A stretch of DNA of 64,000 bases from Propionibacterium sp. (GTDB taxonomy: Bacteria; Actinomycetota; Actinomycetes; Propionibacteriales; Propionibacteriaceae). Below are positions 1 to 64,000 of this stretch, piece after piece. A program made the position numbers and the translations under genes. The DNA lies in contig JAAYTZ010000073.1 of assembly GCA_012517965.1 (NCBI GenBank), positions 1-64,000 on the forward strand, read 5' to 3'. Positions within the stretch are counted from its first letter, which is position 1. The number at the start of each line of letters is the position of its first letter. The notes under the pieces were generated by a model. The model searched no databases. It was given only the letters and a program-made list of their open reading frames with translations, and was not told the DNA's origin.

Positions 1-121
1 GAACCTCTCCCGTAGGCCCAGCTTGCCCCACCTGCCGAGCCATCGTCAGTGCTGCCGTCATCAGGGATCACTCCTCCCCGCCCCCTTCACGGCACTGATC
101 AGGACCTTCCTGGTGCCTTAT

Positions 122-988
122 CTAAGGTTGACACAGAGGGGCGCGGTCACGCACGCTCCAGGCAGAGTGCTGGGCCCAGACGTCCCGGACCCCGGCCCGC
201 GGGGCCAGGAAGTGGATCGCGAACGCGTTGATCTTCTTCTCGGTGTCGAGCGTGGCGTCCACGTCGAAGGCGTCGCCGAACAGCCAGTGCCCCAGCTCGT
301 GCGCCAGGGTCATCCGTCGGCGCCCCGGCTCGGCGTCCCCGTTGATGACCGCCGCGCCGGCCACCCCCGCCCGGGTGTCGAACTCGACGCAGCCGCCGTC
401 GGGGCCGCCTTCGGTGAGCTCGGCGACGAAGACGAACAGGCCGAGCCGTTCACAGGCCCGGGCCAGGTCCGGAAGCGGCTCGCGGCCCTGCCAAAGCGAC
501 TTGCGGAAACGCTCCGCCGCCGGCTCGGCCTGATCGACGGTGCGCGGGACGTGCGCGTCCGCCGGACGACCGGCGGGCACGATCAGGCCCGACTCGGCCA
601 GGGTTCGCACGTCGCCGGCGAACTGGGCGAGGTCGGCGTCGAGCAGGCCGGTCGACTGGTGAGCGGTGTGGGTCGCCTGACGACGGCTCACCACCGCAGC
701 CACGGGCGGATCCACGAAGAAGGACAACGGTCGACCCAGCACCTCCGCAATGCGCACCAGTTCCGGCACACGCAGGTTGCGCTCGCCCTTCTCCAGATGA
801 ACGATCGCCGAGCGGTCCAGACCGACGGCCCGCGCCACACTGTCTTGCGTCATCCCCGCGAGTTCGCGTGCCTGGGCCAGCCGAACACCCAGCTGTACCT
901 TGTCTATGTGTGGGATTTTCGCACATGAACGCCTGTTGGAGGACGTCCGCGGCGCTCTGGCCCACAGGCGGGACCGGTTGCGCCACAA
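122..988 (-). CDS. XRE-family regulator with C-terminal ImmA/IrrE-type metallopeptidase domain
   Basis: ORF translation contains the HTH 'LGVRLAQARELAGMTQDSVARAVGLDRSAIVHLEKGERNLRVPELVRIAEVLGRPLSFFVDPP' and a zinc-peptidase HExxH motif 'LAHELGHWLFGDAFDVD'. No ATG/GTG lies close to the HTH in frame; TTG at 988 is the nearest plausible start, so the start is uncertain. Confidence 0.75.
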   Translation of the reverse strand: MWRNRSRLWARAPRTSSNRRSCAKIPHIDKVQLGVRLAQARELAGMTQDSVARAVGLDRSAIVHLEKGERNLRVPELVRIAEVLGRPLSFFVDPPVAAVVSRRQATHTAHQSTGLLDADLAQFAGDVRTLAESGLIVPAGRPADAHVPRTVDQAEPAAERFRKSLWQGREPLPDLARACERLGLFVFVAELTEGGPDGGCVEFDTRAGVAGAAVINGDAEPGRRRMTLAHELGHWLFGDAFDVDATLDTEKKINAFAIHFLAPRAGVRDVWAQHSAWSVRDRAPLCQP

Positions 989-1064
989 CGCTGTGGACCC
1001 GTTCGACTTCGAAATCACCTCCGTGGGACGATGGTTCAGCCAGTCTGCCTCTGGGGGGGAAACC

Positions 1065-3311
1065 GTGATCATCGATAGCAACGTCACGCCGTACGTGGTG
1101 TTCGGCGAGGATTCCGTCCTGACCGCGCTGCAGAAGATCACCGCCAACGAGGCCCGCATCGTCTTCAGCGTCGACGAGCACGGCCACCTGCGGGGCGCGC
1201 TGTCCGACGGCGACTTCCGCCGCTGGCTGCTGTCCCACCCGGACGCCGACCTGAACGCCCCCGTCAGCCGCGCCGCCAACCCCTCGGTGACCTCGGTGCA
1301 GGAGGGGACGCCGACGCCCGAGATCGCCGCCCGGTTCCGCAAGGGCATCGACCGGATCCCCGTCGTCGACGAGCGCGGCCGCATGGTTGCCATCGCCACC
1401 CAGGGCCGCCAGCCGCTGGTCATCGGCCGGCACACGATCGGCGACGGCTCCCCCGCGCTCCTCATCGCCGAGATCGGCAACAACCACCAGGGCTCGGTCG
1501 ACCTGGCCAAGGAGCTGGTCGACCTCGCCGCCGACTCCGGGGCCGACCTCGTCAAGTTCCAGCTGCGCGACATGGACGCCCTCTACCGCGGCGACGCCGC
1601 GAACCGCACCGCCGGCGAGGACCTGGGCCCGCAGTACACGATGAACCTGCTCGCCAAGTACAACCTCACGGCCGACCAGATGATCGAGGTGCTCGACCAC
1701 TGCAAGCTGCGCGACCTCGACGCGATCGTGACACCGTGGGATCTGCCCTCGGCACGCGTGCTGGCCGACTACGGCATCCCCGGGTTCAAGATCGCCTCGG
1801 CCGACGTCACCAACCACCCGCTGGTGCGCGCGGTGGCCGCCTACCACCGTCCGATGATCGTCTCCACCGGCATGTCGACCGAGCCCGAGATCGTCGAGGC
1901 CATCGAGGTGATCCGCGGCCAGGGCGCGCCGTTCGCGCTGCTGCAGTGCCAGTCCACCTACCCGGCCCCGTTCAAGGACGTCAACCTGCGCTACATGGAT
2001 CGGCTCGCCGAGCTCGGCGACTGCCCGGTCGGCTATTCCGGCCACGAGCGCGGCTGGCACATCGCGCTCGCCGCCGTCGCCCGCGGCGCGAAGATCGTCG
2101 AGAAGCACTTCACGATCGACAAGGAGCTCGAGGGCAACGACCACCAGGTCAGCCTGCTGCCCGGCGAGTTCGCGCAGATGGCCGCCCGCATCCGCGAGCT
2201 CGAACAGGCGCTCGGCTCCGCCGGGCCCCGCTCGGTGTCCACCGGCGAGATGATGAACCGCATCAACCTGGCGAAGTCGCTGATCGCCACCCGTGACCTC
2301 GCCGTCGGCGACACCATCACCACGGACGCCGTCGACATCAAGTCGCCGGGCCGCGGCCTGCAACCCAACCACCTCGACGAGCTCGTCGGCCGCCGGGCCA
2401 AGCGGACCATCGCGTCGGGCGACTTCTTCTACCCCGGCGACCTCTCCGACGCCGTCAGCGAGCCCCGCGCCTACGCGTTCCGGCGCCCGTGGGGCATCCC
2501 CGTGCGCTACCACGACCACGCGAAGCTCATCGAGACCGCGACCCCCGACTTCCTCGAGTTCCACCTCTCCTACAAGGACGTCGAGGCCGCCCCCCGCGAC
2601 TTCTTCACCGCGAAGCTGCCGATGGGCCACACGGTGCACACCCCCGACCTGTACGCGGGCGACTTCCTGATCAACCTGGCCAGCGACGACGACGCCGTCT
2701 GGGAGCGCTCGATCGTCGAGACCCAGAAGGTGATCCAGATCGCCCGCGACCTGCAGGAGTGGTTCACCGACGACCAGCCGCCCGTCGTCATCTGCACCAT
2801 GGGCGGGTTCACCAAGGACGCCTTCGTGCCCCGCGAGGCGCGCCCCGCCCTCTACGACCGGATCGGCGCCGCCCTGGAGCGGATCGACGCCAGCGGCGTC
2901 CGGCTCACCGCCCAGACCCTGCCGCCGTTCCCGTGGCTGATGGGCGGCCAGCAGTACCACAACCTGTTCCTCGAGCCCGAGGACACGATCGCCTTCTGCG
3001 AGAAGTTCGGGGCCCGGCTCACCCTCGACATCAGCCACACCAAGCTGTCGGCCAACTTCTACCGGCAGCCCCTGTCGGCCTACGTCGAGGCCCTGGCCCC
3101 GTACGTCGACCACCTGCACATCGTGGACGCCTCCGGCGTCGACGGCGAGGGCCCCCAGATCGGCGACGGCGAGGTCGACTGGCCCGAGCTCGCCGACCAG
3201 CTCGACCGGCTGCTGCCCGGCGTCGGCTTCATCCCCGAGATCTGGATGGGCCACGTCAACAACGGCGAGGGCTTCTGGACCGCCCTCGACCGGCTGGAGC
3301 AGTGGTTCTGA
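1065..3311 (+). CDS. Fusion protein: CBS-domain pair, NeuB-type sialic-acid/NANA synthase, SAF domain, xylose-isomerase-like TIM barrel
   Basis: GTG start preceded by 'ggggggaaacc'. N-terminus is CBS-like ('ALQKITANEARIVFSVDEHGHLRGALSDGDFRRWLL'), followed by the NeuB core ('LLIAEIGNNHQGSVDLAKELVDLAADSGADLVKFQ', 'CPVGYSGHERG', 'KIVEKHFTIDK'), SAF-like 'RDLAVGDTITTDAVDIKSPGRGLQP', and a C-terminal sugar-isomerase-like barrel ('LTLDISHTKLSANFY', 'HLHIVDASGVDGEGPQIGDGEVDW'). Confidence 0.85.
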   Translation: MIIDSNVTPYVVFGEDSVLTALQKITANEARIVFSVDEHGHLRGALSDGDFRRWLLSHPDADLNAPVSRAANPSVTSVQEGTPTPEIAARFRKGIDRIPVVDERGRMVAIATQGRQPLVIGRHTIGDGSPALLIAEIGNNHQGSVDLAKELVDLAADSGADLVKFQLRDMDALYRGDAANRTAGEDLGPQYTMNLLAKYNLTADQMIEVLDHCKLRDLDAIVTPWDLPSARVLADYGIPGFKIASADVTNHPLVRAVAAYHRPMIVSTGMSTEPEIVEAIEVIRGQGAPFALLQCQSTYPAPFKDVNLRYMDRLAELGDCPVGYSGHERGWHIALAAVARGAKIVEKHFTIDKELEGNDHQVSLLPGEFAQMAARIRELEQALGSAGPRSVSTGEMMNRINLAKSLIATRDLAVGDTITTDAVDIKSPGRGLQPNHLDELVGRRAKRTIASGDFFYPGDLSDAVSEPRAYAFRRPWGIPVRYHDHAKLIETATPDFLEFHLSYKDVEAAPRDFFTAKLPMGHTVHTPDLYAGDFLINLASDDDAVWERSIVETQKVIQIARDLQEWFTDDQPPVVICTMGGFTKDAFVPREARPALYDRIGAALERIDASGVRLTAQTLPPFPWLMGGQQYHNLFLEPEDTIAFCEKFGARLTLDISHTKLSANFYRQPLSAYVEALAPYVDHLHIVDASGVDGEGPQIGDGEVDWPELADQLDRLLPGVGFIPEIWMGHVNNGEGFWTALDRLEQWF

Positions 3312-3312
3312 C

Positions 3313-4395
3313 GTGCCCGTGCCGCCGCTCGCCCTGTGGGTGATCCCCGTCCCCGATCTGGGCGGGGTGGCCCGGCACGCGCTCGACGTGGCCGAGGTCG
3401 GCGTCCCCGGCTGGCGGGTCGTCTTCTTCTGCCCGCCCGGCCCGCTCGCCGACGCCCTGCGCGCGCGGGGGGCGGCCGTCCTCACCGGCCGGTTCGGCCC
3501 GGACGCCGGGGTGGCGGCGTCCGTCCGCTCGCTGCGGCGCACGATCCGCACCCTGCGGCCCGCGGTCGTGCACAGCCACCTGGCCTACGCCGACATCGCC
3601 GCCGCGCTCGCGACCCGCGGCCTGCCGGTGCGCCTGGTCAGCACCGAGCACGGCATCGCCGGCGACGCAGGCGTCTACCACGGCTCCGCGGCCAAGGCGC
3701 GCGCCATGGCCCTGGCCCACCGGACGCGGCTGCGCGCCTTCGACGCCCTGATCGCCGTGTCGGACGCCACCCGCGCGGCCATGCAGGCCGCCTGGCGCCC
3801 GCGGCGTCCGATCACGGTGATCCGCAACGGCGTCGACCCCACGCCGGCGCTGGTCGAGCCTGTCGAGACCCCGCCGGTCGTGCCCGTCGAGACCCTGCGC
3901 GTCGCGTCCCTCGCCCGGCTGTCTCCTGAGAAGCGGATCGACCGCCTGCTCGACGCCTTCGCCCTGGTGCTGCGCGGGCGTCCGGACGCCCGGCTCACCG
4001 TCGCCGGTACCGGCCCCTTGCTCGCCGACCTGCAGGCCGGGGCCACCCGGCTGGGCGTCGCCGACGCGGTGCGCTTCCCCGGCCACGTGGACGCCGGCGC
4101 CCTGCTCGCCGACACCGACGTGCTGGTGCAGCTGTCGGTCTGGGAGAACTGCTCCTACACGCTCCTGGACGCCTGCGTCGCCGGCGTCGGCGTCGTGGCC
4201 ACCCCGGTGGGCGGCAACCCCGAGATCCTCCCCGCACGCTGCCTGGTGCCCGCCGACGACGCGGCAGCCGTCCGCGACGCGATCCTGGCTCAGGCGACCC
4301 AGCCGGCGTCGCGTCCGAGCCTGCCGCCCGAGTGGCCGACGCGGCCGGCGATGGCCGCCGGCGTCGCGGCCGTCTACGATCGGGCGCTGAGATGA
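3313..4395 (+). CDS. GT4-family glycosyltransferase
   Basis: GT-B fold motifs: 'VHSHLAYADIAAALATRGLPVRLVSTEHG', 'VASLARLSPEKRIDRLLDAF', 'VRFPGHVDAGALLADTDVLVQLSVWENCSYTLLDACVAGVGVVATPVGGNPEIL'. Confidence 0.85.
   Translation: MPVPPLALWVIPVPDLGGVARHALDVAEVGVPGWRVVFFCPPGPLADALRARGAAVLTGRFGPDAGVAASVRSLRRTIRTLRPAVVHSHLAYADIAAALATRGLPVRLVSTEHGIAGDAGVYHGSAAKARAMALAHRTRLRAFDALIAVSDATRAAMQAAWRPRRPITVIRNGVDPTPALVEPVETPPVVPVETLRVASLARLSPEKRIDRLLDAFALVLRGRPDARLTVAGTGPLLADLQAGATRLGVADAVRFPGHVDAGALLADTDVLVQLSVWENCSYTLLDACVAGVGVVATPVGGNPEILPARCLVPADDAAAVRDAILAQATQPASRPSLPPEWPTRPAMAAGVAAVYDRALR
3849..3894 (+). repeat. Palindromic REP-like element 'gctggtcgagcctgtcgagacc' plus degenerate second copy 'ccggtcgtgcccgtcgagacc', inside the GT4 CDS
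   Basis: Read directly; GGTCGAGCCTGTCGAGACC is an imperfect palindrome (GGTCgaGcCtGtcGACC-like) and encodes LVEPVETPPVVPVET. Confidence 0.55.
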
Positions 4396-5609
4396 ACCGC
4401 TTCCTCGACCCCACCCCACGTCGGGCAACCGTCGAACCCGAGGGCCTCGCCAGCGAGGTCGGCACCACCCGGATGCTCGAGGCGGGTCTGGCCGCCCTCC
4501 TGGTCGTCGACGGCGTCCCGATCCCGGGCCTGGGCTTCCCGTTCTCGCTGCTGGGGGTTGCCGGTCTCAGCCTGCTGGGCTTCACCCGGCGGCCCGTCCT
4601 GCAGTTCGGCCGGACCAACTGGGTGCTGTGGGCCTTCGGCCTGCTGCTCGTCTACATCAGCGTCGTGTCGTACGTGACCCCGGACAGCTACTACGCCGCC
4701 GACTGGACCCGCCGCATCATCCGGATCGCCGCCGTGCTGGCCCTCGTCCTCATGCTGGCCGAGGGTCGGCTGCACCTGCCGTCGATCCTCAAGGGCCTCA
4801 TGCTGGCGCTCTTCGTCAACGCCGCGGCCTTCTACGCCGGCATCACCCCGGACGCCTACGGCGGGGCGCTGACCGGTTGGCTCGGCGACAAGAACAAGGC
4901 CGGCCTCACCTACGCCGCCGTGGGGGTGCTCGTGCTCTCCCAGGCCCGCTCCCGCTGGGGCCAGGCCTTCCTTGTGCTCACCAGCCTCGGGTTCATCTGG
5001 TTATCGGGGTCGCGCACCTCCATCACGGCGTACGCGTTCGGCGTCCTGTGGCTCGCCCTGGTCGCCACGCGGCCCGCGTGGGTGCGCTGGCTCGCGGCGG
5101 GCGGGATCGTGCTGACCCTGCCCTGGATCGAGGAGAACTTCGCGCAGGCCGGGGACTTCGCCAACCGGTGGGGCTCCGACCTGTTGCGCGGCCGCATCGA
5201 CGCGGCCGTGGCCGACAAGGTGGCCATCACGCCGCCGCAGGGTCTGGGCTTGGGCGAAGCTTACGTGATGATCAACGGCCGGACGTGGTACTTCCACAAC
5301 TCCTTCGACACCCTGCACGTCGAGGGCGGCTGGCTGTGGCTGATCGGCATCGTGGCGATCACAGTGTGGTTCGGGCTTCGCCCCTTCAACGGCACTGACC
5401 GCGGCCTGCAGTCCCGCTACGCGCAGGCGGCGACCATCGTCGTGCTGATCTGCGCCTGGAAGCTGGGCGAGGTGATGCTCACCAACGTGTGGGGCCTCGC
5501 GCTGGGCATCGCCCTCAACCAGGTGCTGCGCGAAAAGTCCGACCTTCCCGCTGGCGCCGCCGGCGCCTATTTGCCCCGCTTGCCGGCGGCCTTGGACCGG
5601 CTCACGTAG
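4392..5609 (+). CDS. O-antigen ligase/polymerase-like (Wzy-type) polytopic membrane protein
   Basis: Multiple hydrophobic segments, 'LTGWLGDKNKAGLTYAAVGVLVL', 'SGSRTSITAYAFGVLWLAL', a long periplasmic loop and 'HNSFDTLHVEGGWLWLIGI', typical of Wzy/WaaL-like proteins. Confidence 0.75.
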   Translation: MNRFLDPTPRRATVEPEGLASEVGTTRMLEAGLAALLVVDGVPIPGLGFPFSLLGVAGLSLLGFTRRPVLQFGRTNWVLWAFGLLLVYISVVSYVTPDSYYAADWTRRIIRIAAVLALVLMLAEGRLHLPSILKGLMLALFVNAAAFYAGITPDAYGGALTGWLGDKNKAGLTYAAVGVLVLSQARSRWGQAFLVLTSLGFIWLSGSRTSITAYAFGVLWLALVATRPAWVRWLAAGGIVLTLPWIEENFAQAGDFANRWGSDLLRGRIDAAVADKVAITPPQGLGLGEAYVMINGRTWYFHNSFDTLHVEGGWLWLIGIVAITVWFGLRPFNGTDRGLQSRYAQAATIVVLICAWKLGEVMLTNVWGLALGIALNQVLREKSDLPAGAAGAYLPRLPAALDRLT

Positions 5610-7021
5610 CCGCCGCTGGCCGAGCGACGCGCCCGCTTCGACCCGTCCTCGGCGTAGTAGTAGTACGACTGCTTGTAGTTGCCGTAGCCGTAGCCGTAGA
5701 TGACCGACCCGAGGCCCCGCTCCGGCGCCATGTTCATCACCGACCCCAGCATCTTGCCCCCCACGCGGCCGAGCATGCGCACGGCCAGCGCCACCTGCTC
5801 CTTGTAGGTCTTGCCGACCTTCAGCACGAGGATCGCGCCGTCGCTGGCGGCGGTGAGCAGGCCGGCGTCCGTGACCGGCAGCAGCGGCGGGGCGTCGATG
5901 ATGACCGTGTGCTCCTGGGACAGCTCCTCGATCAGGCGGTGCATGCGCTGCGACCCCACCAACTCGCTGGGGTTCGGCGGAATCCGGCCCGCGAGCAACA
6001 ACTGCAGCCCGTCGGTGCCCGACTCCTCCAGCGCGGACGCCGCCGGCAGGTCGCCGGCCAGCACCTGGGTGAGGCCGACCAGCCCGTCGCGCTCGAACAG
6101 CTTCGCCTGGGCCGGACGCCGCAGGTCGGCGTCGACCAGGATCGTGGGCTGACCCGACTCCGCCAGCAGGCGGGCCAGGGCGGACGACACGGTCGACTTG
6201 CCCTCGCCCGGGTTCGCCGACGTGACGACGATGCTGCGGGGAGGCTGGTCGACGTTGACGAAGCGGAGGTTGGTGCGCAGTTGCCGGAGCGCCTCGGACG
6301 CGATGCCCAGGTCGCCGTCGCCGGCCTTGCCGGCCAGCGACGACGTGATCGGGATGACGCCGAGCACGCCGGCCCCGGTCAACGACTCGACCTCGTCGGA
6401 GTGGCGCACGCGGTTGTCGAGTGCGCGGCGCACGAACCCGATCGCGAGGCCGACGAGCAGACCACCGCCGAGCCCCGCCAACAAGTTGCGCCGCCAGTCT
6501 GGCGACACCGGGGTGGAGGGGGTGACAGCAGCTTCGATGAGCACCAACCCGATCTCGGAATTGCCCGAGGAGGTGCCGTCCAGGGCCATGGTGTCGAGTC
6601 GCGCAGCCTCGGCCGACGTGGCGCGGATCGCGGCGTCCGCCACCGCCCGGGCGCGCTCGGGTGAGGTGGACACCGCGGTGATCTTCAGCAGCAACGAGTC
6701 GGGGACCACCCACGCCGACAGGCTGGCGCCGATCGAACTGCTGCTCTCGCTCAGTTGCAGCTCTTTCGCGATGCGCTCGGCGACACCGCGGCTCTGCACG
6801 ATGGGAATGTAGGTGTTTGCCTTCTGCACCGCAGGGTCGGTGCCCGGGGCAGCACCGGACGCCGCAGCGGGCGTCGCCACCACGTAGCCGGTCGAGGTGG
6901 CCGCGTACAGGCGGGGCTGCGTCAGGGAATACCCGGCGGCCAGCAAGACGCCGATGAAGGTGGCCGCCACGAGCACCAGCACGTTGTGCTTGATGAGCCG
7001 CCACAGGTCTTGCAGAGTCAC
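5567..7021 (-). CDS. Polysaccharide biosynthesis tyrosine autokinase (Wzz domain plus CpsD/Wzc kinase)
   Basis: Wzz-like N-terminus, Walker A 'TSANPGEGKSTVSSALA', Walker A' 'ILVDADLRRP', 'VIIDAPPLLPVTDA', and C-terminal Tyr cluster 'YGYGYGNYKQSYYYYAEDGSK'. Confidence 0.92.
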   Translation of the reverse strand: MTLQDLWRLIKHNVLVLVAATFIGVLLAAGYSLTQPRLYAATSTGYVVATPAAASGAAPGTDPAVQKANTYIPIVQSRGVAERIAKELQLSESSSSIGASLSAWVVPDSLLLKITAVSTSPERARAVADAAIRATSAEAARLDTMALDGTSSGNSEIGLVLIEAAVTPSTPVSPDWRRNLLAGLGGGLLVGLAIGFVRRALDNRVRHSDEVESLTGAGVLGVIPITSSLAGKAGDGDLGIASEALRQLRTNLRFVNVDQPPRSIVVTSANPGEGKSTVSSALARLLAESGQPTILVDADLRRPAQAKLFERDGLVGLTQVLAGDLPAASALEESGTDGLQLLLAGRIPPNPSELVGSQRMHRLIEELSQEHTVIIDAPPLLPVTDAGLLTAASDGAILVLKVGKTYKEQVALAVRMLGRVGGKMLGSVMNMAPERGLGSVIYGYGYGNYKQSYYYYAEDGSKRARRSASGGYVSRSKAAGKRGK

Positions 7022-8121
7022 GGTGTCCCTCGTCCTTCTCTCGGACGCCCACCCGATGCTGGGGGCCCTCTATCGTCCCACACCCGCTCCACGTGTCGCC
7101 AACCGGACGGCGGGGCGAACAGCCACGGGACCGGCCTCGTCGCTCGCTCGAGCAGCAGCGGTCCCACCACACCAGCTGCCACCCCGACGGTCAGATGGAC
7201 GCCCACGTCAACGATCCCGAGACGGACCAGCACGATGCGGGTGCCCGCCGTGAAGAGAATGTGAGCGAGGTAGACCTGCAGTGACAGGCGGCCCAGGGTA
7301 GCCAACCAGCCACTCAACGAAGGCTGTCTCGCCACCACCACCGAGACCGCCAACACGCCGATGAGGGCCCCGAGCGAGCCCCCCGCACCGAGGGCCACGG
7401 ACGCCGGCGTTCTGCCACCGTCGACGATCGTCGGTGTCGTGACCCACGGCACCGAGGCAGCCACGACCCAGACGCCGAGCCCAGCAAGGCCGACGAGGGC
7501 CACCGACCACGGGGGCAGGCGCGTCGTCGACGCGGTGAACCGCCGGCTCGTGAGGGCCGCGCCAGCGAGGAAGAACACGATGAGCGCCCAACCCCGGGCC
7601 ACGGCGAAGTCGAGCTCCCAACCCCAGGCAGCCAGGCTGACGGACGAGCCCACCACCAGGGCGACGGCGTGGAAAGGCCCCGGACGCCACGGCGCGATCA
7701 GCACGACGACGAGCGTTGCCAGCGCGAGCCAGGGTAGGAACCACAGGTGGCCCAACGGCCTCCAGAGCGCGAACACGTCACCCCACGTGACCGGCACGTT
7801 CTTGATCGGCGAGGTCAACACCTCGGCCGCCCCCTGGAGGAGGGCCCACACGAGGTAGAGCCATCCCACCAGCACCAGGCGTCTACGCAGGTACGCGGCA
7901 TCGCCGTCCCGATCGACGCTGTGGGCCAGCAACAGGCCGGTGACGACGGCGAACAGCGGCGAGTGCATCAGGTACAGACCCCGGTCGAGCCACCCGGCCC
8001 AGGCCAAGCCGGGGTCGACCAGGCCAGCCGCAAACAGCCCCCTGAGCACGTGGGACAGCACCACGGCCATCATCGCGAGGCCGCGAGCAAGGTCGAGGCT
8101 CGTATCCCGGTTCAGAGGCAT
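7018..8121 (-). CDS. Acyltransferase family 3 (OafA/YrhL-like) membrane protein
   Basis: 'MPLNRDTSLDLARGLAMMAVVLSHVL...PLFAVVTGLLLAHS...PLGHLWFLPWLALATLVV', the typical acyltransferase_3 start; overlaps the kinase gene by 4 nt. Confidence 0.85.
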   Translation of the reverse strand: MPLNRDTSLDLARGLAMMAVVLSHVLRGLFAAGLVDPGLAWAGWLDRGLYLMHSPLFAVVTGLLLAHSVDRDGDAAYLRRRLVLVGWLYLVWALLQGAAEVLTSPIKNVPVTWGDVFALWRPLGHLWFLPWLALATLVVVLIAPWRPGPFHAVALVVGSSVSLAAWGWELDFAVARGWALIVFFLAGAALTSRRFTASTTRLPPWSVALVGLAGLGVWVVAASVPWVTTPTIVDGGRTPASVALGAGGSLGALIGVLAVSVVVARQPSLSGWLATLGRLSLQVYLAHILFTAGTRIVLVRLGIVDVGVHLTVGVAAGVVGPLLLERATRPVPWLFAPPSGWRHVERVWDDRGPPASGGRPREGRGTP

Positions 8122-8178
8122 CCCCGCGACGATACCGGCGATCGCCTTGACTGCGGAACCCGACAGTACTGTGGACCG

Positions 8179-9102
8179 GTGATCGAAACGGGCCCGCCGA
8201 TGCCGGTGGCCGTGCGCGTGCACTTCGCGCACGCCGCCGTGCAGGCGATCGCGGACGCCGTCGGCGCCGACCTGCTGCACGTCAAGGGGCCCGCCATCGA
8301 CCCCAGCCTGCGTCCGCCGGTGGGGGGTGAGGCGGTCCCCCGTCGCGCGGCCGGTGGCGTCCCTGCCGAACCCCGGCTCAGCACCGACGCCGACGTGCTG
8401 GTCCGCCCCGGGCACGCCCCGCGCCTGCTGGCAGCCCTGAGGCGGCACGGCTGGGCGGTCAGGACCCGGTTCGAGACCGGCTCGGCGTTCGAGCACGCGG
8501 CGACCCTGTGGCACGAGCAGCTCGGCTACGTCGACGTGCACCGCTGGTTCCCGGGCATCGAACTGCCCCCCGACGAGGGGTTCGCGTGGCTGTGGCAGCA
8601 CCGTCAGCGGTCGACGATCGCCCATCGGGAGTGCCCCGTTCCGTCGGTCGACGCGCAGCGGCTGCTGCTGATCCTGCACGGGGCGCGGAGCGGCGGCCTG
8701 GACCATCCCGACGTCGTTCTGCTGTGGGCCTTGGCGGCCCCCGCCGAGCGCGAGCACCTGCGTGGATTGGCAGCCGATCTTCACGCCGAGGTGGCGCTGG
8801 CGGCCGCGACCGGCGATCTCGACGCCTACGCCGACCACCCCAGCCACGACCTGTGGCAGTCGTTCGCCGAGCCCAGTGATGCGGGCCGGCTCGGCGAGTG
8901 GCGGGCCCGGCTGAAGGCGGCACCCACCCTCGCCGCCCGCGTCCGGGTGCTCGCGAGAGCGCTGCTGGTGAACACCGACCACCTCGCGATGCGCCTGCAG
9001 CGGCGCCCGACCCGCGCCGAGGTTCTCGCGGAATACCTGCGCCGGTCCCGAGCCGGCGTCCACGCGCTGGCCGCCTGGGCGCGCCGCACGCTCAGGCGGT
9101 GA
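8179..9102 (+). CDS. Nucleotidyltransferase-family protein (NTP_transf_5-like)
   Basis: 'LLHVKGPAID...RLSTDADVLVRPGHAPRLLAALRRHGW', '...YVDVHRWFPGI'; the KG(x)n..D(A/L)D..V pattern is typical of the uncharacterised nucleotidyltransferase family. Confidence 0.75.
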   Translation: MIETGPPMPVAVRVHFAHAAVQAIADAVGADLLHVKGPAIDPSLRPPVGGEAVPRRAAGGVPAEPRLSTDADVLVRPGHAPRLLAALRRHGWAVRTRFETGSAFEHAATLWHEQLGYVDVHRWFPGIELPPDEGFAWLWQHRQRSTIAHRECPVPSVDAQRLLLILHGARSGGLDHPDVVLLWALAAPAEREHLRGLAADLHAEVALAAATGDLDAYADHPSHDLWQSFAEPSDAGRLGEWRARLKAAPTLAARVRVLARALLVNTDHLAMRLQRRPTRAEVLAEYLRRSRAGVHALAAWARRTLRR

Positions 9103-10144
9103 GTGCGCGCGGTTCGGCGGGCACGCCGGCCTCGGCGAACCGTTCGGCCAGCTCGTCGACGACCTCGGCCAGTTCCGACAACCCCAGGAACGGCCCGCCG
9201 GCCAGCAGCCCGTCGGTGCCGAGCAGCACCCCCATCGGCACGGCCGTTTGCCCGAGGACCGCCTGGACGTAGGCGCCCGGGTCTTCCAACCCGCTGGCCG
9301 CCAGGGCGGGGACCCGATCGGCCAACTGGGGCAGGTGACCCACCACCGGCCGGAACTCGAGATGGGGCACCCGCGCCGCCCACCCGGGCAGCTGTTCGAA
9401 CACGTCGGCGCACGCGGCGCACGTGAAGCTGAGCCAGATCAGAAACACGGCACGGTCGCGGGGGAGGTCGCGCAGGGACACCCGCTCGCCGGTCCCGTCG
9501 ACCAGCGTCACGTCGGGGATCGGACGCCGTTCGTACGGCTCGTCGGGGGTCGCGGGCGCCTGCGATGCCTGCGCGTCGGACGCGTTCCCAGCAGCGGGCG
9601 CGACGGCTGCCGGGGTTCGCCCGGCCGGCTCGTGGAGCACGAGGCCGACGACGGCGGCGGACACGACTGCGCCCACCAGCCACCACGCGGCCTCGGCGTC
9701 CAGGGCCCCGATCCGCGCGAGCACGACGTCGCGGATCATCGTGGCGTCGACGACGGCCAGCACCGCGACCAGCAGTAGCAGCGAGTTGCGGAGCAGCGTC
9801 CAACGGCTGACCCGGCCCGAGGCGGCCGCGCCGAAGCAGTTGCAGGAGACCTCGCCGCCTGCGGCGACGGCGCGGGCGATGAGGATCCAGTAGGCCGCGA
9901 ACAGCCCGACCGTCGCCAGCGTCACCCCCAGCAGCACCCAGCCCTGGGTGAGCAACAGTCCGACCGCGAGCGCGAGCTCGGCGTAGGGAACGGCCGCGAC
10001 GATCCAGGGCTGCGCGAGGGCGGGGGGCACGCGCAACGCGTCGAACGCGGCGCGTCCGGAACCGGGGTCGCGCAGCTTGGCGACACCGCTGGCCACCAGC
10101 ACAGCGGCCAGCAGCATGGGCGTCAGGATGAGGGCTTCGGGCAC
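9092..10144 (-). CDS. MauE/DoxX-type redox membrane protein fused to a C-terminal thioredoxin-like (MauD-like) domain
   Basis: 'LAAVLVASGVAKLRDPGSGRAAFDALRVP...PYAELALAVGLLL...CNCFG' (MauE signature) followed by 'VTLVDGTGERVSLRDLPRDRAVFLIWLSFTCAACADVFEQLPGWA' (CxxC thioredoxin fold). Confidence 0.85.
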   Translation of the reverse strand: MPEALILTPMLLAAVLVASGVAKLRDPGSGRAAFDALRVPPALAQPWIVAAVPYAELALAVGLLLTQGWVLLGVTLATVGLFAAYWILIARAVAAGGEVSCNCFGAAASGRVSRWTLLRNSLLLLVAVLAVVDATMIRDVVLARIGALDAEAAWWLVGAVVSAAVVGLVLHEPAGRTPAAVAPAAGNASDAQASQAPATPDEPYERRPIPDVTLVDGTGERVSLRDLPRDRAVFLIWLSFTCAACADVFEQLPGWAARVPHLEFRPVVGHLPQLADRVPALAASGLEDPGAYVQAVLGQTAVPMGVLLGTDGLLAGGPFLGLSELAEVVDELAERFAEAGVPAEPRALTA

Positions 10145-10159
10145 GATCGCTTTCCCACT

Positions 10160-10438
10160 TCAGTCAAGGATGATGTCGAGCAGGCCGAACCGGCCCATCT
10201 GGGCGAGGAACGCCAGCACGCCCGGCTCGGCCGTCCGTTGCTCAACGCCGTAGGCGTCGGCGATGTTCCTGATCACGCGGCCGACCACGGCGGGCGCGGC
10301 GATCTCGGCCCAGACGGCTGCGCCGACGCCGTCGATGCCGTAGACGGAGCCGGCGGCGTCCATCAGGGCGGACTCTCCGCCGAGATCCTCCCGGCGCACG
10401 TCGGCGCGGGCCTGCACGATCGAGCGGCGGCTGATCAC
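10160..10438 (-). CDS. PqqD-family peptide chaperone / RiPP recognition element-like protein
   Basis: 92 aa; 'VRREDLGGESALMDAAGSVYGIDGVGAAVWAEIA...FLAQMGRFGLLDI' matches the PqqD pattern (..LD...G..Y.LN..G..IW..). Confidence 0.8.
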   Translation of the reverse strand: MISRRSIVQARADVRREDLGGESALMDAAGSVYGIDGVGAAVWAEIAAPAVVGRVIRNIADAYGVEQRTAEPGVLAFLAQMGRFGLLDIILD

Positions 10439-11310
10439 GGCTTAGCCCCACGGACGTCGACCTCGACCGTCCGGGCGACCTCACGCAGCCGTGTCGCGTC
10501 GGCCGGGCGGCGTAGCCGGAACAGCGGGGTGGTGCGGGCCAGCGCCGTGATCCGTTCGAAGTAGGCGTCGCGGCCACCGATCTCGTCGCCGATCTCGCGG
10601 TGGTAGGTGGCGCTGACCAGCGTGCTGAGCCGCAGCGACGGGTTCACGGGCGTGATGCTGAGGGTCGCATCCTTGCCGGGGAGGACCTGGTAGATCCGGG
10701 CCAGAGGCAGCGGCTGCGTCGCGGGCTGCGCGGCGTCGACGAAGTACTTCTGGCGCCCGGCGGGGTCGGTCGCCCGGGTGTCGATGCGGCGCAGGGCGCC
10801 GGGGTCAAGCCCGAGGGTCGGCAGCACGTCGCTCCACACGCGCACGAAGGGTGTTCCGGGCTGGACGGTCGGGACGCCCTCGGGGTCGAACGCCACGGCG
10901 CACACGTCGTCGGTGACGAGCGGGTGGCCGAGCCCCACCAGCGCGACCGCCAGCGACGACTTGCCGCAGCCCGGGGGCCCGACGAACAGCACCGCCTGCC
11001 CGTCGATCGCGACCGCGGCCCCGTGCAGCACCAGCAGGCCACGCTGCCACGCCAGCGCCACCGTCACCGAGCCCAGCAACAGGCCGTCGACCTCGTCGGG
11101 GGTGGCGTGCGGGTCGGAATCAACGATGACCCGTTCGCCGTCACGCACCCTGAACCGGCCGAGACCCTCCACGGCGAACAGCACCTCTCCGGGGGCAACC
11201 TGACACGATGAGGACCCGGTGCGGGGTCCTTGCAGTCGCTCGGGTACTCCTCCTGCGGCAATCTCGACAGCGTCGAATCCGGGAAGCCCCAGTCTGAGCG
11301 ACAACTCCAC
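10435..11310 (-). CDS. HPr kinase/phosphorylase-related (HprK-like) P-loop protein
   Basis: 'LLVLHGAAVAIDGQAVLFVGPPGCGKSSLAVALVGLGHPLVTDDVCAVAFD' (Walker A plus HprK-type VTDD). Start set at GTG 11310, just after the upstream stop; overlaps PqqD by 4 nt. Confidence 0.82.
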   Translation of the reverse strand: MELSLRLGLPGFDAVEIAAGGVPERLQGPRTGSSSCQVAPGEVLFAVEGLGRFRVRDGERVIVDSDPHATPDEVDGLLLGSVTVALAWQRGLLVLHGAAVAIDGQAVLFVGPPGCGKSSLAVALVGLGHPLVTDDVCAVAFDPEGVPTVQPGTPFVRVWSDVLPTLGLDPGALRRIDTRATDPAGRQKYFVDAAQPATQPLPLARIYQVLPGKDATLSITPVNPSLRLSTLVSATYHREIGDEIGGRDAYFERITALARTTPLFRLRRPADATRLREVARTVEVDVRGAKP

Positions 11311-11315
11311 CTCAA

Positions 11316-11963
11316 TCAGGGATAGTTGGCCAGGAGCCCGTCGCAACTCGAGTTCGAGTTGCCACACGTTGTCGGGTAGGGGAACGACCTGGTCACTGTC
11401 CACGTTTGCGTGACGTTGTTGACTTTGTAGGTGAATGTAACCGTGATGGAGTACGGACCTTGCATGGCGAAGATGGCACACGGCCCGTGACAGGTGCACC
11501 CCGGCGAACAAGTACAGGTGTCAGTCGAGGCATTGCAGGTAGCGGTCTTGCAGTAGCCAGCAATCGCCCCCGTGGTGCAGGGCCCGGCGCCCCAGCGCCC
11601 TCTGCTCTGGTCTGAAGTCTTGCCGTCCCAAAGCATCTTGCTTGATTGAACTGTTATCGTGGCGCCTGGCTTGACCGTCTTGTTCGGGTCGAACGTGAAC
11701 GTCCAGCCGAACGGCGCGGTGATCTTCACTTCTGCGACAGTAGGTTCGATCGCAGTGAAGTTCTGGATCGAGACGCTGAACTCCCACTTGCCGTTGGCGC
11801 CGCTGTAGAGCGCTTCGGTGAAGACCAACTTGTAGTCGGGCGAGGCGGCCATGGCCGGCGCGGCGGCGGTCAGCCAGACGGCCGGGGCGCTCCAGGCGAC
11901 ACCTGCCGCGAGCGCGCGTCGCGAGACCGGCCGCTGGGGCGACGCCGTGTCGGTCTCAGTCAT
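11316..11963 (-). CDS. Exported Cys-rich protein with Tat-like signal and Ig-like beta-rich body
   Basis: N-terminus 'VSRRALAAGVAWSAPAVWLTAAAPAMAAS' (twin-Arg, hydrophobic stretch, AxA). 'GPCTTGAIAGYCKTATCNASTDTCTCSPGCTCHGPC' has 8 Cys, plus 2 in the C-terminal 'TTCGNSNSSCDG'. Beta-rich segments flank the Cys loop. Confidence 0.8.
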   Translation of the reverse strand: MTETDTASPQRPVSRRALAAGVAWSAPAVWLTAAAPAMAASPDYKLVFTEALYSGANGKWEFSVSIQNFTAIEPTVAEVKITAPFGWTFTFDPNKTVKPGATITVQSSKMLWDGKTSDQSRGRWGAGPCTTGAIAGYCKTATCNASTDTCTCSPGCTCHGPCAIFAMQGPYSITVTFTYKVNNVTQTWTVTRSFPYPTTCGNSNSSCDGLLANYP

Positions 11964-12066
11964 AGTGACTCCTTCTCAAGGCAGAATGCTTCCTCGACTA
12001 ACGTTAGCGGCCCGGGGGACCTCCCGGCAAGGCGCGGACGGCACACGGGCCTGGTGTGAGGGTAGT

Positions 12067-13125
12067 GTGCGAGCCGTGCCGACCTCCCTCACCCTGGCCA
12101 CCAACAACGGCGACATCGCCGGCGGCGAGGTGATGCTGCTCGCGCTCGCCGAGGCGGCCGGGGACCTCGGGCTCGCCGTCACCGTGGTGGCCCCCACCGG
12201 ACCGTCCGAACTGCTGGACGCCGCCCGCGCCGCCGGGTTCGCCGCGGTCGCGATCAGGGCCACCACCCGGTCCGCCTACGCCCGCGGACTGCGCGCCTGG
12301 GACGCCGCCGAACGCAGCGGGCTGCTCTGGTGCAACGGCCTCGTGCCCGCCCTCGCGACCGCGGGACACCCCGATCGCGTCGTCCACCTGCACCAACTCC
12401 CCCGCGGCCGCGCCCAGCGCGTGGCCGCCCTCCTCGCCCGCGTCGGCGCGCGGCGGGTGGTCGTCCCCTCGCGCACGATGGCGGCCGACGTGCCCGGCAG
12501 CACCCCCCTGCCCAACTGGTGCGCCGAGGTCGTCCTGCCGTCCGGGTCGCACCACCGCGACCCGGACGCCGTCACCCTCGGCTACCTCGGCCGACACTCC
12601 ACCGACAAGGGGGTCGACGTGCTCGCCCGGGCGCTGGCGCTGCTCGACCGCCGCACCCCGGGGCGGTACCGGCTGCTGCTCGCCGGGGAATCCCGGTTCG
12701 TCGACGAGGCCGACGCCCTGCGCGTCCGGGACGCCCTCGACCGCGTCGCGCCCCTGGTCGAGCGCCCCGGCTGGATCGGACGTTCCGACTTCTTCGCCGC
12801 CATCGACCTCGCGGTCTTCCCGTCGGTGTGGGCCGAACCCTTCGGGCTCGTCGTCACCGAGGCCCAGTCGGCGCGGGTGCCGTTCGTGGTGACCGACGCC
12901 GGCGCCCTGCCCGAGGTCGCCGGGCCGGGGTACCCGTGGATCGCCCGCGCCGGCGACCCCGCCAGCCTCGCCGACACCATCGAGCGGGCCCTCGCCGAGG
13001 CGTCCCCCGCCCACCTGGACGCCGCCCGCGACCGCTGGCGGCGCGAGTACTCCCCCGAGGCCGGACGCCGCCGCCTCGCCGCCCTGCTCGCCGGCCTCGG
13101 AGTCCGCGTCGGGGGTGCGGCGTGA
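12067..13125 (+). CDS. GT4-family glycosyltransferase
   Basis: 'GYLGRHSTDKGVDVLARALALL', 'LAVFPSVWAEPFGLVVTEAQSARVPFVVTDAGALPEV'. Alternative GTG start at 12076. Confidence 0.85.
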   Translation: MRAVPTSLTLATNNGDIAGGEVMLLALAEAAGDLGLAVTVVAPTGPSELLDAARAAGFAAVAIRATTRSAYARGLRAWDAAERSGLLWCNGLVPALATAGHPDRVVHLHQLPRGRAQRVAALLARVGARRVVVPSRTMAADVPGSTPLPNWCAEVVLPSGSHHRDPDAVTLGYLGRHSTDKGVDVLARALALLDRRTPGRYRLLLAGESRFVDEADALRVRDALDRVAPLVERPGWIGRSDFFAAIDLAVFPSVWAEPFGLVVTEAQSARVPFVVTDAGALPEVAGPGYPWIARAGDPASLADTIERALAEASPAHLDAARDRWRREYSPEAGRRRLAALLAGLGVRVGGAA

Positions 13126-14228
13126 CCCGCCCCCGCGTCGCCCTCGCCCACGACTACCTCACCCAGCGCGGCGGCGCCGAGCGGGTGGTGCTGTCGCTGC
13201 TCAAGGCCTTCCCGGACGCCCCGCTGTACACCAACCTCTACGACCCCGACGGCACCTTCCCCGAGTTCCGGGACGCCCGCATCATCACGTCCGGCCTCAA
13301 CCGGGTCGGCTTCCTGCGCCGCGACCACCGCAAGGCCCTGCCGCTCCTGGCCGTGTCGACCAACAGCCTGCGGATCGACGCCGACGTGGTCGTCGCCTCC
13401 AGCACCGGCTGGGCCCACGGGTTCCCCACCACCGGCCGCAAGCTCGTGTACTGCCACTCCCCCGCCCGGTTCCTGTACCTCAGCGAGCAGTACCTCGGCG
13501 ACGCCCCCGTCCTCTCGCCCGCCAGGTTGGCGCTGCGCGCCCTGAGGCCCGCCCTCATCCGCTGGGACCAGCGGGCCGCCCGCAGCGCCGACCGGTATCT
13601 GTGCAACTCCAGCGTGATCCGCCAGCGCATCCGCGACGTGTACGGCATCGACGCCGAGGTCGTCCCCCCGCCCGCTGGCGTCCGGGCCGAGGGCGACCGG
13701 GCGCCCGTCGCGTCGCTGCAGGACTGGGTCGACGAGGGCTGGTACCAGGTCGTCTCGCGGCTGATGCCCTACAAGAACGTCCAGCAGGTGGTCGAGGCGT
13801 TCCGCGGCCTGCCCGACAAGCTCGTGATCATCGGACGCGGCCCCCTCGGCGCCGAGTTGCGCCCCACCCTGCCGCCCAACGTGCGCCTCTTCGAGGGCCT
13901 CTCGGACACCGAACTGCGCTGGGCGTACGCCCACAGCCGGGCACTCATCGCCGCCAGCCACGAGGATTTCGGCCTCACCCCCCTGGAAGCCGGCGCCTTC
14001 GGGAAGCCCTGCCTCGCGTTGCACGCCGGAGGCTACCTCGACACCATCGCGCCCGGCGTGAACGGGGCGTTCTTCCCCCAGGCGACCCCCGAGGCGATCC
14101 GGGACGCCGTCGCGGCCCACCGGGGGTCCGCCTGGGACGTGCCGGCGATCCTGCAGCACGTGGACGCCTTCTCCGAGGACCGCTTCATCGCCCGCCTCCG
14201 GGCCGCCGTGGCCGACCTCGCCCGCTGA
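13122..14228 (+). CDS. GT4-family glycosyltransferase (mannosyltransferase-like)
   Basis: 'VALAHDYLTQRGGAERVVLSLLKAFPDAPLYTNLYDP', 'KLVYCHSPARFLY', 'VSRLMPYKNVQQVVEAF', 'HEDFGLTPLEAGAFGKPCLAL'; overlaps the upstream gene by 4 nt. Confidence 0.9.
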   Translation: MTRPRVALAHDYLTQRGGAERVVLSLLKAFPDAPLYTNLYDPDGTFPEFRDARIITSGLNRVGFLRRDHRKALPLLAVSTNSLRIDADVVVASSTGWAHGFPTTGRKLVYCHSPARFLYLSEQYLGDAPVLSPARLALRALRPALIRWDQRAARSADRYLCNSSVIRQRIRDVYGIDAEVVPPPAGVRAEGDRAPVASLQDWVDEGWYQVVSRLMPYKNVQQVVEAFRGLPDKLVIIGRGPLGAELRPTLPPNVRLFEGLSDTELRWAYAHSRALIAASHEDFGLTPLEAGAFGKPCLALHAGGYLDTIAPGVNGAFFPQATPEAIRDAVAAHRGSAWDVPAILQHVDAFSEDRFIARLRAAVADLAR

Positions 14229-14336
14229 GGCGGGCGGGACGTCCCCCCCGGGTGGCCACGGTTGCCACCGACTGGACGCGGCGCCCACCCTGAGAGTACC
14301 GTGAGCGCGCTCAGCGGTTTCTTGGGGGGAAGTTCA

Positions 14337-15812
14337 ATGTCGCTCACCGCTACGGGGGTGCGCTCAGGCCAGGTCGACGACCCGGGCGCTGAGGCCCGAT
14401 CCCGTCGTTCCGCCCCGCCGCCCCAGTCACTGCTCCTCGTCCTGGCGGACGCCGCGGCCATCGCGCTCGCCGCCTACCTCGCGCTCAGCCTGCGCGTCGC
14501 GCTCACCGTGTTCGCCGAGGCGGCCGACGTGGTCGCCCTGGTCGCCCCCCTCGGCGGGGCGCTCGTCGTCGCCTGGCTGGTCACGATCGCGCTCTTCGGT
14601 GGCTACTCGCCCAGGCAGGTCGGCACCGGCATGACCGAGTACCGGCGCGTGATGCGCGCCTCGTTCGCGCTGGCCGCGCTGGTGGGGATCGTCGCGTACC
14701 TGACGCAGTACCCGCTCTCGCGTGGGTTCTTCTTCCTGTTCTTCGGCCTGGGGATCCCCCTGCTCAGCCTCGAGCGCTTCCTGGTCAGGCGGCTGATCCA
14801 CCGCGCCCGGGTACGCGGGACCCTGCAGACCACCGTGCTCATCGCCGGCGACCTCGACCACATCGAGGACGTCGCCACCGTGCTGCGCCGCGAGCGCTGG
14901 CTGGGCTACTCGATCGTCGGTGCCCTCGCCGCCGACTCGGCCGACGGCGAGACCCCCAGCGGGATCCCGGTCCTCGGCACCCCCGACGACGCCTCGGACG
15001 CCGTCCTCGCGACCGGCGCCGAGGGCGTGATCTTCGCGGAGGGGTCCTTCCGGCGGGGACGCGACTTCAACCTGCTCGCCCGCACCCTCGAGGGCACCCA
15101 CGCCCAACTGATCGTCGTCCCGGCCCTGACCGACATCTCGGCCCAGCGCATGGACGTGCGCCCGGTCGCCGGCATCCCGCTCGTGCACATCGACCGGCCC
15201 CGCGCCCATGCCGCAGCCCACTGGCGCAAACGCGTCTTCGACATCGTCGGCTCGGCCCTGCTGCTCGTCGTCGGATCGCCCATCTTGCTGGCCGTCGCCC
15301 TCGCCATCAAGATCAATGACGGCGGCCCCATCCTGTTCGCCCAGCAACGCGCCGGAATCAAGGGCGAACCCTTCCGGTTCTTCAAGTTCCGCTCCATGGT
15401 CGTGGACGCCGAAGACCGCCTCGCCGAACTCGCCGCCCAGAACGAGAGCGACGGCGTCCTGTTCAAGATGAGCGACGACCCGCGCATCACCCTGGTCGGC
15501 CGGTTCATCCGCCGCTATTCGCTCGACGAACTGCCCCAACTCGTCAACGTGCTCCGCGGCGACATGAGCCTCATCGGCCCCCGGCCCGCCCTCCTCCACG
15601 AGGTCAGCCGCTACGAAACCCACGTGCTGCGCCGCCTCGACGTCCGCCCCGGGATGACCGGGCTGTGGCAGGTCTCCGGACGCTCCGACCTGTCCTGGGA
15701 AGAAACCGTGCGCCTCGACCTGTACTACGTCGACAACTGGTCGATGTTCCAGGACCTCGCCATCCTGGGCCGCACCTTCAACGCGGTGGTCGGCAAGCAC
15801 GGTGCCTACTGA
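14337..15812 (+). CDS. Polyprenyl-phosphate priming sugar transferase (WbaP/ExoY family)
   Basis: N-terminal membrane domain plus 'KRVFDIVGSALLLVVGSPILLAVALAIKINDGGPILFAQQRAGIKGEPFRFFKFRSMVVDAE...RRYSLDELPQLVNVLRGDMSLIGPRPALLHE'. RBS 'ggggggaagttca'. Confidence 0.95.
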   Translation: MSLTATGVRSGQVDDPGAEARSRRSAPPPQSLLLVLADAAAIALAAYLALSLRVALTVFAEAADVVALVAPLGGALVVAWLVTIALFGGYSPRQVGTGMTEYRRVMRASFALAALVGIVAYLTQYPLSRGFFFLFFGLGIPLLSLERFLVRRLIHRARVRGTLQTTVLIAGDLDHIEDVATVLRRERWLGYSIVGALAADSADGETPSGIPVLGTPDDASDAVLATGAEGVIFAEGSFRRGRDFNLLARTLEGTHAQLIVVPALTDISAQRMDVRPVAGIPLVHIDRPRAHAAAHWRKRVFDIVGSALLLVVGSPILLAVALAIKINDGGPILFAQQRAGIKGEPFRFFKFRSMVVDAEDRLAELAAQNESDGVLFKMSDDPRITLVGRFIRRYSLDELPQLVNVLRGDMSLIGPRPALLHEVSRYETHVLRRLDVRPGMTGLWQVSGRSDLSWEETVRLDLYYVDNWSMFQDLAILGRTFNAVVGKHGAY

Positions 15813-16809
15813 CCCCTCCGGGCCGGACGCCTCCGTGGTCGTCCCCAGCCACCACGGCGCCCACCGGCTGCCCCACCTGCTCGCGCAGCTGGCCGCCCAG
15901 GAGTGCGACCGCCCGTGGGAGGTCGTGGTGGTCGTCGACGGGATCGTGGACGACACGCCCGCCCTTCTGGCCGCGTGGCACGACCGACTGCCGCTCCGCA
16001 TCGTCACCCACCAGGTCGCCCGCGGCGTGGCCGCCGCGCTGACCAGCGGGTACGCCGCCGCCCGGGGCTACTACCTGATCCGCTGCGACGACGACCTCGA
16101 CATCCCCCCTGGCTTCATCGCCGGTCACCTGGCGGCGCACGCCGGGCGCACCGACCGCGTCGTGCTCGCCCTCACCCGCGACGAGTTTCCCGACACCCCG
16201 TACGCCGCCGCCTACGGCCGTCCGGCCAACGCGCGGGCGCTGGCCGCCGCGTACGCCCAGGCGCCGGAACACCGGTGGATCCACCTGGCCGCGTGCAACT
16301 CGTTCCACCGCTCCGCGTGGGAGGCGTCCGGGGGGTTCGACGCGCGCTTCGCGTACGGGGAGGACTCCGAGTTCGGCTACCGGCTACGCCGGCAGGGGTT
16401 GGACTTCGTCATCGATCCCGCCCTCGAGGTCGGCCACCGCGGGCCCGCCACGAGCGCCGCCACCCGCGTGCCGCGCGCCTACGTGAGCGGGGCGTCCCGG
16501 CGCCTGTTCGCCGCCGTCCACCCCGAGGCGCGCAGACCGCTGGGCCGGCCCGGGGACTGGCGCGGCCGGCTGTGGAACGCGGCGGTGGGGGTGCTGGCGT
16601 CCGCGATGCGCCGGCGGGAGGGCTACCGCACCCTCGGGAGCCTCGCCGACCGCGCGCTGCGGCACGTGTCCCGGCGCGCGGGCGGCCGCATCGTCGCGCT
16701 GCTGGTCGAGGCCGCCGGGCGGTCCGGGCAGCGGTACGGCAGCCTGGACCTGCACACCTACCGCGACCAGAAGGACGCCGAGGTCGCCGGCGAGCTGTCC
16801 GGGGCTTGA
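15802..16809 (+). CDS. GT2-family glycosyltransferase
   Basis: 'ASVVVPSHHGAHRLPHLLAQLAAQ...VVVVVDGIVDDTPALL', 'RCDDDLDIPPGFI', 'GGFDARFAYGEDSEFGYRLRRQGL'. Confidence 0.9.
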   Translation: MPTDPSGPDASVVVPSHHGAHRLPHLLAQLAAQECDRPWEVVVVVDGIVDDTPALLAAWHDRLPLRIVTHQVARGVAAALTSGYAAARGYYLIRCDDDLDIPPGFIAGHLAAHAGRTDRVVLALTRDEFPDTPYAAAYGRPANARALAAAYAQAPEHRWIHLAACNSFHRSAWEASGGFDARFAYGEDSEFGYRLRRQGLDFVIDPALEVGHRGPATSAATRVPRAYVSGASRRLFAAVHPEARRPLGRPGDWRGRLWNAAVGVLASAMRRREGYRTLGSLADRALRHVSRRAGGRIVALLVEAAGRSGQRYGSLDLHTYRDQKDAEVAGELSGA

Positions 16810-16827
16810 TCGAGTGCGGACGCCGGC

Positions 16828-18558
16828 GCCCAGGGAGTCACCGCCGACGTCCTGCATGGGATCGCCACCGGCACGGAGACCCGCCAGCAGCTGTACACGA
16901 TGCTCACCCGCGGCCGGTACGCCAACCACGTTCACCTGGAAGTCGTCGGCGACGGCGGCGCCCACTCCCTCATCCGGCCCGAGGCGATCATCCCGCCGAC
17001 GGCGACCGACGTTCTCGAGCGCATCCTCTCCCGCGACGAGGAGAACGCCTCTGCCACCACAACAGTGCGCACCCTCGCCGACCCGACTCACCGGCTCGCG
17101 GACGCCGTCGCCCGCTACACCGACGCCCTCGGCTACGCCGCCGAACAGACCGCAGGCGCCGACCTCAGCCGCCGCCTCGAACAGGCCGCCGACGAGCTCG
17201 TCGACGGGCTCACCGACGCTCCCGCGTGGCCGACCCTGCGCGCCCACCTGTTGTTGATCGCCGCGTCTGGAACCGACCCCGTCCGGGCGCTCACCGCGGC
17301 GGTGCAGGCCCGCGAGCTGGGCAGCGCCGCCGACCGGGCCGCCGTCCTCGACTGGCGCCTCGAACCCGCCACCGGACACGACGCCCAACCCGGACCGTTG
17401 CCCTGGCTGCCCGGCCTGCCGACCAGTCTCGCCCACCACCACGGCTGGGGCGACTACCTGCAACGCCGCCACGAACTCGTGGCCGAACTCGCCGATCAGG
17501 TGCGCGACCAGGCGCTGGCGTCCATCCAACTCCCGGCGTGGGCCCCGGCGGGCAGCTTCCGTCCGGACGCCGCCACCGTCGCCGACCTCACCGTGTGGCG
17601 GGCTGCGCTCGGCACGCCGGCCAATGACACCCGACCCACCGGCGAACGGCAGTTCTCGGCCGTCGAGGCCCGCTGGCAGGCCCGCCTCGAGCGGCGCATC
17701 ATCGACGACCTCGCCCCCGCCGTCGCCGAATGGACGCCGCTGCTCCACGAACTAGCGCCCGCCGCCGACCGGGACCCCTACCTCCCCGTCCTGGCGCATC
17801 GGCTCGCGCAGATCTCCGGCGTCGGGCTGGATGCCCACCGTCTCCTCCAGGCCGCCACCAACGCGGGTCAACTGCCCGACGACCACGCGGCGTCAGCCCT
17901 GTGGTGGCGGATCTGCCGGCACCTCACCCCCGCCGTCGCCACCCAGCTCGCCGACCAGCACAACACCGTCACCACCAGTTGGCTGGCTGATCTCGAGCAC
18001 AACGTCGGCCGCGAAAGGGCAGCCGCCCTGCAGTCCTCCCCGTGGTGGCCGGCGCTCGTGGTCTCGGTCGAGCAGGCACTCGCCCGCGGCTGGCAGCTCA
18101 CCGACCTCATCAACGCGCCCGAGGATGCAGTCGACGTCGACGACTGCCAGGCCCTCGTGTGGCGAACCAGCGTCCTGCTCGACCCCCTCCCCGACATCGA
18201 CGACCTGCCCCCCGACCCCGCCGATGCAGCCCCGGACCAGCACTGGACGGCGCACGCCGACCTCGGTGACGCCGCGGGCGCGACAACGGAGGACAACCAG
18301 GTCGACGAGGTCGAACCGAACCGGGCCTTCACGTTCGAAGCAATCGAGCGCCGCGTGACGACGCCGCCACAGATCTCCGCCGCGGACCTCAACGCCGAAC
18401 TCGACCGCGCCGACGCCTGGCGCGCCAGCCCCCACACCGGATGTCGTGGGGAACCGTGGGGAACCGTGGGGAATGGGAGGCCTCTGAAGGCCATCCGTGT
18501 CCATGAGAGTCCACAACTGAGAAGGACCGAAGTCCTTGTCAGAGGGGATTTGATGTAG
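16828..18558 (+). pseudogene. 5'-truncated MobF (TraA/TrwC-like) conjugative relaxase-helicase remnant
   Basis: Frame reads 'AQGVTADVLHGIATGTETRQQLYTMLTRGRYANHVHLEVVGDGGAHSLIRPEAIIPPTATDVLERILSRDEENASATT', the typical C-terminal helicase end of actinobacterial TraA relaxases. No relaxase or upstream helicase domain; the frame begins right after the GT2 stop codon. Confidence 0.8.
18445..18474 (+). repeat. Three tandem copies of a 10-bp unit (cgtggggaac, last copy cgtggggaat)
   Basis: Read directly: cgtggggaac cgtggggaac cgtggggaat. Confidence 0.85.
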
Positions 18559-18580
18559 TCAGGGGGACCATACATCGTTG

Positions 18581-18663
18581 TGCGCGAGAGAGGAGTTGAA
18601 CCTCCACGTCCTTTCGGACACACGGACCTGAACCGTGCGCGTCTGCCATTCCGCCACTCGCGC
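18581..18663 (-). tRNA. tRNA-Leu, anticodon CAG
   Basis: Reverse complement GCGCGAGTGGCGGAATGGCAGACGCGCACGGTTCAGGTCCGTGTGTCCGAAAGGACGTGGAGGTTCAACTCCTCTCTCGCGCA: 7-bp acceptor GCGCGAG/CTCGCGC, long variable arm, T-loop GGTTCAACTCC, anticodon loop ..TTCAGGT.., discriminator A. Confidence 0.95.
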
Positions 18664-18811
18664 TCGCTCTCCCTGGGGAGAACAGCCCGATCAACCTAGC
18701 ACGAACCCGGCGCGAAGTCACAATCGGGCCTCGGCCCCCCTGGCAGCTGGAAGCGACGCGTACGGTCGGTAGGGTCTTCCGGACAAAAGTTCACGAAAGC
18801 GAGGTCCCCAC

Positions 18812-21283
18812 GTGACTTCCGGCCAGCCCGGGCGTCCGCATTTGCCCTCGCAGGGCCGACGGACGCCGATCAGCACCTACCGCCTCCAACTGGGACCCGA
18901 CCTGACGTTCGACCAGGTGCGGGCGCAACTCCCCTACCTGGACGCCCTCGGCGTCACCGACCTGTATCTGTCGCCGATCCTCGCGGCCGCCCCGGGGTCC
19001 ACCCACGGCTACGACGTCGTCGACCACACGCGCGTCTCCGAGGTGATCGGCGGCCGCGCGGCGTTCGAGAGGCTCGCCGAGGCCGCGCACGCCCGAGGCC
19101 TGGGCATCATCGTCGACGTCGTTCCCAACCACATGGCGGTGCCGTCCCCGCTGTGGCACAACCGGGCGCTGTGGTCGGTCCTCAAGGACGGTCCGCGCTC
19201 CCCCTACGCCGCGTGGTTCGACGGCACCGACACCGCCGACGGCATCCTGCTGCCCCTGCTCGGCGCGCGGATCGGCACCGTGCTCGCCAACGGCGAACTC
19301 ACCGCCGGCACCGAGGTCGTCCCCGGCCAGGAGGACGCCGGCCAGCAGCCCGTCCTGCGGTACTTCGACCACGTCTTCCCCATCCGCGCCGGGACCGAGC
19401 GTCTGCCGCTGCCCGAGTGCGTCCAGGCGCAGCACTACCGGCTCGCCTACTGGAAGGTGGCCGACGAGGAGTTGAACTTCCGCCGCTTCTTCGACGTCGA
19501 CACCCTGGTCGCGGTGCGCGTCGAGGAGCCGGCCGTCTTCGACGCCACCCACGCCCTGCTGCTCGAGCTCTACGCCGCCGGCCACATCGACGGGTTCCGG
19601 ATCGACCACCCGGACGGCCTCGCCGACCCGCGCGGCTACCTGCGCCGCCTCGCCGCCGCGACCGGGGGCGCGTGGGTGGCCGCCGAGAAGATCCTCGAGG
19701 GCGACGAGGAACTGCCGGACGACTGGCCGGTCGCCGGCACCACCGGCTACGACGCCACGTGGCGCATCGACGCCCTGCAACTCGACCCGGCGGGCCACGC
19801 CCCCCTCGCCAACCTGGCCCTGGAGATCTCCGGGGACGTCCCCGGCTCGCTGCCGCAGGCCATCGCGGCGGCCAAGCGCGAGATCGCGACGTCGTCGCTG
19901 TTCGCCGAGGTGCACCGGGTCGCCAAGCTGGCGCATGCCATCTGCCGCGACGACATCATGCTGCGCGACCACACCTTCCGCTGGATCCGCGACTGCGTCA
20001 CCGAGCTGGTCATCGCGTTCCCCCGCTACCGGGCCTACGTCGTCCCCGGCGAGCCGGCGCCCGCGGCGTCCGTCGCCCTCGTCGAGGAGACCGCCCGGGT
20101 CGCCGCAGAACGGCTCGACCCCGAACTCCGCGACACTCTCTCGGTGGTCGTCGACCTGGTCCTGGGCCGCGCGGTAGGCGCCAAAGGCCGCCAGCAGCGT
20201 GACCTGCGCGACGAGCTCGTCGTCCGCTTCCAGCAGGTGTGCGGCGCCGTCCAGGCCAAGGGCGTCGAGGACACGGCCTATTACCGGTGGAACCAGCTGG
20301 TCTCGCTGTGCGAGGTCGGCTCACCCGTGGTCTGGGGCCTCACCCCGGACGCCTTCCACGCCTGGTGCGCCGCCATGGCCGAGCGCTGGCCGGCCACGAT
20401 GACCGCCGGAACCACCCACGACACCAAGCGCTCGGAGGACGTCCGCACCCGCATCGGCACCCTGTCCCGGTACGCCGAGGAGTGGCGGGCGCTCCTCGGC
20501 AGGCTCTCCCCGCACCTGTCCGGGGTCGAGGGACACACCGCGAACGTGCTCTGGCAGACGATCGCCGGCACCTGGACGGCCGACGGCCCCATCGAGCTCG
20601 ACCGGCTCCTGGCGTACGCCCGCAAGGCGGCCCGGGAACAGAAGCTGTGGACGTCCTGGACCAGCCCGGACGCCGCCGGCGAGGCCGCCCTCGACGAGGC
20701 CCTCACCCGGCTGTTCGCCGACCCGGACGCCGTCGCGGCCTTCACCGAGTGGTTCGGCCTCACCGAGGCCGCGGTCGCCGACGCGATCCTGGTCCGCAAG
20801 GCCCTCCAGCTGACCTGCGTGGGCGTCGCCGACGTCTACCAGGGCACGGAGACCCTGACGAACTCGCTGGTGGACCCCGACAATCGGCGTCCGGTCGACT
20901 TCGAGGCGCTCGCCGCCGCCCTCAAGCGGGTGCGCCGCCGCAAGCCGCGCACGTTGGCCGAGGCGAAGCTGCGCCTGACGCACCGCCTGCTCGACCTGCG
21001 GCGCCGGCGTCCGGGCACGTTCGTCGGGAAGGACGCCCCCTACCGCCCGCTGCCCACCTCGACCGGACAGGTGGTCGCGTTCGCCCGCGGCACCGCCAGC
21101 GAGGTCGTCGTGCTCGCCCTGCGCGGCCCGCTGCCCGAGGGCGGCACCGAGCACACCGTGGTGCTGCCGCGGGGGCCCTGGGCCGACGTCCTCAGCGGCC
21201 TGGAGACCAAGGGCGGCACCATCCCGTTGAGCAAGCTGTTGGCCGACGCCCCCGTCGTCGTTCTGGAACGCGCGGATGGCTGA
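18812..21283 (+). CDS. treY: Maltooligosyl trehalose synthase
   Basis: 'ISTYRLQLGPDLTFDQVRAQLPYLDALGVTDLYLSPILAAAPGSTHGYDVVDHTRV', 'VPNHMAV', 'IDGFRIDHPDGLADP', 'CGAVQAKGVEDTAYYRWNQLVSLCEVG'. Confidence 0.97.
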   Translation: MTSGQPGRPHLPSQGRRTPISTYRLQLGPDLTFDQVRAQLPYLDALGVTDLYLSPILAAAPGSTHGYDVVDHTRVSEVIGGRAAFERLAEAAHARGLGIIVDVVPNHMAVPSPLWHNRALWSVLKDGPRSPYAAWFDGTDTADGILLPLLGARIGTVLANGELTAGTEVVPGQEDAGQQPVLRYFDHVFPIRAGTERLPLPECVQAQHYRLAYWKVADEELNFRRFFDVDTLVAVRVEEPAVFDATHALLLELYAAGHIDGFRIDHPDGLADPRGYLRRLAAATGGAWVAAEKILEGDEELPDDWPVAGTTGYDATWRIDALQLDPAGHAPLANLALEISGDVPGSLPQAIAAAKREIATSSLFAEVHRVAKLAHAICRDDIMLRDHTFRWIRDCVTELVIAFPRYRAYVVPGEPAPAASVALVEETARVAAERLDPELRDTLSVVVDLVLGRAVGAKGRQQRDLRDELVVRFQQVCGAVQAKGVEDTAYYRWNQLVSLCEVGSPVVWGLTPDAFHAWCAAMAERWPATMTAGTTHDTKRSEDVRTRIGTLSRYAEEWRALLGRLSPHLSGVEGHTANVLWQTIAGTWTADGPIELDRLLAYARKAAREQKLWTSWTSPDAAGEAALDEALTRLFADPDAVAAFTEWFGLTEAAVADAILVRKALQLTCVGVADVYQGTETLTNSLVDPDNRRPVDFEALAAALKRVRRRKPRTLAEAKLRLTHRLLDLRRRRPGTFVGKDAPYRPLPTSTGQVVAFARGTASEVVVLALRGPLPEGGTEHTVVLPRGPWADVLSGLETKGGTIPLSKLLADAPVVVLERADG

Positions 21284-23015
21284 TCCGCTGATCCCCGTCG
21301 AAGTGTGGGCACCCAGGGCGTCCAGCCTAAACGCCGTGCTGGCCGACGGACGCCGCGTCCCCCTGACGCGCGTCCCCGACCGCGACGGTCTCTGGCGCAC
21401 GCGCCTCCCGGCGGGCACCGACTACCGGTTGAGCGTCGACGGCGGGGCCCCCTACCCCGACCCACGCAGCCGCTGGCAGCCGGCCGGCGTCCACGGGCCG
21501 TCACGGGTGTTCGACCCGGCCGCCCACATCTGGGCCGACACCGACTGGCCGGGAGTCGACGTGCTCGGCAAGGTCTTCTACGAGCTCCACGTCGGCACGT
21601 TCACCCCCGAGGGCACCTTGGACGCCGCCGCCGCGCGGCTCCCCCACCTCGCCGCCCTCGGCGTCGATCTCGTCGAGTTGATGCCGCTGGCCGCCTTCGA
21701 CGGCGCCCGCGGCTGGGGCTACGACGGCGTCGACCTCTACGCCGTCCACGAGGCGTACGGCGGCCCGGCCGCCCTGCAACGGTTCGTGGACGCCGCCCAC
21801 GCCCACGGCCTCGGCGTCTGCCTCGACGTCGTCTACAACCACTTCGGGCCGGCGGGCAACTACTGGTCCCACTTCGGCCCCTACCTCACCTCCAAGCACA
21901 CCACCCCGTGGGGCGACGCGATGAACCTCGACGACGAGGGCTCCGAGGGGGTCCGGGCCTTCATCATCGACAACGCGCTGGCCTGGATCGAGGACTTCCA
22001 CGTGGACGCTCTCCGGCTCGACGCGATCCACGCGCTGGTCGACGAGTCGACGGAGCCCCTCGTCGCCCAACTGGCCGCCGCGGTGCACGCGCTGGGCGCG
22101 CGGCTGGGCCGGCCGGCGTCCGTGACCGCCGAGTCGGACCTCAACGACGCGCGCCTCGTCGCCCCGCCCCCGGCGGGCGACGGCGTCGATGCCCAGTGGG
22201 ACGACGACGTCCACCACGCCCTGCACAGCTACCTCACGGGGGAGACGGTCGGCTACTACGCCGACTTCGGCTCCCCGGAGACGCTCGCCAAGGCGCTGAC
22301 GCGGGTCTTCGTCCACGACGGCACGTTCTCGTCGTTCCGGGGGACGACGTGGGGCCGGCCCGTCGGCGACGACGTCGACCGCCGCCGGTTCATCGTCAGC
22401 ACGCAGAACCACGACCAGGTCGGCAACCGGGGCCTCGGCGACCGGCCCGACGCCACCCTCGCCGCCGGGACGGTGGCGGGCGGCGCCGCGCTCCTGCTGC
22501 TGGGTCCCTACACGCCGATGCTGTTCATGGGGCAAGAGTGGGGCACCCGGACGCCGTTCCTGTTCTTCACCGACCACGCCGACGAGCTCGGCGAGAGGAT
22601 CCGGCGGGGCCGCGCCGCGGAGTTCGCGCGGCACGGCTGGGCCGAGCTCTACGGCCCCGGCCTCCAGGTGCCGGACCCGCAGCCGCCCGCGACGTTCGCG
22701 GCCTCGACGCTCGACTGGACGGAGCCCGGCCGGCCCGAGCACGCCGCCGTGCTCGCCTGGCACCGCCGGCTGATCGCCCTGCGGCGGCAGCACCTGGCGG
22801 GCGGCGGCCACCCGATCCGCTGCGATCACGGCGAAGGCTGGTTCCGGATGGTCCACGGCCCGCTGACCGTGCTCCTCGCCCCGCACGACCGGCGCGTGGC
22901 GGTCGCCGAGCCTCGCCGGCGCGTCCTCGCCTCGTTCGGCGACGTGGTCACCGGCGCCGACGGCGTCCGACTGGGGCCGCAGGCGGTCGTCGTCCTGGCC
23001 GAGGGTCCCGGCTGA
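21276..23015 (+). CDS. treZ: Malto-oligosyltrehalose trehalohydrolase
   Basis: 'ELHVGTFTPEGTLDAAAARLPHLAALGVDLVELMPLAAFDGARGWGYDGVDLYAVHEAYGG', 'DALRLDAIHAL', 'QNHDQVGNRGLGDR'; overlaps treY by 8 nt. Confidence 0.97.
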   Translation: MADPLIPVEVWAPRASSLNAVLADGRRVPLTRVPDRDGLWRTRLPAGTDYRLSVDGGAPYPDPRSRWQPAGVHGPSRVFDPAAHIWADTDWPGVDVLGKVFYELHVGTFTPEGTLDAAAARLPHLAALGVDLVELMPLAAFDGARGWGYDGVDLYAVHEAYGGPAALQRFVDAAHAHGLGVCLDVVYNHFGPAGNYWSHFGPYLTSKHTTPWGDAMNLDDEGSEGVRAFIIDNALAWIEDFHVDALRLDAIHALVDESTEPLVAQLAAAVHALGARLGRPASVTAESDLNDARLVAPPPAGDGVDAQWDDDVHHALHSYLTGETVGYYADFGSPETLAKALTRVFVHDGTFSSFRGTTWGRPVGDDVDRRRFIVSTQNHDQVGNRGLGDRPDATLAAGTVAGGAALLLLGPYTPMLFMGQEWGTRTPFLFFTDHADELGERIRRGRAAEFARHGWAELYGPGLQVPDPQPPATFAASTLDWTEPGRPEHAAVLAWHRRLIALRRQHLAGGGHPIRCDHGEGWFRMVHGPLTVLLAPHDRRVAVAEPRRRVLASFGDVVTGADGVRLGPQAVVVLAEGPG

Positions 23016-23104
23016 CCGGCGCGAAGCGCCGTCCACGTGTCGCCTGCGGCTCAGCCTCCACGGCTACGCTTGGGACGGCGCTCGGCGGTCGGGCGCCCGA
23101 AGGG

Positions 23105-23812
23105 ATGGGTCCGTTGGGCATCTTCGACGCCATCGAGCGCAAACTCGAGCGGGCGGTCAGCGACGGTTTCGCACGTGCCTTCAAGGGCGACGTGCAACCC
23201 GTCGAGATCGCCGCGCGCCTCCAGCGCGAACTGGACGCCGAGGCGCGCCTGCTCTCCCGGGACCGCAAGCTCGTGCCGAACGACTTCACGATCGGCCTGT
23301 CTCAGCACGACCACGACCGGCTGGTGCCCTACTCGCGCAAGATCAACGCCGAGATCATTCCCCAGTTGCGCGAGTACGCCGCCAACCAGGGCTACCTGTT
23401 CGCCGGGCCGATCAGCATCGACTACGTGCTGGAACCCGATCTGCCGACCGGCCGCTTCACGATCGAGAGCCAGGCGGCCGACGATCAGCCGTTCGGGCTG
23501 CCGCAGCGCCGCGCGGCGCTGGTGCTGGAGGTCAACGGCATCCGGCACCCGCTGGTGCCCCCCGGCTTCGTGATCGGCCGCGGCTCGGAGGCCGACGTGC
23601 GCATCAACGATCCCGGCATCTCCCGGCAGCACGCCCGGGTCGTCGTCTCGGGCACGCCGGAGGACCCCGAGATCTCGATCGAGGACCTGGGCTCGACCAA
23701 CGGCATCACCGTCAACGGCATACGGGTGCACCACGCGCCGCTCGGCGAGGGTGCCCGCATCGAGATCGGCAAGACACGATTGCTGGTCAGGACGCCGGTG
23801 ACCGATGTCTGA
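23105..23812 (+). CDS. fhaA: DUF3662/FHA-domain protein
   Basis: 'MGPLGIFDAIERKLERAVSDGFARAFKGDVQPVEIAARLQRELDAEARLLSRDRKLVPNDF' (FhaA N-terminus) plus FHA 'FVIGRGSEADVRINDPGISRQHARV...DLGSTNGITVNG'. Confidence 0.95.
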   Translation: MGPLGIFDAIERKLERAVSDGFARAFKGDVQPVEIAARLQRELDAEARLLSRDRKLVPNDFTIGLSQHDHDRLVPYSRKINAEIIPQLREYAANQGYLFAGPISIDYVLEPDLPTGRFTIESQAADDQPFGLPQRRAALVLEVNGIRHPLVPPGFVIGRGSEADVRINDPGISRQHARVVVSGTPEDPEISIEDLGSTNGITVNGIRVHHAPLGEGARIEIGKTRLLVRTPVTDV

Positions 23813-24281
23813 TCTCGTCGTCCTCGGGCTGAAGCTGCTGTTCCTGGCCCTGCTGTGGCTGTTCGTGCTGTTCGCGGTGAGCGTGATCCGTACCGACCTG
23901 TTCGGCCGCCGCGTGCCGGCCGGCCAGGCCGGGGCGGTGCCGGCGCCTCCGCTCCCCGCCGCGGCGCCGGCGCCCCGGGGCCGGGCCGCCCGCCTGCCGA
24001 CCCACCTGCGGGTGACGGCCGGCCCGCAGACCGGCCTCCGGCTCCCGCTGGGCGACACGTTCCTCATCGGGCGGACCGCCGACGCGGCGCTGGTGCTCGA
24101 CGACCAGTACATGTCGACCCGCCACGCCCTGCTGACCCGCACCCCCGCGGGCTACCGGGTCGAGGACCTCGGCTCCACCAACGGCACGTTCCTCAACGAC
24201 ACCCGGCTGACCGAGCCCCGGCCGATGGGCATCGGCGACACCCTCCGCATCGGGCGCACGACCATGACGCTGGACGCGTGA
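23805..24281 (+). CDS. fhaB: FHA-domain protein
   Basis: N-terminal TM segment plus FHA 'FLIGRTADAALVLDDQYMSTRHALL...VEDLGSTNGTFLNDTRL'; position between fhaA and pstP. Confidence 0.9.
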   Translation: MSDLVVLGLKLLFLALLWLFVLFAVSVIRTDLFGRRVPAGQAGAVPAPPLPAAAPAPRGRAARLPTHLRVTAGPQTGLRLPLGDTFLIGRTADAALVLDDQYMSTRHALLTRTPAGYRVEDLGSTNGTFLNDTRLTEPRPMGIGDTLRIGRTTMTLDA

Positions 24282-24285
24282 TCCG

Positions 24286-25731
24286 ATGACGTCGTTCCGC
24301 TTCACGGCCCACTCCGAGATCGGCCTCGTCCGGAAGAACAACCAGGACTCGGCGTACGCCTCCCCCACCATGATCGTGGTGGCCGACGGGATGGGCGGCG
24401 CCGCCGCCGGCGACCTCGCCTCCGCCGTCGCGATCGAGGCGCTGGCCGCGACCGACGCCCACCTCGCCGAGCTGCGCGCCGCGGCGGCGGAGGAGCGGCC
24501 GGCCGTCGCCCCCTCGTTGCCCGAGGGCCCCGCCGGCGACGTGCTCGCGATCCTGGCCGAGACGCTAGACGCGGCCAACCGGCGGCTCAACGAGCTGGTC
24601 GCGAGCGATCCGGCCCTGGAGGGCATGGGCACCACGGTCTGCGGGTTCACCCTCGTCGACGACGCCACCGCGGCACTCGTCAACATCGGCGACTCGCGCG
24701 CCTACGTGCTGCGCGACGGCGTCCTCACCCGGGTGAGCCGCGACCACTCCTGGGTGCAGACCCTCGTCGACGAGGGGCGCATCACCGAACGGGAGGCCCT
24801 CGAGCACCCGCATCGCTCGCTCATCCTGCGCGTCCTGAACGGAAAGCCCCAGCACGAACCGGAGTTCTCGGTGGTCGAGGTGCGGGCCGGGGATCGTCTC
24901 CTAGTCTGCTCCGACGGCCTGTGCGGGCTCGTCACGGACGCCGAGATCGCCGGTCCCGCCGCCATCGACGACCGCGAGGCGGCCGTCGCGTCCCTGGTGG
25001 ATCTCGCCCACGAGGCGGGGGGCTACGACAACATCACCATCGTGCTCGCGGACGTCGTGACGGGCGAGCCCGAGGGCACCCCGACCACGTTGGGGGCGGC
25101 CGCCAACCGGCCGGCCCCCGGCGCCGCAACCGGGGTCCTCGGCGCGGTCGCCGCTGGGGACGCCGCACCGACGGCCGCCACCCCGGACGACGGCGACGCG
25201 CCGAACCCCGAGGACGCACGGTACGCGCTGCGCGTCAGAACCGGTCGGCAGCGGCTCCGCACGGTCCTCGGGGTGATCATCCCGGTCCTGCTGCTCGTCG
25301 GCGGCGCCTTCGGTTGGTACAGCTACACCCAGACCCGCTACTACATCGGCCCCACCTACACCGGAGCGACCCCCAGGGTGGCGCTCTACCAGGGCATCCC
25401 CGACCGGCTGCTCGGAGCCCCCCTCAGCCACGTCGTCGCCGAGGGCCCCGAACTCGGCGACCTGCCCCCGGCTTCCGTCGAGAAGGTCACCCGCACCTTC
25501 GCGGTCGACACGGCGGACGCCGGCCGGGCCGCGCTGGCCCAACTCAAGCTGGACGCCGAGCAGTGCGTCGCCCAGCGGGAGGCCCGGATCCGCGCCAGCC
25601 AGGTCCCCGTCACGCCCTCACCGTCGCCGTCTCCCGCGGCCCCCGGCACGCCCGGAGCCGACGGGCCGAGCACCGCGCCGCTCCCCAGCCCCACGCCGGT
25701 GAGCACCCCGGTGGCCCCCGGGGAGTGCTGA
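24286..25731 (+). CDS. pstP: PP2C-family Ser/Thr phosphatase
   Basis: 'HSEIGLVRKNNQDSAYASPTMIVVADGMGGAAAGDLAS', 'NIGDSRAYVLRDGVLTRVSRDHSWVQ', 'YDNITIVLADV', C-terminal TM segment. Confidence 0.95.
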   Translation: MTSFRFTAHSEIGLVRKNNQDSAYASPTMIVVADGMGGAAAGDLASAVAIEALAATDAHLAELRAAAAEERPAVAPSLPEGPAGDVLAILAETLDAANRRLNELVASDPALEGMGTTVCGFTLVDDATAALVNIGDSRAYVLRDGVLTRVSRDHSWVQTLVDEGRITEREALEHPHRSLILRVLNGKPQHEPEFSVVEVRAGDRLLVCSDGLCGLVTDAEIAGPAAIDDREAAVASLVDLAHEAGGYDNITIVLADVVTGEPEGTPTTLGAAANRPAPGAATGVLGAVAAGDAAPTAATPDDGDAPNPEDARYALRVRTGRQRLRTVLGVIIPVLLLVGGAFGWYSYTQTRYYIGPTYTGATPRVALYQGIPDRLLGAPLSHVVAEGPELGDLPPASVEKVTRTFAVDTADAGRAALAQLKLDAEQCVAQREARIRASQVPVTPSPSPSPAAPGTPGADGPSTAPLPSPTPVSTPVAPGEC

Positions 25732-27266
25732 TGGACCAGGTGGTCTCCTCCAAGCGAACGCTGGCGTCGCTGTCGATGCTGGTGTTCGCGCTGGCCCTCG
25801 GCGCCGCGGCCTACCTGATGGTCAACCTCAACCAGTTCGACGGGGAACTGCCGGCGAACTGGCCGGTGGCCGTCGGCCTCTGGGCCGGACTGGGCCTCGT
25901 GACGTGGCTCGTGGTCCGGTTGCGGCTGCCCTACGCCGACCCGCTGCTGCTGCCCAGCGTGTTCCTGCTCAACGGCCTCGGCATCGCGATGATCTATCGG
26001 CTCGACCAGGCGACCGACCCCCCGATGCAGTCCGGTCGCCTGCAGCTGATGTGGACGGTGGCGGCCGTGGCCGTCCTGCTCGCGGTGGTGCTCTTCCTGC
26101 ACGACCACCGCCGGCTGCAGCGCTACACCTACCTGTGGTTCGCGCTCGGCCTGGGGCTCCTGCTGCTGCCGCTGCTGCCCGGGATCGGCCACGAGAGCCA
26201 CGGCGCCCGGGTGTGGATCAGGCTGGGATCGTTCAGCTTCCAGCCCGGTGAGATCGCCAAGATCGTGCTCAGCATCGCCTTCGCCAGCTACCTCACCGAG
26301 AAGCGCGACGTCCTCGCGCTCGCCGGACGCCGCTTCCTCGGCATCGACTTCCCGCGGGCCCGCGACCTGGGCCCCATCGCCCTGCTGTTCGGCGTCAGCC
26401 TCATCATCCTCGTGTTCCAGACCGACCTGGGCATGTCGTTGCTGTTCTTCAGCCTGTTCGTGGCGATGATCTACGTCGCCACCCAGCGGCCGAGCTGGGC
26501 GATCCTGGGCGTGCTCATGGTGGTGGCGCTGGGGGTGCTCGGGTACACCCAGATGAACCACGTCCGCGTCCGCTTCGAGTCCTGGCTGAACCCCTTCGCC
26601 GACCCGGACCAGAACGGGCAGATCATCAGCGCCCAGTACGGCTTCGCCTCGGGCGGCCTGTTCGGCACCGGCTGGGGCCTGGGGCGGCCGTACCTGACCC
26701 CCATCGCCAAGAGCGACTTCATCGCCGCGGCCCTGGGGGAGGAGCTCGGGCTGGTCGGCCTGTTCGCGATCCTGCTCGTCTACCTCATCTTCGTGGCCAG
26801 GATCCTGCGGGCGTCGCTGGCCGCCCGCGAACCCTTCGGCAAGCTGCTCGCCGCGGGGCTGGCGTTCGTGTTCGCGCTGCAGGTGTTCATCATCGTCGGC
26901 GGGGTCACCCGGCTGGTCCCGCTGACCGGACTCACCACGCCGTTCATGTCGCAGGGCGGCTCCTCGCTCATCTCGAACTACCTGCTGCTCGGCCTGCTGC
27001 TCACGCTCACCCATCAGGTGCGCCGTCCGCAGCCCCGGGTCTCCCCCGAGGAGTACCCGACGGCGTCCCCGGCGGTCGGCGTCCCGGTCGTGGTCCCGAG
27101 CCCCGCCTCCCCGGACGTCCCCCCCGCCGCGGGCGCCGACGACCCGACCGAGGTCATCGAGGCGGTGCGGCCCGACGGCCCGCCCACCGAGCCGTTCGCC
27201 CCCATCGACGAGCCGCCCCCCAGCGTCTGGGCGCGGCTGCCGCGCCGGGGAGGTGACGACGCGTGA
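25731..27266 (+). CDS. rodA: FtsW/RodA/SpoVE-family SEDS glycosyltransferase
   Basis: 'GARVWIRLGSFSFQPGEIAKIVLSIAFASYLTEKRDVL', 'FVALRQ..' region, 'LTTPFMSQGGSSLISNYLLLGLLL'. Confidence 0.93.
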   Translation: MDQVVSSKRTLASLSMLVFALALGAAAYLMVNLNQFDGELPANWPVAVGLWAGLGLVTWLVVRLRLPYADPLLLPSVFLLNGLGIAMIYRLDQATDPPMQSGRLQLMWTVAAVAVLLAVVLFLHDHRRLQRYTYLWFALGLGLLLLPLLPGIGHESHGARVWIRLGSFSFQPGEIAKIVLSIAFASYLTEKRDVLALAGRRFLGIDFPRARDLGPIALLFGVSLIILVFQTDLGMSLLFFSLFVAMIYVATQRPSWAILGVLMVVALGVLGYTQMNHVRVRFESWLNPFADPDQNGQIISAQYGFASGGLFGTGWGLGRPYLTPIAKSDFIAAALGEELGLVGLFAILLVYLIFVARILRASLAAREPFGKLLAAGLAFVFALQVFIIVGGVTRLVPLTGLTTPFMSQGGSSLISNYLLLGLLLTLTHQVRRPQPRVSPEEYPTASPAVGVPVVVPSPASPDVPPAAGADDPTEVIEAVRPDGPPTEPFAPIDEPPPSVWARLPRRGGDDA

Positions 27267-28693
27267 ACCGGTCGATCCGCGCGGTCGCGGTCGTGATCCT
27301 CGGCCTGTTCCTGTCGCTGATGCTCAACGCGACCTACAGCTACGTGGCCCGCTACCCCTCGCTCAACGCCGACCCGGCGAACCGCCGGGTCACGGAGGCG
27401 GAGTTCGGCACCGACCGGGGTGCGATCCTCGCCGGCACCACGGCGATCGCCACGACCAAGCCGGTCAACGACCGCTTCCGGTACCAGCGCAGCTACCCGC
27501 AGGGCCCGCTGTACGCGGCCGTCACCGGCTACTACTCGTTCATCTACAAGCGCTCCGGGCTGGAGCAGAGCCAGAACAGCTACCTCTCCGGCACCTCCAG
27601 CGGCCAGATCATGCAGCGGCTCGTCGACCTGGCGACCGGCACCCGCCCGCAGGGGGCGTCCGTGGTGACCACCGTCGACCCGCGGGCGCAGCGCGCGGCC
27701 GCGGAGGCGCTCGGCAGCCGGCCGGGCGCCGTGGTGGTGCTCGACTACCGCACGGGCGCGGTCAAGGCGCTGGTGACCTCGCCGACCTACGACCCCAACG
27801 ACCTGGCGACCCACGACCTCGCCGCCTCCCACGAGGCCTGGAAGAAGCTCACCGGGGATCCCGCCAAACCCCTCGCCAACCGGGCCATTCGCGAGATCTT
27901 CCCGCCCGGTTCCACGTTCAAGCTGGTCGTGAGCGCCGCCGCGCTCACGTCCGGGATGACGCCCGACACCGAGGTGGACGCCCCCGAGTCGCTCACCCTG
28001 CCGGGCACCACGCGGCCGCTGAGCAACTCCGGCCCCTGCGGCGGCACCCGGATCAGCCTCACCCAGGCCCTGCGGACGTCGTGCAACACGGCCTTCGCGG
28101 GCCTGGGCATGAAGCTCGGCGCGGAGGCGATCCGCAGCCAGGCCGAGCGGTTCGGCTTCGGCAACGCCGACGTGCTGCCGGACCTCCCCGCGGTCCGCAG
28201 CCAGTTCCCGGCGGAGCTGACCCAGGCCCAGCTCGCCCAAAGTTCGATCGGCCAGTTCGACGTCGCCGCCACCCCGCTGCAGATGGCGATGGTGGCCGCC
28301 GGGATCGCCAACGACGGAGCCGTGATGCAGCCCTATCTCGTGCAGGAGGTCCGCGCCGCCGACCTCTCGGTGCTCACCCGGGCCCAGCCCCGGCGGCTGT
28401 CCCAGGCGCTGAGCGCGTCGAACGCGCAGGCCCTGCAAGGCATGATGGTCGACGTGGTGGAGAACGGGACCGGCAGCCGGGCGCAGATCGACGGCGTCCG
28501 CATCGGCGGCAAGACCGGAACCGCGCTGACCGACGGCAAGGCCGGACCCTACGCGTGGTTCGTCGCCTGGGCCGACGACCCTTCCGTGGCGGTGGCGGTC
28601 TTCGTGCAGGACGCCGGCGTCGACGCCAGCGACGTCTCGGGCGGCCGGATCGCCGCCCCCGTCGCCCGGACCGTGATCGAGGCGATGCGATGA
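27263..28693 (+). CDS. pbpA: Penicillin-binding transpeptidase PbpA
   Basis: 'REIFPPGSTFKLVVSAAAL' (STFK), 'LRTSCNTAFAGLG' (SCN), 'IGGKTGTAL' (KTG). Confidence 0.95.
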   Translation: MNRSIRAVAVVILGLFLSLMLNATYSYVARYPSLNADPANRRVTEAEFGTDRGAILAGTTAIATTKPVNDRFRYQRSYPQGPLYAAVTGYYSFIYKRSGLEQSQNSYLSGTSSGQIMQRLVDLATGTRPQGASVVTTVDPRAQRAAAEALGSRPGAVVVLDYRTGAVKALVTSPTYDPNDLATHDLAASHEAWKKLTGDPAKPLANRAIREIFPPGSTFKLVVSAAALTSGMTPDTEVDAPESLTLPGTTRPLSNSGPCGGTRISLTQALRTSCNTAFAGLGMKLGAEAIRSQAERFGFGNADVLPDLPAVRSQFPAELTQAQLAQSSIGQFDVAATPLQMAMVAAGIANDGAVMQPYLVQEVRAADLSVLTRAQPRRLSQALSASNAQALQGMMVDVVENGTGSRAQIDGVRIGGKTGTALTDGKAGPYAWFVAWADDPSVAVAVFVQDAGVDASDVSGGRIAAPVARTVIEAMR

Positions 28694-30534
28694 CCGACCC
28701 ACGGGTGCTGGCCGACCGGTACGTGGTGGGCGACGTCCTGGGGCGCGGCGGCATGGCCACCGTGCGCCGGGCCCGCGACCTGCGACTCAACCGCGAGGTG
28801 GCCATCAAGGAGTTGCGCGTGGACCTGGCGTCCGACGCCACCTTCCAGGAACGGTTCCGCCGCGAGGCGCAGGCGGCGGCCGGCCTGAACCACCCCAACA
28901 TCGTGTCGGTCTTCGACACCGGCGAACAGTTCGACACCGCGTCCGGCGTGAACGTCCCCTACATCGTGATGGAGCTGGTCCAGGGCCGGACACTTCGCGA
29001 CATCCTGCGCGACGGCCGGCCGATCCTGCCGCGCCGCGCGTTCGAGTTCACGCTCGGCGTCCTGGAGGCGCTCTCGTACAGCCACAAGGCCGGCATCGTC
29101 CACCGGGACATCAAGCCCGCCAACGTCATGATCACCACGTCGGGCGCGGTCAAGGTCATGGACTTCGGCATCGCCCGGGCCGTCTCCGACACGTCGTCGA
29201 CCATGACCCAGACCGCCGCGGTCATCGGCACGGCCCAGTACCTGTCCCCCGAGCAGGCCCGCGGCGAGACGGTCGACTCCCGCTCCGACCTCTACTCGGC
29301 CGGCTGCCTGCTGTACGAACTGCTGGTGGGGCGTCCGCCGTTCACGGGCGACTCGCCGGTCTCGGTGGCCTATCAGCACGTCCGGGAGGCCCCGACGCCG
29401 CCGAGTCAGCTCGACTCCGAGGTGACGGCGGCCATGGACGCCATCGTGCTCAAGGCGCTCGCCAAGAGCCCCGCCGACCGCTACCAGACCGCCTCTGACA
29501 TGAGCGCCGACATCCGGCGGCTGCTCGCGGGCCAGGCCGTCCTGGCGGGCGTCCCGGCGTCCCTCGCGCCGACCGCGCTGCGGCCGTCCGTGCCGGGCCC
29601 GGCGCCGCTGCCCAGCGCCCCGACGTCGGTCTTCGCGCAGTACCCGCAGCAAACCGGGCCGCAGGCGCCCCCGAGTGCGCACACCGGCCCCCTGCCCACC
29701 GTGCCGCTGCCCCTCGAACCTCCTCGCCGGCGCCGCGGCCTGCTGTGGCCCGCGATCACCGGCCTGCTGCTGGTCTCCCTGGTGGGACTGACGGTCTTCC
29801 TGATGTTCCTGCAGCCGCGGGACGCCCAGGTGTCCGTGCCGTCCGTCCGCGACTACGAGCAGGCCGCCGCCGAGGCGATGATCCGCGACAAGAACCTCAA
29901 CCCCGTCGCGACGCAGACCCAGGGCCCGGACGACGCGACCGTGGGCCGCGTCGTCGAGCAGCGCCCGCCCGCCGGCGCGCTGGTCGACCCCGGCTCCGAC
30001 GTCACCATCACCGTCAACGTCGGGCCGACCAAGCAGATCCTGCCGTCGGGCATCGTCGGCAACGACGTCAACGCGGTGGCGCAGCAGCTGGCCGCGGCCG
30101 GCTTCACCAACGTCAAACCGGAGAAGGCGGCGTCCGAGCCGCCGACGGCGAAGGCCAACCAGGTGCTGAGCGTCGAGCCGAAGGAGGGCAGCCGGGTCGC
30201 CGCCGGGCAGCTGATCACCCTGTACTACGCGTCGGGGCAGGCCGTGGTGCCGGCGATCGGCAACTACGACAAGGACGTGGCCTACAGGCTGTGCCAGGAC
30301 GCGGGGTTCACCAACATCGTGCTGCAGGAGCGGACGAGCACCGCCACGAGGAACGCGGTCGTCGGCACCGACCCGGTCCCGGGCACGCTCATGAACAAGG
30401 CCGACCGGCTGACGATCTTCTACGCGGTCCCGCCGCTCCCCACCGCGACGACGGTGACGACGACGGTCACCACCACCGCACCTCCGCCGACCACCGCACC
30501 CCCGCCGACCACGTCGGGGACGGCGACGCCCTGA
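28690..30534 (+). CDS. pknB: PASTA-domain Ser/Thr protein kinase
   Basis: 'VVGDVLGRGGMATVRRARDLRLNREVAIKELR', 'IVHRDIKPANVMITTSGAVKVMDFGIARAV', TM segment, three PASTA-like repeats, Thr/Pro-rich C-terminal tail. Confidence 0.96.
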   Translation: MTDPRVLADRYVVGDVLGRGGMATVRRARDLRLNREVAIKELRVDLASDATFQERFRREAQAAAGLNHPNIVSVFDTGEQFDTASGVNVPYIVMELVQGRTLRDILRDGRPILPRRAFEFTLGVLEALSYSHKAGIVHRDIKPANVMITTSGAVKVMDFGIARAVSDTSSTMTQTAAVIGTAQYLSPEQARGETVDSRSDLYSAGCLLYELLVGRPPFTGDSPVSVAYQHVREAPTPPSQLDSEVTAAMDAIVLKALAKSPADRYQTASDMSADIRRLLAGQAVLAGVPASLAPTALRPSVPGPAPLPSAPTSVFAQYPQQTGPQAPPSAHTGPLPTVPLPLEPPRRRRGLLWPAITGLLLVSLVGLTVFLMFLQPRDAQVSVPSVRDYEQAAAEAMIRDKNLNPVATQTQGPDDATVGRVVEQRPPAGALVDPGSDVTITVNVGPTKQILPSGIVGNDVNAVAQQLAAAGFTNVKPEKAASEPPTAKANQVLSVEPKEGSRVAAGQLITLYYASGQAVVPAIGNYDKDVAYRLCQDAGFTNIVLQERTSTATRNAVVGTDPVPGTLMNKADRLTIFYAVPPLPTATTVTTTVTTTAPPPTTAPPPTTSGTATP

Positions 30535-30559
30535 CGCACTCGGCGGCCCGGCGCCGGTT

Positions 30560-31195
30560 CTAGCCGACGACGTTCATCAGCGGGGTGAGACCGACGGCCC
30601 GGGCGGGCGCGTCGACGTCGCCGCAGACCGCGAGCCACCGGGCGAGCATCTGATGGCCGCCCTCGGTCAGCACCGACTCCGGATGGAACTGGACGGCCTC
30701 GACGGGCAGGTCCCGGTGCCGGATCGCCATGATGACCCCCGTCTCCGTCCACGCCGACACCTCGAGGCAGTCCGGCACGGTGGCGGGGTCGAGGGCCAGC
30801 GAGTGGTACCGGGTGGCGGTGAAGGGGTCGGGGAGGCCGGCGAACACGCCGCGGCCGTCGTGGAACACCGCCGACGTCTTCCCGTGCACCAACTCGGGGG
30901 CCCGCCCGACCACGCCGCCGTAGGCCACCGCGATCGACTGAAGCCCGAGGCACACCCCGAAGATCGGCAGGCGGCCGGCGTGGCTGCGGACGAGCTCGAC
31001 GCACACCCCCGCCGCCTCCGGCGTCCCCGGACCGGGCGAGAGCAGGACGCCGTCGAAGGCGTCCGCCCAGGCCGGGTCGGCGAAGCGCGGGTCGTCGTTG
31101 CGCCACACGTCGACGTCGGCGCCGAGCTGCGCCAGGTACTGCACGAGGTTGTAGACGAAGGAGTCGTAGTTGTCGACGACGAGGATCCGGGCCAT
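30560..31195 (-). CDS. Glutamine amidotransferase, anthranilate/aminodeoxychorismate synthase component II
   Basis: 'MARILVVDNYDSFVYNLVQYLAQLGADVDVWRNDD', 'LLSPGPGTPEAAG', 'FGVCLGLQSIAVAYGG', 'AVQFHPESVLTEGG'. Confidence 0.95.
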   Translation of the reverse strand: MARILVVDNYDSFVYNLVQYLAQLGADVDVWRNDDPRFADPAWADAFDGVLLSPGPGTPEAAGVCVELVRSHAGRLPIFGVCLGLQSIAVAYGGVVGRAPELVHGKTSAVFHDGRGVFAGLPDPFTATRYHSLALDPATVPDCLEVSAWTETGVIMAIRHRDLPVEAVQFHPESVLTEGGHQMLARWLAVCGDVDAPARAVGLTPLMNVVG

Positions 31196-31322
31196 GGCCG
31201 CCAGCGTACGACGCGGCACCGCATGGGCCTCCGGACGCCCACCCCCGCCTCCCGGCTTTCGGGACGCCGCCGCCGCCTTCGCTACCATGAGGCCGACGAA
31301 CCCCCTGCCAAAGGAGCGACCG

Positions 31323-31613
31323 GTGCCCGAATCCAAGGGACGCAAGGCGGCCGAGGAGAAGGCGACGGCCGCGCGCAGCAGCGAGCAGCGCGCCAAGGAG
31401 AAGGCGGCCAAGACCCGCAAGCCCAGCCTCGAGAGCCGCGGCTGGGTCGCGCCCACCTTCGTCACCGTCGGGTTGCTCGGCGTGCTCTGGCTGGTGCTGT
31501 ACTACATCGCCAGCCCCTACATCCCGTTCATGGCCGCGTTGGGCGGCTGGAACGTCCTCATCGGGATGGGCCTGATGACGGCGTCCTTCGCCATCGCCAC
31601 CCAGTGGAAGTAG
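31323..31613 (+). CDS. crgA: Cell division protein CrgA
   Basis: 97 aa, two TM segments, 'NVLIGMGLMTASFAIATQWK' C-terminus, position next to the pknB/trpG cluster. Confidence 0.93.
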   Translation: MPESKGRKAAEEKATAARSSEQRAKEKAAKTRKPSLESRGWVAPTFVTVGLLGVLWLVLYYIASPYIPFMAALGGWNVLIGMGLMTASFAIATQWK

Positions 31614-31625
31614 CCGGCCCGCCCG

Positions 31626-32402
31626 TCAGGGCGCAGGCCGCTGCAGGTGGGCGTCGATGAGGCGCAGGATCGGCCGCAACTCCGCCAGGGGCACCTGACC
31701 GGGCGCCGACGCCCGCCCGACCGCCGCGAACGTCGCGCACGAGCCGAACGTCTGGGCCGCCAGCCGGGTGACGACACCGAGGCCGGCCATCGCCATGGTC
31801 AGCACCGGGGTGGCGTCGTGGCGGCTCGTCATGATCCAGGTCGCCTGCAGCAGGCGCAGCACGTCGCCGGCGTCCAGCGGCATCACGGCGAGCTTGGCGA
31901 TGTCGCTGCCGCGCTCCTGCAGGGCCACCAGCCGGGCCACCATCGCGTCGGTGGACGGCGTCGAGCGGAACTCGTGGCTGCTGCCGACGACCACGACGCC
32001 GTGGGCGTGGGCGGCCGTCACCACCCTCTCCGCGGCGGCCGCGTCGAGGCTCCACTCGACGTCGACGGCGTCCACGAGGCCGGACTCGATGACCGCCAGG
32101 TACAGCGCGACGAGGGCGTCCGTCTCGATGGGCTGCGCGCCCCCCTCGGCGGGGGTGCGGAACGTGAACAACAGGGGCCGTCCGCCGAGCACCTCGACGA
32201 GCCGGCGGCCGGCCGCCAGGACCGCGTCGACCCATGGGGCGACGTCCAGGAAGTCGACCCGCCACTCGACGACATCCACCTCGTACGGCGCCAGGGACGC
32301 CGCCTGCTCGACCAGTTCGGCGGTCGTTGCGCCCGTGAGAGGCACGATGACCTTCGCGCGGCCCTCCCCCAGGACCACGTCCCCGAGTTGCACGGCGCGC
32401 AT
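31626..32402 (-). CDS. aroD: Type I 3-dehydroquinate dehydratase
   Basis: 'KVIVPLTGATTAELVEQAASLAPYEVDVVEWRVDFL', 'LLFTFRTPAEGGAQ', 'VGSSHEFRSTPS', 'DIAKLAVMPLDAGDVLRLL' (Schiff-base Lys region), 'MAMAGLGVVTRLAAQTFGSCATFA'. Confidence 0.93.
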   Translation of the reverse strand: MRAVQLGDVVLGEGRAKVIVPLTGATTAELVEQAASLAPYEVDVVEWRVDFLDVAPWVDAVLAAGRRLVEVLGGRPLLFTFRTPAEGGAQPIETDALVALYLAVIESGLVDAVDVEWSLDAAAAERVVTAAHAHGVVVVGSSHEFRSTPSTDAMVARLVALQERGSDIAKLAVMPLDAGDVLRLLQATWIMTSRHDATPVLTMAMAGLGVVTRLAAQTFGSCATFAAVGRASAPGQVPLAELRPILRLIDAHLQRPAP

Positions 32403-32448
32403 GTCACCTCCGGTTCGGGCCGCGGGCCGGTCGCCGCGGCCGAGGTCG

Positions 32449-33957
32449 TCAGCCCTGCGGCTTCAGGAGCGGGAAGAGGATCGTCTCGCGGATGCCGACG
32501 CCCGTGAACAGCATGATGAGCCGGTCGATCCCCAGGCCGACGCCGCCCATCGGCGGCGCGCCGAGCTCGAGGGCGTTCAGGAAGTCCTCGTCGAGCTGCA
32601 TCGCCTCGTGGTCGCCGTTCGCCGCCATCAGGGACTGCGCGGTCAACCGCTCGCGCTGCACCACCGGGTCGATGAGCTCCGAGAAGCCCGTCCCCCGCTC
32701 CAGGCCGCCGATGATGAGGTCCCAGGCCTCGATCAGACCCGGGGTGTCGCGGTGCGGCCGCGCGAGCGGCTGGGCGATCGCCGGGTAGTCGCACACGAAC
32801 GTGGGCTGCAGCAGCTCGGGTTCGACGAGTTCGCCGAACAGGTCCACGGCCATCTTGTCCGCCCCCCACGCCGGGTCGTACTCGACGCCGTGGGCGTCCG
32901 CCGCGGCCTGCAGCACCTCGACCGGGGTGTCGAGGTCGATCTCCTGGCCGAGCCGCTCCGACAGCCCGGTGTACAGCGGCAGCCAGCGCCACTCGCCGTC
33001 CAGGTCGATGACGCCCCGGTCGGTCTCGATCTGCCGGGAGCCGACCGCGTCGGCGGCGTCCAGGATGATGCGGCGGAGCCGTTCGGCGACGACGGTCTGG
33101 TCCGCCCACGCCTCGTAGAACTCCAGCATCGTGAACTCGGCGCTGTGCGTCGAGTCGATGCCCTCGTTGCGGAAGATGCGACCCATCTCGTACACGCGCT
33201 CGGTGCCCCCCACCATGCAGCGCTTGAGGGCCAGTTCGAGCGCGATGCGGAGCGTCATCTCGATGCCGAAGGCGTTGATGTGGGTGCGGAAGGGGCGGGC
33301 GGTGGCGCCGCCGTGGATGAGCTGCAGCGTCGGCGTCTCGACCTCGAGGTAGCCCTCGCGGTGCAGCGTCTCACGGATGCTGCGGGTGATCGCGGCGCGG
33401 GTCCGGACCAGCTGGCGCGCCTCGGGCCGCACGATCATGTCGGCGTAGCGCTGCCGGACGCGGGTCTCCTCGGACAGCTCGTTGTGCAGCGTCGGCAGCG
33501 GCCGCAGCGCCTTGGCGGCCAGCGTCCAGTCCGTCGCCAGGACGGACAGCTCCCCCCGCTTCGAGGCGATCACCCGCCCGGTCACCGAGACGAAGTCGCC
33601 CAGGTCGATGTCGGCCTTCCAGCGCTCCAGCGACTCCGCCCCCACCTCGGCCAGCGACAGCATGACCTGCAGCCGCTCGCCGTTGCCGTCGGCGGTGAAC
33701 TGGTCCAGCAGGGTGGCGAAGCAGAGCTTGCCGGTGTTGCGCTGGAAGATCACCCGGCCGGCGACGCTCACGACGTCGGCGGTCTCCTCCCCCGCCGTCA
33801 GATGTCCCCAGCCGGACCGGACCTCGCCCAGCCCGTGCGTGCGCGGCACGCCGACCGGGTAGGGGGCTCGTCCTTCCGCCAGCAGGCGGGCGCGCTTGTC
33901 GAGGCGCACCTGCATCTGTTCGGGCACGGTCGTAGGGACGGGTGTCGGTTGGGTCAC
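32449..33957 (-). CDS. lysS: Lysyl-tRNA synthetase, class II
   Basis: 'VSVTGRVIASKRGELSVLATDWTLAAKALRPLP', 'VRQRYADMIVRPEARQLVRTRAAITRSIRETLHREGYLEVETPTLQ', 'GGATARPFRTHINAF', 'GGVGLGIDRLIMLFTG'. Confidence 0.97.
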   Translation of the reverse strand: MTQPTPVPTTVPEQMQVRLDKRARLLAEGRAPYPVGVPRTHGLGEVRSGWGHLTAGEETADVVSVAGRVIFQRNTGKLCFATLLDQFTADGNGERLQVMLSLAEVGAESLERWKADIDLGDFVSVTGRVIASKRGELSVLATDWTLAAKALRPLPTLHNELSEETRVRQRYADMIVRPEARQLVRTRAAITRSIRETLHREGYLEVETPTLQLIHGGATARPFRTHINAFGIEMTLRIALELALKRCMVGGTERVYEMGRIFRNEGIDSTHSAEFTMLEFYEAWADQTVVAERLRRIILDAADAVGSRQIETDRGVIDLDGEWRWLPLYTGLSERLGQEIDLDTPVEVLQAAADAHGVEYDPAWGADKMAVDLFGELVEPELLQPTFVCDYPAIAQPLARPHRDTPGLIEAWDLIIGGLERGTGFSELIDPVVQRERLTAQSLMAANGDHEAMQLDEDFLNALELGAPPMGGVGLGIDRLIMLFTGVGIRETILFPLLKPQG

Positions 33958-34018
33958 CGGGACAGCTTAGTGGCGGACGCCTCGAGGGATCGAACCAGCA
34001 CCCGCCTACGCTGGACTG

Positions 34019-35011
34019 GTGATTCTGTCTCGACGCTCGGGCCTGCTCGCCGCCCTCACCGCGCTCGGCGGCGCCCTCGCGGGCTGCAGCACCAGCACGA
34101 CCCCCGCCGGTCAGCCCGCGAGGACGCCGACCGAGGGCCGACCCTCCGGCGACGCCGGGACGCCGCCGGTTTCCGGCTCCACGCCGACAGCCACGGTTCC
34201 CGGCGTGCCCGATCCTCTGCCGGCGGGCGTGGTAACCGCCCTGATCCTGGGCACCGACTCCAACCGGGACAACACCAACAGCGACGTCATGGTCGTCGCC
34301 CAGTTGTCGGCGGACCGGCGGCAGGTGACCCTGTGTTCGATCCCCCGCGACTGCTACGTGCCCATCGCCGGCGGCGGCAAGTCGAAGATCAACTCGGCGC
34401 TCGCCACGTCCGGCATCTCGGGCGTGAAGCGGACGGTGTCGGACCTGTTCGGCGGCCTGACCCTGAACTACGTGGCCCAGACGAATTTCACCGACTTCGT
34501 CGACCTCTGCGTCCTCCTCGACGGATTCAGCGTGCAGAACAAGATCGCCGCGTCCTTCCCCCACGAGGACGGCACGAAGACCTACTTCCCCGCCGGCACG
34601 CTCACCCAGCATGCGGACGGCTGGCTCTTCTACGTCCGGCAGCGCAAGCAGTTGCCGCGGGGCGACTTCGACCGCGGCGAGCGACATCGCGCCGTCATCA
34701 CGGGCATGATCCGGCACCTCAAGGGGTTGCTCGCCAGGCCGGCCGCCTACGCCGACGTCGCGGCTCGGGTCTTCGATTCGGTGCGCGTGTACGGGGGGAT
34801 CGATGCTACGAACGTGCTCGGCCTCACGTCGGCGCTGCAGGCCATCGACGCCGGGCGCATCACCTCGCTGCGGGTTCCCACCGCAGGCAGCGGCTCCGCG
34901 GGCGGGCTGACCGACGTCGTGTTCGTCGACGCCGACCGGTTGCGGGAGTTGGCCGCCGGGCTGCGGGCCGGCGACGTGAGTGCCTACGTGCGTCAGTACG
35001 GCGCAGACTGA
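34019..35011 (+). CDS. LytR-CpsA-Psr (LCP) family protein with lipoprotein signal
   Basis: 'LILGTDSNRDNTNSDVMVVAQLSADRRQVTLCSIPRDCYVPI', 'KINSALATSGISGVKRTVSDLFG'; N-terminal lipobox 'LTALGGALAGCSTS'. Confidence 0.9.
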   Translation: MILSRRSGLLAALTALGGALAGCSTSTTPAGQPARTPTEGRPSGDAGTPPVSGSTPTATVPGVPDPLPAGVVTALILGTDSNRDNTNSDVMVVAQLSADRRQVTLCSIPRDCYVPIAGGGKSKINSALATSGISGVKRTVSDLFGGLTLNYVAQTNFTDFVDLCVLLDGFSVQNKIAASFPHEDGTKTYFPAGTLTQHADGWLFYVRQRKQLPRGDFDRGERHRAVITGMIRHLKGLLARPAAYADVAARVFDSVRVYGGIDATNVLGLTSALQAIDAGRITSLRVPTAGSGSAGGLTDVVFVDADRLRELAAGLRAGDVSAYVRQYGAD

Positions 35012-35019
35012 CCCCTCGG

Positions 35020-35505
35020 TCAGAGGAGGACGCCGGACTCCAGGTCCAGCAGCCGGCGCTTGCGGTCGAGGCCGCCCGCGTAGCCGACGAGCCCCCCGGC
35101 GGAGCCAACCAGCCGGTGGCAGGGCACGACGATGCCGATGGGGTTGCGGCCGGTGGCCGCGCCCACCGCGCGGCTGCCGCGTGGCGACCCGATGCGCTCG
35201 GCCAGGTGCCCGTAGGTCTCGGTGGCCCCGTACGGGATCTCGGTGAGCGCCGCCCACACCCGGCGCTGGAAGTCGGTGCCCGCCGGGTTGAGGCGCAGGT
35301 CGAACCGCGTGCGGGTTCCCGCGAAGTACTCGGCCAGTTGGTCGACCGCCTCCTGGGCGACGGTGTCGTCCCGGTCGCCGAGGGGCGCGCCGGTCTCCTC
35401 GGGCCCGTGTCGCTGTCCCGTCAGGTACAGGCCCACGAGGGCACCGTCGTCGTCGACGACGAGGGTGAGCGGGCCGAGGGGGCTGTCGACGACACGGTGC
35501 TTCAT
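35020..35505 (-). CDS. ogt: Methylated-DNA--protein-cysteine methyltransferase
   Basis: 'FQRRVWAALTEIPYGATETYGHLAERIGSPRGSRAVGAATGRNPIGIVVPCHRLVGSAGGLVGYAGGLDRKRRLLDLE' (PCHR active site). Confidence 0.97.
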   Translation of the reverse strand: MKHRVVDSPLGPLTLVVDDDGALVGLYLTGQRHGPEETGAPLGDRDDTVAQEAVDQLAEYFAGTRTRFDLRLNPAGTDFQRRVWAALTEIPYGATETYGHLAERIGSPRGSRAVGAATGRNPIGIVVPCHRLVGSAGGLVGYAGGLDRKRRLLDLESGVLL

Positions 35506-35558
35506 GGCTTCATCCTCCCGGGGGACGCGCCACGGACGGAAGTGGTTCACTTCGGAGC

Positions 35559-36560
35559 ATGCGCAAGCTCATCAACGACCCCGACGCCGTGGTCGCCGAC
35601 GCGCTCCGCGGGGTCGAGGCGGCCCACCGCGGGATGCTGCGGGTCGACCACCTCCACCGGCTCATCCTGCGGGCGGATGCCCCCCGCCCGGGCAAGGTCG
35701 GGCTGGTCAGCGGCGGCGGTTCGGGACACGAACCCCTGCACGGCGGCTACGTCGGCGCCGGGATGCTCGACGCCGCCTGCTGCGGCGAGATCTTCACCTC
35801 GCCCACCCCCGATCAGATCCTGGCCGCCACGACCGCGGTCGACGCCGGCGCCGGCGTCCTGCACATCGTCAAGAACTACACCGGCGACGTCCTCAACTTC
35901 GAGATGGCCGCCGAGTTCGCCGCGGCGTCCGGCGTGGCCGTGGAGACCGTGCTGGTCGCCGACGACGTGGCCGTCATGGACTCCCTGTTCACCGCCGGAC
36001 GCCGCGGCGTCGGGGGCACCGTGCTGGTCGAGAAGATCGCCGGGGCTGCCGCGGAGCAGGGCCGGGACCTCGCCGCCGTGGCCGAGGTGGCCCGGCGTGC
36101 GGCGTCCGCCTGCCGGTCGATGGGGCTGGCGCTCAGCAGCTGCACCGTCCCGGCGGTCGGACGCCCCACGTTCGACCTCGCCGACGGCGAGTTCGAGCTC
36201 GGCATCGGCATCCACGGCGAGCCCGGACGCGAGCGCCGGCCCCTGGTCGGCGCCCGCGACCTGGCACACCTCCTGCTCGACCCCATCCTGAAGGACCTCG
36301 ACGTCACCGACGCCCCGGTGATCGCCCTGTGCAACGGGATGGGCGGCACGCCCCTGCTCGAGCTCTACCTCATGTGGGGCGAGCTCTCCGCCGCGCTCGC
36401 GGCGTCCGGTGTCACGGTCGCGCGCACCCTCGTCGGCAACTACATCACCTCCCTGGAGATGGCCGGCTGCTCGCTGACCCTGCTGCGCGCCGACGAGGAG
36501 CTGCTCGACCTCTACGACGCTCCGGTCGACACGCCGGCCCTGCGCTGGGGGTGCCGGTGA
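35559..36560 (+). CDS. dhaK: Dihydroxyacetone kinase subunit DhaK
   Basis: 'GKVGLVSGGGSGHEPLHGGYVGAGMLDAACCGEIFTSPTPDQI', 'GIGIHGEPGRER' (substrate-binding His). Confidence 0.97.
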   Translation: MRKLINDPDAVVADALRGVEAAHRGMLRVDHLHRLILRADAPRPGKVGLVSGGGSGHEPLHGGYVGAGMLDAACCGEIFTSPTPDQILAATTAVDAGAGVLHIVKNYTGDVLNFEMAAEFAAASGVAVETVLVADDVAVMDSLFTAGRRGVGGTVLVEKIAGAAAEQGRDLAAVAEVARRAASACRSMGLALSSCTVPAVGRPTFDLADGEFELGIGIHGEPGRERRPLVGARDLAHLLLDPILKDLDVTDAPVIALCNGMGGTPLLELYLMWGELSAALAASGVTVARTLVGNYITSLEMAGCSLTLLRADEELLDLYDAPVDTPALRWGCR

Positions 36561-37174
36561 AGCCCCTGAGTGCCGGGCTGCTGGCCGCCTGGCTCCGCCA
36601 CTTCGCCGCGGCCGTGACGGCGGCCGAGCCCCTGCTGACCGACCTCGACCGCCGGATCGGGGACGCCGACCACGGCCTGAACCTGAACCGCGGACTGGCC
36701 GCGGTCGCCGCCCTCGACCCCGACGCCTGCGCCTCGGCCCGCGACTACGCCAACCGGGCGGCGATGGCGCTGGTGTCCGGGGTGGGTGGGGCCGCCGGCC
36801 CGCTGTACGGCACCTTCCTGCTCCGCCTGGCCCGGGCGCTGCCGCCCGACGGGGCGATCACGGCCGCCGAGTGGTCGGCCGCCCTCCGGGCGGGAGTCGC
36901 CGGGCTCGTCGAGCGGGGCCGGGCCGAGCCCGGGGACAAGACCATGCTGGACGCCCTGGTCCCGGCGCTGGACGCCTTCGACGCCGCCCCCGCGGGGACG
37001 GACCCGTTCGCGGCGGCCGCCGCGGCCGCCGCCGCGGGCCGGGACGCGACCGTCGACCTCGTCGCCCGCAAGGGCCGCGCCTCGTACCTCGGCGAGCGCA
37101 GCCGGGGGATCGCCGACCCGGGCGCGACCAGCGCCGCCCTGTTGGTGGCCAGCGCCGCGGCTACGCTGTCCTGA
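36557..37174 (+). CDS. dhaL: Dihydroxyacetone kinase subunit DhaL
   Basis: 'LTDLDRRIGDADHGLNLNRGLAAV', 'GGAAGPLYGTFLLR', 'EPGDKTMLDALVPALDAF', 'GIADPGATSAALLVASA'. Confidence 0.96.
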   Translation: MKPLSAGLLAAWLRHFAAAVTAAEPLLTDLDRRIGDADHGLNLNRGLAAVAALDPDACASARDYANRAAMALVSGVGGAAGPLYGTFLLRLARALPPDGAITAAEWSAALRAGVAGLVERGRAEPGDKTMLDALVPALDAFDAAPAGTDPFAAAAAAAAAGRDATVDLVARKGRASYLGERSRGIADPGATSAALLVASAAATLS

Positions 37175-37198
37175 CCCGATCCTCGTAGGCTGGGCGGC

Positions 37199-39577
37199 GT
37201 GATTGGCATCGTCGTCGTCTCCCACAGCCGCCCCCTCGCGGAGGCCGCGGTGGCGCTCGCCGAGCAGATGGTGCCCAGTGGCGGTCCCGAGATCGCCGTC
37301 GCGGCCGGCGTGGAGGGCGGCGGGTTCGGCACCGACGCGGCCGCCATCTCGCTCGCCATCCAGCGGGTCGACTCCAACGACGGGGTGTTGGTGCTGGTCG
37401 ACCTGGGCAGCGCGCTGCTGTCCACGGAGCTGGCCCTGGAGTTCCTGGACGCCGACCTGGCCGACCGCGTCCGCATCTCGTCGGCGCCGCTGGTCGAGGG
37501 CCTGCTGTCGGCGGTCGTCACCGCGTCCACCGGTGCCGACCTGGACGCCGTGGCCGCGGAGGCCCTCCACGCGCTCGACCCCAAGCGGGCCCACCTCGAC
37601 GAGGACACCGACGAGCGAGCGCCCCTGCTGGCCCTGTCCCGCCAGCCCCCCGAGGAGCCGAAGAAGCCGGTGACGCTGACGTGGCGGACGACGGTCGCCA
37701 ACCCGCACGGCCTGCACATCCGGCCCGCCGCGGCCATCGTCGCCGCCCTGCGCGACCTGGACGCCGACGTGCAGCTCAGCAACGCCTCGACGGGGCGGGG
37801 CCCGGCTCCGGCGACCAGCCTCAGCCGCCTCGCCGCGCTCGAACTGGGGCAGGGTCAGATCCTGGAGGCGCGCATCACCGGTCCGGACGCCGAGCGGGCC
37901 CGCTCCGTGCTCTCCGACCTGGCCGCGCGGGACTTCGGCGAGAACCTGAGCGCGCCGAAGCCGCCCCGGCCCGCCCGCGAGCCGACCCCACCGCCGACGG
38001 AGGCCCAACCCGCGCCGGCGGCGTCCGGCACCCAGATCGTGATCGGTCCGATCCACCGCCGCACCAGCGTGCCGAGCGTGGACGGCTACCACCCCCGCAG
38101 CCCCAAGGACGAGCTGATCCGGTTCAACCACGCGGTCAGCGACGTGGAGGACTACCTCGACACCCTCGCGGCGCTGCGCCCCAGCTCCGCCGGCATCTTC
38201 GACGCCCAGGCGATGCTGGTCACCGACCGCGAGTTCGCGCACGAGGTGGTCAGCCGGATCACCGAGGGGTTCAGCGCGGTGGACGCGGTCATCGACTACC
38301 TCACCCGCATCGCCCGCAGCATGGACGCCCTCACCGACCCCTACCTGCGGGAGCGTGGCCAGGACGTGCGCAGCGTGCGGCGGCTGCTGCTGCTCGCCCT
38401 CATGGGGCGCCCGCTGGAGGAGGACGGCCCCGGCGAACCCTGCATCTGGCTGCTCGACGAACTGGACGCCGCGACGGCGTCCCGGCTGGACCCGCGGCAG
38501 TGCCTCGGGGTGATCACGACCAGCGGCGGCGCCCGCGGCCATGGGGCGCTCACCGCCGAGGCCCGGGGCATCCCCGTGCTGGCCGGGCGGGCGGAGGCCG
38601 GGAGCCTGCGCTCCGGCACGGTGGTGGCGTTCGACCCGGTGAGCCACGAACTGTGGATCGCGCCGTCCCCCGACCGGCTGCAGGAACTCCAGGCCCGGAA
38701 CCGGGGGCGGACGGAGGCCGCGGCGTCCGCCCTCGAACACGCCCACGAACCGGCGCTGACCCGCGACGGCCACCGGATCCTGGTGGAAGCCAACGTGTCG
38801 TCGATCGCGGACGCCCAGTCGGGTGCGCGGTTCGGGGCGGACGGGTCCGGGGTGGTGCGGACCGAGATCCTGTTCGGCGCGCGCACCCAGCCGCCCACCG
38901 CCGAGGAACAGGCGGAGGTCTACGTCACCCTCGGCCGGACGCTCGGCGGCCCCCTGTCGATCCGGACCTGGGACGCCGGCGGCGACAAGCCGCTGGCTTT
39001 CCTGCCGATCGCGCGCGAAGCCAACCCCGCGTTGGGCGCCCGCGGGTTGCGCGCGCTGCGCGAGCATCCCGAACTGCTGGCCGAGCAGCTCCGGGGCATC
39101 GCCCTCGCCGCGCGGGAGACGCCCGTCCGGGTGCTCTTCCCCATGGTCACCCGCCCGGACGAGCTGGTGTGGGCGCGCAGCGTGCTGGCCGAGGTGCTGG
39201 CCGCGCTCGGCCCCGTCGACCTGCCGGTCGGGATGATGGTGGAGGTGCCGGCGGCGGCGCTGCGGGCCGCCGACTTCCGGCCGCTCCTCAACTTCGCCAG
39301 CATCGGCACCAACGACCTCGCCCAGTACACGCTGGCCAGCGACCGCACCAACGCGTCCGTCGCCGGCCTGACCAGCCACGACGACCCCGCCGTCTGGGAC
39401 CTGATCGCGCTGACCTGCCGCGGGCTGGCCGGCATCCCGGTGGCGGTGTGCGGCGACCTCGCCAGCGAGCCGGAGACCACGCAGCGGCTGATCCGGCTGG
39501 GGGTGACCGAGCTGAGCGTCCGCCCGCCGATGGTGCCGCTCGTCAAGCAGGCGGTGCGGCGGTCGTCGTTCGCCTGA
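37199..39577 (+). CDS. dhaM: PTS multiphosphoryl fusion protein: DhaM (EIIA-Man-like), HPr and full-length Enzyme I domains
   Basis: DhaM 'IGIVVVSHSRPLAEAAVALAEQM...DGVLVLVDLGSALLSTELALE'; HPr 'ANPHGLHIRPAAAIVAALRDLDADVQLSN'; EI 'TTSGGARGHGALTAEARGIPVLAG', 'VVRTEILFG', 'IRTWDAGGDKPLAF', 'FASIGTNDLAQYTLASDR'. Confidence 0.95.
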   Translation: MIGIVVVSHSRPLAEAAVALAEQMVPSGGPEIAVAAGVEGGGFGTDAAAISLAIQRVDSNDGVLVLVDLGSALLSTELALEFLDADLADRVRISSAPLVEGLLSAVVTASTGADLDAVAAEALHALDPKRAHLDEDTDERAPLLALSRQPPEEPKKPVTLTWRTTVANPHGLHIRPAAAIVAALRDLDADVQLSNASTGRGPAPATSLSRLAALELGQGQILEARITGPDAERARSVLSDLAARDFGENLSAPKPPRPAREPTPPPTEAQPAPAASGTQIVIGPIHRRTSVPSVDGYHPRSPKDELIRFNHAVSDVEDYLDTLAALRPSSAGIFDAQAMLVTDREFAHEVVSRITEGFSAVDAVIDYLTRIARSMDALTDPYLRERGQDVRSVRRLLLLALMGRPLEEDGPGEPCIWLLDELDAATASRLDPRQCLGVITTSGGARGHGALTAEARGIPVLAGRAEAGSLRSGTVVAFDPVSHELWIAPSPDRLQELQARNRGRTEAAASALEHAHEPALTRDGHRILVEANVSSIADAQSGARFGADGSGVVRTEILFGARTQPPTAEEQAEVYVTLGRTLGGPLSIRTWDAGGDKPLAFLPIAREANPALGARGLRALREHPELLAEQLRGIALAARETPVRVLFPMVTRPDELVWARSVLAEVLAALGPVDLPVGMMVEVPAAALRAADFRPLLNFASIGTNDLAQYTLASDRTNASVAGLTSHDDPAVWDLIALTCRGLAGIPVAVCGDLASEPETTQRLIRLGVTELSVRPPMVPLVKQAVRRSSFA

Positions 39578-39726
39578 CGGCCCGCCCTGGCGACGGCCGG
39601 CCCCGGCCGGGACGGCCGGCGGGGTGGGTCCCGGCCCGGGCGCGGTAGCCTGTCCGACTGGGACCGCGCCGACCGAGCGGGCCGGGCGGCCCCACCGGCA
39701 TCCGCCACCCCGACAGAAGGCCAGAC

Positions 39727-41463
39727 ATGCTCCTGAGGCTGCTCCGCCAGTACCTGGCGCCGTACTGGGGACCGATCGCGCTGGTGATCGTGCTCCAGTT
39801 GATCCAGGTCGCCGCCTCGCTGAACCTGCCGTCGCTCAACGCGGCCATCATCGACTCCGGCATCGCCAAGGGCGACAACCAGTTCATCCTGACCACGGGC
39901 GCCCTGATGCTGGCGGTCACCCTCGCGCAGGTCGCCGGACAGGTCGGGGCGGCCTACTTCGGCTCGCGGGTCGCCATGTCGTTCGGACGCGACGTGCGGG
40001 CGGCGCTGTTCGGTCGCGTGCTCTCCTTCAGCACCCGAGAGATCAACCGGTTCGGCGCCCCCTCCCTCATCACGCGGAACACCAACGACGTCCAGCAGGT
40101 GCAGCAGCTGGTGTTCATGACGCTGCTGCTCATCGTCAGCACCCCGATCATGATGGTCGGCGGCGTCATCATGGCCCTCCGCGAGGACGTCGGACTGTCC
40201 TGGCTGATCGCGGTCGCGGTCGCCGTGCTGGCCGTGGTGATCACCGCGATCATCGTCCAGACGATGCCGCTGTTCCAGCGCATCCAGCAGTTGACCGACA
40301 ACCTGAACCGCGTCCTGCGGGAGCGCATCTCGGGCCTGCGGGTGATCCGGGCGTTCGTGCGCGAGCCCTTCGAGGCCCGGCGCTTCGCGGTGGCGAACGG
40401 GGACCTCACCGACACCGCCATCCGGGTGGGCCGGCGCATGATGACGCTGTTCCCGACCGTGATGTTCGTCATGAACGCCGGTTCGGTGGGCGTCCTGTGG
40501 TTCGGCGGTCTGCGGGTCGACGCCGGCGAGATGCAGGTCGGGCAGCTCACGGCCTTCCTCCAGTACCTCATGCAGATCCTGATGGCGGTCATGATGTCGA
40601 CGATGATGCTGATGATCGCGCCGCGGGCGTCCGTCTGCGCCGTCCGCATCCAGGAGGTGCTGCACACCGAGTCCAGCGTCGTGCCGCCCGCCGACCCCAT
40701 CACCACGGTCGACCGCACCGGCGAGGTGCGCTTCGCGAACGTCGGGTTCACCTATCCCGGGGCCGAGCACCCGGTGCTCCGGGACATCACCTTCACGGTC
40801 CGGGCCGGCCAGACGACCGCGATCATCGGGGCCACCGGCTCGGGCAAGTCGACGCTCATCGGGTTGATCCCGCGCCTGTTCGACCCCACCGAAGGCGTCG
40901 TCGAGGTCGACGGCGCCGACGTGCGCCGCCTCGACCCCGACCTGCTGTGGAGCCGGATCGGCCTGGTGCCGCAGAAACCCTACCTCTTCTCGGGGACCGT
41001 GGCCTCCAACCTGCGCTACGGGAAGCCGGACGCCACCGACGACGAACTCTGGCGCGCCCTCGAGGTGGCCCAGGCCCGCGACTTCGTCGAACGGATGCCC
41101 GGCGGGCTGGAGGCGCCCATCGCCCAGGGCGGCACGAACGTGTCCGGCGGCCAGCGGCAGCGGCTGTCGATCGCCCGCGCCCTCGTCAAGCGCCCCGACG
41201 TGTACGTCTTCGACGATTCGTTCTCGGCCCTCGACGTCACCACGGACGCCAACCTGCGGGCCGCGCTCGCGGCCGAGACCGCCGAGGCCGCCGTGATCAT
41301 CGTCGCCCAGCGGGTCTCCACCATCCGCAACGCCGACCAGATCGTGGTCCTCGAGGACGGCGAGATCGTCGGCCTCGGCACGCACGCCGAACTGCTGGCC
41401 TCGTCGCCGACGTACGCCGAGATCGTCGACTCGCAGTTCCGGGCCGAGGAGGTGGCGGCGTGA
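39727..41463 (+). CDS. ABC exporter half-transporter (TMD-NBD)
   Basis: 'IIGATGSGKSTLIGLIPRLFDP', 'NVSGGQRQRLSIARALVKRPDVYVFDDSFSALD' (Asp at the usual catalytic Glu position). Confidence 0.95.
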   Translation: MLLRLLRQYLAPYWGPIALVIVLQLIQVAASLNLPSLNAAIIDSGIAKGDNQFILTTGALMLAVTLAQVAGQVGAAYFGSRVAMSFGRDVRAALFGRVLSFSTREINRFGAPSLITRNTNDVQQVQQLVFMTLLLIVSTPIMMVGGVIMALREDVGLSWLIAVAVAVLAVVITAIIVQTMPLFQRIQQLTDNLNRVLRERISGLRVIRAFVREPFEARRFAVANGDLTDTAIRVGRRMMTLFPTVMFVMNAGSVGVLWFGGLRVDAGEMQVGQLTAFLQYLMQILMAVMMSTMMLMIAPRASVCAVRIQEVLHTESSVVPPADPITTVDRTGEVRFANVGFTYPGAEHPVLRDITFTVRAGQTTAIIGATGSGKSTLIGLIPRLFDPTEGVVEVDGADVRRLDPDLLWSRIGLVPQKPYLFSGTVASNLRYGKPDATDDELWRALEVAQARDFVERMPGGLEAPIAQGGTNVSGGQRQRLSIARALVKRPDVYVFDDSFSALDVTTDANLRAALAAETAEAAVIIVAQRVSTIRNADQIVVLEDGEIVGLGTHAELLASSPTYAEIVDSQFRAEEVAA

Positions 41464-43760
41464 GCGAGGAGTACATCCCCCGGCGCGCGGGCCGCCCCAG
41501 CCCCGACGAGTATCTCCCGCGGCGGTCGGCCGGCCTGTCCGCCAGCGAGTTCGACGACTACGTCCCGGCCCGGTCGGCCCTGACCCCGCCGCGATGGGAC
41601 GGCGCGGACGACGACGGCGAACCAGCCCGGGCGTCGACACGCCGCGGGCCGGCGGCCGCGGGAGCCGCGCCCGCGGCGTCCGCCCGGCGGGACACCGTCG
41701 CGGTGGACGTGCGGCCCGACGAGAAGATCACGAAGGCCGCCGAGCGCGACAAGGACGCGCCTCGCTCCGTCGGGCACGGCCCGATGGCCGGGATGCGGGC
41801 CGCCGAGAAGGCGATCAACTTCGGCCCCTCGCTCCGGCGGCTGCTGCGGATGCTGCGCCCGGAGCGGCTCCTCATCGGGCTGGTCATGGCGGCCACCCTG
41901 GTGTCGGTCGTGTTCAACGTGATCGGGCCCCGCGTCCTCGGCGAGGCCACCAACGTCATCTTCGCCGGCGCGCTCGGCCGCGAACTCGGCCGGAACCTCC
42001 CGCCCGGGGTGAGCCTCACCAAGGACCAGCTGATCGAGTTGCTGCGCGCCCGGGGCGAGGGTCAGCTGGCCGACATGGCGGCCAAGCTCGACTTCGTCCC
42101 CGGGCAGGGCATCGACGTCGACGCGCTGGCGTCCTGGGTGCTGCTGGCGCTGGCCCTGTACGCGGTGTCGGGCCTCTTCATGTGGGGGCAGGGCTGGATC
42201 CTCAACGGGGTCATCCAGCGCACCGTCTTCCGCATGCGCGAGCAGGTCAGCGACAAGATCGACCGGCTGCCGCTGCGGTACTTCGACGGCCAGCCGCGGG
42301 GCGAGCTGCTGTCGCGCGTCACCAACGACATCGACAACGTGGCCCAGTCGCTGCAGCAGACGCTGTCGCAGTTGCTGGCCAACCTGCTGACGCTCGTCGG
42401 CGTGTTGATCATGATGTTCTACACCTCGTGGGAGCTGGCGCTGGTCGCCCTGGTGGCGGTGCCGTTGTCGCTGGTCGTCGCGGTGGTCGTCGGGAAGAGG
42501 AGCCAGGGCCGATTCGTGCAGATGTGGCGCTCGACCGGGCAGCTCAACGGCACGATCGAGGAGGCCTTCACCGGGCACTCGCTGGTCAAGGTGTTCGGCC
42601 GGCAGCGCGAGGTGGAGGCGGCGTTCGCCGCGCACAACGACCGGCTGTACCGGGCCGCGTTCGGAGCCCAGTTCATCTCCGGCCTCATGATGCCGCTGAT
42701 GTTCTTCATCGGGAACCTCAGCTACGTCGCGATCGCCGTCATCGGGGGGCTGCGGGTGGCCGCCGGCCAGCTCAGCCTGGGCGAGGTGCAGGCCTTCATC
42801 CAGTACTCGCGGATGTTCACCCAGCCGATCACCCAGGTCGCCTCCATGGCGAACCTGTTGCAGTCGGGGGTCGCCTCCGCCGAGCGCGTCTTCGAGGTGC
42901 TGGACGCCGACGAGCAGGTCCCCGACCTGCCCGGAACGCTGCCGACGCCGATCGAGGGCCGCGTGGCCTTCGAGGACGTGACGTTCGCCTACTCCCCCGA
43001 CAAGCCGCTCCTCGACGGGCTGTCGTTCGTCGCCGAGCCGGGTTCGACCGTCGCCATCGTCGGCCCGACCGGGGCCGGCAAGACCACCGTCGTCAACCTG
43101 CTCATGCGGTTCTACGAGTTGCAGGGGGGCCGGATCACCATCGACGGCGTCGACATCGCCTCGGTGCCGCGGGACGCCCTCCGGAGCCAGATCGGCATGG
43201 TGCTGCAGGACACCTGGCTGTTCCACGGCACCATCCGCGAGAACATCGCCTACGGCCGGCCCGAGGCGAGCCCGGACGAGGTACTCGAGGCCGCCCGAGC
43301 TGCCTACGTCGACCGGTTCGCCCACTCGCTGCCGGAGGGGTACGAGACCGTCATCGACGAGGAGGGGTCGAACGTCTCCGCGGGCGAGAAGCAGCTGATC
43401 ACGATCGCGCGGGCGTTCCTGTCGGACCCAGCCATCCTGGTGTTGGACGAGGCCACCTCGTCGGTCGACACCCGCACCGAGTTGCTCGTGCAGCGGGCGA
43501 TGGCGGCGCTGCGGTCCGGGCGCACGTCGTTCGTCATCGCGCACCGGTTGTCGACCATCCGCGACGCCGACGTGATCCTGGTCATGGCCGACGGCGCCAT
43601 CGTCGAACAGGGCGACCACGAGGCCCTGATGGCCGCGCGCGGCGCCTACTTCGACCTCTACCGCTCGCAGTTCAACGCGGCGATGGTCGAGGACGTGGTC
43701 GAGGACGAGGCGGTGCTCGTCGCTCCGGGCTCGGGTCCGGTGGCGCCGCCCACGGCCTGA
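41460..43760 (+). CDS. ABC exporter half-transporter (TMD-NBD) with long N-terminal extension
   Basis: 'IVGPTGAGKTTVVNLLMRFYE', 'NVSAGEKQLITIARAFLSDPAILVLDEATSSVDTRTE'; N-terminus 'EEYIPRRAGRPSPDEYLPRRSAGLSASEFDDYVPARSA'; overlaps the partner gene by 4 nt. Confidence 0.95.
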   Translation: MSEEYIPRRAGRPSPDEYLPRRSAGLSASEFDDYVPARSALTPPRWDGADDDGEPARASTRRGPAAAGAAPAASARRDTVAVDVRPDEKITKAAERDKDAPRSVGHGPMAGMRAAEKAINFGPSLRRLLRMLRPERLLIGLVMAATLVSVVFNVIGPRVLGEATNVIFAGALGRELGRNLPPGVSLTKDQLIELLRARGEGQLADMAAKLDFVPGQGIDVDALASWVLLALALYAVSGLFMWGQGWILNGVIQRTVFRMREQVSDKIDRLPLRYFDGQPRGELLSRVTNDIDNVAQSLQQTLSQLLANLLTLVGVLIMMFYTSWELALVALVAVPLSLVVAVVVGKRSQGRFVQMWRSTGQLNGTIEEAFTGHSLVKVFGRQREVEAAFAAHNDRLYRAAFGAQFISGLMMPLMFFIGNLSYVAIAVIGGLRVAAGQLSLGEVQAFIQYSRMFTQPITQVASMANLLQSGVASAERVFEVLDADEQVPDLPGTLPTPIEGRVAFEDVTFAYSPDKPLLDGLSFVAEPGSTVAIVGPTGAGKTTVVNLLMRFYELQGGRITIDGVDIASVPRDALRSQIGMVLQDTWLFHGTIRENIAYGRPEASPDEVLEAARAAYVDRFAHSLPEGYETVIDEEGSNVSAGEKQLITIARAFLSDPAILVLDEATSSVDTRTELLVQRAMAALRSGRTSFVIAHRLSTIRDADVILVMADGAIVEQGDHEALMAARGAYFDLYRSQFNAAMVEDVVEDEAVLVAPGSGPVAPPTA

Positions 43761-43776
43761 CCCCGACGCTCGACCC

Positions 43777-44220
43777 TCAGGAGGCGGCCGCCCGCGACGG
43801 GCAGGCGCCGCAGTCGTTCGCGGCCGCGAACGAGCAGGTCCGGGCGGGTGGGGTCCAGGCCGGGTCACCGGTCCTCAGGCACGACTCCTGGCCCAGCTGC
43901 GCCACCTCCCCCAGCCGCGCCTCGACGGCGGCCAGGATCGCCCGGCCGTGCCCCTCGCCGCAGCCGGCCAGCAGGGCCAGGATCTCGTCGACGTGCAGTT
44001 CCACGCAGGATCTGCGCGAGTCGTACAGCCAGGCTCGGCCCTCGAGGCGGCGCTCCAGGACGCCCTTCTTGGCCAGGCGGTCGAGCACGGTCATCACGGT
44101 GGTGTAGGCGACCGTCCGCGAGTAGTGCAGGGCCTCGTGCACCTCGCGGACCGACAACGGGCGCCCGGCGCGCCACAGCACCGCCATCACGTGCTGTTCG
44201 AGGTCGCCCAATACCGCCAC
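43777..44220 (-). CDS. BlaI/MecI/CopY-family transcriptional regulator with Cys-containing C-terminal tail
   Basis: 'LGDLEQHVMAVLWRAGRPLSVREVHEALHYSRTVAYTTVMTVLDRLAKKGVLERRLEGRAWLY'; tail '...GQESCLRTGDPAWTPPARTCSFAAANDCGACPSRAAAS'. ORF extends to 44247; GTG 44220 or 44229 also possible. Confidence 0.9.
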   Translation of the reverse strand: MAVLGDLEQHVMAVLWRAGRPLSVREVHEALHYSRTVAYTTVMTVLDRLAKKGVLERRLEGRAWLYDSRRSCVELHVDEILALLAGCGEGHGRAILAAVEARLGEVAQLGQESCLRTGDPAWTPPARTCSFAAANDCGACPSRAAAS

Positions 44221-44250
44221 GGGGAACACCCTACGGGAAAGGCACACCGG

Positions 44251-44266
44251 CTACGACGCTGCGTAG
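44251..44266. promoter_or_regulatory. Dyad CTACG-acgctg-CGTAG in the blaI/cydA divergent intergenic region; candidate operator
   Basis: Perfect 5-bp inverted repeat with 6-nt spacer, 14 nt upstream of the cydA ATG. Confidence 0.5.
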
Positions 44267-44279
44267 TAGATTGGGGATC

Positions 44280-45800
44280 ATGAGTCCGGAAACCCTTGCC
44301 CGTTGGCAATTCGGTATCACCACGGTCTACCACTGGTTCTTCGTCCCGGTCACCATCGCCCTGTCGCTCCTGGTGGCCGTCCTGCAGACGATGTGGTACC
44401 GCACCGGTGAGGAGAAGTTTCTCCGGCTCACCAAGTTCTACGGCAAGTTGTTCCTCATCAACTTCGCCATGGGCGTGGTGACCGGCATCGTCCAGGAGTT
44501 CCAGTTCGGGATGAACTGGTCCGAGTACTCCCGCTTCGTCGGCGACATCTTCGGCGCTCCGCTGGCCTTCGAGGCCCTGCTGGCGTTCTTCCTGGAGTCG
44601 ACCTTCCTCGGCCTGTGGATCTTCGGCTGGGACAGGCTGCCCAAGAAGATCCACCTGGCCACCATCTGGCTCGCGGCCATCGGCACCATGCTGTCCGCGA
44701 TCTTCATCCTCGCGGCCAACAGCTTCATGCAGTGGCCGATGGGGGCCACCTACAACCCGGTCACCGACCGTGCCGAGATGACCGACTTCGGCGCCCTCTT
44801 CGTCAACCCGGTGTTCCTCGCCACGTTCCCCCACACGTTGGCGGCGTCCTACCTGACCGCGGGGGGCCTCGTGCTGGCGGTGGCGGGCTACCACCTCGCC
44901 AAGCTCAACAAGCCGAACCGCACCCCCCAGGAGGAGAAGGACGCCTCGGCGTACCGCTGGGCGACCAAGTTCGGCGCCTGGATCGTCATCGTCGCCGGCG
45001 CGGCCGTCTCCCTGACCGGCCACGCCCAGGGCGTGATCATGGAGCAGGTGCAGCCGATGAAGATGGCCGCCGCCGAGGCGCTCTACGAGACCGAGGGCGG
45101 CCCCGGCCGGCCGATGGCCGGCTTCTCGATCTTCACGATCGGCACCCTGGACGGCTCCCGCCCGATCTTCGAGATCAAGATCCCCGGCGTGCTCGGCCTG
45201 CTGGCCAAGAACGATCCGTTCGCCGAGGTCGAGGGCATCAACAACCTGCAGGCCCACTACGCCGAACTGCACGCGGCGGGTGCCATGCAGACGGCCACCG
45301 ACGGCACGGTCAACGCCCTGCAGAAGGCGTACGCCGAGAAGCTGAAGACGGTCGGCATCGACAACTTCGCCCCCAACATCCCGGTCTCCTACTGGACGTT
45401 CCGGCTCATGATCGGGCTCGGGATGTTCGCGATGGCCCTCGGCGCCTTCGCCCTCTGGACGATCCGCAAGGGCCGGTATCCGCAGGACACCCGGCTGTGG
45501 CGCCTGATCATGCTGGCCGCCCCGCTCGCCCCGCTGTTCGCCAACTCGTTCGGCTGGATCTTCACCGAGATGGGCCGCCAACCCTGGATCGTCGCCGGGG
45601 TCCTGCCCACGGCGTCCGCGGTGTCGCCCGGCGTGACGCAGCTGGAGGTCATCATCTCCATGGGGCTGTTCACCCTCATCTACGGCACCCTCGCGGTCGT
45701 CGAGGTCGGCCTGATGGCCAAGTACGCCAAGGCCGGGCTGCCGCAGGTCGTCGAACCGTCGATCAAGGGCGAGGACGAAGTCCTCTCCTTCGCCTACTAG
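44280..45800 (+). CDS. cydA: Cytochrome bd quinol oxidase subunit I
   Basis: 'ARWQFGITTVYHWFFVPVTIALSLLVAVLQTMWYRTG', 'GIVQEFQFGMNWSEYSRFVGDIFGAPLAFEALLAFFLESTFLGLWIFGWDRL', 'EMGRQPWIVAGVLPTASAVS'. Confidence 0.98.
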   Translation: MSPETLARWQFGITTVYHWFFVPVTIALSLLVAVLQTMWYRTGEEKFLRLTKFYGKLFLINFAMGVVTGIVQEFQFGMNWSEYSRFVGDIFGAPLAFEALLAFFLESTFLGLWIFGWDRLPKKIHLATIWLAAIGTMLSAIFILAANSFMQWPMGATYNPVTDRAEMTDFGALFVNPVFLATFPHTLAASYLTAGGLVLAVAGYHLAKLNKPNRTPQEEKDASAYRWATKFGAWIVIVAGAAVSLTGHAQGVIMEQVQPMKMAAAEALYETEGGPGRPMAGFSIFTIGTLDGSRPIFEIKIPGVLGLLAKNDPFAEVEGINNLQAHYAELHAAGAMQTATDGTVNALQKAYAEKLKTVGIDNFAPNIPVSYWTFRLMIGLGMFAMALGAFALWTIRKGRYPQDTRLWRLIMLAAPLAPLFANSFGWIFTEMGRQPWIVAGVLPTASAVSPGVTQLEVIISMGLFTLIYGTLAVVEVGLMAKYAKAGLPQVVEPSIKGEDEVLSFAY

Positions 45801-45806
45801 GAAGCG

Positions 45807-46907
45807 GTGACGGACATGACTCTCCTCGCCATGGAGCCCTCGAACCTGCAGGTGCTCTGGTTCATCCTGATCGCGGTCCTCTGGACGGGCTACCTGGTCC
45901 TCGAGGGCTACGACTACGGCGTCGCGATGCTGATCCCCTTCCTCGGCAAGAACGAGAAGGAGCGCCGCGTGATCGTCAACACCATCGGCCCGCTGTGGGA
46001 CGGCAACGAGGTGTGGCTCCTGACGGCCGGCGGCGCCACGTTCGCGGCCTTCCCCGGGTGGTACGCCACCCTGTTCTCGGGGCTCTACCTGCCGCTGTTC
46101 CTGGTGCTCGCGGGCCTGATCATCCGCGGCGTCTCGTTCGAGTACCGGGCACTCCACCCCGAGTCGCGCTGGCGCAACACCTTCGACTGGATGGCGGCCA
46201 CCGGCTCGTTCATCGTCCCGCTGGTCTTCGGTATCGGGTTCGCGAACTTCGTCATCGGCCTGCCCGTCGTCCAGGCGCCCGCGAGCGACCGGCTGCACGT
46301 GCTCGCCGGCCAGCCCTACTTCTGGCAGTTGTTCAGCCCGTTCGCCCTGCTCGGCGGCGTGGTGCTGGTCGTGCTCAGCCTGTTCCACGGGTCGCTGTTC
46401 CTGGCGCTGAAGACCAAGGGCGTCGTCCACGACCGCGCGGTGGCGTTCGCCAACACCATCGGCGTCGTCGCGATCGTCGGCGGCGCGATCTTCCTGGTCT
46501 GGAAGAACATCGCCTACCCGAGCTCGTTCGGCCTGCTCGACTGGGTGTGCCTCGTCGCCGCCGCCGGCGGCCTGGCGGCGGCCTGGTGGTTCAACAAGAG
46601 CGAACGCGACGGCATCGCGTTCGCCGGGACGACCGTCGCCATCCTGTTCGTCGCCATCGGCATCTTCCTGCGGATGTGGCCGAACCTGGGCTTCGACAAC
46701 AGCCTGATCGCCGATCCCGCCGCCCACCTCAACCGGGTGACGGCGGCGTCCACGGAGCTGACGCTGACCATCATGACGGTGGCCGCGGCCATCTTCGTCC
46801 CCGTCGTCCTGGCCTACCAGGGCTGGTCGATCTGGGTCTTCCGCAAGCGGCTCAGCACCAAGAACATCCCCGACGACGTTCACCACGTGGCGGTACCCTC
46901 GGCCTGA
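45807..46907 (+). CDS. cydB: Cytochrome bd quinol oxidase subunit II
   Basis: 'LVLEGYDYGVAMLIPFLGKNEKERRVIVNTIGPLWDGNEVWLLTAGGATFAAFPGWYATLFSGLYLPLFLVL'. Confidence 0.97.
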   Translation: MTDMTLLAMEPSNLQVLWFILIAVLWTGYLVLEGYDYGVAMLIPFLGKNEKERRVIVNTIGPLWDGNEVWLLTAGGATFAAFPGWYATLFSGLYLPLFLVLAGLIIRGVSFEYRALHPESRWRNTFDWMAATGSFIVPLVFGIGFANFVIGLPVVQAPASDRLHVLAGQPYFWQLFSPFALLGGVVLVVLSLFHGSLFLALKTKGVVHDRAVAFANTIGVVAIVGGAIFLVWKNIAYPSSFGLLDWVCLVAAAGGLAAAWWFNKSERDGIAFAGTTVAILFVAIGIFLRMWPNLGFDNSLIADPAAHLNRVTAASTELTLTIMTVAAAIFVPVVLAYQGWSIWVFRKRLSTKNIPDDVHHVAVPSA

Positions 46908-48679
46908 TGACGGATCACCCCTCCAGGGACGGCGCCCCGGTCACCGGCCGGGGCGCCGTCCTTGCGTCCAACCTCCCCCGCGCTGGGGACGCCGCGGGCC
47001 TGCGCGGCTCGCAGGGCGGCGCCGGGCCCCGACGGACCCGCCGCGGCCCGATCGATCCGCGGCTGCTGCGGCGAGCCCGGGCGACCCGCTGGTTCCTGGT
47101 CGCTCTGGTCGTGGTCGGTGCGGCCGGCGCCCTGCTGACGCTCGCCCAGGCCTGGCTGCTGTCCCGGGGCCTCTCCGAGGTGTTCCACACCCGGGACGCC
47201 GCACCGCTCGGCGCCGTCGTCGTCCCGCTGGCCGCCGTGTTCGCGGGGAAGGCGGCCCTGGCGTGGCTCAACAACCTGCTGGGGCAGCGCGCCGCGGCGT
47301 CCGTCAAGTCGCAGCTGCGCACCGACCTGCTGCGCGCCCGCCTCGAGCGCCCGCTCGACAGCGAGGCGTCCGCCGGCGGCCTGGTGACGCTCGTCACCCA
47401 GGGCCTGGACGCCCTCGACGGGTTCTACGCCAAGTACCTCCCGCAGCTCGTGCTCGCGGTGGTCGTGCCGGCGATCGTCGGCGTGGCGATCCTCACGACC
47501 GACCTGATCAGCACGGTGATCGTGGCCGCCACGCTGCCGCTCATCCCTCTCTTCATGGCCCTCGTCGGCTGGACCACCGAGACCCGCACCCGCCGCCGCT
47601 GGGCGCTGCAGACCCGCCTGGCCCGGCACTTCGGCGACCTCGTCGAGGGTCTGCCGACGCTGCAGGTCTTCGGCCGCGCCCGCGCCCAGGTCGAGGGCCT
47701 GCGCCGCACCGAGGACGCCCACCGCGCGGAGACCATGGCGACGCTGCGCATCTCGTTCCTGTCCGCGCTGGTGCTGGAACTGCTGGCGACGATCTCGGTC
47801 GCGATCGTGGCGGTCACCACCGGCTTCCGGGTGCTGTTCGGCGACCTCGACCTCGCCTCGGCCCTGTTCGTGCTGATCCTGGCCCCCGAGGCGTACCTGC
47901 CGGTGCGGCAGGTCGGCGTCCACTACCACGACAGCGCCGACGGGATGGCGGCCGCCGAGGCCGCCTTCGCGCTCATCGACCCGCCGGCCACCACCGGCGA
48001 GGTCCCGGCAACGGCCGCCCCCGCCGTGGCGGACGCCGCGGGTCCGGTCCCGCTCCTGGCCGTGCGCGGGCTCGGCCACACCTACCCCGGGGCCGGCGGC
48101 CCCGCGGTGTCGAACGTGTCGTTCGCCGTCCGGCGCGGCGAGTTCGTCGTCCTGACCGGACCGTCCGGCGGCGGCAAGACGACGGTGCTCAACGCGCTCA
48201 TCGGGTTCGTGCGGCCGACCGTCGGCGACATCGCCGTCGACGGAGTCCCCCTGTCCCCCGCCGCGCTGCCCGCCTGGCGCCGACGGGTCGCCTACGTCGG
48301 GCAGACCCCCGGCATGGTCGCCGGCACCATCGCCGACAACGCGCGCCTCGGCGATCCGGACGCCTCGGACGCCGACGTGCGGCGCGCCCTCGACGACGCG
48401 GGCGCCCCCGAACTGCCGCTCGGCCAGCCGGTCGGCGACGACGGCGAGGGGGTCTCGGCCGGCGAGCGGCGACGCATCGCGACGGCCCGGGCGCTGCTGC
48501 GCATCCGGCGCGGCGGCGTCGACCTGCTGCTGCTCGACGAGCCCACGGCCGGCCTGGACGCCGACGCGGAGGCCGCGCTGCTCCGCGGGTTGCGGGGCAC
48601 CGGGCTGGCCGCCGTGGTGGTCAGCCACCGGGCCGCCGTGATCGCCGAGGCGGACGCCGTCGTGGAGGTGGGCGCGTGA
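46907..48679 (+). CDS. cydD: Thiol reductant ABC exporter subunit CydD (start uncertain)
   Basis: 'LLTLAQAWLLSRGLSEVF', 'VLTGPSGGGKTTVLNALIGFVRP', 'VSAGERRRIATARALLRIRRGGVDLLLLDEPTAGLDADAE'; precedes cydC. Confidence 0.93.
   Translation: MTDHPSRDGAPVTGRGAVLASNLPRAGDAAGLRGSQGGAGPRRTRRGPIDPRLLRRARATRWFLVALVVVGAAGALLTLAQAWLLSRGLSEVFHTRDAAPLGAVVVPLAAVFAGKAALAWLNNLLGQRAAASVKSQLRTDLLRARLERPLDSEASAGGLVTLVTQGLDALDGFYAKYLPQLVLAVVVPAIVGVAILTTDLISTVIVAATLPLIPLFMALVGWTTETRTRRRWALQTRLARHFGDLVEGLPTLQVFGRARAQVEGLRRTEDAHRAETMATLRISFLSALVLELLATISVAIVAVTTGFRVLFGDLDLASALFVLILAPEAYLPVRQVGVHYHDSADGMAAAEAAFALIDPPATTGEVPATAAPAVADAAGPVPLLAVRGLGHTYPGAGGPAVSNVSFAVRRGEFVVLTGPSGGGKTTVLNALIGFVRPTVGDIAVDGVPLSPAALPAWRRRVAYVGQTPGMVAGTIADNARLGDPDASDADVRRALDDAGAPELPLGQPVGDDGEGVSAGERRRIATARALLRIRRGGVDLLLLDEPTAGLDADAEAALLRGLRGTGLAAVVVSHRAAVIAEADAVVEVGA
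46927..46961. terminator. 14-bp perfect GC stem-loop (GGACGGCGCCCCGG-tcaccgg-CCGGGGCGCCGTCC) just after cydB
   Basis: Read directly; terminator-like, no U-tract; lies inside the annotated 5' end of cydD. Confidence 0.7.
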
Positions 48680-50256
48680 ACCTCGTGCTCCGCCTGCTGG
48701 ACGGCGTCGACCGGCCGCGCCTGCGCGTCGCCCTCGCCGTGCTGTTGGCCGCGCTGGCGTCCGGGGCGTCGGTGGGCCTGATGGGCACCTCCGCGTGGAT
48801 GCTCTCCCGGGCCGCCGAACTTCCGCCCGAGCACGCCCTGGCGCTCGGCGCCGTCGGCGTCCGGTTCTTCGGGATCAGCCGCGGCGTCTTCCGCTACACC
48901 GAGCGCCTGGTCGGGCATGACCTGGGCCTGCGCCTGCAGTCGGCGCTGCGCCTGCTGACCTACGAGCGGCTCGCCCGCACCACCCTCCTGGGCCGGCGCC
49001 GCGGGGACCTGCTCACCCGGGTGGTGGCCGACGTCGAGGCCATCCTCGACCTGGTGGTGCGGGTCGCGATCCCGCTGACGTCCGGGGCCGTGGTGATCCT
49101 GGGGACGACGGTCGTCCTGGGCGCCTTCAATCTCCCCAGCGCGCTGGTCCTGCTGTTCACCTCGCTGCTGGCCGCCGTGGCCGCGCCCCTGTTGGCCAAC
49201 CGCCTCTCCCGGGCCGCGGACGCCGCCGCCGTGCCGGCCCGCGGGGCGCTGGCCGACGTCGTGCACGAGGTGTCCCGTACCGCCCCCGACCTCGTCGCCT
49301 ACGGCGCCGACGGCGCGGCCCTGGCGCAGGTCGAAGCCGCGGACGCCGCGCTGCGGCGCGCGGAGCAGCGGGCCGCCTGGGTGCGGGGCGTCGCGGTGGC
49401 GATCCAGGTGGCGGCCGCCGGGGCCGCCGTCGTGGCGGCGCTCGTGATCGGCGGGCACGCCGTCGCCGAGGGCCGCCTCGACCGGACGATGCTCGCGGTG
49501 CTGGTCCTCACCCCGCTGGCGCTGCACGAGGTATTCGGCGACTTCGCCAAGGCTGCGCAGACCTACACCCGGGCCCGGGTGGCGCTGGAGCGCGTCGAGG
49601 CCGTCCTGGACGCCGAGCCGGTCGGCCGCGGCGACCTGGACGCGGCGGCGTCCGACCCGCGGCCGGGCATCGACCTGGCCGACGCGACCATCGGCTGGCC
49701 CGGCGGCGATCCGCTGGTCGAACACCTCACGCTCCGGGTCGGCCCCGGCGAGCGGGTCGCGCTGGTGGGGCCGTCCGGGGTGGGCAAGACGACGGTCGCC
49801 GCGACGATCCTGGGGCTGATCCCGCCCCGGTCCGGGTCGGTGGCCGTCCGTGGCCGCGTCGGCTACCTCGCCCAGGACGCCCACGTGTTCGCCTCGTCGG
49901 TCGAGGAGAACGTCAAGATCGGCCGTCGGGACGCCACCCGCGCGCAGGTGACGGACGCCCTCGCGCGGGCGGGGCTGCCGGTCGATCCCGGCCTGGTCGT
50001 CGGCGAACTGGGGTCCACGCTGTCCGGGGGCGAGCGGAGGCGCCTCGCGGCGTCCCGGCTGCTGGTGGGCGACTACCAGGTGGTCGTCCTCGACGAACCG
50101 AGCGAGCACCTCGATCCGGAGACCGCCGCCGCGCTGCTCGACGACCTGTGGGCGTCCACGGCCGGGGCACCGACGCTGGTCATCACCCACGACCCCGCTG
50201 TCGTGGCCCGCTGCGACAGGGTCGTCCGTCTCGGGAGCGCCACAGCCGAGGGGTAG
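48676..50256 (+). CDS. cydC: Thiol reductant ABC exporter subunit CydC
   Basis: 'GLMGTSAWMLSRAAELPPEHALALGAVGVRFFGISRGVFRYTERLVGHDLGLR', 'LVGPSGVGKTTVAATILGLIPP', 'LSGGERRRLAASRLLVGDYQVVVLDEPSEHLDPE'. Confidence 0.95.
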   Translation: MNLVLRLLDGVDRPRLRVALAVLLAALASGASVGLMGTSAWMLSRAAELPPEHALALGAVGVRFFGISRGVFRYTERLVGHDLGLRLQSALRLLTYERLARTTLLGRRRGDLLTRVVADVEAILDLVVRVAIPLTSGAVVILGTTVVLGAFNLPSALVLLFTSLLAAVAAPLLANRLSRAADAAAVPARGALADVVHEVSRTAPDLVAYGADGAALAQVEAADAALRRAEQRAAWVRGVAVAIQVAAAGAAVVAALVIGGHAVAEGRLDRTMLAVLVLTPLALHEVFGDFAKAAQTYTRARVALERVEAVLDAEPVGRGDLDAAASDPRPGIDLADATIGWPGGDPLVEHLTLRVGPGERVALVGPSGVGKTTVAATILGLIPPRSGSVAVRGRVGYLAQDAHVFASSVEENVKIGRRDATRAQVTDALARAGLPVDPGLVVGELGSTLSGGERRRLAASRLLVGDYQVVVLDEPSEHLDPETAAALLDDLWASTAGAPTLVITHDPAVVARCDRVVRLGSATAEG

Positions 50257-50399
50257 TGGCCCTGCTCGTCCTGGCCGGGCATACGATCGGTGCAGCTGTC
50301 GGTTCCCTCTAACCTGCGCCATCTTCGGTTGCATCCCCGATCCGAGGGGAGATGCGGCAGCCAGTTCGGCAATGGATGGCAAGGCGAATCGAGGACGCG

Positions 50400-51503
50400 A
50401 TGACTGACACCCCTCAGCGGCAGCGGATGGCCCGCCTCCTCCGGATGGGCAGGGCGAGCTGGGCGGCAACCGGCATCGTCGTTCTGCTCGTGATCTTCTC
50501 GACCGCACTCGGGGCGATCAGCGGGATCGTGGCGCCGCTCGTCGTGGCAGTCATCGTCGGGGTGGTCCTGGAGCCGCTCGTATCGCGGCTGGAGCGCTGG
50601 GGCCTCAGCAGGCTGCTCGCCACCGTCTCGGGGATGGCGACGGCCATCGTGGTGACCGCGGGCACGGTCGCCGTCGTGGTCCGTGGTTTCCTGGGTCAAC
50701 TGCCGCAGATCTCCCAGCAGCTCTCGACAGGTTGGAACTCGCTCGTGGCCTGGGGACGGACGCTCGATCTGGACCCGCTGATGCTCGAACGCATTCGGGC
50801 GGACATCGAACTGCACGCACCGAGGATCGCCCAGGGCATCGTCGCCCTGGCGTCCGGATCGTTCTCCGGTGCGCTGGCGTTCGGCATGGGCACATTCTTC
50901 GCCGTCTTCTTCCTCTTCTTCGTGCTGCGAGACAGTCGTCACTTCCCTGGCTGGCTCTCGCGGGTGATGTCGTGGGACGCCAACCTCACCGAGGAAGTCG
51001 TCACCGTGGTGCGGGGGTCGCTGCGCGGCTACTTCAAAGGGGTCGGCATCACCACCCTCGTGACGGCGCCCATCTTCATGGTGCCGCTGCTGCTGCTCAA
51101 CGTGCCGTTGGCCGGCTCGATCTTCATCCTGTACTTCGCGCTTTCCTTCATCCCGTTCCTTGGAGCATGGATCACTGGCGCGTTCGCGGTTCTGATCGCC
51201 TTCGGATCCGGCGGAGCCTCCACCGCCGCGATCATCGGCATCACGTTCGTCATCTCCAACGGAACGATCCAGAGTGCCGTCAGTTCGTGGGCGCTCGGTT
51301 CGGCTCTTCGCATCCATCCGATGGTGGTGCTGCTGGCCACACTGATCGGCGGGACTGTGTTGGGCCTCATGGGCATGGTCCTCGCTCCGCCGCTCGCCGC
51401 AGCGTCCGCCCAGTCCCTGTCCGTCATCAGGGGACGGAACGCGGCGAGCGTCGGGACTCCCGATCCCGGCGCGTCGCCGCCCGCGACCCCCGTCGAGGGC
51501 TGA
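50400..51503 (+). CDS. AI-2E-family transporter (PerM-like permease)
   Basis: 'ISGIVAPLVVAVIVGVVLEPLVSRLERWGLSRLLA', 'VLRDSRHFPGWLSRVM', 'ALSFIPFLGAWITGAFAVLIAFGSGG', 'IHPMVVLLATLIGGTVLGLMGMVLAPPLAAA'. Confidence 0.88.
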   Translation: MTDTPQRQRMARLLRMGRASWAATGIVVLLVIFSTALGAISGIVAPLVVAVIVGVVLEPLVSRLERWGLSRLLATVSGMATAIVVTAGTVAVVVRGFLGQLPQISQQLSTGWNSLVAWGRTLDLDPLMLERIRADIELHAPRIAQGIVALASGSFSGALAFGMGTFFAVFFLFFVLRDSRHFPGWLSRVMSWDANLTEEVVTVVRGSLRGYFKGVGITTLVTAPIFMVPLLLLNVPLAGSIFILYFALSFIPFLGAWITGAFAVLIAFGSGGASTAAIIGITFVISNGTIQSAVSSWALGSALRIHPMVVLLATLIGGTVLGLMGMVLAPPLAAASAQSLSVIRGRNAASVGTPDPGASPPATPVEG

Positions 51504-51568
51504 AAGCTCGGGGAACCCGATCGGCGACGCCTTCCGGCCGCGCCCTGGGTTGTTGGTACGGTGCACGG

Positions 51569-52234
51569 GTGACAGCGAGACTGGACGGGAAGTCGGTGCG
51601 CAGGGCACTGACGACTCCTCGCGCGGCTGGTGTCGCAGGGGTGCTCTTTGCGGTCCTGTCCGCCATCAGCATCGTGTTGATGCGGACCGCTCTGGATCGT
51701 CATGCCGACGTCACGGTTGTCTGGACAGGGCCGGAGGCCAGCCAGATCCGGTGGGCGCTGAGTCTGATCCCGTACGCCGGGATCGCGTTCCTGTGGTTCA
51801 TCGGGGTCGTTCGCGACCGATTGGGTGATCTGGAGGACAGGTTCTTCGCGACCGTTTTCCTCGGCAGCGGCCTGGTGTTCCTCGCGTTGCTGTTCGCCTC
51901 TTCGTCCATCGCCGGTGGGATCCTGGCGACGGCGGAGGCGGACGCCAGCGCCGCGTGGCTGGTCATGACCTTCGCCCGGGCCGAGATGGTCGAGATCACC
52001 AACGTGTACGCGCTGCGGATGGCGAGCGTGTTCATGATCTCGTTGGGCACCGTTTGGCTGCGGACAGGCCTGATGGGGCGCTGGACGGTCGGCCTGACCT
52101 ACGCCCTCGCGTTGGTCTTGCTTGTCATGATCAGCTTCAGCCTGTGGGTCCAGTTGGTGTTCCCCGTCTGGACGCTGCTGATCAGCGTCCGGATCCTGCT
52201 GGCGTCGAAGAAGGAGATGCTCATCGAGGAGTGA
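51569..52234 (+). CDS. Uncharacterised multi-TM membrane protein
   Basis: 222 aa with several hydrophobic segments ('YAGIAFLWFIGVVRDRLGDLEDRFFATVFLGSGLVFLALLFASSS'); ORF composition is coding-like. Confidence 0.75.
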   Translation: MTARLDGKSVRRALTTPRAAGVAGVLFAVLSAISIVLMRTALDRHADVTVVWTGPEASQIRWALSLIPYAGIAFLWFIGVVRDRLGDLEDRFFATVFLGSGLVFLALLFASSSIAGGILATAEADASAAWLVMTFARAEMVEITNVYALRMASVFMISLGTVWLRTGLMGRWTVGLTYALALVLLVMISFSLWVQLVFPVWTLLISVRILLASKKEMLIEE

Positions 52235-52260
52235 GCCTGGGCCGCTCCTCGATGAGCATC
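52216..52260. terminator. 16-bp perfect stem-loop GATGCTCATCGAGGAG-(13 nt)-CTCCTCGATGAGCATC spanning a stop codon
   Basis: Read directly; right arm is the exact reverse complement of the left arm. Confidence 0.8.
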
Positions 52261-52292
52261 CGGTCGAGACAAATTGTCGCAGATGCGGCGCT

Positions 52293-52688
52293 ATGCTGAT
52301 TCCCGTGCCGCACTATCGGATCAGCGAGGCCGCTGAGCTCCTCAACGTCAGCGACGACACCCTCCGCCGCTGGATCGACGCCGGACGCCTCGCGTCCGTC
52401 GCAGACGAATCGGGACGCCGCGTCGTCGACGGCGTCGGACTCGCCCGCCTCGCCCAGGAACTCGCCGGCGACACGGCCCACCCCGGGCACACCTCGGCGC
52501 GCAACCAGTTCCGCGGGCTCGTCACCCGGGTCGTCTCCGACCCGGTCATGAGCCAGGTCGAACTGCAGTGCGGGCCCTTCCGGGTCGTGTCGTTGATCTC
52601 GACGGAGGCCGTCCGCGAGCTCGGGCTGGAGCCCGGCGTCGTGACGACCGCGCGGATCAAGGCCACCAACGTCGTTCTCGATCACTGA
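52293..52688 (+). CDS. MerR-like helix-turn-helix plus TOBE (molybdate-binding) domain protein
   Basis: 'YRISEAAELLNVSDDTLRRWIDAGRL' HTH and a TOBE-like 'QFRGLVTRVVSDPVMSQVELQCGPFRVVSLISTEAVRELGLEPGVVTTARIKATNVVLDH'; immediately upstream of modA. Confidence 0.88.
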   Translation: MLIPVPHYRISEAAELLNVSDDTLRRWIDAGRLASVADESGRRVVDGVGLARLAQELAGDTAHPGHTSARNQFRGLVTRVVSDPVMSQVELQCGPFRVVSLISTEAVRELGLEPGVVTTARIKATNVVLDH

Positions 52689-52697
52689 GGGGGGACG

Positions 52698-53498
52698 ATG
52701 AAGCGAGTCGCCACCCTGGTGCTGGCGTTGGCCACCGTGCTGGCGGGCTGCACCGGGCCCGCGGCGCGGACCGGCGGTTCGCCCAGCGCCTCCCCCTCGA
52801 CCACGGTCCGCGTGGCGGCCGCCGCCGACCTGAAGTACGCGCTGGAGGACGTGCGGGCCGAACTGGCCCCCGCGGGCATCGACCTGGCGCTGACCTTCGG
52901 CTCCTCCGGCACGTTCTACCAGCAACTCCTGAACGGCGCTCCCTTCGATGTCTATCTGTCCGCCGACCTCGCCTACCCCGAGCAGCTCGCCCGGGCAGGA
53001 TTGGCGGCACCCGAGGACGTGTTCCCGTACGCGGTCGGCCGGCTCGCCGTGTGGGCGCCGAACGACTCCCCGGTCGACCCCGGGCGCGGGCTGCAGGCCG
53101 TCCTGGACCCCGGCGCGACGAAGGTGGCGATCGCGAACCCGGAACACGCCCCCTACGGCAAGGCGGCCGTGGCCGCCCTGACCAGCGCCGGGCTCTACGA
53201 CCGGGTGAAGCCGAAGCTGGTGTTGGGCGAGAACGTCGCCCAGGCCGCCCAGTTCGTCGAGTCGGGCAGCGCCCAGGTCGGGATCATCGCGCTGTCGCTC
53301 GCGCTGGCTCCGCCCCTGACGAAGGCGGGACGCTACGCCGAGGTTCCGCTCGACACCTTCCCCCGCCTCGACCAGGGCGGCGTGGTCCTCAACTCGGCCC
53401 AGGATCCGGCAGCCGCGCATCGTGTCCGCGACTTCCTCCTCGGTGACCGCGGCCGGGCCATCCTGAAGCGGTACGGCTTCTTCCTCCCGGGGTCCTGA
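52698..53498 (+). CDS. modA: Molybdate ABC transporter substrate-binding lipoprotein
   Basis: 'VRVAAAADLKYALEDVRAEL...LTFGSSGTFYQQLLNGAPFDVYLSADLAYPEQLARAGL', lipobox 'VLAGC'. Confidence 0.96.
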   Translation: MKRVATLVLALATVLAGCTGPAARTGGSPSASPSTTVRVAAAADLKYALEDVRAELAPAGIDLALTFGSSGTFYQQLLNGAPFDVYLSADLAYPEQLARAGLAAPEDVFPYAVGRLAVWAPNDSPVDPGRGLQAVLDPGATKVAIANPEHAPYGKAAVAALTSAGLYDRVKPKLVLGENVAQAAQFVESGSAQVGIIALSLALAPPLTKAGRYAEVPLDTFPRLDQGGVVLNSAQDPAAAHRVRDFLLGDRGRAILKRYGFFLPGS

Positions 53499-53500
53499 CC

Positions 53501-54175
53501 GTGGATTGGGCCGCCATCGAGCTGACCGCCGTCCTGGCGCTCGCCACGACCGCCATCCTCCTGGTGCTGGCCATCCCGCTCGCCGCCTGGCTCTCGTTCA
53601 GTCGGCGCCGGTGGACCGTCCTGATCGAGGCGGTCGCCGCCCTACCGCTCGTGCTGCCCCCTACCGTGCTGGGCTTCTACGTGCTGCTGGCGCTCGGCCC
53701 CCGCTCGCCTTTCGGCGCATGGTGGCAGTCGCTGACGGGCAGGACCCTCCCCTTCACCTTCACCGGCCTGCTCATCGCCTCGGTCCTCTACAGCCTGCCC
53801 TTCGCGGTCCAGCCCCTCCTGGCCTCCTTCGCCGCCGTCGACCTGCGGCTGCGGGAGGCGTCGGCGACCCTCGGCCACTACGCCGCGGGAACCCTGTGGC
53901 GGGTGGTGCTGCCGCTGTCCCGCCCCGGACTGGCCACGGCTGCCGTGTTGACCTTCGCCCACACGGTCGGGGAGTTCGGGGTCGTCCTGATGGTGGGCGG
54001 CAACATCCCGGGCGAGACCCGGACGCTGTCGATCTCGATCTACGACAGCGTTCAAGCCCTCGACTACGCCGCCGCGGGGAGAACGAGTCTCGGCCTGTTG
54101 GTGTTCTCGGTCGCGGTCCTGACCGCGACCTACGCGCTCCAACGGCGGGGAGGCCCTGGGTGGCCGACACACTGA
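53501..54175 (+). CDS. modB: Molybdate ABC transporter permease
   Basis: 'ALPLVLPPTVLGFYVLLALG...REASATLGHYAAGTLWRVVLPLSRPGLATAAVLTFAHTVGEFGVVLMVGGNIPGETRTLSISIYD'. Confidence 0.96.
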   Translation: MDWAAIELTAVLALATTAILLVLAIPLAAWLSFSRRRWTVLIEAVAALPLVLPPTVLGFYVLLALGPRSPFGAWWQSLTGRTLPFTFTGLLIASVLYSLPFAVQPLLASFAAVDLRLREASATLGHYAAGTLWRVVLPLSRPGLATAAVLTFAHTVGEFGVVLMVGGNIPGETRTLSISIYDSVQALDYAAAGRTSLGLLVFSVAVLTATYALQRRGGPGWPTH

Positions 54176-54177
54176 GG

Positions 54178-55239
54178 ATGCGGGTCCGACGCCATGTGCT
54201 CGATGTCGACCTCGAGATCGACCTGGCCGCCTCACCGGTCACCGTCGTGTTCGGCGAGTCGGGGGCCGGGAAGACGACACTGCTGCGCTGCGTGGCCGGG
54301 CTCGACCGGCCCGAACCGGGCAGCCGGATCTCCTTCGACGGACAGACTTGGGACGACGGCCGCACCCACGTGCCGACTCAGCGGCGTCGTGTCGGCTTCC
54401 TCTTCCAGAACCATGCGCTGTTCCCGCACTTGGACGTCGACCGGAACGTCGCCTTCGGCCTCCGGCACCTGCCGCGCGCCGAGCGGCCCCACCGGGTCAG
54501 GGCGGCCCTGCGCAGCGCCGGCGCCGAGCACCTCTCAGGCCGGCCGGTCCGGCAGTTGTCGGGCGGCGAGGCGCAGCGGGTGGCGTTGGCGCGTGCCCTG
54601 GCGCCCCAGCCGCGGCTGCTGCTGCTCGACGAGCCGCTGTCGGCCCTCGACAGCCCGACCCGGACGCGGCTGCGGGTCGAACTCCGCCGCCTGCTCCGGT
54701 CGGCCGGCGTGCCGGCCCTCGTCGTCACCCACGACCGGGCCGAGGCGCTGACCCTGGGCGACCAGCTCGCCGTGCTGCACGCGGGCAGGCTGCACCAGCT
54801 GGCCCCCGTCGAAGAGGTCTTCTCGCGCCCCGCGACCGCCGAGGTGGCCCGGATCGTGGAGACCGAGACCGTCGCGCCGGCCGTGGTGCTGGGCGAGGCG
54901 GCCGGCCTCACCCGGGTCCAGTGCGGGCGGGCGGAACTCGTGGCGGTGGCGACCACCGACCTGTCCCCCGGCGACCCGGTGCTGGCCTGCGTGCGGGCGG
55001 AGGAGGTGGCCCTCGACGTCGCCGACGCCGCCCCGGCCCACGGGAGCCCCCGCAACCGGCTCGCCGCCCTGGTTCTGGAGGTGCAGCTGGCGGGCCCCCT
55101 CGTGCGCGTCGCCCTGGACGCCGGCTTCCCGCTCGTCGCGTACGTCACCCGGCCGGCCGCCGACGATCTGCACCTGCGCCCCGGCCTGTCCGTGACCGCC
55201 GTCGTCAAGGCCCCCGCCATCCATCTGGTGCCTCGCTGA
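54178..55239 (+). CDS. modC: Molybdate ABC transporter ATP-binding protein
   Basis: 'VFGESGAGKTTLLRCVAGLDRP', 'VGFLFQNHALFPHLDVDRNVAFGL', 'LSGGEAQRVALARALAPQPRLLLLDEPLSALD', C-terminal TOBE. GTG 54160 is an alternative start. Confidence 0.95.
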   Translation: MRVRRHVLDVDLEIDLAASPVTVVFGESGAGKTTLLRCVAGLDRPEPGSRISFDGQTWDDGRTHVPTQRRRVGFLFQNHALFPHLDVDRNVAFGLRHLPRAERPHRVRAALRSAGAEHLSGRPVRQLSGGEAQRVALARALAPQPRLLLLDEPLSALDSPTRTRLRVELRRLLRSAGVPALVVTHDRAEALTLGDQLAVLHAGRLHQLAPVEEVFSRPATAEVARIVETETVAPAVVLGEAAGLTRVQCGRAELVAVATTDLSPGDPVLACVRAEEVALDVADAAPAHGSPRNRLAALVLEVQLAGPLVRVALDAGFPLVAYVTRPAADDLHLRPGLSVTAVVKAPAIHLVPR

Positions 55240-55240
55240 G

Positions 55241-55254
55241 GCCGGTTCGCCGGC
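55241..55254. terminator. GCCGG-TTCG-CCGGC hairpin (UUCG tetraloop) just after modC
   Basis: Perfect 5-bp GC stem with TTCG loop directly after the modC stop; outer CCTC/GAGG can also pair. Confidence 0.6.
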
Positions 55255-55289
55255 GAGGAATGTGCGGTTGTGTGCCCGGGCGACCCGTC

Positions 55290-55311
55290 CCTGCGCTAAC
55301 TTTGGCGCAGG
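55290..55311. promoter_or_regulatory. Dyad CCTGCGC-taactttg-GCGCAGG between modC and the downstream regulator
   Basis: Perfect 7-bp inverted repeat, 8-nt spacer, 60 nt upstream of the regulator start codon. Confidence 0.5.
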
Positions 55312-55370
55312 ATGCACTTACTTTTCCGGCAGCAGCTACGACGTTGCCTCAAGTTTCGACAGGAGGTGCC

Positions 55371-56099
55371 ATGACGAGCGGGCCACCCCTGGCATTGCTG
55401 GCGTCCCCGGTGCGCCGAGACATCCTCCGCGTCCTGTCGTCGTTGCCCCTCACACCCACCCCCGCCGCGCCGCGCACGCGCCGCGAGGGGCTGACCGCCT
55501 CGGAACTCGGCGAGCGGCTGAACCTCCACGTGACCACGATTCGCTTCCACGTCGACCAGATGCTGGCCGCCGGCCTCCTTGTCGCCCGCGACGTGCCGAT
55601 CGGGGTGGGTCGGCCGCGCCGCTTCTACTCGGCGCATCCCGGCCACGCCTCGGTCAGCGAGCCCGACGCCTACCGCATCGTCGCGGACATCCTCGCCGAC
55701 GCCTGCGCGGCGGCGAGCCCGGCGGGGCCCCTGGCCGCGGTGGAGACCGCCGCACGGGTTTGGGCGACCCGCCACGCGGCGGCCGCCCTCAGTCACGGGG
55801 TGCCGCTCGGCCATGGGGCCTCGGAGAGGCTGGACCTCCTGGTCGACCTCCTCGGCCGGTGGGGGTTCGCCCCTCGGCTGAGCCAGGCCGACCCCTCTCC
55901 TACGATCGAGCTGACGGCCTTTCCCGCACCCGACCTCGCCGAGCGCCATCCTGCGCTCGCAGCCAGCATCGAGCGCGGCCTCGTCGGCGGCGTCCTGGCG
56001 GTCCTGGACGCCGACCTGCGGCTCGAGGTGGGCGCACTGGATCGCCCCGGGACAGCGATCATCCGGCGGCCCGGCCCAGGGGCCGGCGCCGCCGGATGA
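55371..56099 (+). CDS. ArsR/SufR-like (COG2345-type) winged-helix regulator lacking C-terminal Cys ligands
   Basis: 'LALLASPVRRDILRVLSSLPLTP...LTASELGERLNLHVTTIRFHVDQMLAAGLLVARDVPIGVGRPRRFY'; paralogous to the 59085-59888 product. Confidence 0.85.
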   Translation: MTSGPPLALLASPVRRDILRVLSSLPLTPTPAAPRTRREGLTASELGERLNLHVTTIRFHVDQMLAAGLLVARDVPIGVGRPRRFYSAHPGHASVSEPDAYRIVADILADACAAASPAGPLAAVETAARVWATRHAAAALSHGVPLGHGASERLDLLVDLLGRWGFAPRLSQADPSPTIELTAFPAPDLAERHPALAASIERGLVGGVLAVLDADLRLEVGALDRPGTAIIRRPGPGAGAAG

Positions 56100-56103
56100 T
56101 CGC
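56055..56103. terminator. Long hairpin (16 bp + 7 bp with one bulged base) at the 3' end of the regulator, facing narK
   Basis: GCGATCATCCGGCGGC-CCGGCCC-AG-GGGCCGG-c-GCCGCCGGATGATCGC; between convergent genes, so possibly bidirectional. Confidence 0.8.
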
Positions 56104-56115
56104 CGCGTCGTCGGA

Positions 56116-57504
56116 TCAGCTGGGCTTCGGGGCCCCCGGGCGTGCGTAGCGCCACCAGGTGAGCGCCACGCACAGGACGGCGAAGGCGACACCGATCGCA
56201 TAGAACGCGACCGGCCCCATCAGGCTGAGGCCGACCCCGAACAGGAAGGGGCCGAAGGCTGCGATCGCGGACGTCCAGCCGATGACACCGCCGGCCTGCC
56301 GCTTCTCGAAGATCATCGGCATCTGCTTGAAGGTCGAGGCGTTCCCGATGCCCGCGAACAGGAAGATCGCGAGCATGCCCCAGAAGAACCTCTGGAAGCC
56401 GGACTCGAGGGCGGCCGCCGAGGAGGTGTCCGGGGTCAGGGCGGTCATGGTGAAGGCGATCGAGGCGATGAGCCCGAGCCCCGAGACGAGGGTCCAGATC
56501 GCGCCGCCCATCTTGTCGGTCAGCGGCGAGAACGCGAAGCGTGCGACCGCCCCCACCATGGCGCCCCAGAAGACGAACGTCGCGGGGTCCGGCACCTGAT
56601 ACCCGGCCACCAGCACCTTGGCCGCGGCACCCGCCCCGGAGACGATCGCGGGGTTGCCGGCGCCGTAGAGGTTCGCCGACAGCAGGGCGAACTGGGCGGA
56701 CAGCCCCGAGAAGGTGCCGAAGGTCATGATGTAGAGCAACGTCATGAACCAGGTGTCCTTGTTGCTGAAGATGTCGAACTGCTGCCGCACGTTGGCCTTG
56801 ATCGGCACCGACTTGAGCAGCGTCCACGCCAGGATCACACCGACGACCACGAACGGCACCCAGATCAGCGCGGCGTTCTGGTAGAACACGGACCGGTCGG
56901 GCTTGCCCGGGGTCTTCAGCACCTGCGGCGTCCCGATCAGGGCGAAGCCGACGAGCAGCGGGGTGAGCAGCTGCACGACCGAGACGCCCAGGTTGCCGAT
57001 GCCGGCCTGCAGGCCCAGCGCCGTGCCGGAGAGCCGCTTGGGGAAGAAGTACGACGTCGAGGGCATGAAGCCGGAGAATGCGCCGCCGCCGATGCCCGCG
57101 AGGAACGCCAGCGCCATCAGCGCCCAGTACGGGGTGCCGGGGTCCTGGATCGCCACCGCCCAGCCGATCAGCGGCACGAGCAGCAGCGCGGTGGTCAGGG
57201 TCACCATCTTCCGGGTGCCCATGATCGGCGGCAGGATCATCCAGAGGATGCGCAGCCCGCCGCCGGAGAGGCCGGGCATGGCGGCCATCCAGTAGAGCTG
57301 GTCCTTGGTGAAGCTGAACCCGATCGCGTTGAGCTTGCCGATCAGTGCGCTGGGCAGGAACCACGCGATGAAGCACATCATCAGCGCGAACGTCGTGATC
57401 GACAACGTGCGCCAGGCCAGCGAGGAGTTCCAGGACGCCTCGTCCTCGGGATTCCAGGACTGGAGCCATTCCCCGCCGCGGCGGACGGGTTCGGTGGTGG
57501 TCAT
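56116..57504 (-). CDS. narK: NarK-type MFS nitrate/nitrite transporter
   Basis: 'WRTLSITTFALMMCFIAWFLPSALIGKLNAIGFSFTKDQLYWMAAMPGLSGGGLRILWMILPPIMGTRK', 'AGIGGGAFSGFMPSTSYFFPKRLSGTALGLQAGIGNLGVSVVQLLTP'. Confidence 0.95.
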   Translation of the reverse strand: MTTTEPVRRGGEWLQSWNPEDEASWNSSLAWRTLSITTFALMMCFIAWFLPSALIGKLNAIGFSFTKDQLYWMAAMPGLSGGGLRILWMILPPIMGTRKMVTLTTALLLVPLIGWAVAIQDPGTPYWALMALAFLAGIGGGAFSGFMPSTSYFFPKRLSGTALGLQAGIGNLGVSVVQLLTPLLVGFALIGTPQVLKTPGKPDRSVFYQNAALIWVPFVVVGVILAWTLLKSVPIKANVRQQFDIFSNKDTWFMTLLYIMTFGTFSGLSAQFALLSANLYGAGNPAIVSGAGAAAKVLVAGYQVPDPATFVFWGAMVGAVARFAFSPLTDKMGGAIWTLVSGLGLIASIAFTMTALTPDTSSAAALESGFQRFFWGMLAIFLFAGIGNASTFKQMPMIFEKRQAGGVIGWTSAIAAFGPFLFGVGLSLMGPVAFYAIGVAFAVLCVALTWWRYARPGAPKPS

Positions 57505-58868
57505 GCGCGGGTCTCCTCGAGGGTCGTGGCGGTGGACGAAGAAGCGGGGGCGGCGCCGGGGGCCGGCACCTCCACCAGGTCGTTGAGGTGGGCGGACTCA
57601 CGCTGGTGCATGCGGAGGATCGTCCAGTGCATCCAGCCCAGCGAGACGAGGACGAACACCAGCAGGATGGCGAACGCCGACGACCACATGCCGGTCGCCA
57701 CCTGGGTGTACGAGAACATCAGCGGCAGGAAGAAGCCGCCCAGGCCGCCGAGCATGCCCACGAGCCCGCCGACGGAGCCGACGTGGTCGGGGAAGTAGGT
57801 CGGGATGTGCTTGTAGACGGCGGCCTTGCCGATGCCCATCGCGCAGCCGACGATGAAGACCAGGAAGACGAACAGCCACAGGTTCATCCCGTAGTGGAGC
57901 AGGGCCGTCTCGGTGCCGTCGGGATTGTGCAGCACGATGTGGCCGTTCGGCATCATCAGGATCGCGCAGGCCGCGCCCATGATGAAGAACGTGGCGTACA
58001 TGGCGCGCCGGGCGCCCCAGCGGTCGGAGATCCAGCCGCCGAGCGGCCGCAGCAGCGAGGCCGGGAAGATGAAGGTGGCCGTCAGCAGGGCGGCGGTCTG
58101 GAGCGGCACCCCGAAGCTCTTGACGTAGTAGCTGGGCAGGTAGGCCGAGAAGGCGACGTAGGCACCGAAGACGACGACGTAGTACAGGCTGAACCGCCAG
58201 ACCCGGATGTCCTTCAGGGGCTGCAGCATGTCCCGGACCGACTGGTTCGAGCCGGGCACCCGGTCCTTGTGCGGCGTGATGAAGAACATCGCCACGGCCG
58301 TGGCGACCAGCAGCACGGCGTAGATGATGGGGACGACGCGCCACCCGCCGGGGATGAACCCGAAGTACGTGGCGCCCGCGGTCCCGGCGATGATGGCCGG
58401 CCCGATGAACTTGGTGACCGACGCGCCGACGTTGCCCGCCCCGAACACGCCCAGCGCGAAACCCTTGCGGCGGTGGCTGAACCACGCGGAGTTCCAGGCG
58501 ATGCCGACGCTGAAGCTGTTGCCCACGAAACCGACGAGGAACGCGAGCACCAGCAACATCGGGTAGCTGTTGGCGAAGGAGACCGCCACGGACGCCACCG
58601 CGCCGGACAGCAGCAGGTACAGCATGACCTTCTTGCCGCCGATGCGGTCAGCCAGCATGCCGGCGGGCAGCCGCCACATGGAGCCGTTCAGCACCGCCAG
58701 CGACGTGATCCAGAACAACTCGGGGTTGGTGAGGTTGAACTCCTTCTGGATCTCGACCCCGAGGATGCCAAACATCAGCCACACCGCGAACATCAGGGTG
58801 AAGCCGATGGTGGAGAGGGTGAGGACCCGTGCAGAGCCGGGTGCCTCGTGGTGGTCGACGTTGGCCAC
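57501..58868 (-). CDS. narK: NarK-type MFS nitrate/nitrite transporter (second copy, distinct subtype)
   Basis: 'LTLSTIGFTLMFAVWLMFGILGVEIQKEFNLTNPELFWITSLAVLNGSMWRLPAGMLADRIGGKKVM', 'LVGFVGNSFSVGIAWNSAWFSHRRKGFALGVFGAGNVGASVTKFIGP'; overlaps the next narK by 4 nt. Confidence 0.95.
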   Translation of the reverse strand: MANVDHHEAPGSARVLTLSTIGFTLMFAVWLMFGILGVEIQKEFNLTNPELFWITSLAVLNGSMWRLPAGMLADRIGGKKVMLYLLLSGAVASVAVSFANSYPMLLVLAFLVGFVGNSFSVGIAWNSAWFSHRRKGFALGVFGAGNVGASVTKFIGPAIIAGTAGATYFGFIPGGWRVVPIIYAVLLVATAVAMFFITPHKDRVPGSNQSVRDMLQPLKDIRVWRFSLYYVVVFGAYVAFSAYLPSYYVKSFGVPLQTAALLTATFIFPASLLRPLGGWISDRWGARRAMYATFFIMGAACAILMMPNGHIVLHNPDGTETALLHYGMNLWLFVFLVFIVGCAMGIGKAAVYKHIPTYFPDHVGSVGGLVGMLGGLGGFFLPLMFSYTQVATGMWSSAFAILLVFVLVSLGWMHWTILRMHQRESAHLNDLVEVPAPGAAPASSSTATTLEETRA

Positions 58869-59084
58869 GGTCGCTCCGTCCTGAGAGAGGAGCTGATCTC
58901 CTCTAATTCCGAAACTGCCGCCCGCAGCCTACACCCGCACGACACGGACGGCGCCGCTGCCCTGACAACAGCCACGGACGCTCGACAGCGAACCCGGTTC
59001 CCAGACCCGGGAGCCCCGGCTAATCCGACCGAACTGAGCCCGGCCTTCCGGCGCATCACCTATGCTGCGAGCGTAGTCCTCCAA

Positions 59085-59888
59085 ATGCCCTGCTCGAGGG
59101 AAGGCATCGTGCATCGAAGGTCCCCGCAGGCGTCGGCGCTGACGCTGCTCGGCTCCCCTGTGCGGCGGTACATCGTGGACATCCTGGCCAACCTCCCGCT
59201 GACCCCCACGGACGCCGAGCCGCACTCCCGCCGCGAGGGTCTGACGGCCGCCCAACTGAGCCTCCGGCTGGGACTGCACGTGACCACCGTCCGGTTCCAC
59301 CTCGACCAGCTCGTCGCCGGCGATCTGCTGCGGGCGCACGACAAGCGGGTCGGGGTCGGACGCCCCCGGCGCCACTACGCCATCAATCCGGGCAGCCTCG
59401 GCGAGGTGCGGCGTCCGGACGCCTACCGGCTCCTGGCGGACCTGCTCGCCGACAGCCTCGACACCGGGAGCGAGCCGGACGTCCGGTTCAACGCCGAGGA
59501 GGCCGCCGAGCGCTGGGTCGCCCGGAACGAGGGGGCCCTCATCCCGTCCGAACTGGGCACCGCCCCCGCCCGCACGCCCGGTCGGTTCCTCGCCAAGGTC
59601 GGCGGCCTGATCGACCTGATGGAGCGCTGGGGCTACGAGTCTGCGGTGCGGACGACGGACGCCGGCCGCACCGCCCACATCGAGATCGCGCACTGCCCGC
59701 TCCGTGAACTGGCCCTGCGCAACCCCGCCGTCGCCTGCGGCGTCCACCGCGGGCTCCTGCGCGCCGCGCTGGCGGCGCTCGGCGAGACTGAGACCGAGAT
59801 CGGCCTGCGGCCGTTCACCGACTCCGACCCCTGCGTCGCCCGCATCACGTCGCACGCCGCTTTCACCGTCCCGGAGGGAGAACTATGA
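59085..59888 (+). CDS. SufR/COG2345-like winged-helix regulator with putative Fe-S cluster ligands
   Basis: 'LTLLGSPVRRYIVDILANLPLTP...LTAAQLSLRLGLHVTTVRFHLDQLVAGDLLRAHDKRVGVGRPRRHY' and C-terminal 'HCPLRELALRNPAVACGVHRGLL...DSDPCVARI'. Overlaps narG by 4 nt. Start may be GTG ~59109. Confidence 0.87.
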   Translation: MPCSREGIVHRRSPQASALTLLGSPVRRYIVDILANLPLTPTDAEPHSRREGLTAAQLSLRLGLHVTTVRFHLDQLVAGDLLRAHDKRVGVGRPRRHYAINPGSLGEVRRPDAYRLLADLLADSLDTGSEPDVRFNAEEAAERWVARNEGALIPSELGTAPARTPGRFLAKVGGLIDLMERWGYESAVRTTDAGRTAHIEIAHCPLRELALRNPAVACGVHRGLLRAALAALGETETEIGLRPFTDSDPCVARITSHAAFTVPEGEL

Positions 59889-62800
59889 CCGACACCCAGC
59901 CCCGCACCGCAGCCGGGCTCGACGGGCCGCTGGCCGACGCACTCGTCGGCACCCGGCGCTTCTTCACCAAGGCGGAGGTGAGCGCGGACCGCCGCGCCCT
60001 GTTCGCCGAGGGCGGCCGGGGCGACTGGTTCTACCGCGACCGGTGGGCGTACGACAAGGTCGTCCGCTCCACGCACGGCGTGAACTGCACCGGCTCCTGC
60101 AGCTGGAAGGTGTACGTCAAGGACGGCATCATCACGTGGGAGGCGCAGCAGACGGACTATCCGTCGCCCGGCCCCGACAAGCCCGACTACGAGCCCCGCG
60201 GCTGCCCGCGCGGTGCGGCCTTCTCGTGGTACACGTACTCCCCCACGCGGGTGCGTTACCCCTACATCCGCGGCACGCTGCTCGAGCTGTACCGCGCCGC
60301 GAAGGCCGAACACGGCGATCCCGTCGTCGCCTGGGCGTCCATCGTGCAGGACCCGGAGAAGGCCAAGCGCTACAAGAGCGCCCGCGGCAAGGGCGGCCTG
60401 GTCCGCGCCACCTGGGACGAGGCCGTCGAACTGGTGGCCGCGGCCCACACCTACATCATCAAGCGTTGGGGCCCGGACCGGATCGCAGGCTTCTCCCCCA
60501 TCCCCGCCATGTCGATGGTCAGCCACGCCTCCGGCGCCCGCTACACCAGCCTCATCGGCGGCTCGATGCTGAGCTTCTACGACTGGTACGCCGACCTGCC
60601 CGTGGCCTCGCCCCAGGTCTTCGGCGACCAGACCGACGTCCCCGAGTCCGGTGACTGGTGGGACGCCGGCTACCTGATGATGTGGGGCTCCAACATCCCG
60701 ATGACCCGCACCCCCGACGCCCACTGGATGACCGAGGCCCGGTACCGCGGCCAGAAGGTCGTCGTGATGAGCCCCGACTACGCCGAGAACGTGAAGTTCG
60801 CCGATGAGTGGCTGCCCGTCGCCCCGGGCTCGGACGCCGCCCTCGGCATGGCCATGGGGCACGTGGTGCTCAAGGAGTTCTTCGTCGACCGGACGGTCCC
60901 CTACTTCGACCTCTACTGCAAGAAGTACACGGACCTGCCGTTCCTCGTCGTGCTCGACCCGCAGTCCGACGGCACCTTCAAGCCCGGCAAGTTCCTGGTC
61001 GCCGGCGACTTCGACAACGACCAGCGCGCCAGCGAGAACGCGATGTTCAAGCCGGCGATGTGGGACACCGTGACCGACGCCCCGGCCATCCCCAACGGCA
61101 CGCTCGGGCACCGGTTCGGCGACGAGGGCCTCGGCAAGTGGAACCTCGACCTCGGCGCCCTCAAGCCGGCGATGACGCTCCTCGGCGCCGGCGCCGAGGC
61201 GGCGGAGATCGTCCTGCCCCACTTCGACACCGCCCGCGGTGACGCGGAGCCGGTGCGCCGGGGCGTCCCCGTGCGCCGGGTCGGCGACCGCATCGTCACC
61301 ACCGTCTTCGACCTGATGCTCGCCCAGTACAACGTCGGCCGCCCGGGGCTGCCCGGACAGTGGGCGTCCGGCTACGACGACGAGGCCGCCCTCTACACCC
61401 CGGCGTGGCAGGAGACCATCACGAATGTCGGGGCCGCGCAGGTGGCGCGGATCGCCCGCGAGTTCGCCCAGAACTCCGCCGACACCCAGGGCCGCTCGAT
61501 GATCGTCATGGGCGCCGGCACCAACCACTGGTACCACTCCGACCTCATCTACCGCACGATGCTGATGCTGACGACCATCACCGGTTGCCAGGGACGCAAC
61601 GGCGGCGGCTGGGCCCACTACGTGGGCCAGGAGAAGGCGCGTCCGATCACCGGCTGGGCGCAGATGGCGTTCGCCCTCGACTGGAACCGCCCGCCGCGGC
61701 AGATGATCCAAACCGGCTACTGGTACCTCAACACCGACCAGTGGCGCTACGACACCTTCGGCGCCGAGGAGCTGTCCGCCGGCGACGTCGGCAACGGCCT
61801 GTTCAAGGGCCGGGTCATCGCCGACCTGTTCGCGCAGTCGGCCCGTTCGGGCTGGATGCCGTCCTACCCGACGTTCGACCGCAACCCGCTCACCCTGGGC
61901 GACGACGCCAAGGCCGCCGGCCAGGAGGTCGGGCCGTACGTCGCGGCGTCCCTCAAGAGCGGCGCGCTGAAGTTCGCCGTGGAGGACCCGGACGCCGAGG
62001 AGAACTGGCCGCGCGCCCTCACCCTGTGGCGGGCCAACCTGTTCGGCAACTCCGCCAAGGGCGACGAGTACTTCCTCAAGCACGTGCTGGGCACCGACCA
62101 CGCCGTCACCGCCGACGAGGCTCCCGAGGAGCTGCGTCCGCGCGACATCGTCTGGCGCGAGAAGGCTCCCGAGGGCAAGCTCGACCTCGTCCTCACCCTG
62201 GACTTCCGGATGACCAGCTCGACGCTGATGTCGGACGTCGTGCTCCCCGCAGCCACGTGGTACGAGAAGCACGACATCAACACCACCGACATGCACCCGT
62301 TCATCCACCCGTTCACCCCGGCGATCAACCCGCCGTGGCAGGCGAAGACGGACTGGGCGATCTTCCAGCTGCTGGCCGACAAGCTCTCCGAGTTCGCGGT
62401 GCGCCACTTGGGGACCCGCACCGACGTGGTGGCCGTGCCGCTCATGCACGACAGCCCGGACGCCATGGCGACCCCGCACGGCAGCGTGCGCGACTGGAAG
62501 ACCGGCGAGGTCGACCCGATCCCGGGCGTGACGATGCCGAAGATCATCGCGGTGGAGCGCGACTACACGAAGATCGGCGAGAAGTACGGGGCCATCGGGC
62601 CGCTGCTCGACAAGTTGGGCACCACCCAGAAGGCGGTGACCGTCGACGTCACGAGCGCGATCGAGTACCTCAAGGGCCGCAACGGCGTCCGCGACGGTGA
62701 CGGCGTGGCGACCGGGCGGCCGAAGCTCGACAACGGCATCAACGTCGCCGAAGCGATCATGGCGCTGGCCGGCACCTGCAACGGTCACCTGGCCACGCAG

Positions 62801-63595
62801 GGCTTCAAGACCCTGGAGAAGCGCACCGGAACCCAGCTCCACGACCTGGCGGCCGAGCACGAGGGCAAGATCATCACGTTCGCCGACATCGTCGGCCAGC
62901 CGACCCCGGTCATCACCTCGCCCGAGTGGTCGGGCTCGGAGACCGGCGGACGCCGCTACTCGCCGTTCACCATCAACGTCGAACGCAACAAGCCCTGGCA
63001 CACCCTCACCGGACGCCAGCACTTCTACCTCGACCACGACTGGATGCAGGCCCTCGGCGAGACGCTGCCCACCTACCGTGGCCCACTCAACATGACCCAG
63101 CTGTTCGGCGAGACGCCGATCGGCGAGACCAACGAGCTGGGCGTGTCGGTTCGCTACCTGACCCCGCACTTCAAGTGGGCCATCCACAGCCAGTACCAGG
63201 ACAACTGGTTCATGCAGCAGCTGTCGCGCGGTGGCCAGCAGATCTGGATGAGCGTCCAGGACGCCAAGAAGGTCGGCATCGACGACAACGACTGGGTGGA
63301 GCTGGTCAACCGCAACGGCGTGGTGAGCGCGCGCGCGATCGTGTCGCACCGGATGCCGGAGGGGACGATCTACATGTACCACGCTCAGGACCGGCTGGTG
63401 AACGTGCCGCTGACCGACACGAACGGTCGCCGCGGCGGCATCCACAACTCGATGACCCGGATCCTGATCAAGCCCAGCCACATCATCGGCGGCTACGCCC
63501 AGTTGGCGTTCGCGTTCAACTATCTCGGCCCCACGGGCAACAACCGGGACGAGGTCACGATGATCCGCAAGCGTTCCCAGAACGTCCAATACTGA
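59885..63595 (+). CDS. narG: Respiratory nitrate reductase alpha subunit
   Basis: 'STHGVNCTGSCSWKVYVKDGIITWEAQQTDYPSPGPDKPDYEPRGCPRGAAFSWYTYSPTRVRYPYIRG', 'GGSMLSFYDWYADLP', 'YLTPHFKWAIHSQYQDN', C-terminal 'LGPTGNNRDEVTMIRKRSQNVQY'. Confidence 0.99.
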   Translation: MTDTQPRTAAGLDGPLADALVGTRRFFTKAEVSADRRALFAEGGRGDWFYRDRWAYDKVVRSTHGVNCTGSCSWKVYVKDGIITWEAQQTDYPSPGPDKPDYEPRGCPRGAAFSWYTYSPTRVRYPYIRGTLLELYRAAKAEHGDPVVAWASIVQDPEKAKRYKSARGKGGLVRATWDEAVELVAAAHTYIIKRWGPDRIAGFSPIPAMSMVSHASGARYTSLIGGSMLSFYDWYADLPVASPQVFGDQTDVPESGDWWDAGYLMMWGSNIPMTRTPDAHWMTEARYRGQKVVVMSPDYAENVKFADEWLPVAPGSDAALGMAMGHVVLKEFFVDRTVPYFDLYCKKYTDLPFLVVLDPQSDGTFKPGKFLVAGDFDNDQRASENAMFKPAMWDTVTDAPAIPNGTLGHRFGDEGLGKWNLDLGALKPAMTLLGAGAEAAEIVLPHFDTARGDAEPVRRGVPVRRVGDRIVTTVFDLMLAQYNVGRPGLPGQWASGYDDEAALYTPAWQETITNVGAAQVARIAREFAQNSADTQGRSMIVMGAGTNHWYHSDLIYRTMLMLTTITGCQGRNGGGWAHYVGQEKARPITGWAQMAFALDWNRPPRQMIQTGYWYLNTDQWRYDTFGAEELSAGDVGNGLFKGRVIADLFAQSARSGWMPSYPTFDRNPLTLGDDAKAAGQEVGPYVAASLKSGALKFAVEDPDAEENWPRALTLWRANLFGNSAKGDEYFLKHVLGTDHAVTADEAPEELRPRDIVWREKAPEGKLDLVLTLDFRMTSSTLMSDVVLPAATWYEKHDINTTDMHPFIHPFTPAINPPWQAKTDWAIFQLLADKLSEFAVRHLGTRTDVVAVPLMHDSPDAMATPHGSVRDWKTGEVDPIPGVTMPKIIAVERDYTKIGEKYGAIGPLLDKLGTTQKAVTVDVTSAIEYLKGRNGVRDGDGVATGRPKLDNGINVAEAIMALAGTCNGHLATQGFKTLEKRTGTQLHDLAAEHEGKIITFADIVGQPTPVITSPEWSGSETGGRRYSPFTINVERNKPWHTLTGRQHFYLDHDWMQALGETLPTYRGPLNMTQLFGETPIGETNELGVSVRYLTPHFKWAIHSQYQDNWFMQQLSRGGQQIWMSVQDAKKVGIDDNDWVELVNRNGVVSARAIVSHRMPEGTIYMYHAQDRLVNVPLTDTNGRRGGIHNSMTRILIKPSHIIGGYAQLAFAFNYLGPTGNNRDEVTMIRKRSQNVQY

Positions 63596-63622
63596 CCCGC
63601 CAGCCGAGTAGGGAGACGAATC

Positions 63623-64000
63623 ATGCGCATCATGGCCCAGATGGCGATGGTCATGAACCTCGACAAGTGCATCGGCTGCCACACGTGCTCGGTCACCTGC
63701 AAGCAGGCGTGGACCAACCGCACGGGCACCGAGTACGTCTGGTTCAACAACGTGGAGACGCGGCCGGGCCTCGGCTACCCGCGCCGCTACGAGGATCAGG
63801 AGCAGTGGAAGGGCGGCTGGAAGCTCAAGAGCAACGGTCGGCTGACCCTCAAGAGCGGCGGACGCCTCCAGCGGCTGGCGTCCATCTTCAGCAACCCCAA
63901 GATGCCCGGCATCAAGGACTACTACGAGCCCTGGACCTACGACTACGAGAACCTGCTCAACGCCCCGGCGCAGAAGAACTTCCCGGTGGCCCGGCCGCAC
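63623..64000 (+). CDS. narH: Respiratory nitrate reductase beta subunit (partial, runs off window)
   Basis: 'MRIMAQMAMVMNLDKCIGCHTCSVTCKQAWTNRTGTEYVWFNNVETRPGLGYPRRYEDQEQWKGGWK' (4Fe-4S CxxCxxCxxxC), directly after narG; frame open to the window edge. Confidence 0.98.
   Translation, partial: MRIMAQMAMVMNLDKCIGCHTCSVTCKQAWTNRTGTEYVWFNNVETRPGLGYPRRYEDQEQWKGGWKLKSNGRLTLKSGGRLQRLASIFSNPKMPGIKDYYEPWTYDYENLLNAPAQKNFPVARPH

Follow-up and report, generated by a model that had tools for sequence, protein, structure and literature searches.

What joins the five genes for a Cys-rich exported protein, an HprK-like kinase, a PqqD-like protein, a MauE-thioredoxin (MauE-Trx) fusion and an NTP_transf_5-like nucleotidyltransferase that lie side by side in a Propionibacterium sp. 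contig, and is the exported protein the substrate of the others? The first-pass annotation of this window, that is, of the whole 64,000-nucleotide stretch analysed, had proposed a single maturation system with the Cys-rich protein as its client. The reading that we adopt is that the polysaccharide locus here carries a surface-protein maturation set, in which the HprK-PqqD-NTP_transf_5 trio acts on the exported protein, and we give it a probability of roughly 50%. Genes, strands and spacing were all verified for the proposed tight minus-strand operon: the Cys-rich gene is followed by the HprK-like gene (a gap of 5 bp if the GTG start is used), the PqqD-like gene (4-nt overlap) and the MauE-Trx gene (15-bp gap), and the NTP_transf_5-like gene on the plus strand overlaps the convergent MauE-Trx gene by 11 nt. 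The polysaccharide setting was likewise borne out by NeuB, Wzz/ParA-type, glycosyltransferase, acyltransferase and Bac_transf genes around the five-gene set, and Pfam searches identified HprK-C (barely above cut-off), PqqD, MauE and NTP_transf_5. A defence-system reading was rejected, as PADLOC gave no match of weight.

Table 1. Features of the five-gene set and two genes of its polysaccharide context, with positions in the window.
Feature	Position	Strand	Evidence
Cys-rich exported protein, 215 aa	11316..11963	-	Translation; leader profile match
HprK-like kinase	10435..11310 (GTG) or start 11304 (TTG)	-	Pfam Hpr_kinase_C, 33.8 bits (cut-off 33.3)
PqqD-like peptide-binding protein (predicted), 92 aa	10160..10438	-	Pfam PqqD (PF05402), 35.8 bits (cut-off 23.4), profile 4-67 of 67
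MauE-thioredoxin fusion, 350 aa	9092..10144	-	Pfam MauE (PF07291), 80.5 bits (cut-off 27)
NTP_transf_5-like nucleotidyltransferase	8179..9102	+	Pfam NTP_transf_5 (PF14907), 35.9 bits (cut-off 31.2)
Wzz / BY-kinase-like polysaccharide chain-length protein (context)	5567..7021	-	
Bac_transf phosphoglycosyltransferase (context)	14262..15812	+	

The motifs expected of these enzymes are intact. In the MauE-Trx fusion, which has about five TM segments, a CxC (101/103) lies in the MauE part and a CxxC (242/245) with cis-Pro303 in the thioredoxin part; the latter scores weakly (AhpC-TSA, E=0.016) yet keeps CxxC and cis-Pro, and C101, C103, C242, C245 and P303 are invariant across 12 homologues. The NTP_transf_5-like protein keeps its DxD motif (STDADVLV), as do the relatives compared, and the HprK-like kinase keeps Walker A (GPPGCGKSS), His94 and Asp132, with G114, K115, H94 and D132 invariant in the HprK alignment A1. 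The Hpr_kinase_C match of the kinase is borderline and covers only positions 9-53 of the 171 in the profile, and its score against the full-length equivalog TIGR00679 (34.8 bits) stays below the cut-off of 240. HprK-related kinase A (TIGR04352) and a PqqD partner occur in exopolysaccharide loci, and the window resembles these in pairing an HprK-like kinase with PqqD in a polysaccharide locus; at 36.2 bits against a cut-off of 200, the window kinase is nevertheless not a TIGR04352 member by NCBI's definition. In sequence it is closest to kinases of lasso-like loci, and a contig scan using the kinase alone gave no matches. The PqqD-like protein reached 39 bits against lasso_PqqD_Bac, below the cut-off of 80. 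In L120 and L323, HprK and PqqD form natural fusions, so that the two are, on sequence grounds, a true pair.

The Cys-rich protein consists of a twin-arginine-type leader (SRRALAAGVAWSAPAVWLTAAAPAMAAS) and a single beta-rich domain with an 8-Cys loop. All of its 10 Cys lie beyond the leader, eight within residues 129-162 and two at the C-terminal end. The leader fits a 15-sequence leader profile, R2 and R3 are invariant in a leader alignment, and its twin arginine, SRRxL-type motif, short hydrophobic stretch and AxA site point to Tat export. The protein matches no Pfam family, and its body has no convincing relative among 199 family genomes. Against the profile of the 'CKxPGxS' exported-protein family of sister loci the body scored -2.8 bits (rank 274 of 501 against shuffles), and homology to the sister-locus clients was rejected after profiles of 5 and 9 members gave none; the 31-residue C-terminal hairpin alone resembles an HprK-adjacent leader protein in genome G229 (z=5.7, shuffling). 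A PDB match to CD276 (E=7e-6) was judged to reflect a generic Ig-like stretch, not homology, and the single-sequence AF2 model was too poor (pLDDT 49), so that its fold search was set aside.

The leader places this protein in a wider class. Same-type twin-arginine leader proteins are approximately 40-50 times denser beside MauE-Trx genes than genome-wide (4.5 and 3.9 per 100 kb in two sets of MauE-Trx loci vs a genome background of 0.05-0.10), and their density beside polysaccharide-type HprK genes is about 50 times that across the same genomes; none was found in 20 lasso-type HprK loci. Of the 46 leader proteins in the named MauE-Trx loci, 40 carry two or more Cys and only 2 have an odd Cys number. 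Proteins with at least two Cys made up 36/46 of the leader proteins in MauE-Trx genomes vs 4/24 in genomes without the fusion, a difference whose P=1.6e-6 is only a guide because the sequences are related. Inside all qualifying HprK loci, the association of Cys with MauE-Trx was modest (MWU P=0.005, Fisher P=0.03, uncorrected for relatedness), and this value supersedes the P=1.6e-4 of an earlier Cys-count test on six chosen loci. Two invariant Cys mark the Nocardioides-type clients, one just past the site of cleavage and the other at the C-terminal end, and these clients are predicted to be beta-sandwich proteins; a fold search with a client model gave at best a weak match to CBM27 (E=2e-3). 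Many HprK-PqqD loci have no leader protein, and many of the leader proteins present there are Cys-free. Judged from these sequences, what is conserved is a class of exported beta-proteins that share the leader and carry Cys chiefly where MauE-Trx accompanies them. Regarding the proposed role of the Cys-rich protein as MauE-Trx client, no link found is stronger than the position of MauE-Trx beside exported proteins that bear Cys, but the body of the window protein itself is an orphan and not conserved.

The partners were then found to recur together elsewhere. A polysaccharide-locus-type HprK lies less than 8 kb from the MauE-Trx gene in 20 of the 79 named MauE-Trx loci, where about 0.3 were expected, and such neighbours come from at least five actinobacterial families. 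These counts use the clean nine-sequence profile (A1); an earlier HprK profile, built by iteration, had strayed into ABC transporters. A Cys-bearing exported protein, HprK, PqqD and MauE-Trx occur together in Terrabacter, Humibacillus and the Propionibacteriaceae genome G276, the order in the first two being HprK-PqqD-leader gene with MauE-Trx convergent. In the window, G020 and G229, HprK comes immediately after a leader gene that lies on its own strand. Among 49 HprK polysaccharide loci, 13 have leader proteins (0.4 expected), 24 have Wzz and 19 have Bac_transf. HprK/PqqD are thus found near Cys-bearing exported proteins or MauE-Trx in other genomes, a point on which the first-pass annotation had staked its idea of one system, and since these partners are also grouped in many other Actinomycetota, the grouping is real.

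Two separable links meet in the window. The first is that of MauE-Trx with Cys-bearing leader proteins, often without HprK; the second is HprK-PqqD-(NTP_transf_5), a recurrent accessory of polysaccharide loci that often stands beside Cys-free leader proteins. Since MauE-Trx and clients occur without HprK, PqqD or NTP_transf_5, as in Nocardioides, and the converse set occurs without clients (most of the 49 loci combine HprK-PqqD-NTP with Wzz, phosphatase and PGT and lack a leader protein), these are two linked modules and not one obligate pathway; the first-pass idea is partly supported. The same separations speak for two independent modules at one address, in which MauE-Trx oxidises the exported protein and the trio modifies another polysaccharide-assembly target (a peptide, a Wzz/phosphatase-type regulator or a carrier), never the exported protein. 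This is a serious alternative, albeit one that we doubt: the pairing of MauE-Trx with HprK is about 60 times expectation, leader genes are directly coupled to HprK in several lineages, and lasso-type HprK loci are without leader proteins.

For the preferred maturation set, the gene layout, intact motifs and cross-genome co-occurrence are observed, and we infer every chemical step. The Cys-rich protein would be made with its Tat-like leader and sent outside the cell, and the membrane-bound MauE-Trx would form or correct its disulfides; electrons may pass between the Trx CxxC and the MauE CxC, as family knowledge and co-occurrence suggest. Oxidation of the exported protein is the best-supported function. 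From the TM layout, the CxC and the Trx domain are predicted to lie on the same side of the membrane, and by charge this side could be cytoplasmic, a placement that would favour a different role. A reductase or thiol-repair function (DsbD/CcdA-like) of MauE-Trx, keeping the exported-protein cysteines reduced, for example for metal binding by the Cys loop, appears improbable. The charge distribution does not fix the side faced by the Trx domain, and the dense Cys loop of the window protein could bind metal, but clients with Cys at each chain end and even Cys numbers resemble disulfide proteins, and known MauE has been linked to disulfide formation (PMC7794033).

Phosphorylation and nucleotidyl or sugar transfer we infer solely by analogy with lasso-peptide enzymes. 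HprK and PqqD would cooperate in the cytoplasm: PqqD would bind the substrate while HprK phosphorylates a serine or threonine on it. NTP_transf_5 may then attach a nucleotidyl or sugar-phosphate moiety, much as happens in phosphoglycosylated lasso peptides. The likeliest substrate of the trio here would be the exported protein, which would become a decorated surface protein accompanying the polymer; a conserved site for phosphorylation could not be identified in the exported proteins. A fuller version, a so far undescribed Actinomycetota system in which a folded Tat-exported protein is marked cytoplasmically by HprK-PqqD-NTP_transf_5 with a (glyco)phosphate tying it to the polysaccharide and is then disulfide-locked by a dedicated MauE-Trx, is speculative and rather unlikely.

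Parts of the set have known counterparts. The MauE/MauD pair of methylamine dehydrogenase maturation also combines a CxC-bearing MauE with a thioredoxin-type partner and is tied to disulfide formation in an exported protein, whereas the window MauE and Trx are fused in one chain and window-type clients are leader-bearing beta-proteins; the methylamine dehydrogenase light chain (PF02975) had 0 matches in the genome and also 0 in control genomes. MauE with Cys-rich candidate precursors has already been noted in Streptomyces, where decRiPPter gives three candidate RiPP families with MauE homologues near genes for precursors of at least 8 Cys; proposed as peptides, these are given in the excerpted account with no HprK, PqqD, nucleotidyltransferase, MauE-Trx fusion, leader class or polysaccharide setting (PMC7794033). 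Lasso-peptide tailoring uses the same three kinds of protein, a PadeK-type HPr kinase that phosphorylates the C-terminal Ser, a PqqD-like B1 and the pseudomycoidin nucleotidyltransferase, which puts hexoses on the phosphate (PMC8498205). The window differs in having no B2 protease, cyclase or precursor and a protein whose last residue is not Ser, and a lasso-peptide reading was rejected for want of B2 and precursor. A role for the Cys-rich protein as a decRiPPter-type, RiPP-like precursor, recognised by PqqD, cut and released, is very unlikely: the MauE-associated Streptomyces families and the place of PqqD and HprK among the lasso-peptide enzymes would suit it, but the genome has no match to the lasso B2 protease family (NF033537), which a control search found elsewhere, no short YxxP-type precursor ORF lies within 3 kb, the protein has 215 aa and an export leader, and the Nocardioides clients are predicted to be folded as beta-sandwiches. 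No description of the fuller combination of Cys-rich protein, HprK, PqqD, MauE-Trx and NTP_transf_5 was found in the literature.

These results tie two enzyme sets of Gram-positive polysaccharide loci, both of them orphans, to a concrete substrate class. The MauE-thioredoxin fusions, widespread in Actinomycetota, gain a likely client in leader proteins whose mature chain has a Cys at both ends, and the findings suggest that lasso-peptide tailoring enzymes may act on whole surface proteins too.

The first-pass annotation had placed five genes, namely, on the minus strand, those of a Cys-rich exported protein, an HprK-like kinase, a PqqD-like protein and a MauE-thioredoxin fusion (MauE-Trx) and, on the plus strand, that of an NTP_transf_5-like nucleotidyltransferase; the placement of all five was borne out on the sequence, and the surrounding genes mark the region as a polysaccharide locus. 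The 5-bp gap between the Cys-rich and HprK genes is true given an HprK start at the GTG at 11310, and the HprK-C, PqqD, MauE and NTP_transf_5 identities each exceeded the Pfam cut-off, HprK-C by a narrow margin. The Cys-rich protein, which carries 10 cysteines, eight of them within residues 129-162, preceded by a twin-arginine leader, had no family match above cut-off in Pfam or a further profile search.

The proposal that these genes form one system presupposed that HprK/PqqD homologues lie near a Cys-rich exported protein or MauE-Trx in other genomes. With a clean HprK profile, HprK was found in 20 of 79 named MauE-Trx loci, compared with about 0.3 expected, the genera being Nocardioides, Marmoricola, Terrabacter, Humibacillus, Ornithinimicrobium, Kocuria, Microbacterium, Brachybacterium and Dermabacter. 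Cys-bearing exported proteins with a twin-arginine-type leader like that of the window protein (hereafter leader proteins) lie together with PqqD and MauE-Trx in Terrabacter, Humibacillus, a Propionibacteriaceae MAG and genome G276 (table), and the outcome that the partners never meet elsewhere is therefore excluded.

Table. Gene orders and coordinates of loci outside the window
Genome or locus	Coordinates	Gene order or feature
Terrabacter sp. Root181, Humibacillus xanthopallidus		HprK-PqqD-(8-Cys leader protein); MauE-Trx convergent
Propionibacteriaceae MAG		phosphatase, PqqD, NTP_transf_5, MauE-Trx, 6-Cys leader protein
G276		PqqD, 6-Cys leader protein, HprK-PqqD fusion, MauE-Trx, phosphatase
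L366	6152-6934	Nocardioides MauE-Trx locus, undescribed client family
L366	7079-7789	Nocardioides MauE-Trx locus, undescribed client family
L329, L331, L365, L368, L378		Nocardioides MauE-Trx loci, undescribed client family
L120	1610-2932	natural HprK-PqqD fusion, polysaccharide locus
L323	14942-15988	natural HprK-PqqD fusion, polysaccharide locus
L139	8944-9739	tandem pair of PqqD-like genes 3' of HprK
L103 (of L099-L110)	8507-10256	Nocardioidaceae-type locus with lasso B2-type protease
L105 (of L099-L110)	8027-9981	Nocardioidaceae-type locus with lasso B2-type protease
L076; L077 (contig C58, window's genome)	9662-10699; 6343-14392	second polysaccharide locus with own MauE-Trx, HprK-PqqD and NTP_transf_5

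Searching with a nine-sequence HprK profile gave matches in 44 of 199 family genomes, and in the 49 polysaccharide loci read, PqqD nearly always adjoins HprK or is fused to it. The existence of natural fusions argues that HprK and PqqD work together. These 49 loci also contain NTP_transf_5 (about 24-28), Wzz (24), a phosphoglycosyltransferase (19), a low-molecular-weight phosphatase (18) and MauE-Trx (6), and a second PqqD next to NTP_transf_5 or the phosphatase is common among them. In alignment, the window HprK is divergent from the others of this set (22-27% identity) and shares more with the kinases encoded in lasso-like loci (identity up to 37%), which suggests that it may have been recruited separately from the rest.

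The leader shared with the window protein (RR..., W, P, AxA) was found in 13 of the 49 HprK polysaccharide loci. Leader-protein density was 2.5 per 100 kb in these loci and 4.5 and 3.9 per 100 kb in two MauE-Trx locus sets, compared with 0.05-0.10 per 100 kb genome-wide and 0 in 20 lasso-type HprK loci, the leader profile having been trained partly on the same locus sets in which densities were counted and the 79 named MauE-Trx loci including many genera beyond its training set. Leader proteins were present in all 11 sampled f3 genomes with MauE-Trx and in 1 of 11 without it.

The cysteine content of leader proteins tends to be higher where MauE-Trx is present. At least two were found in 40 of the 46 leader proteins of named MauE-Trx loci, and only 2 of the 46 had an odd number. 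When the sampled f3 genomes were pooled with five further family genomes lacking MauE-Trx, at least two cysteines occurred in 36/46 leader proteins of MauE-Trx genomes versus 4/24 in genomes without, and within HprK loci the trend had the same direction and was modest (p about 0.005-0.03), p-values of these comparisons being inflated by the relatedness of the sequences. Genome G047 (loci L142 and L293-L299), the one sampled f3 genome without MauE-Trx in which leader proteins were present, encodes 14 of them, 13 of which have 0-1 cysteine.

The Nocardioides loci (table) encode a leader-bearing, beta-rich, often tandem family of clients, that is, putative MauE-Trx substrates, for which Pfam and NCBIfam searches gave no match of weight. 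Across 18 aligned Nocardioides/Phycicoccus clients, with a mean column identity of 33%, two cysteine positions do not vary, the first directly behind the cleavage site and the second at the C-terminal end; a good-quality model of one client (pLDDT 82) shows abundant beta-strands and was read as a beta-sandwich.

The leader of the window Cys-rich protein is typical of the leader-protein class. For its body, profile comparison detected no relatedness to the 'CKxPGxS' clients of sister loci, and no convincing homologue was found among the 199 family genomes. The protein fits best as a member, specific to this locus, of a class defined by function rather than by sequence. Contig C58 of the same genome holds another polysaccharide locus (table), whose MauE-Trx is 46% identical to that of the window, and contig C11 encodes a second leader protein, with 6 cysteines and with no MauE-Trx gene in the stretch read there.

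In the open-access literature that the search covered, no paper was found on HprK, PqqD and a nucleotidyltransferase in combination, or on HPr kinase and PqqD with exopolysaccharide. The decRiPPter study describes, in Streptomyces, MauE homologues alongside candidate precursors of at least eight cysteines (PMC7794033). A lasso B2-type protease accompanies HprK, PqqD and NTP_transf_5 in twelve Nocardioidaceae-type loci (L099-L110), in most of which a short precursor with a GS end, e.g. MKLAYVAPVLETLSVTATQGIDIDIDITLGLGS, was also detected; no lasso cyclase was noticed among these loci as read, and they possibly represent a cyclase-less phosphorylated RiPP class.

Disulfide formation by MauE-Trx, whose redox domains may face either side of the membrane, is the best-supported step of the proposed mechanism, because all four active-site cysteines and the cis-proline are invariant among aligned homologues and client cysteine numbers are mostly even. 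In lasso peptides, the C-terminal serine is phosphorylated by an HPr-kinase homologue and hexoses are added to it by a nucleotidyltransferase (PMC8498205). By analogy, HprK, PqqD and NTP_transf_5 may together bring about such phosphorylation and hexose addition on exported leader proteins.
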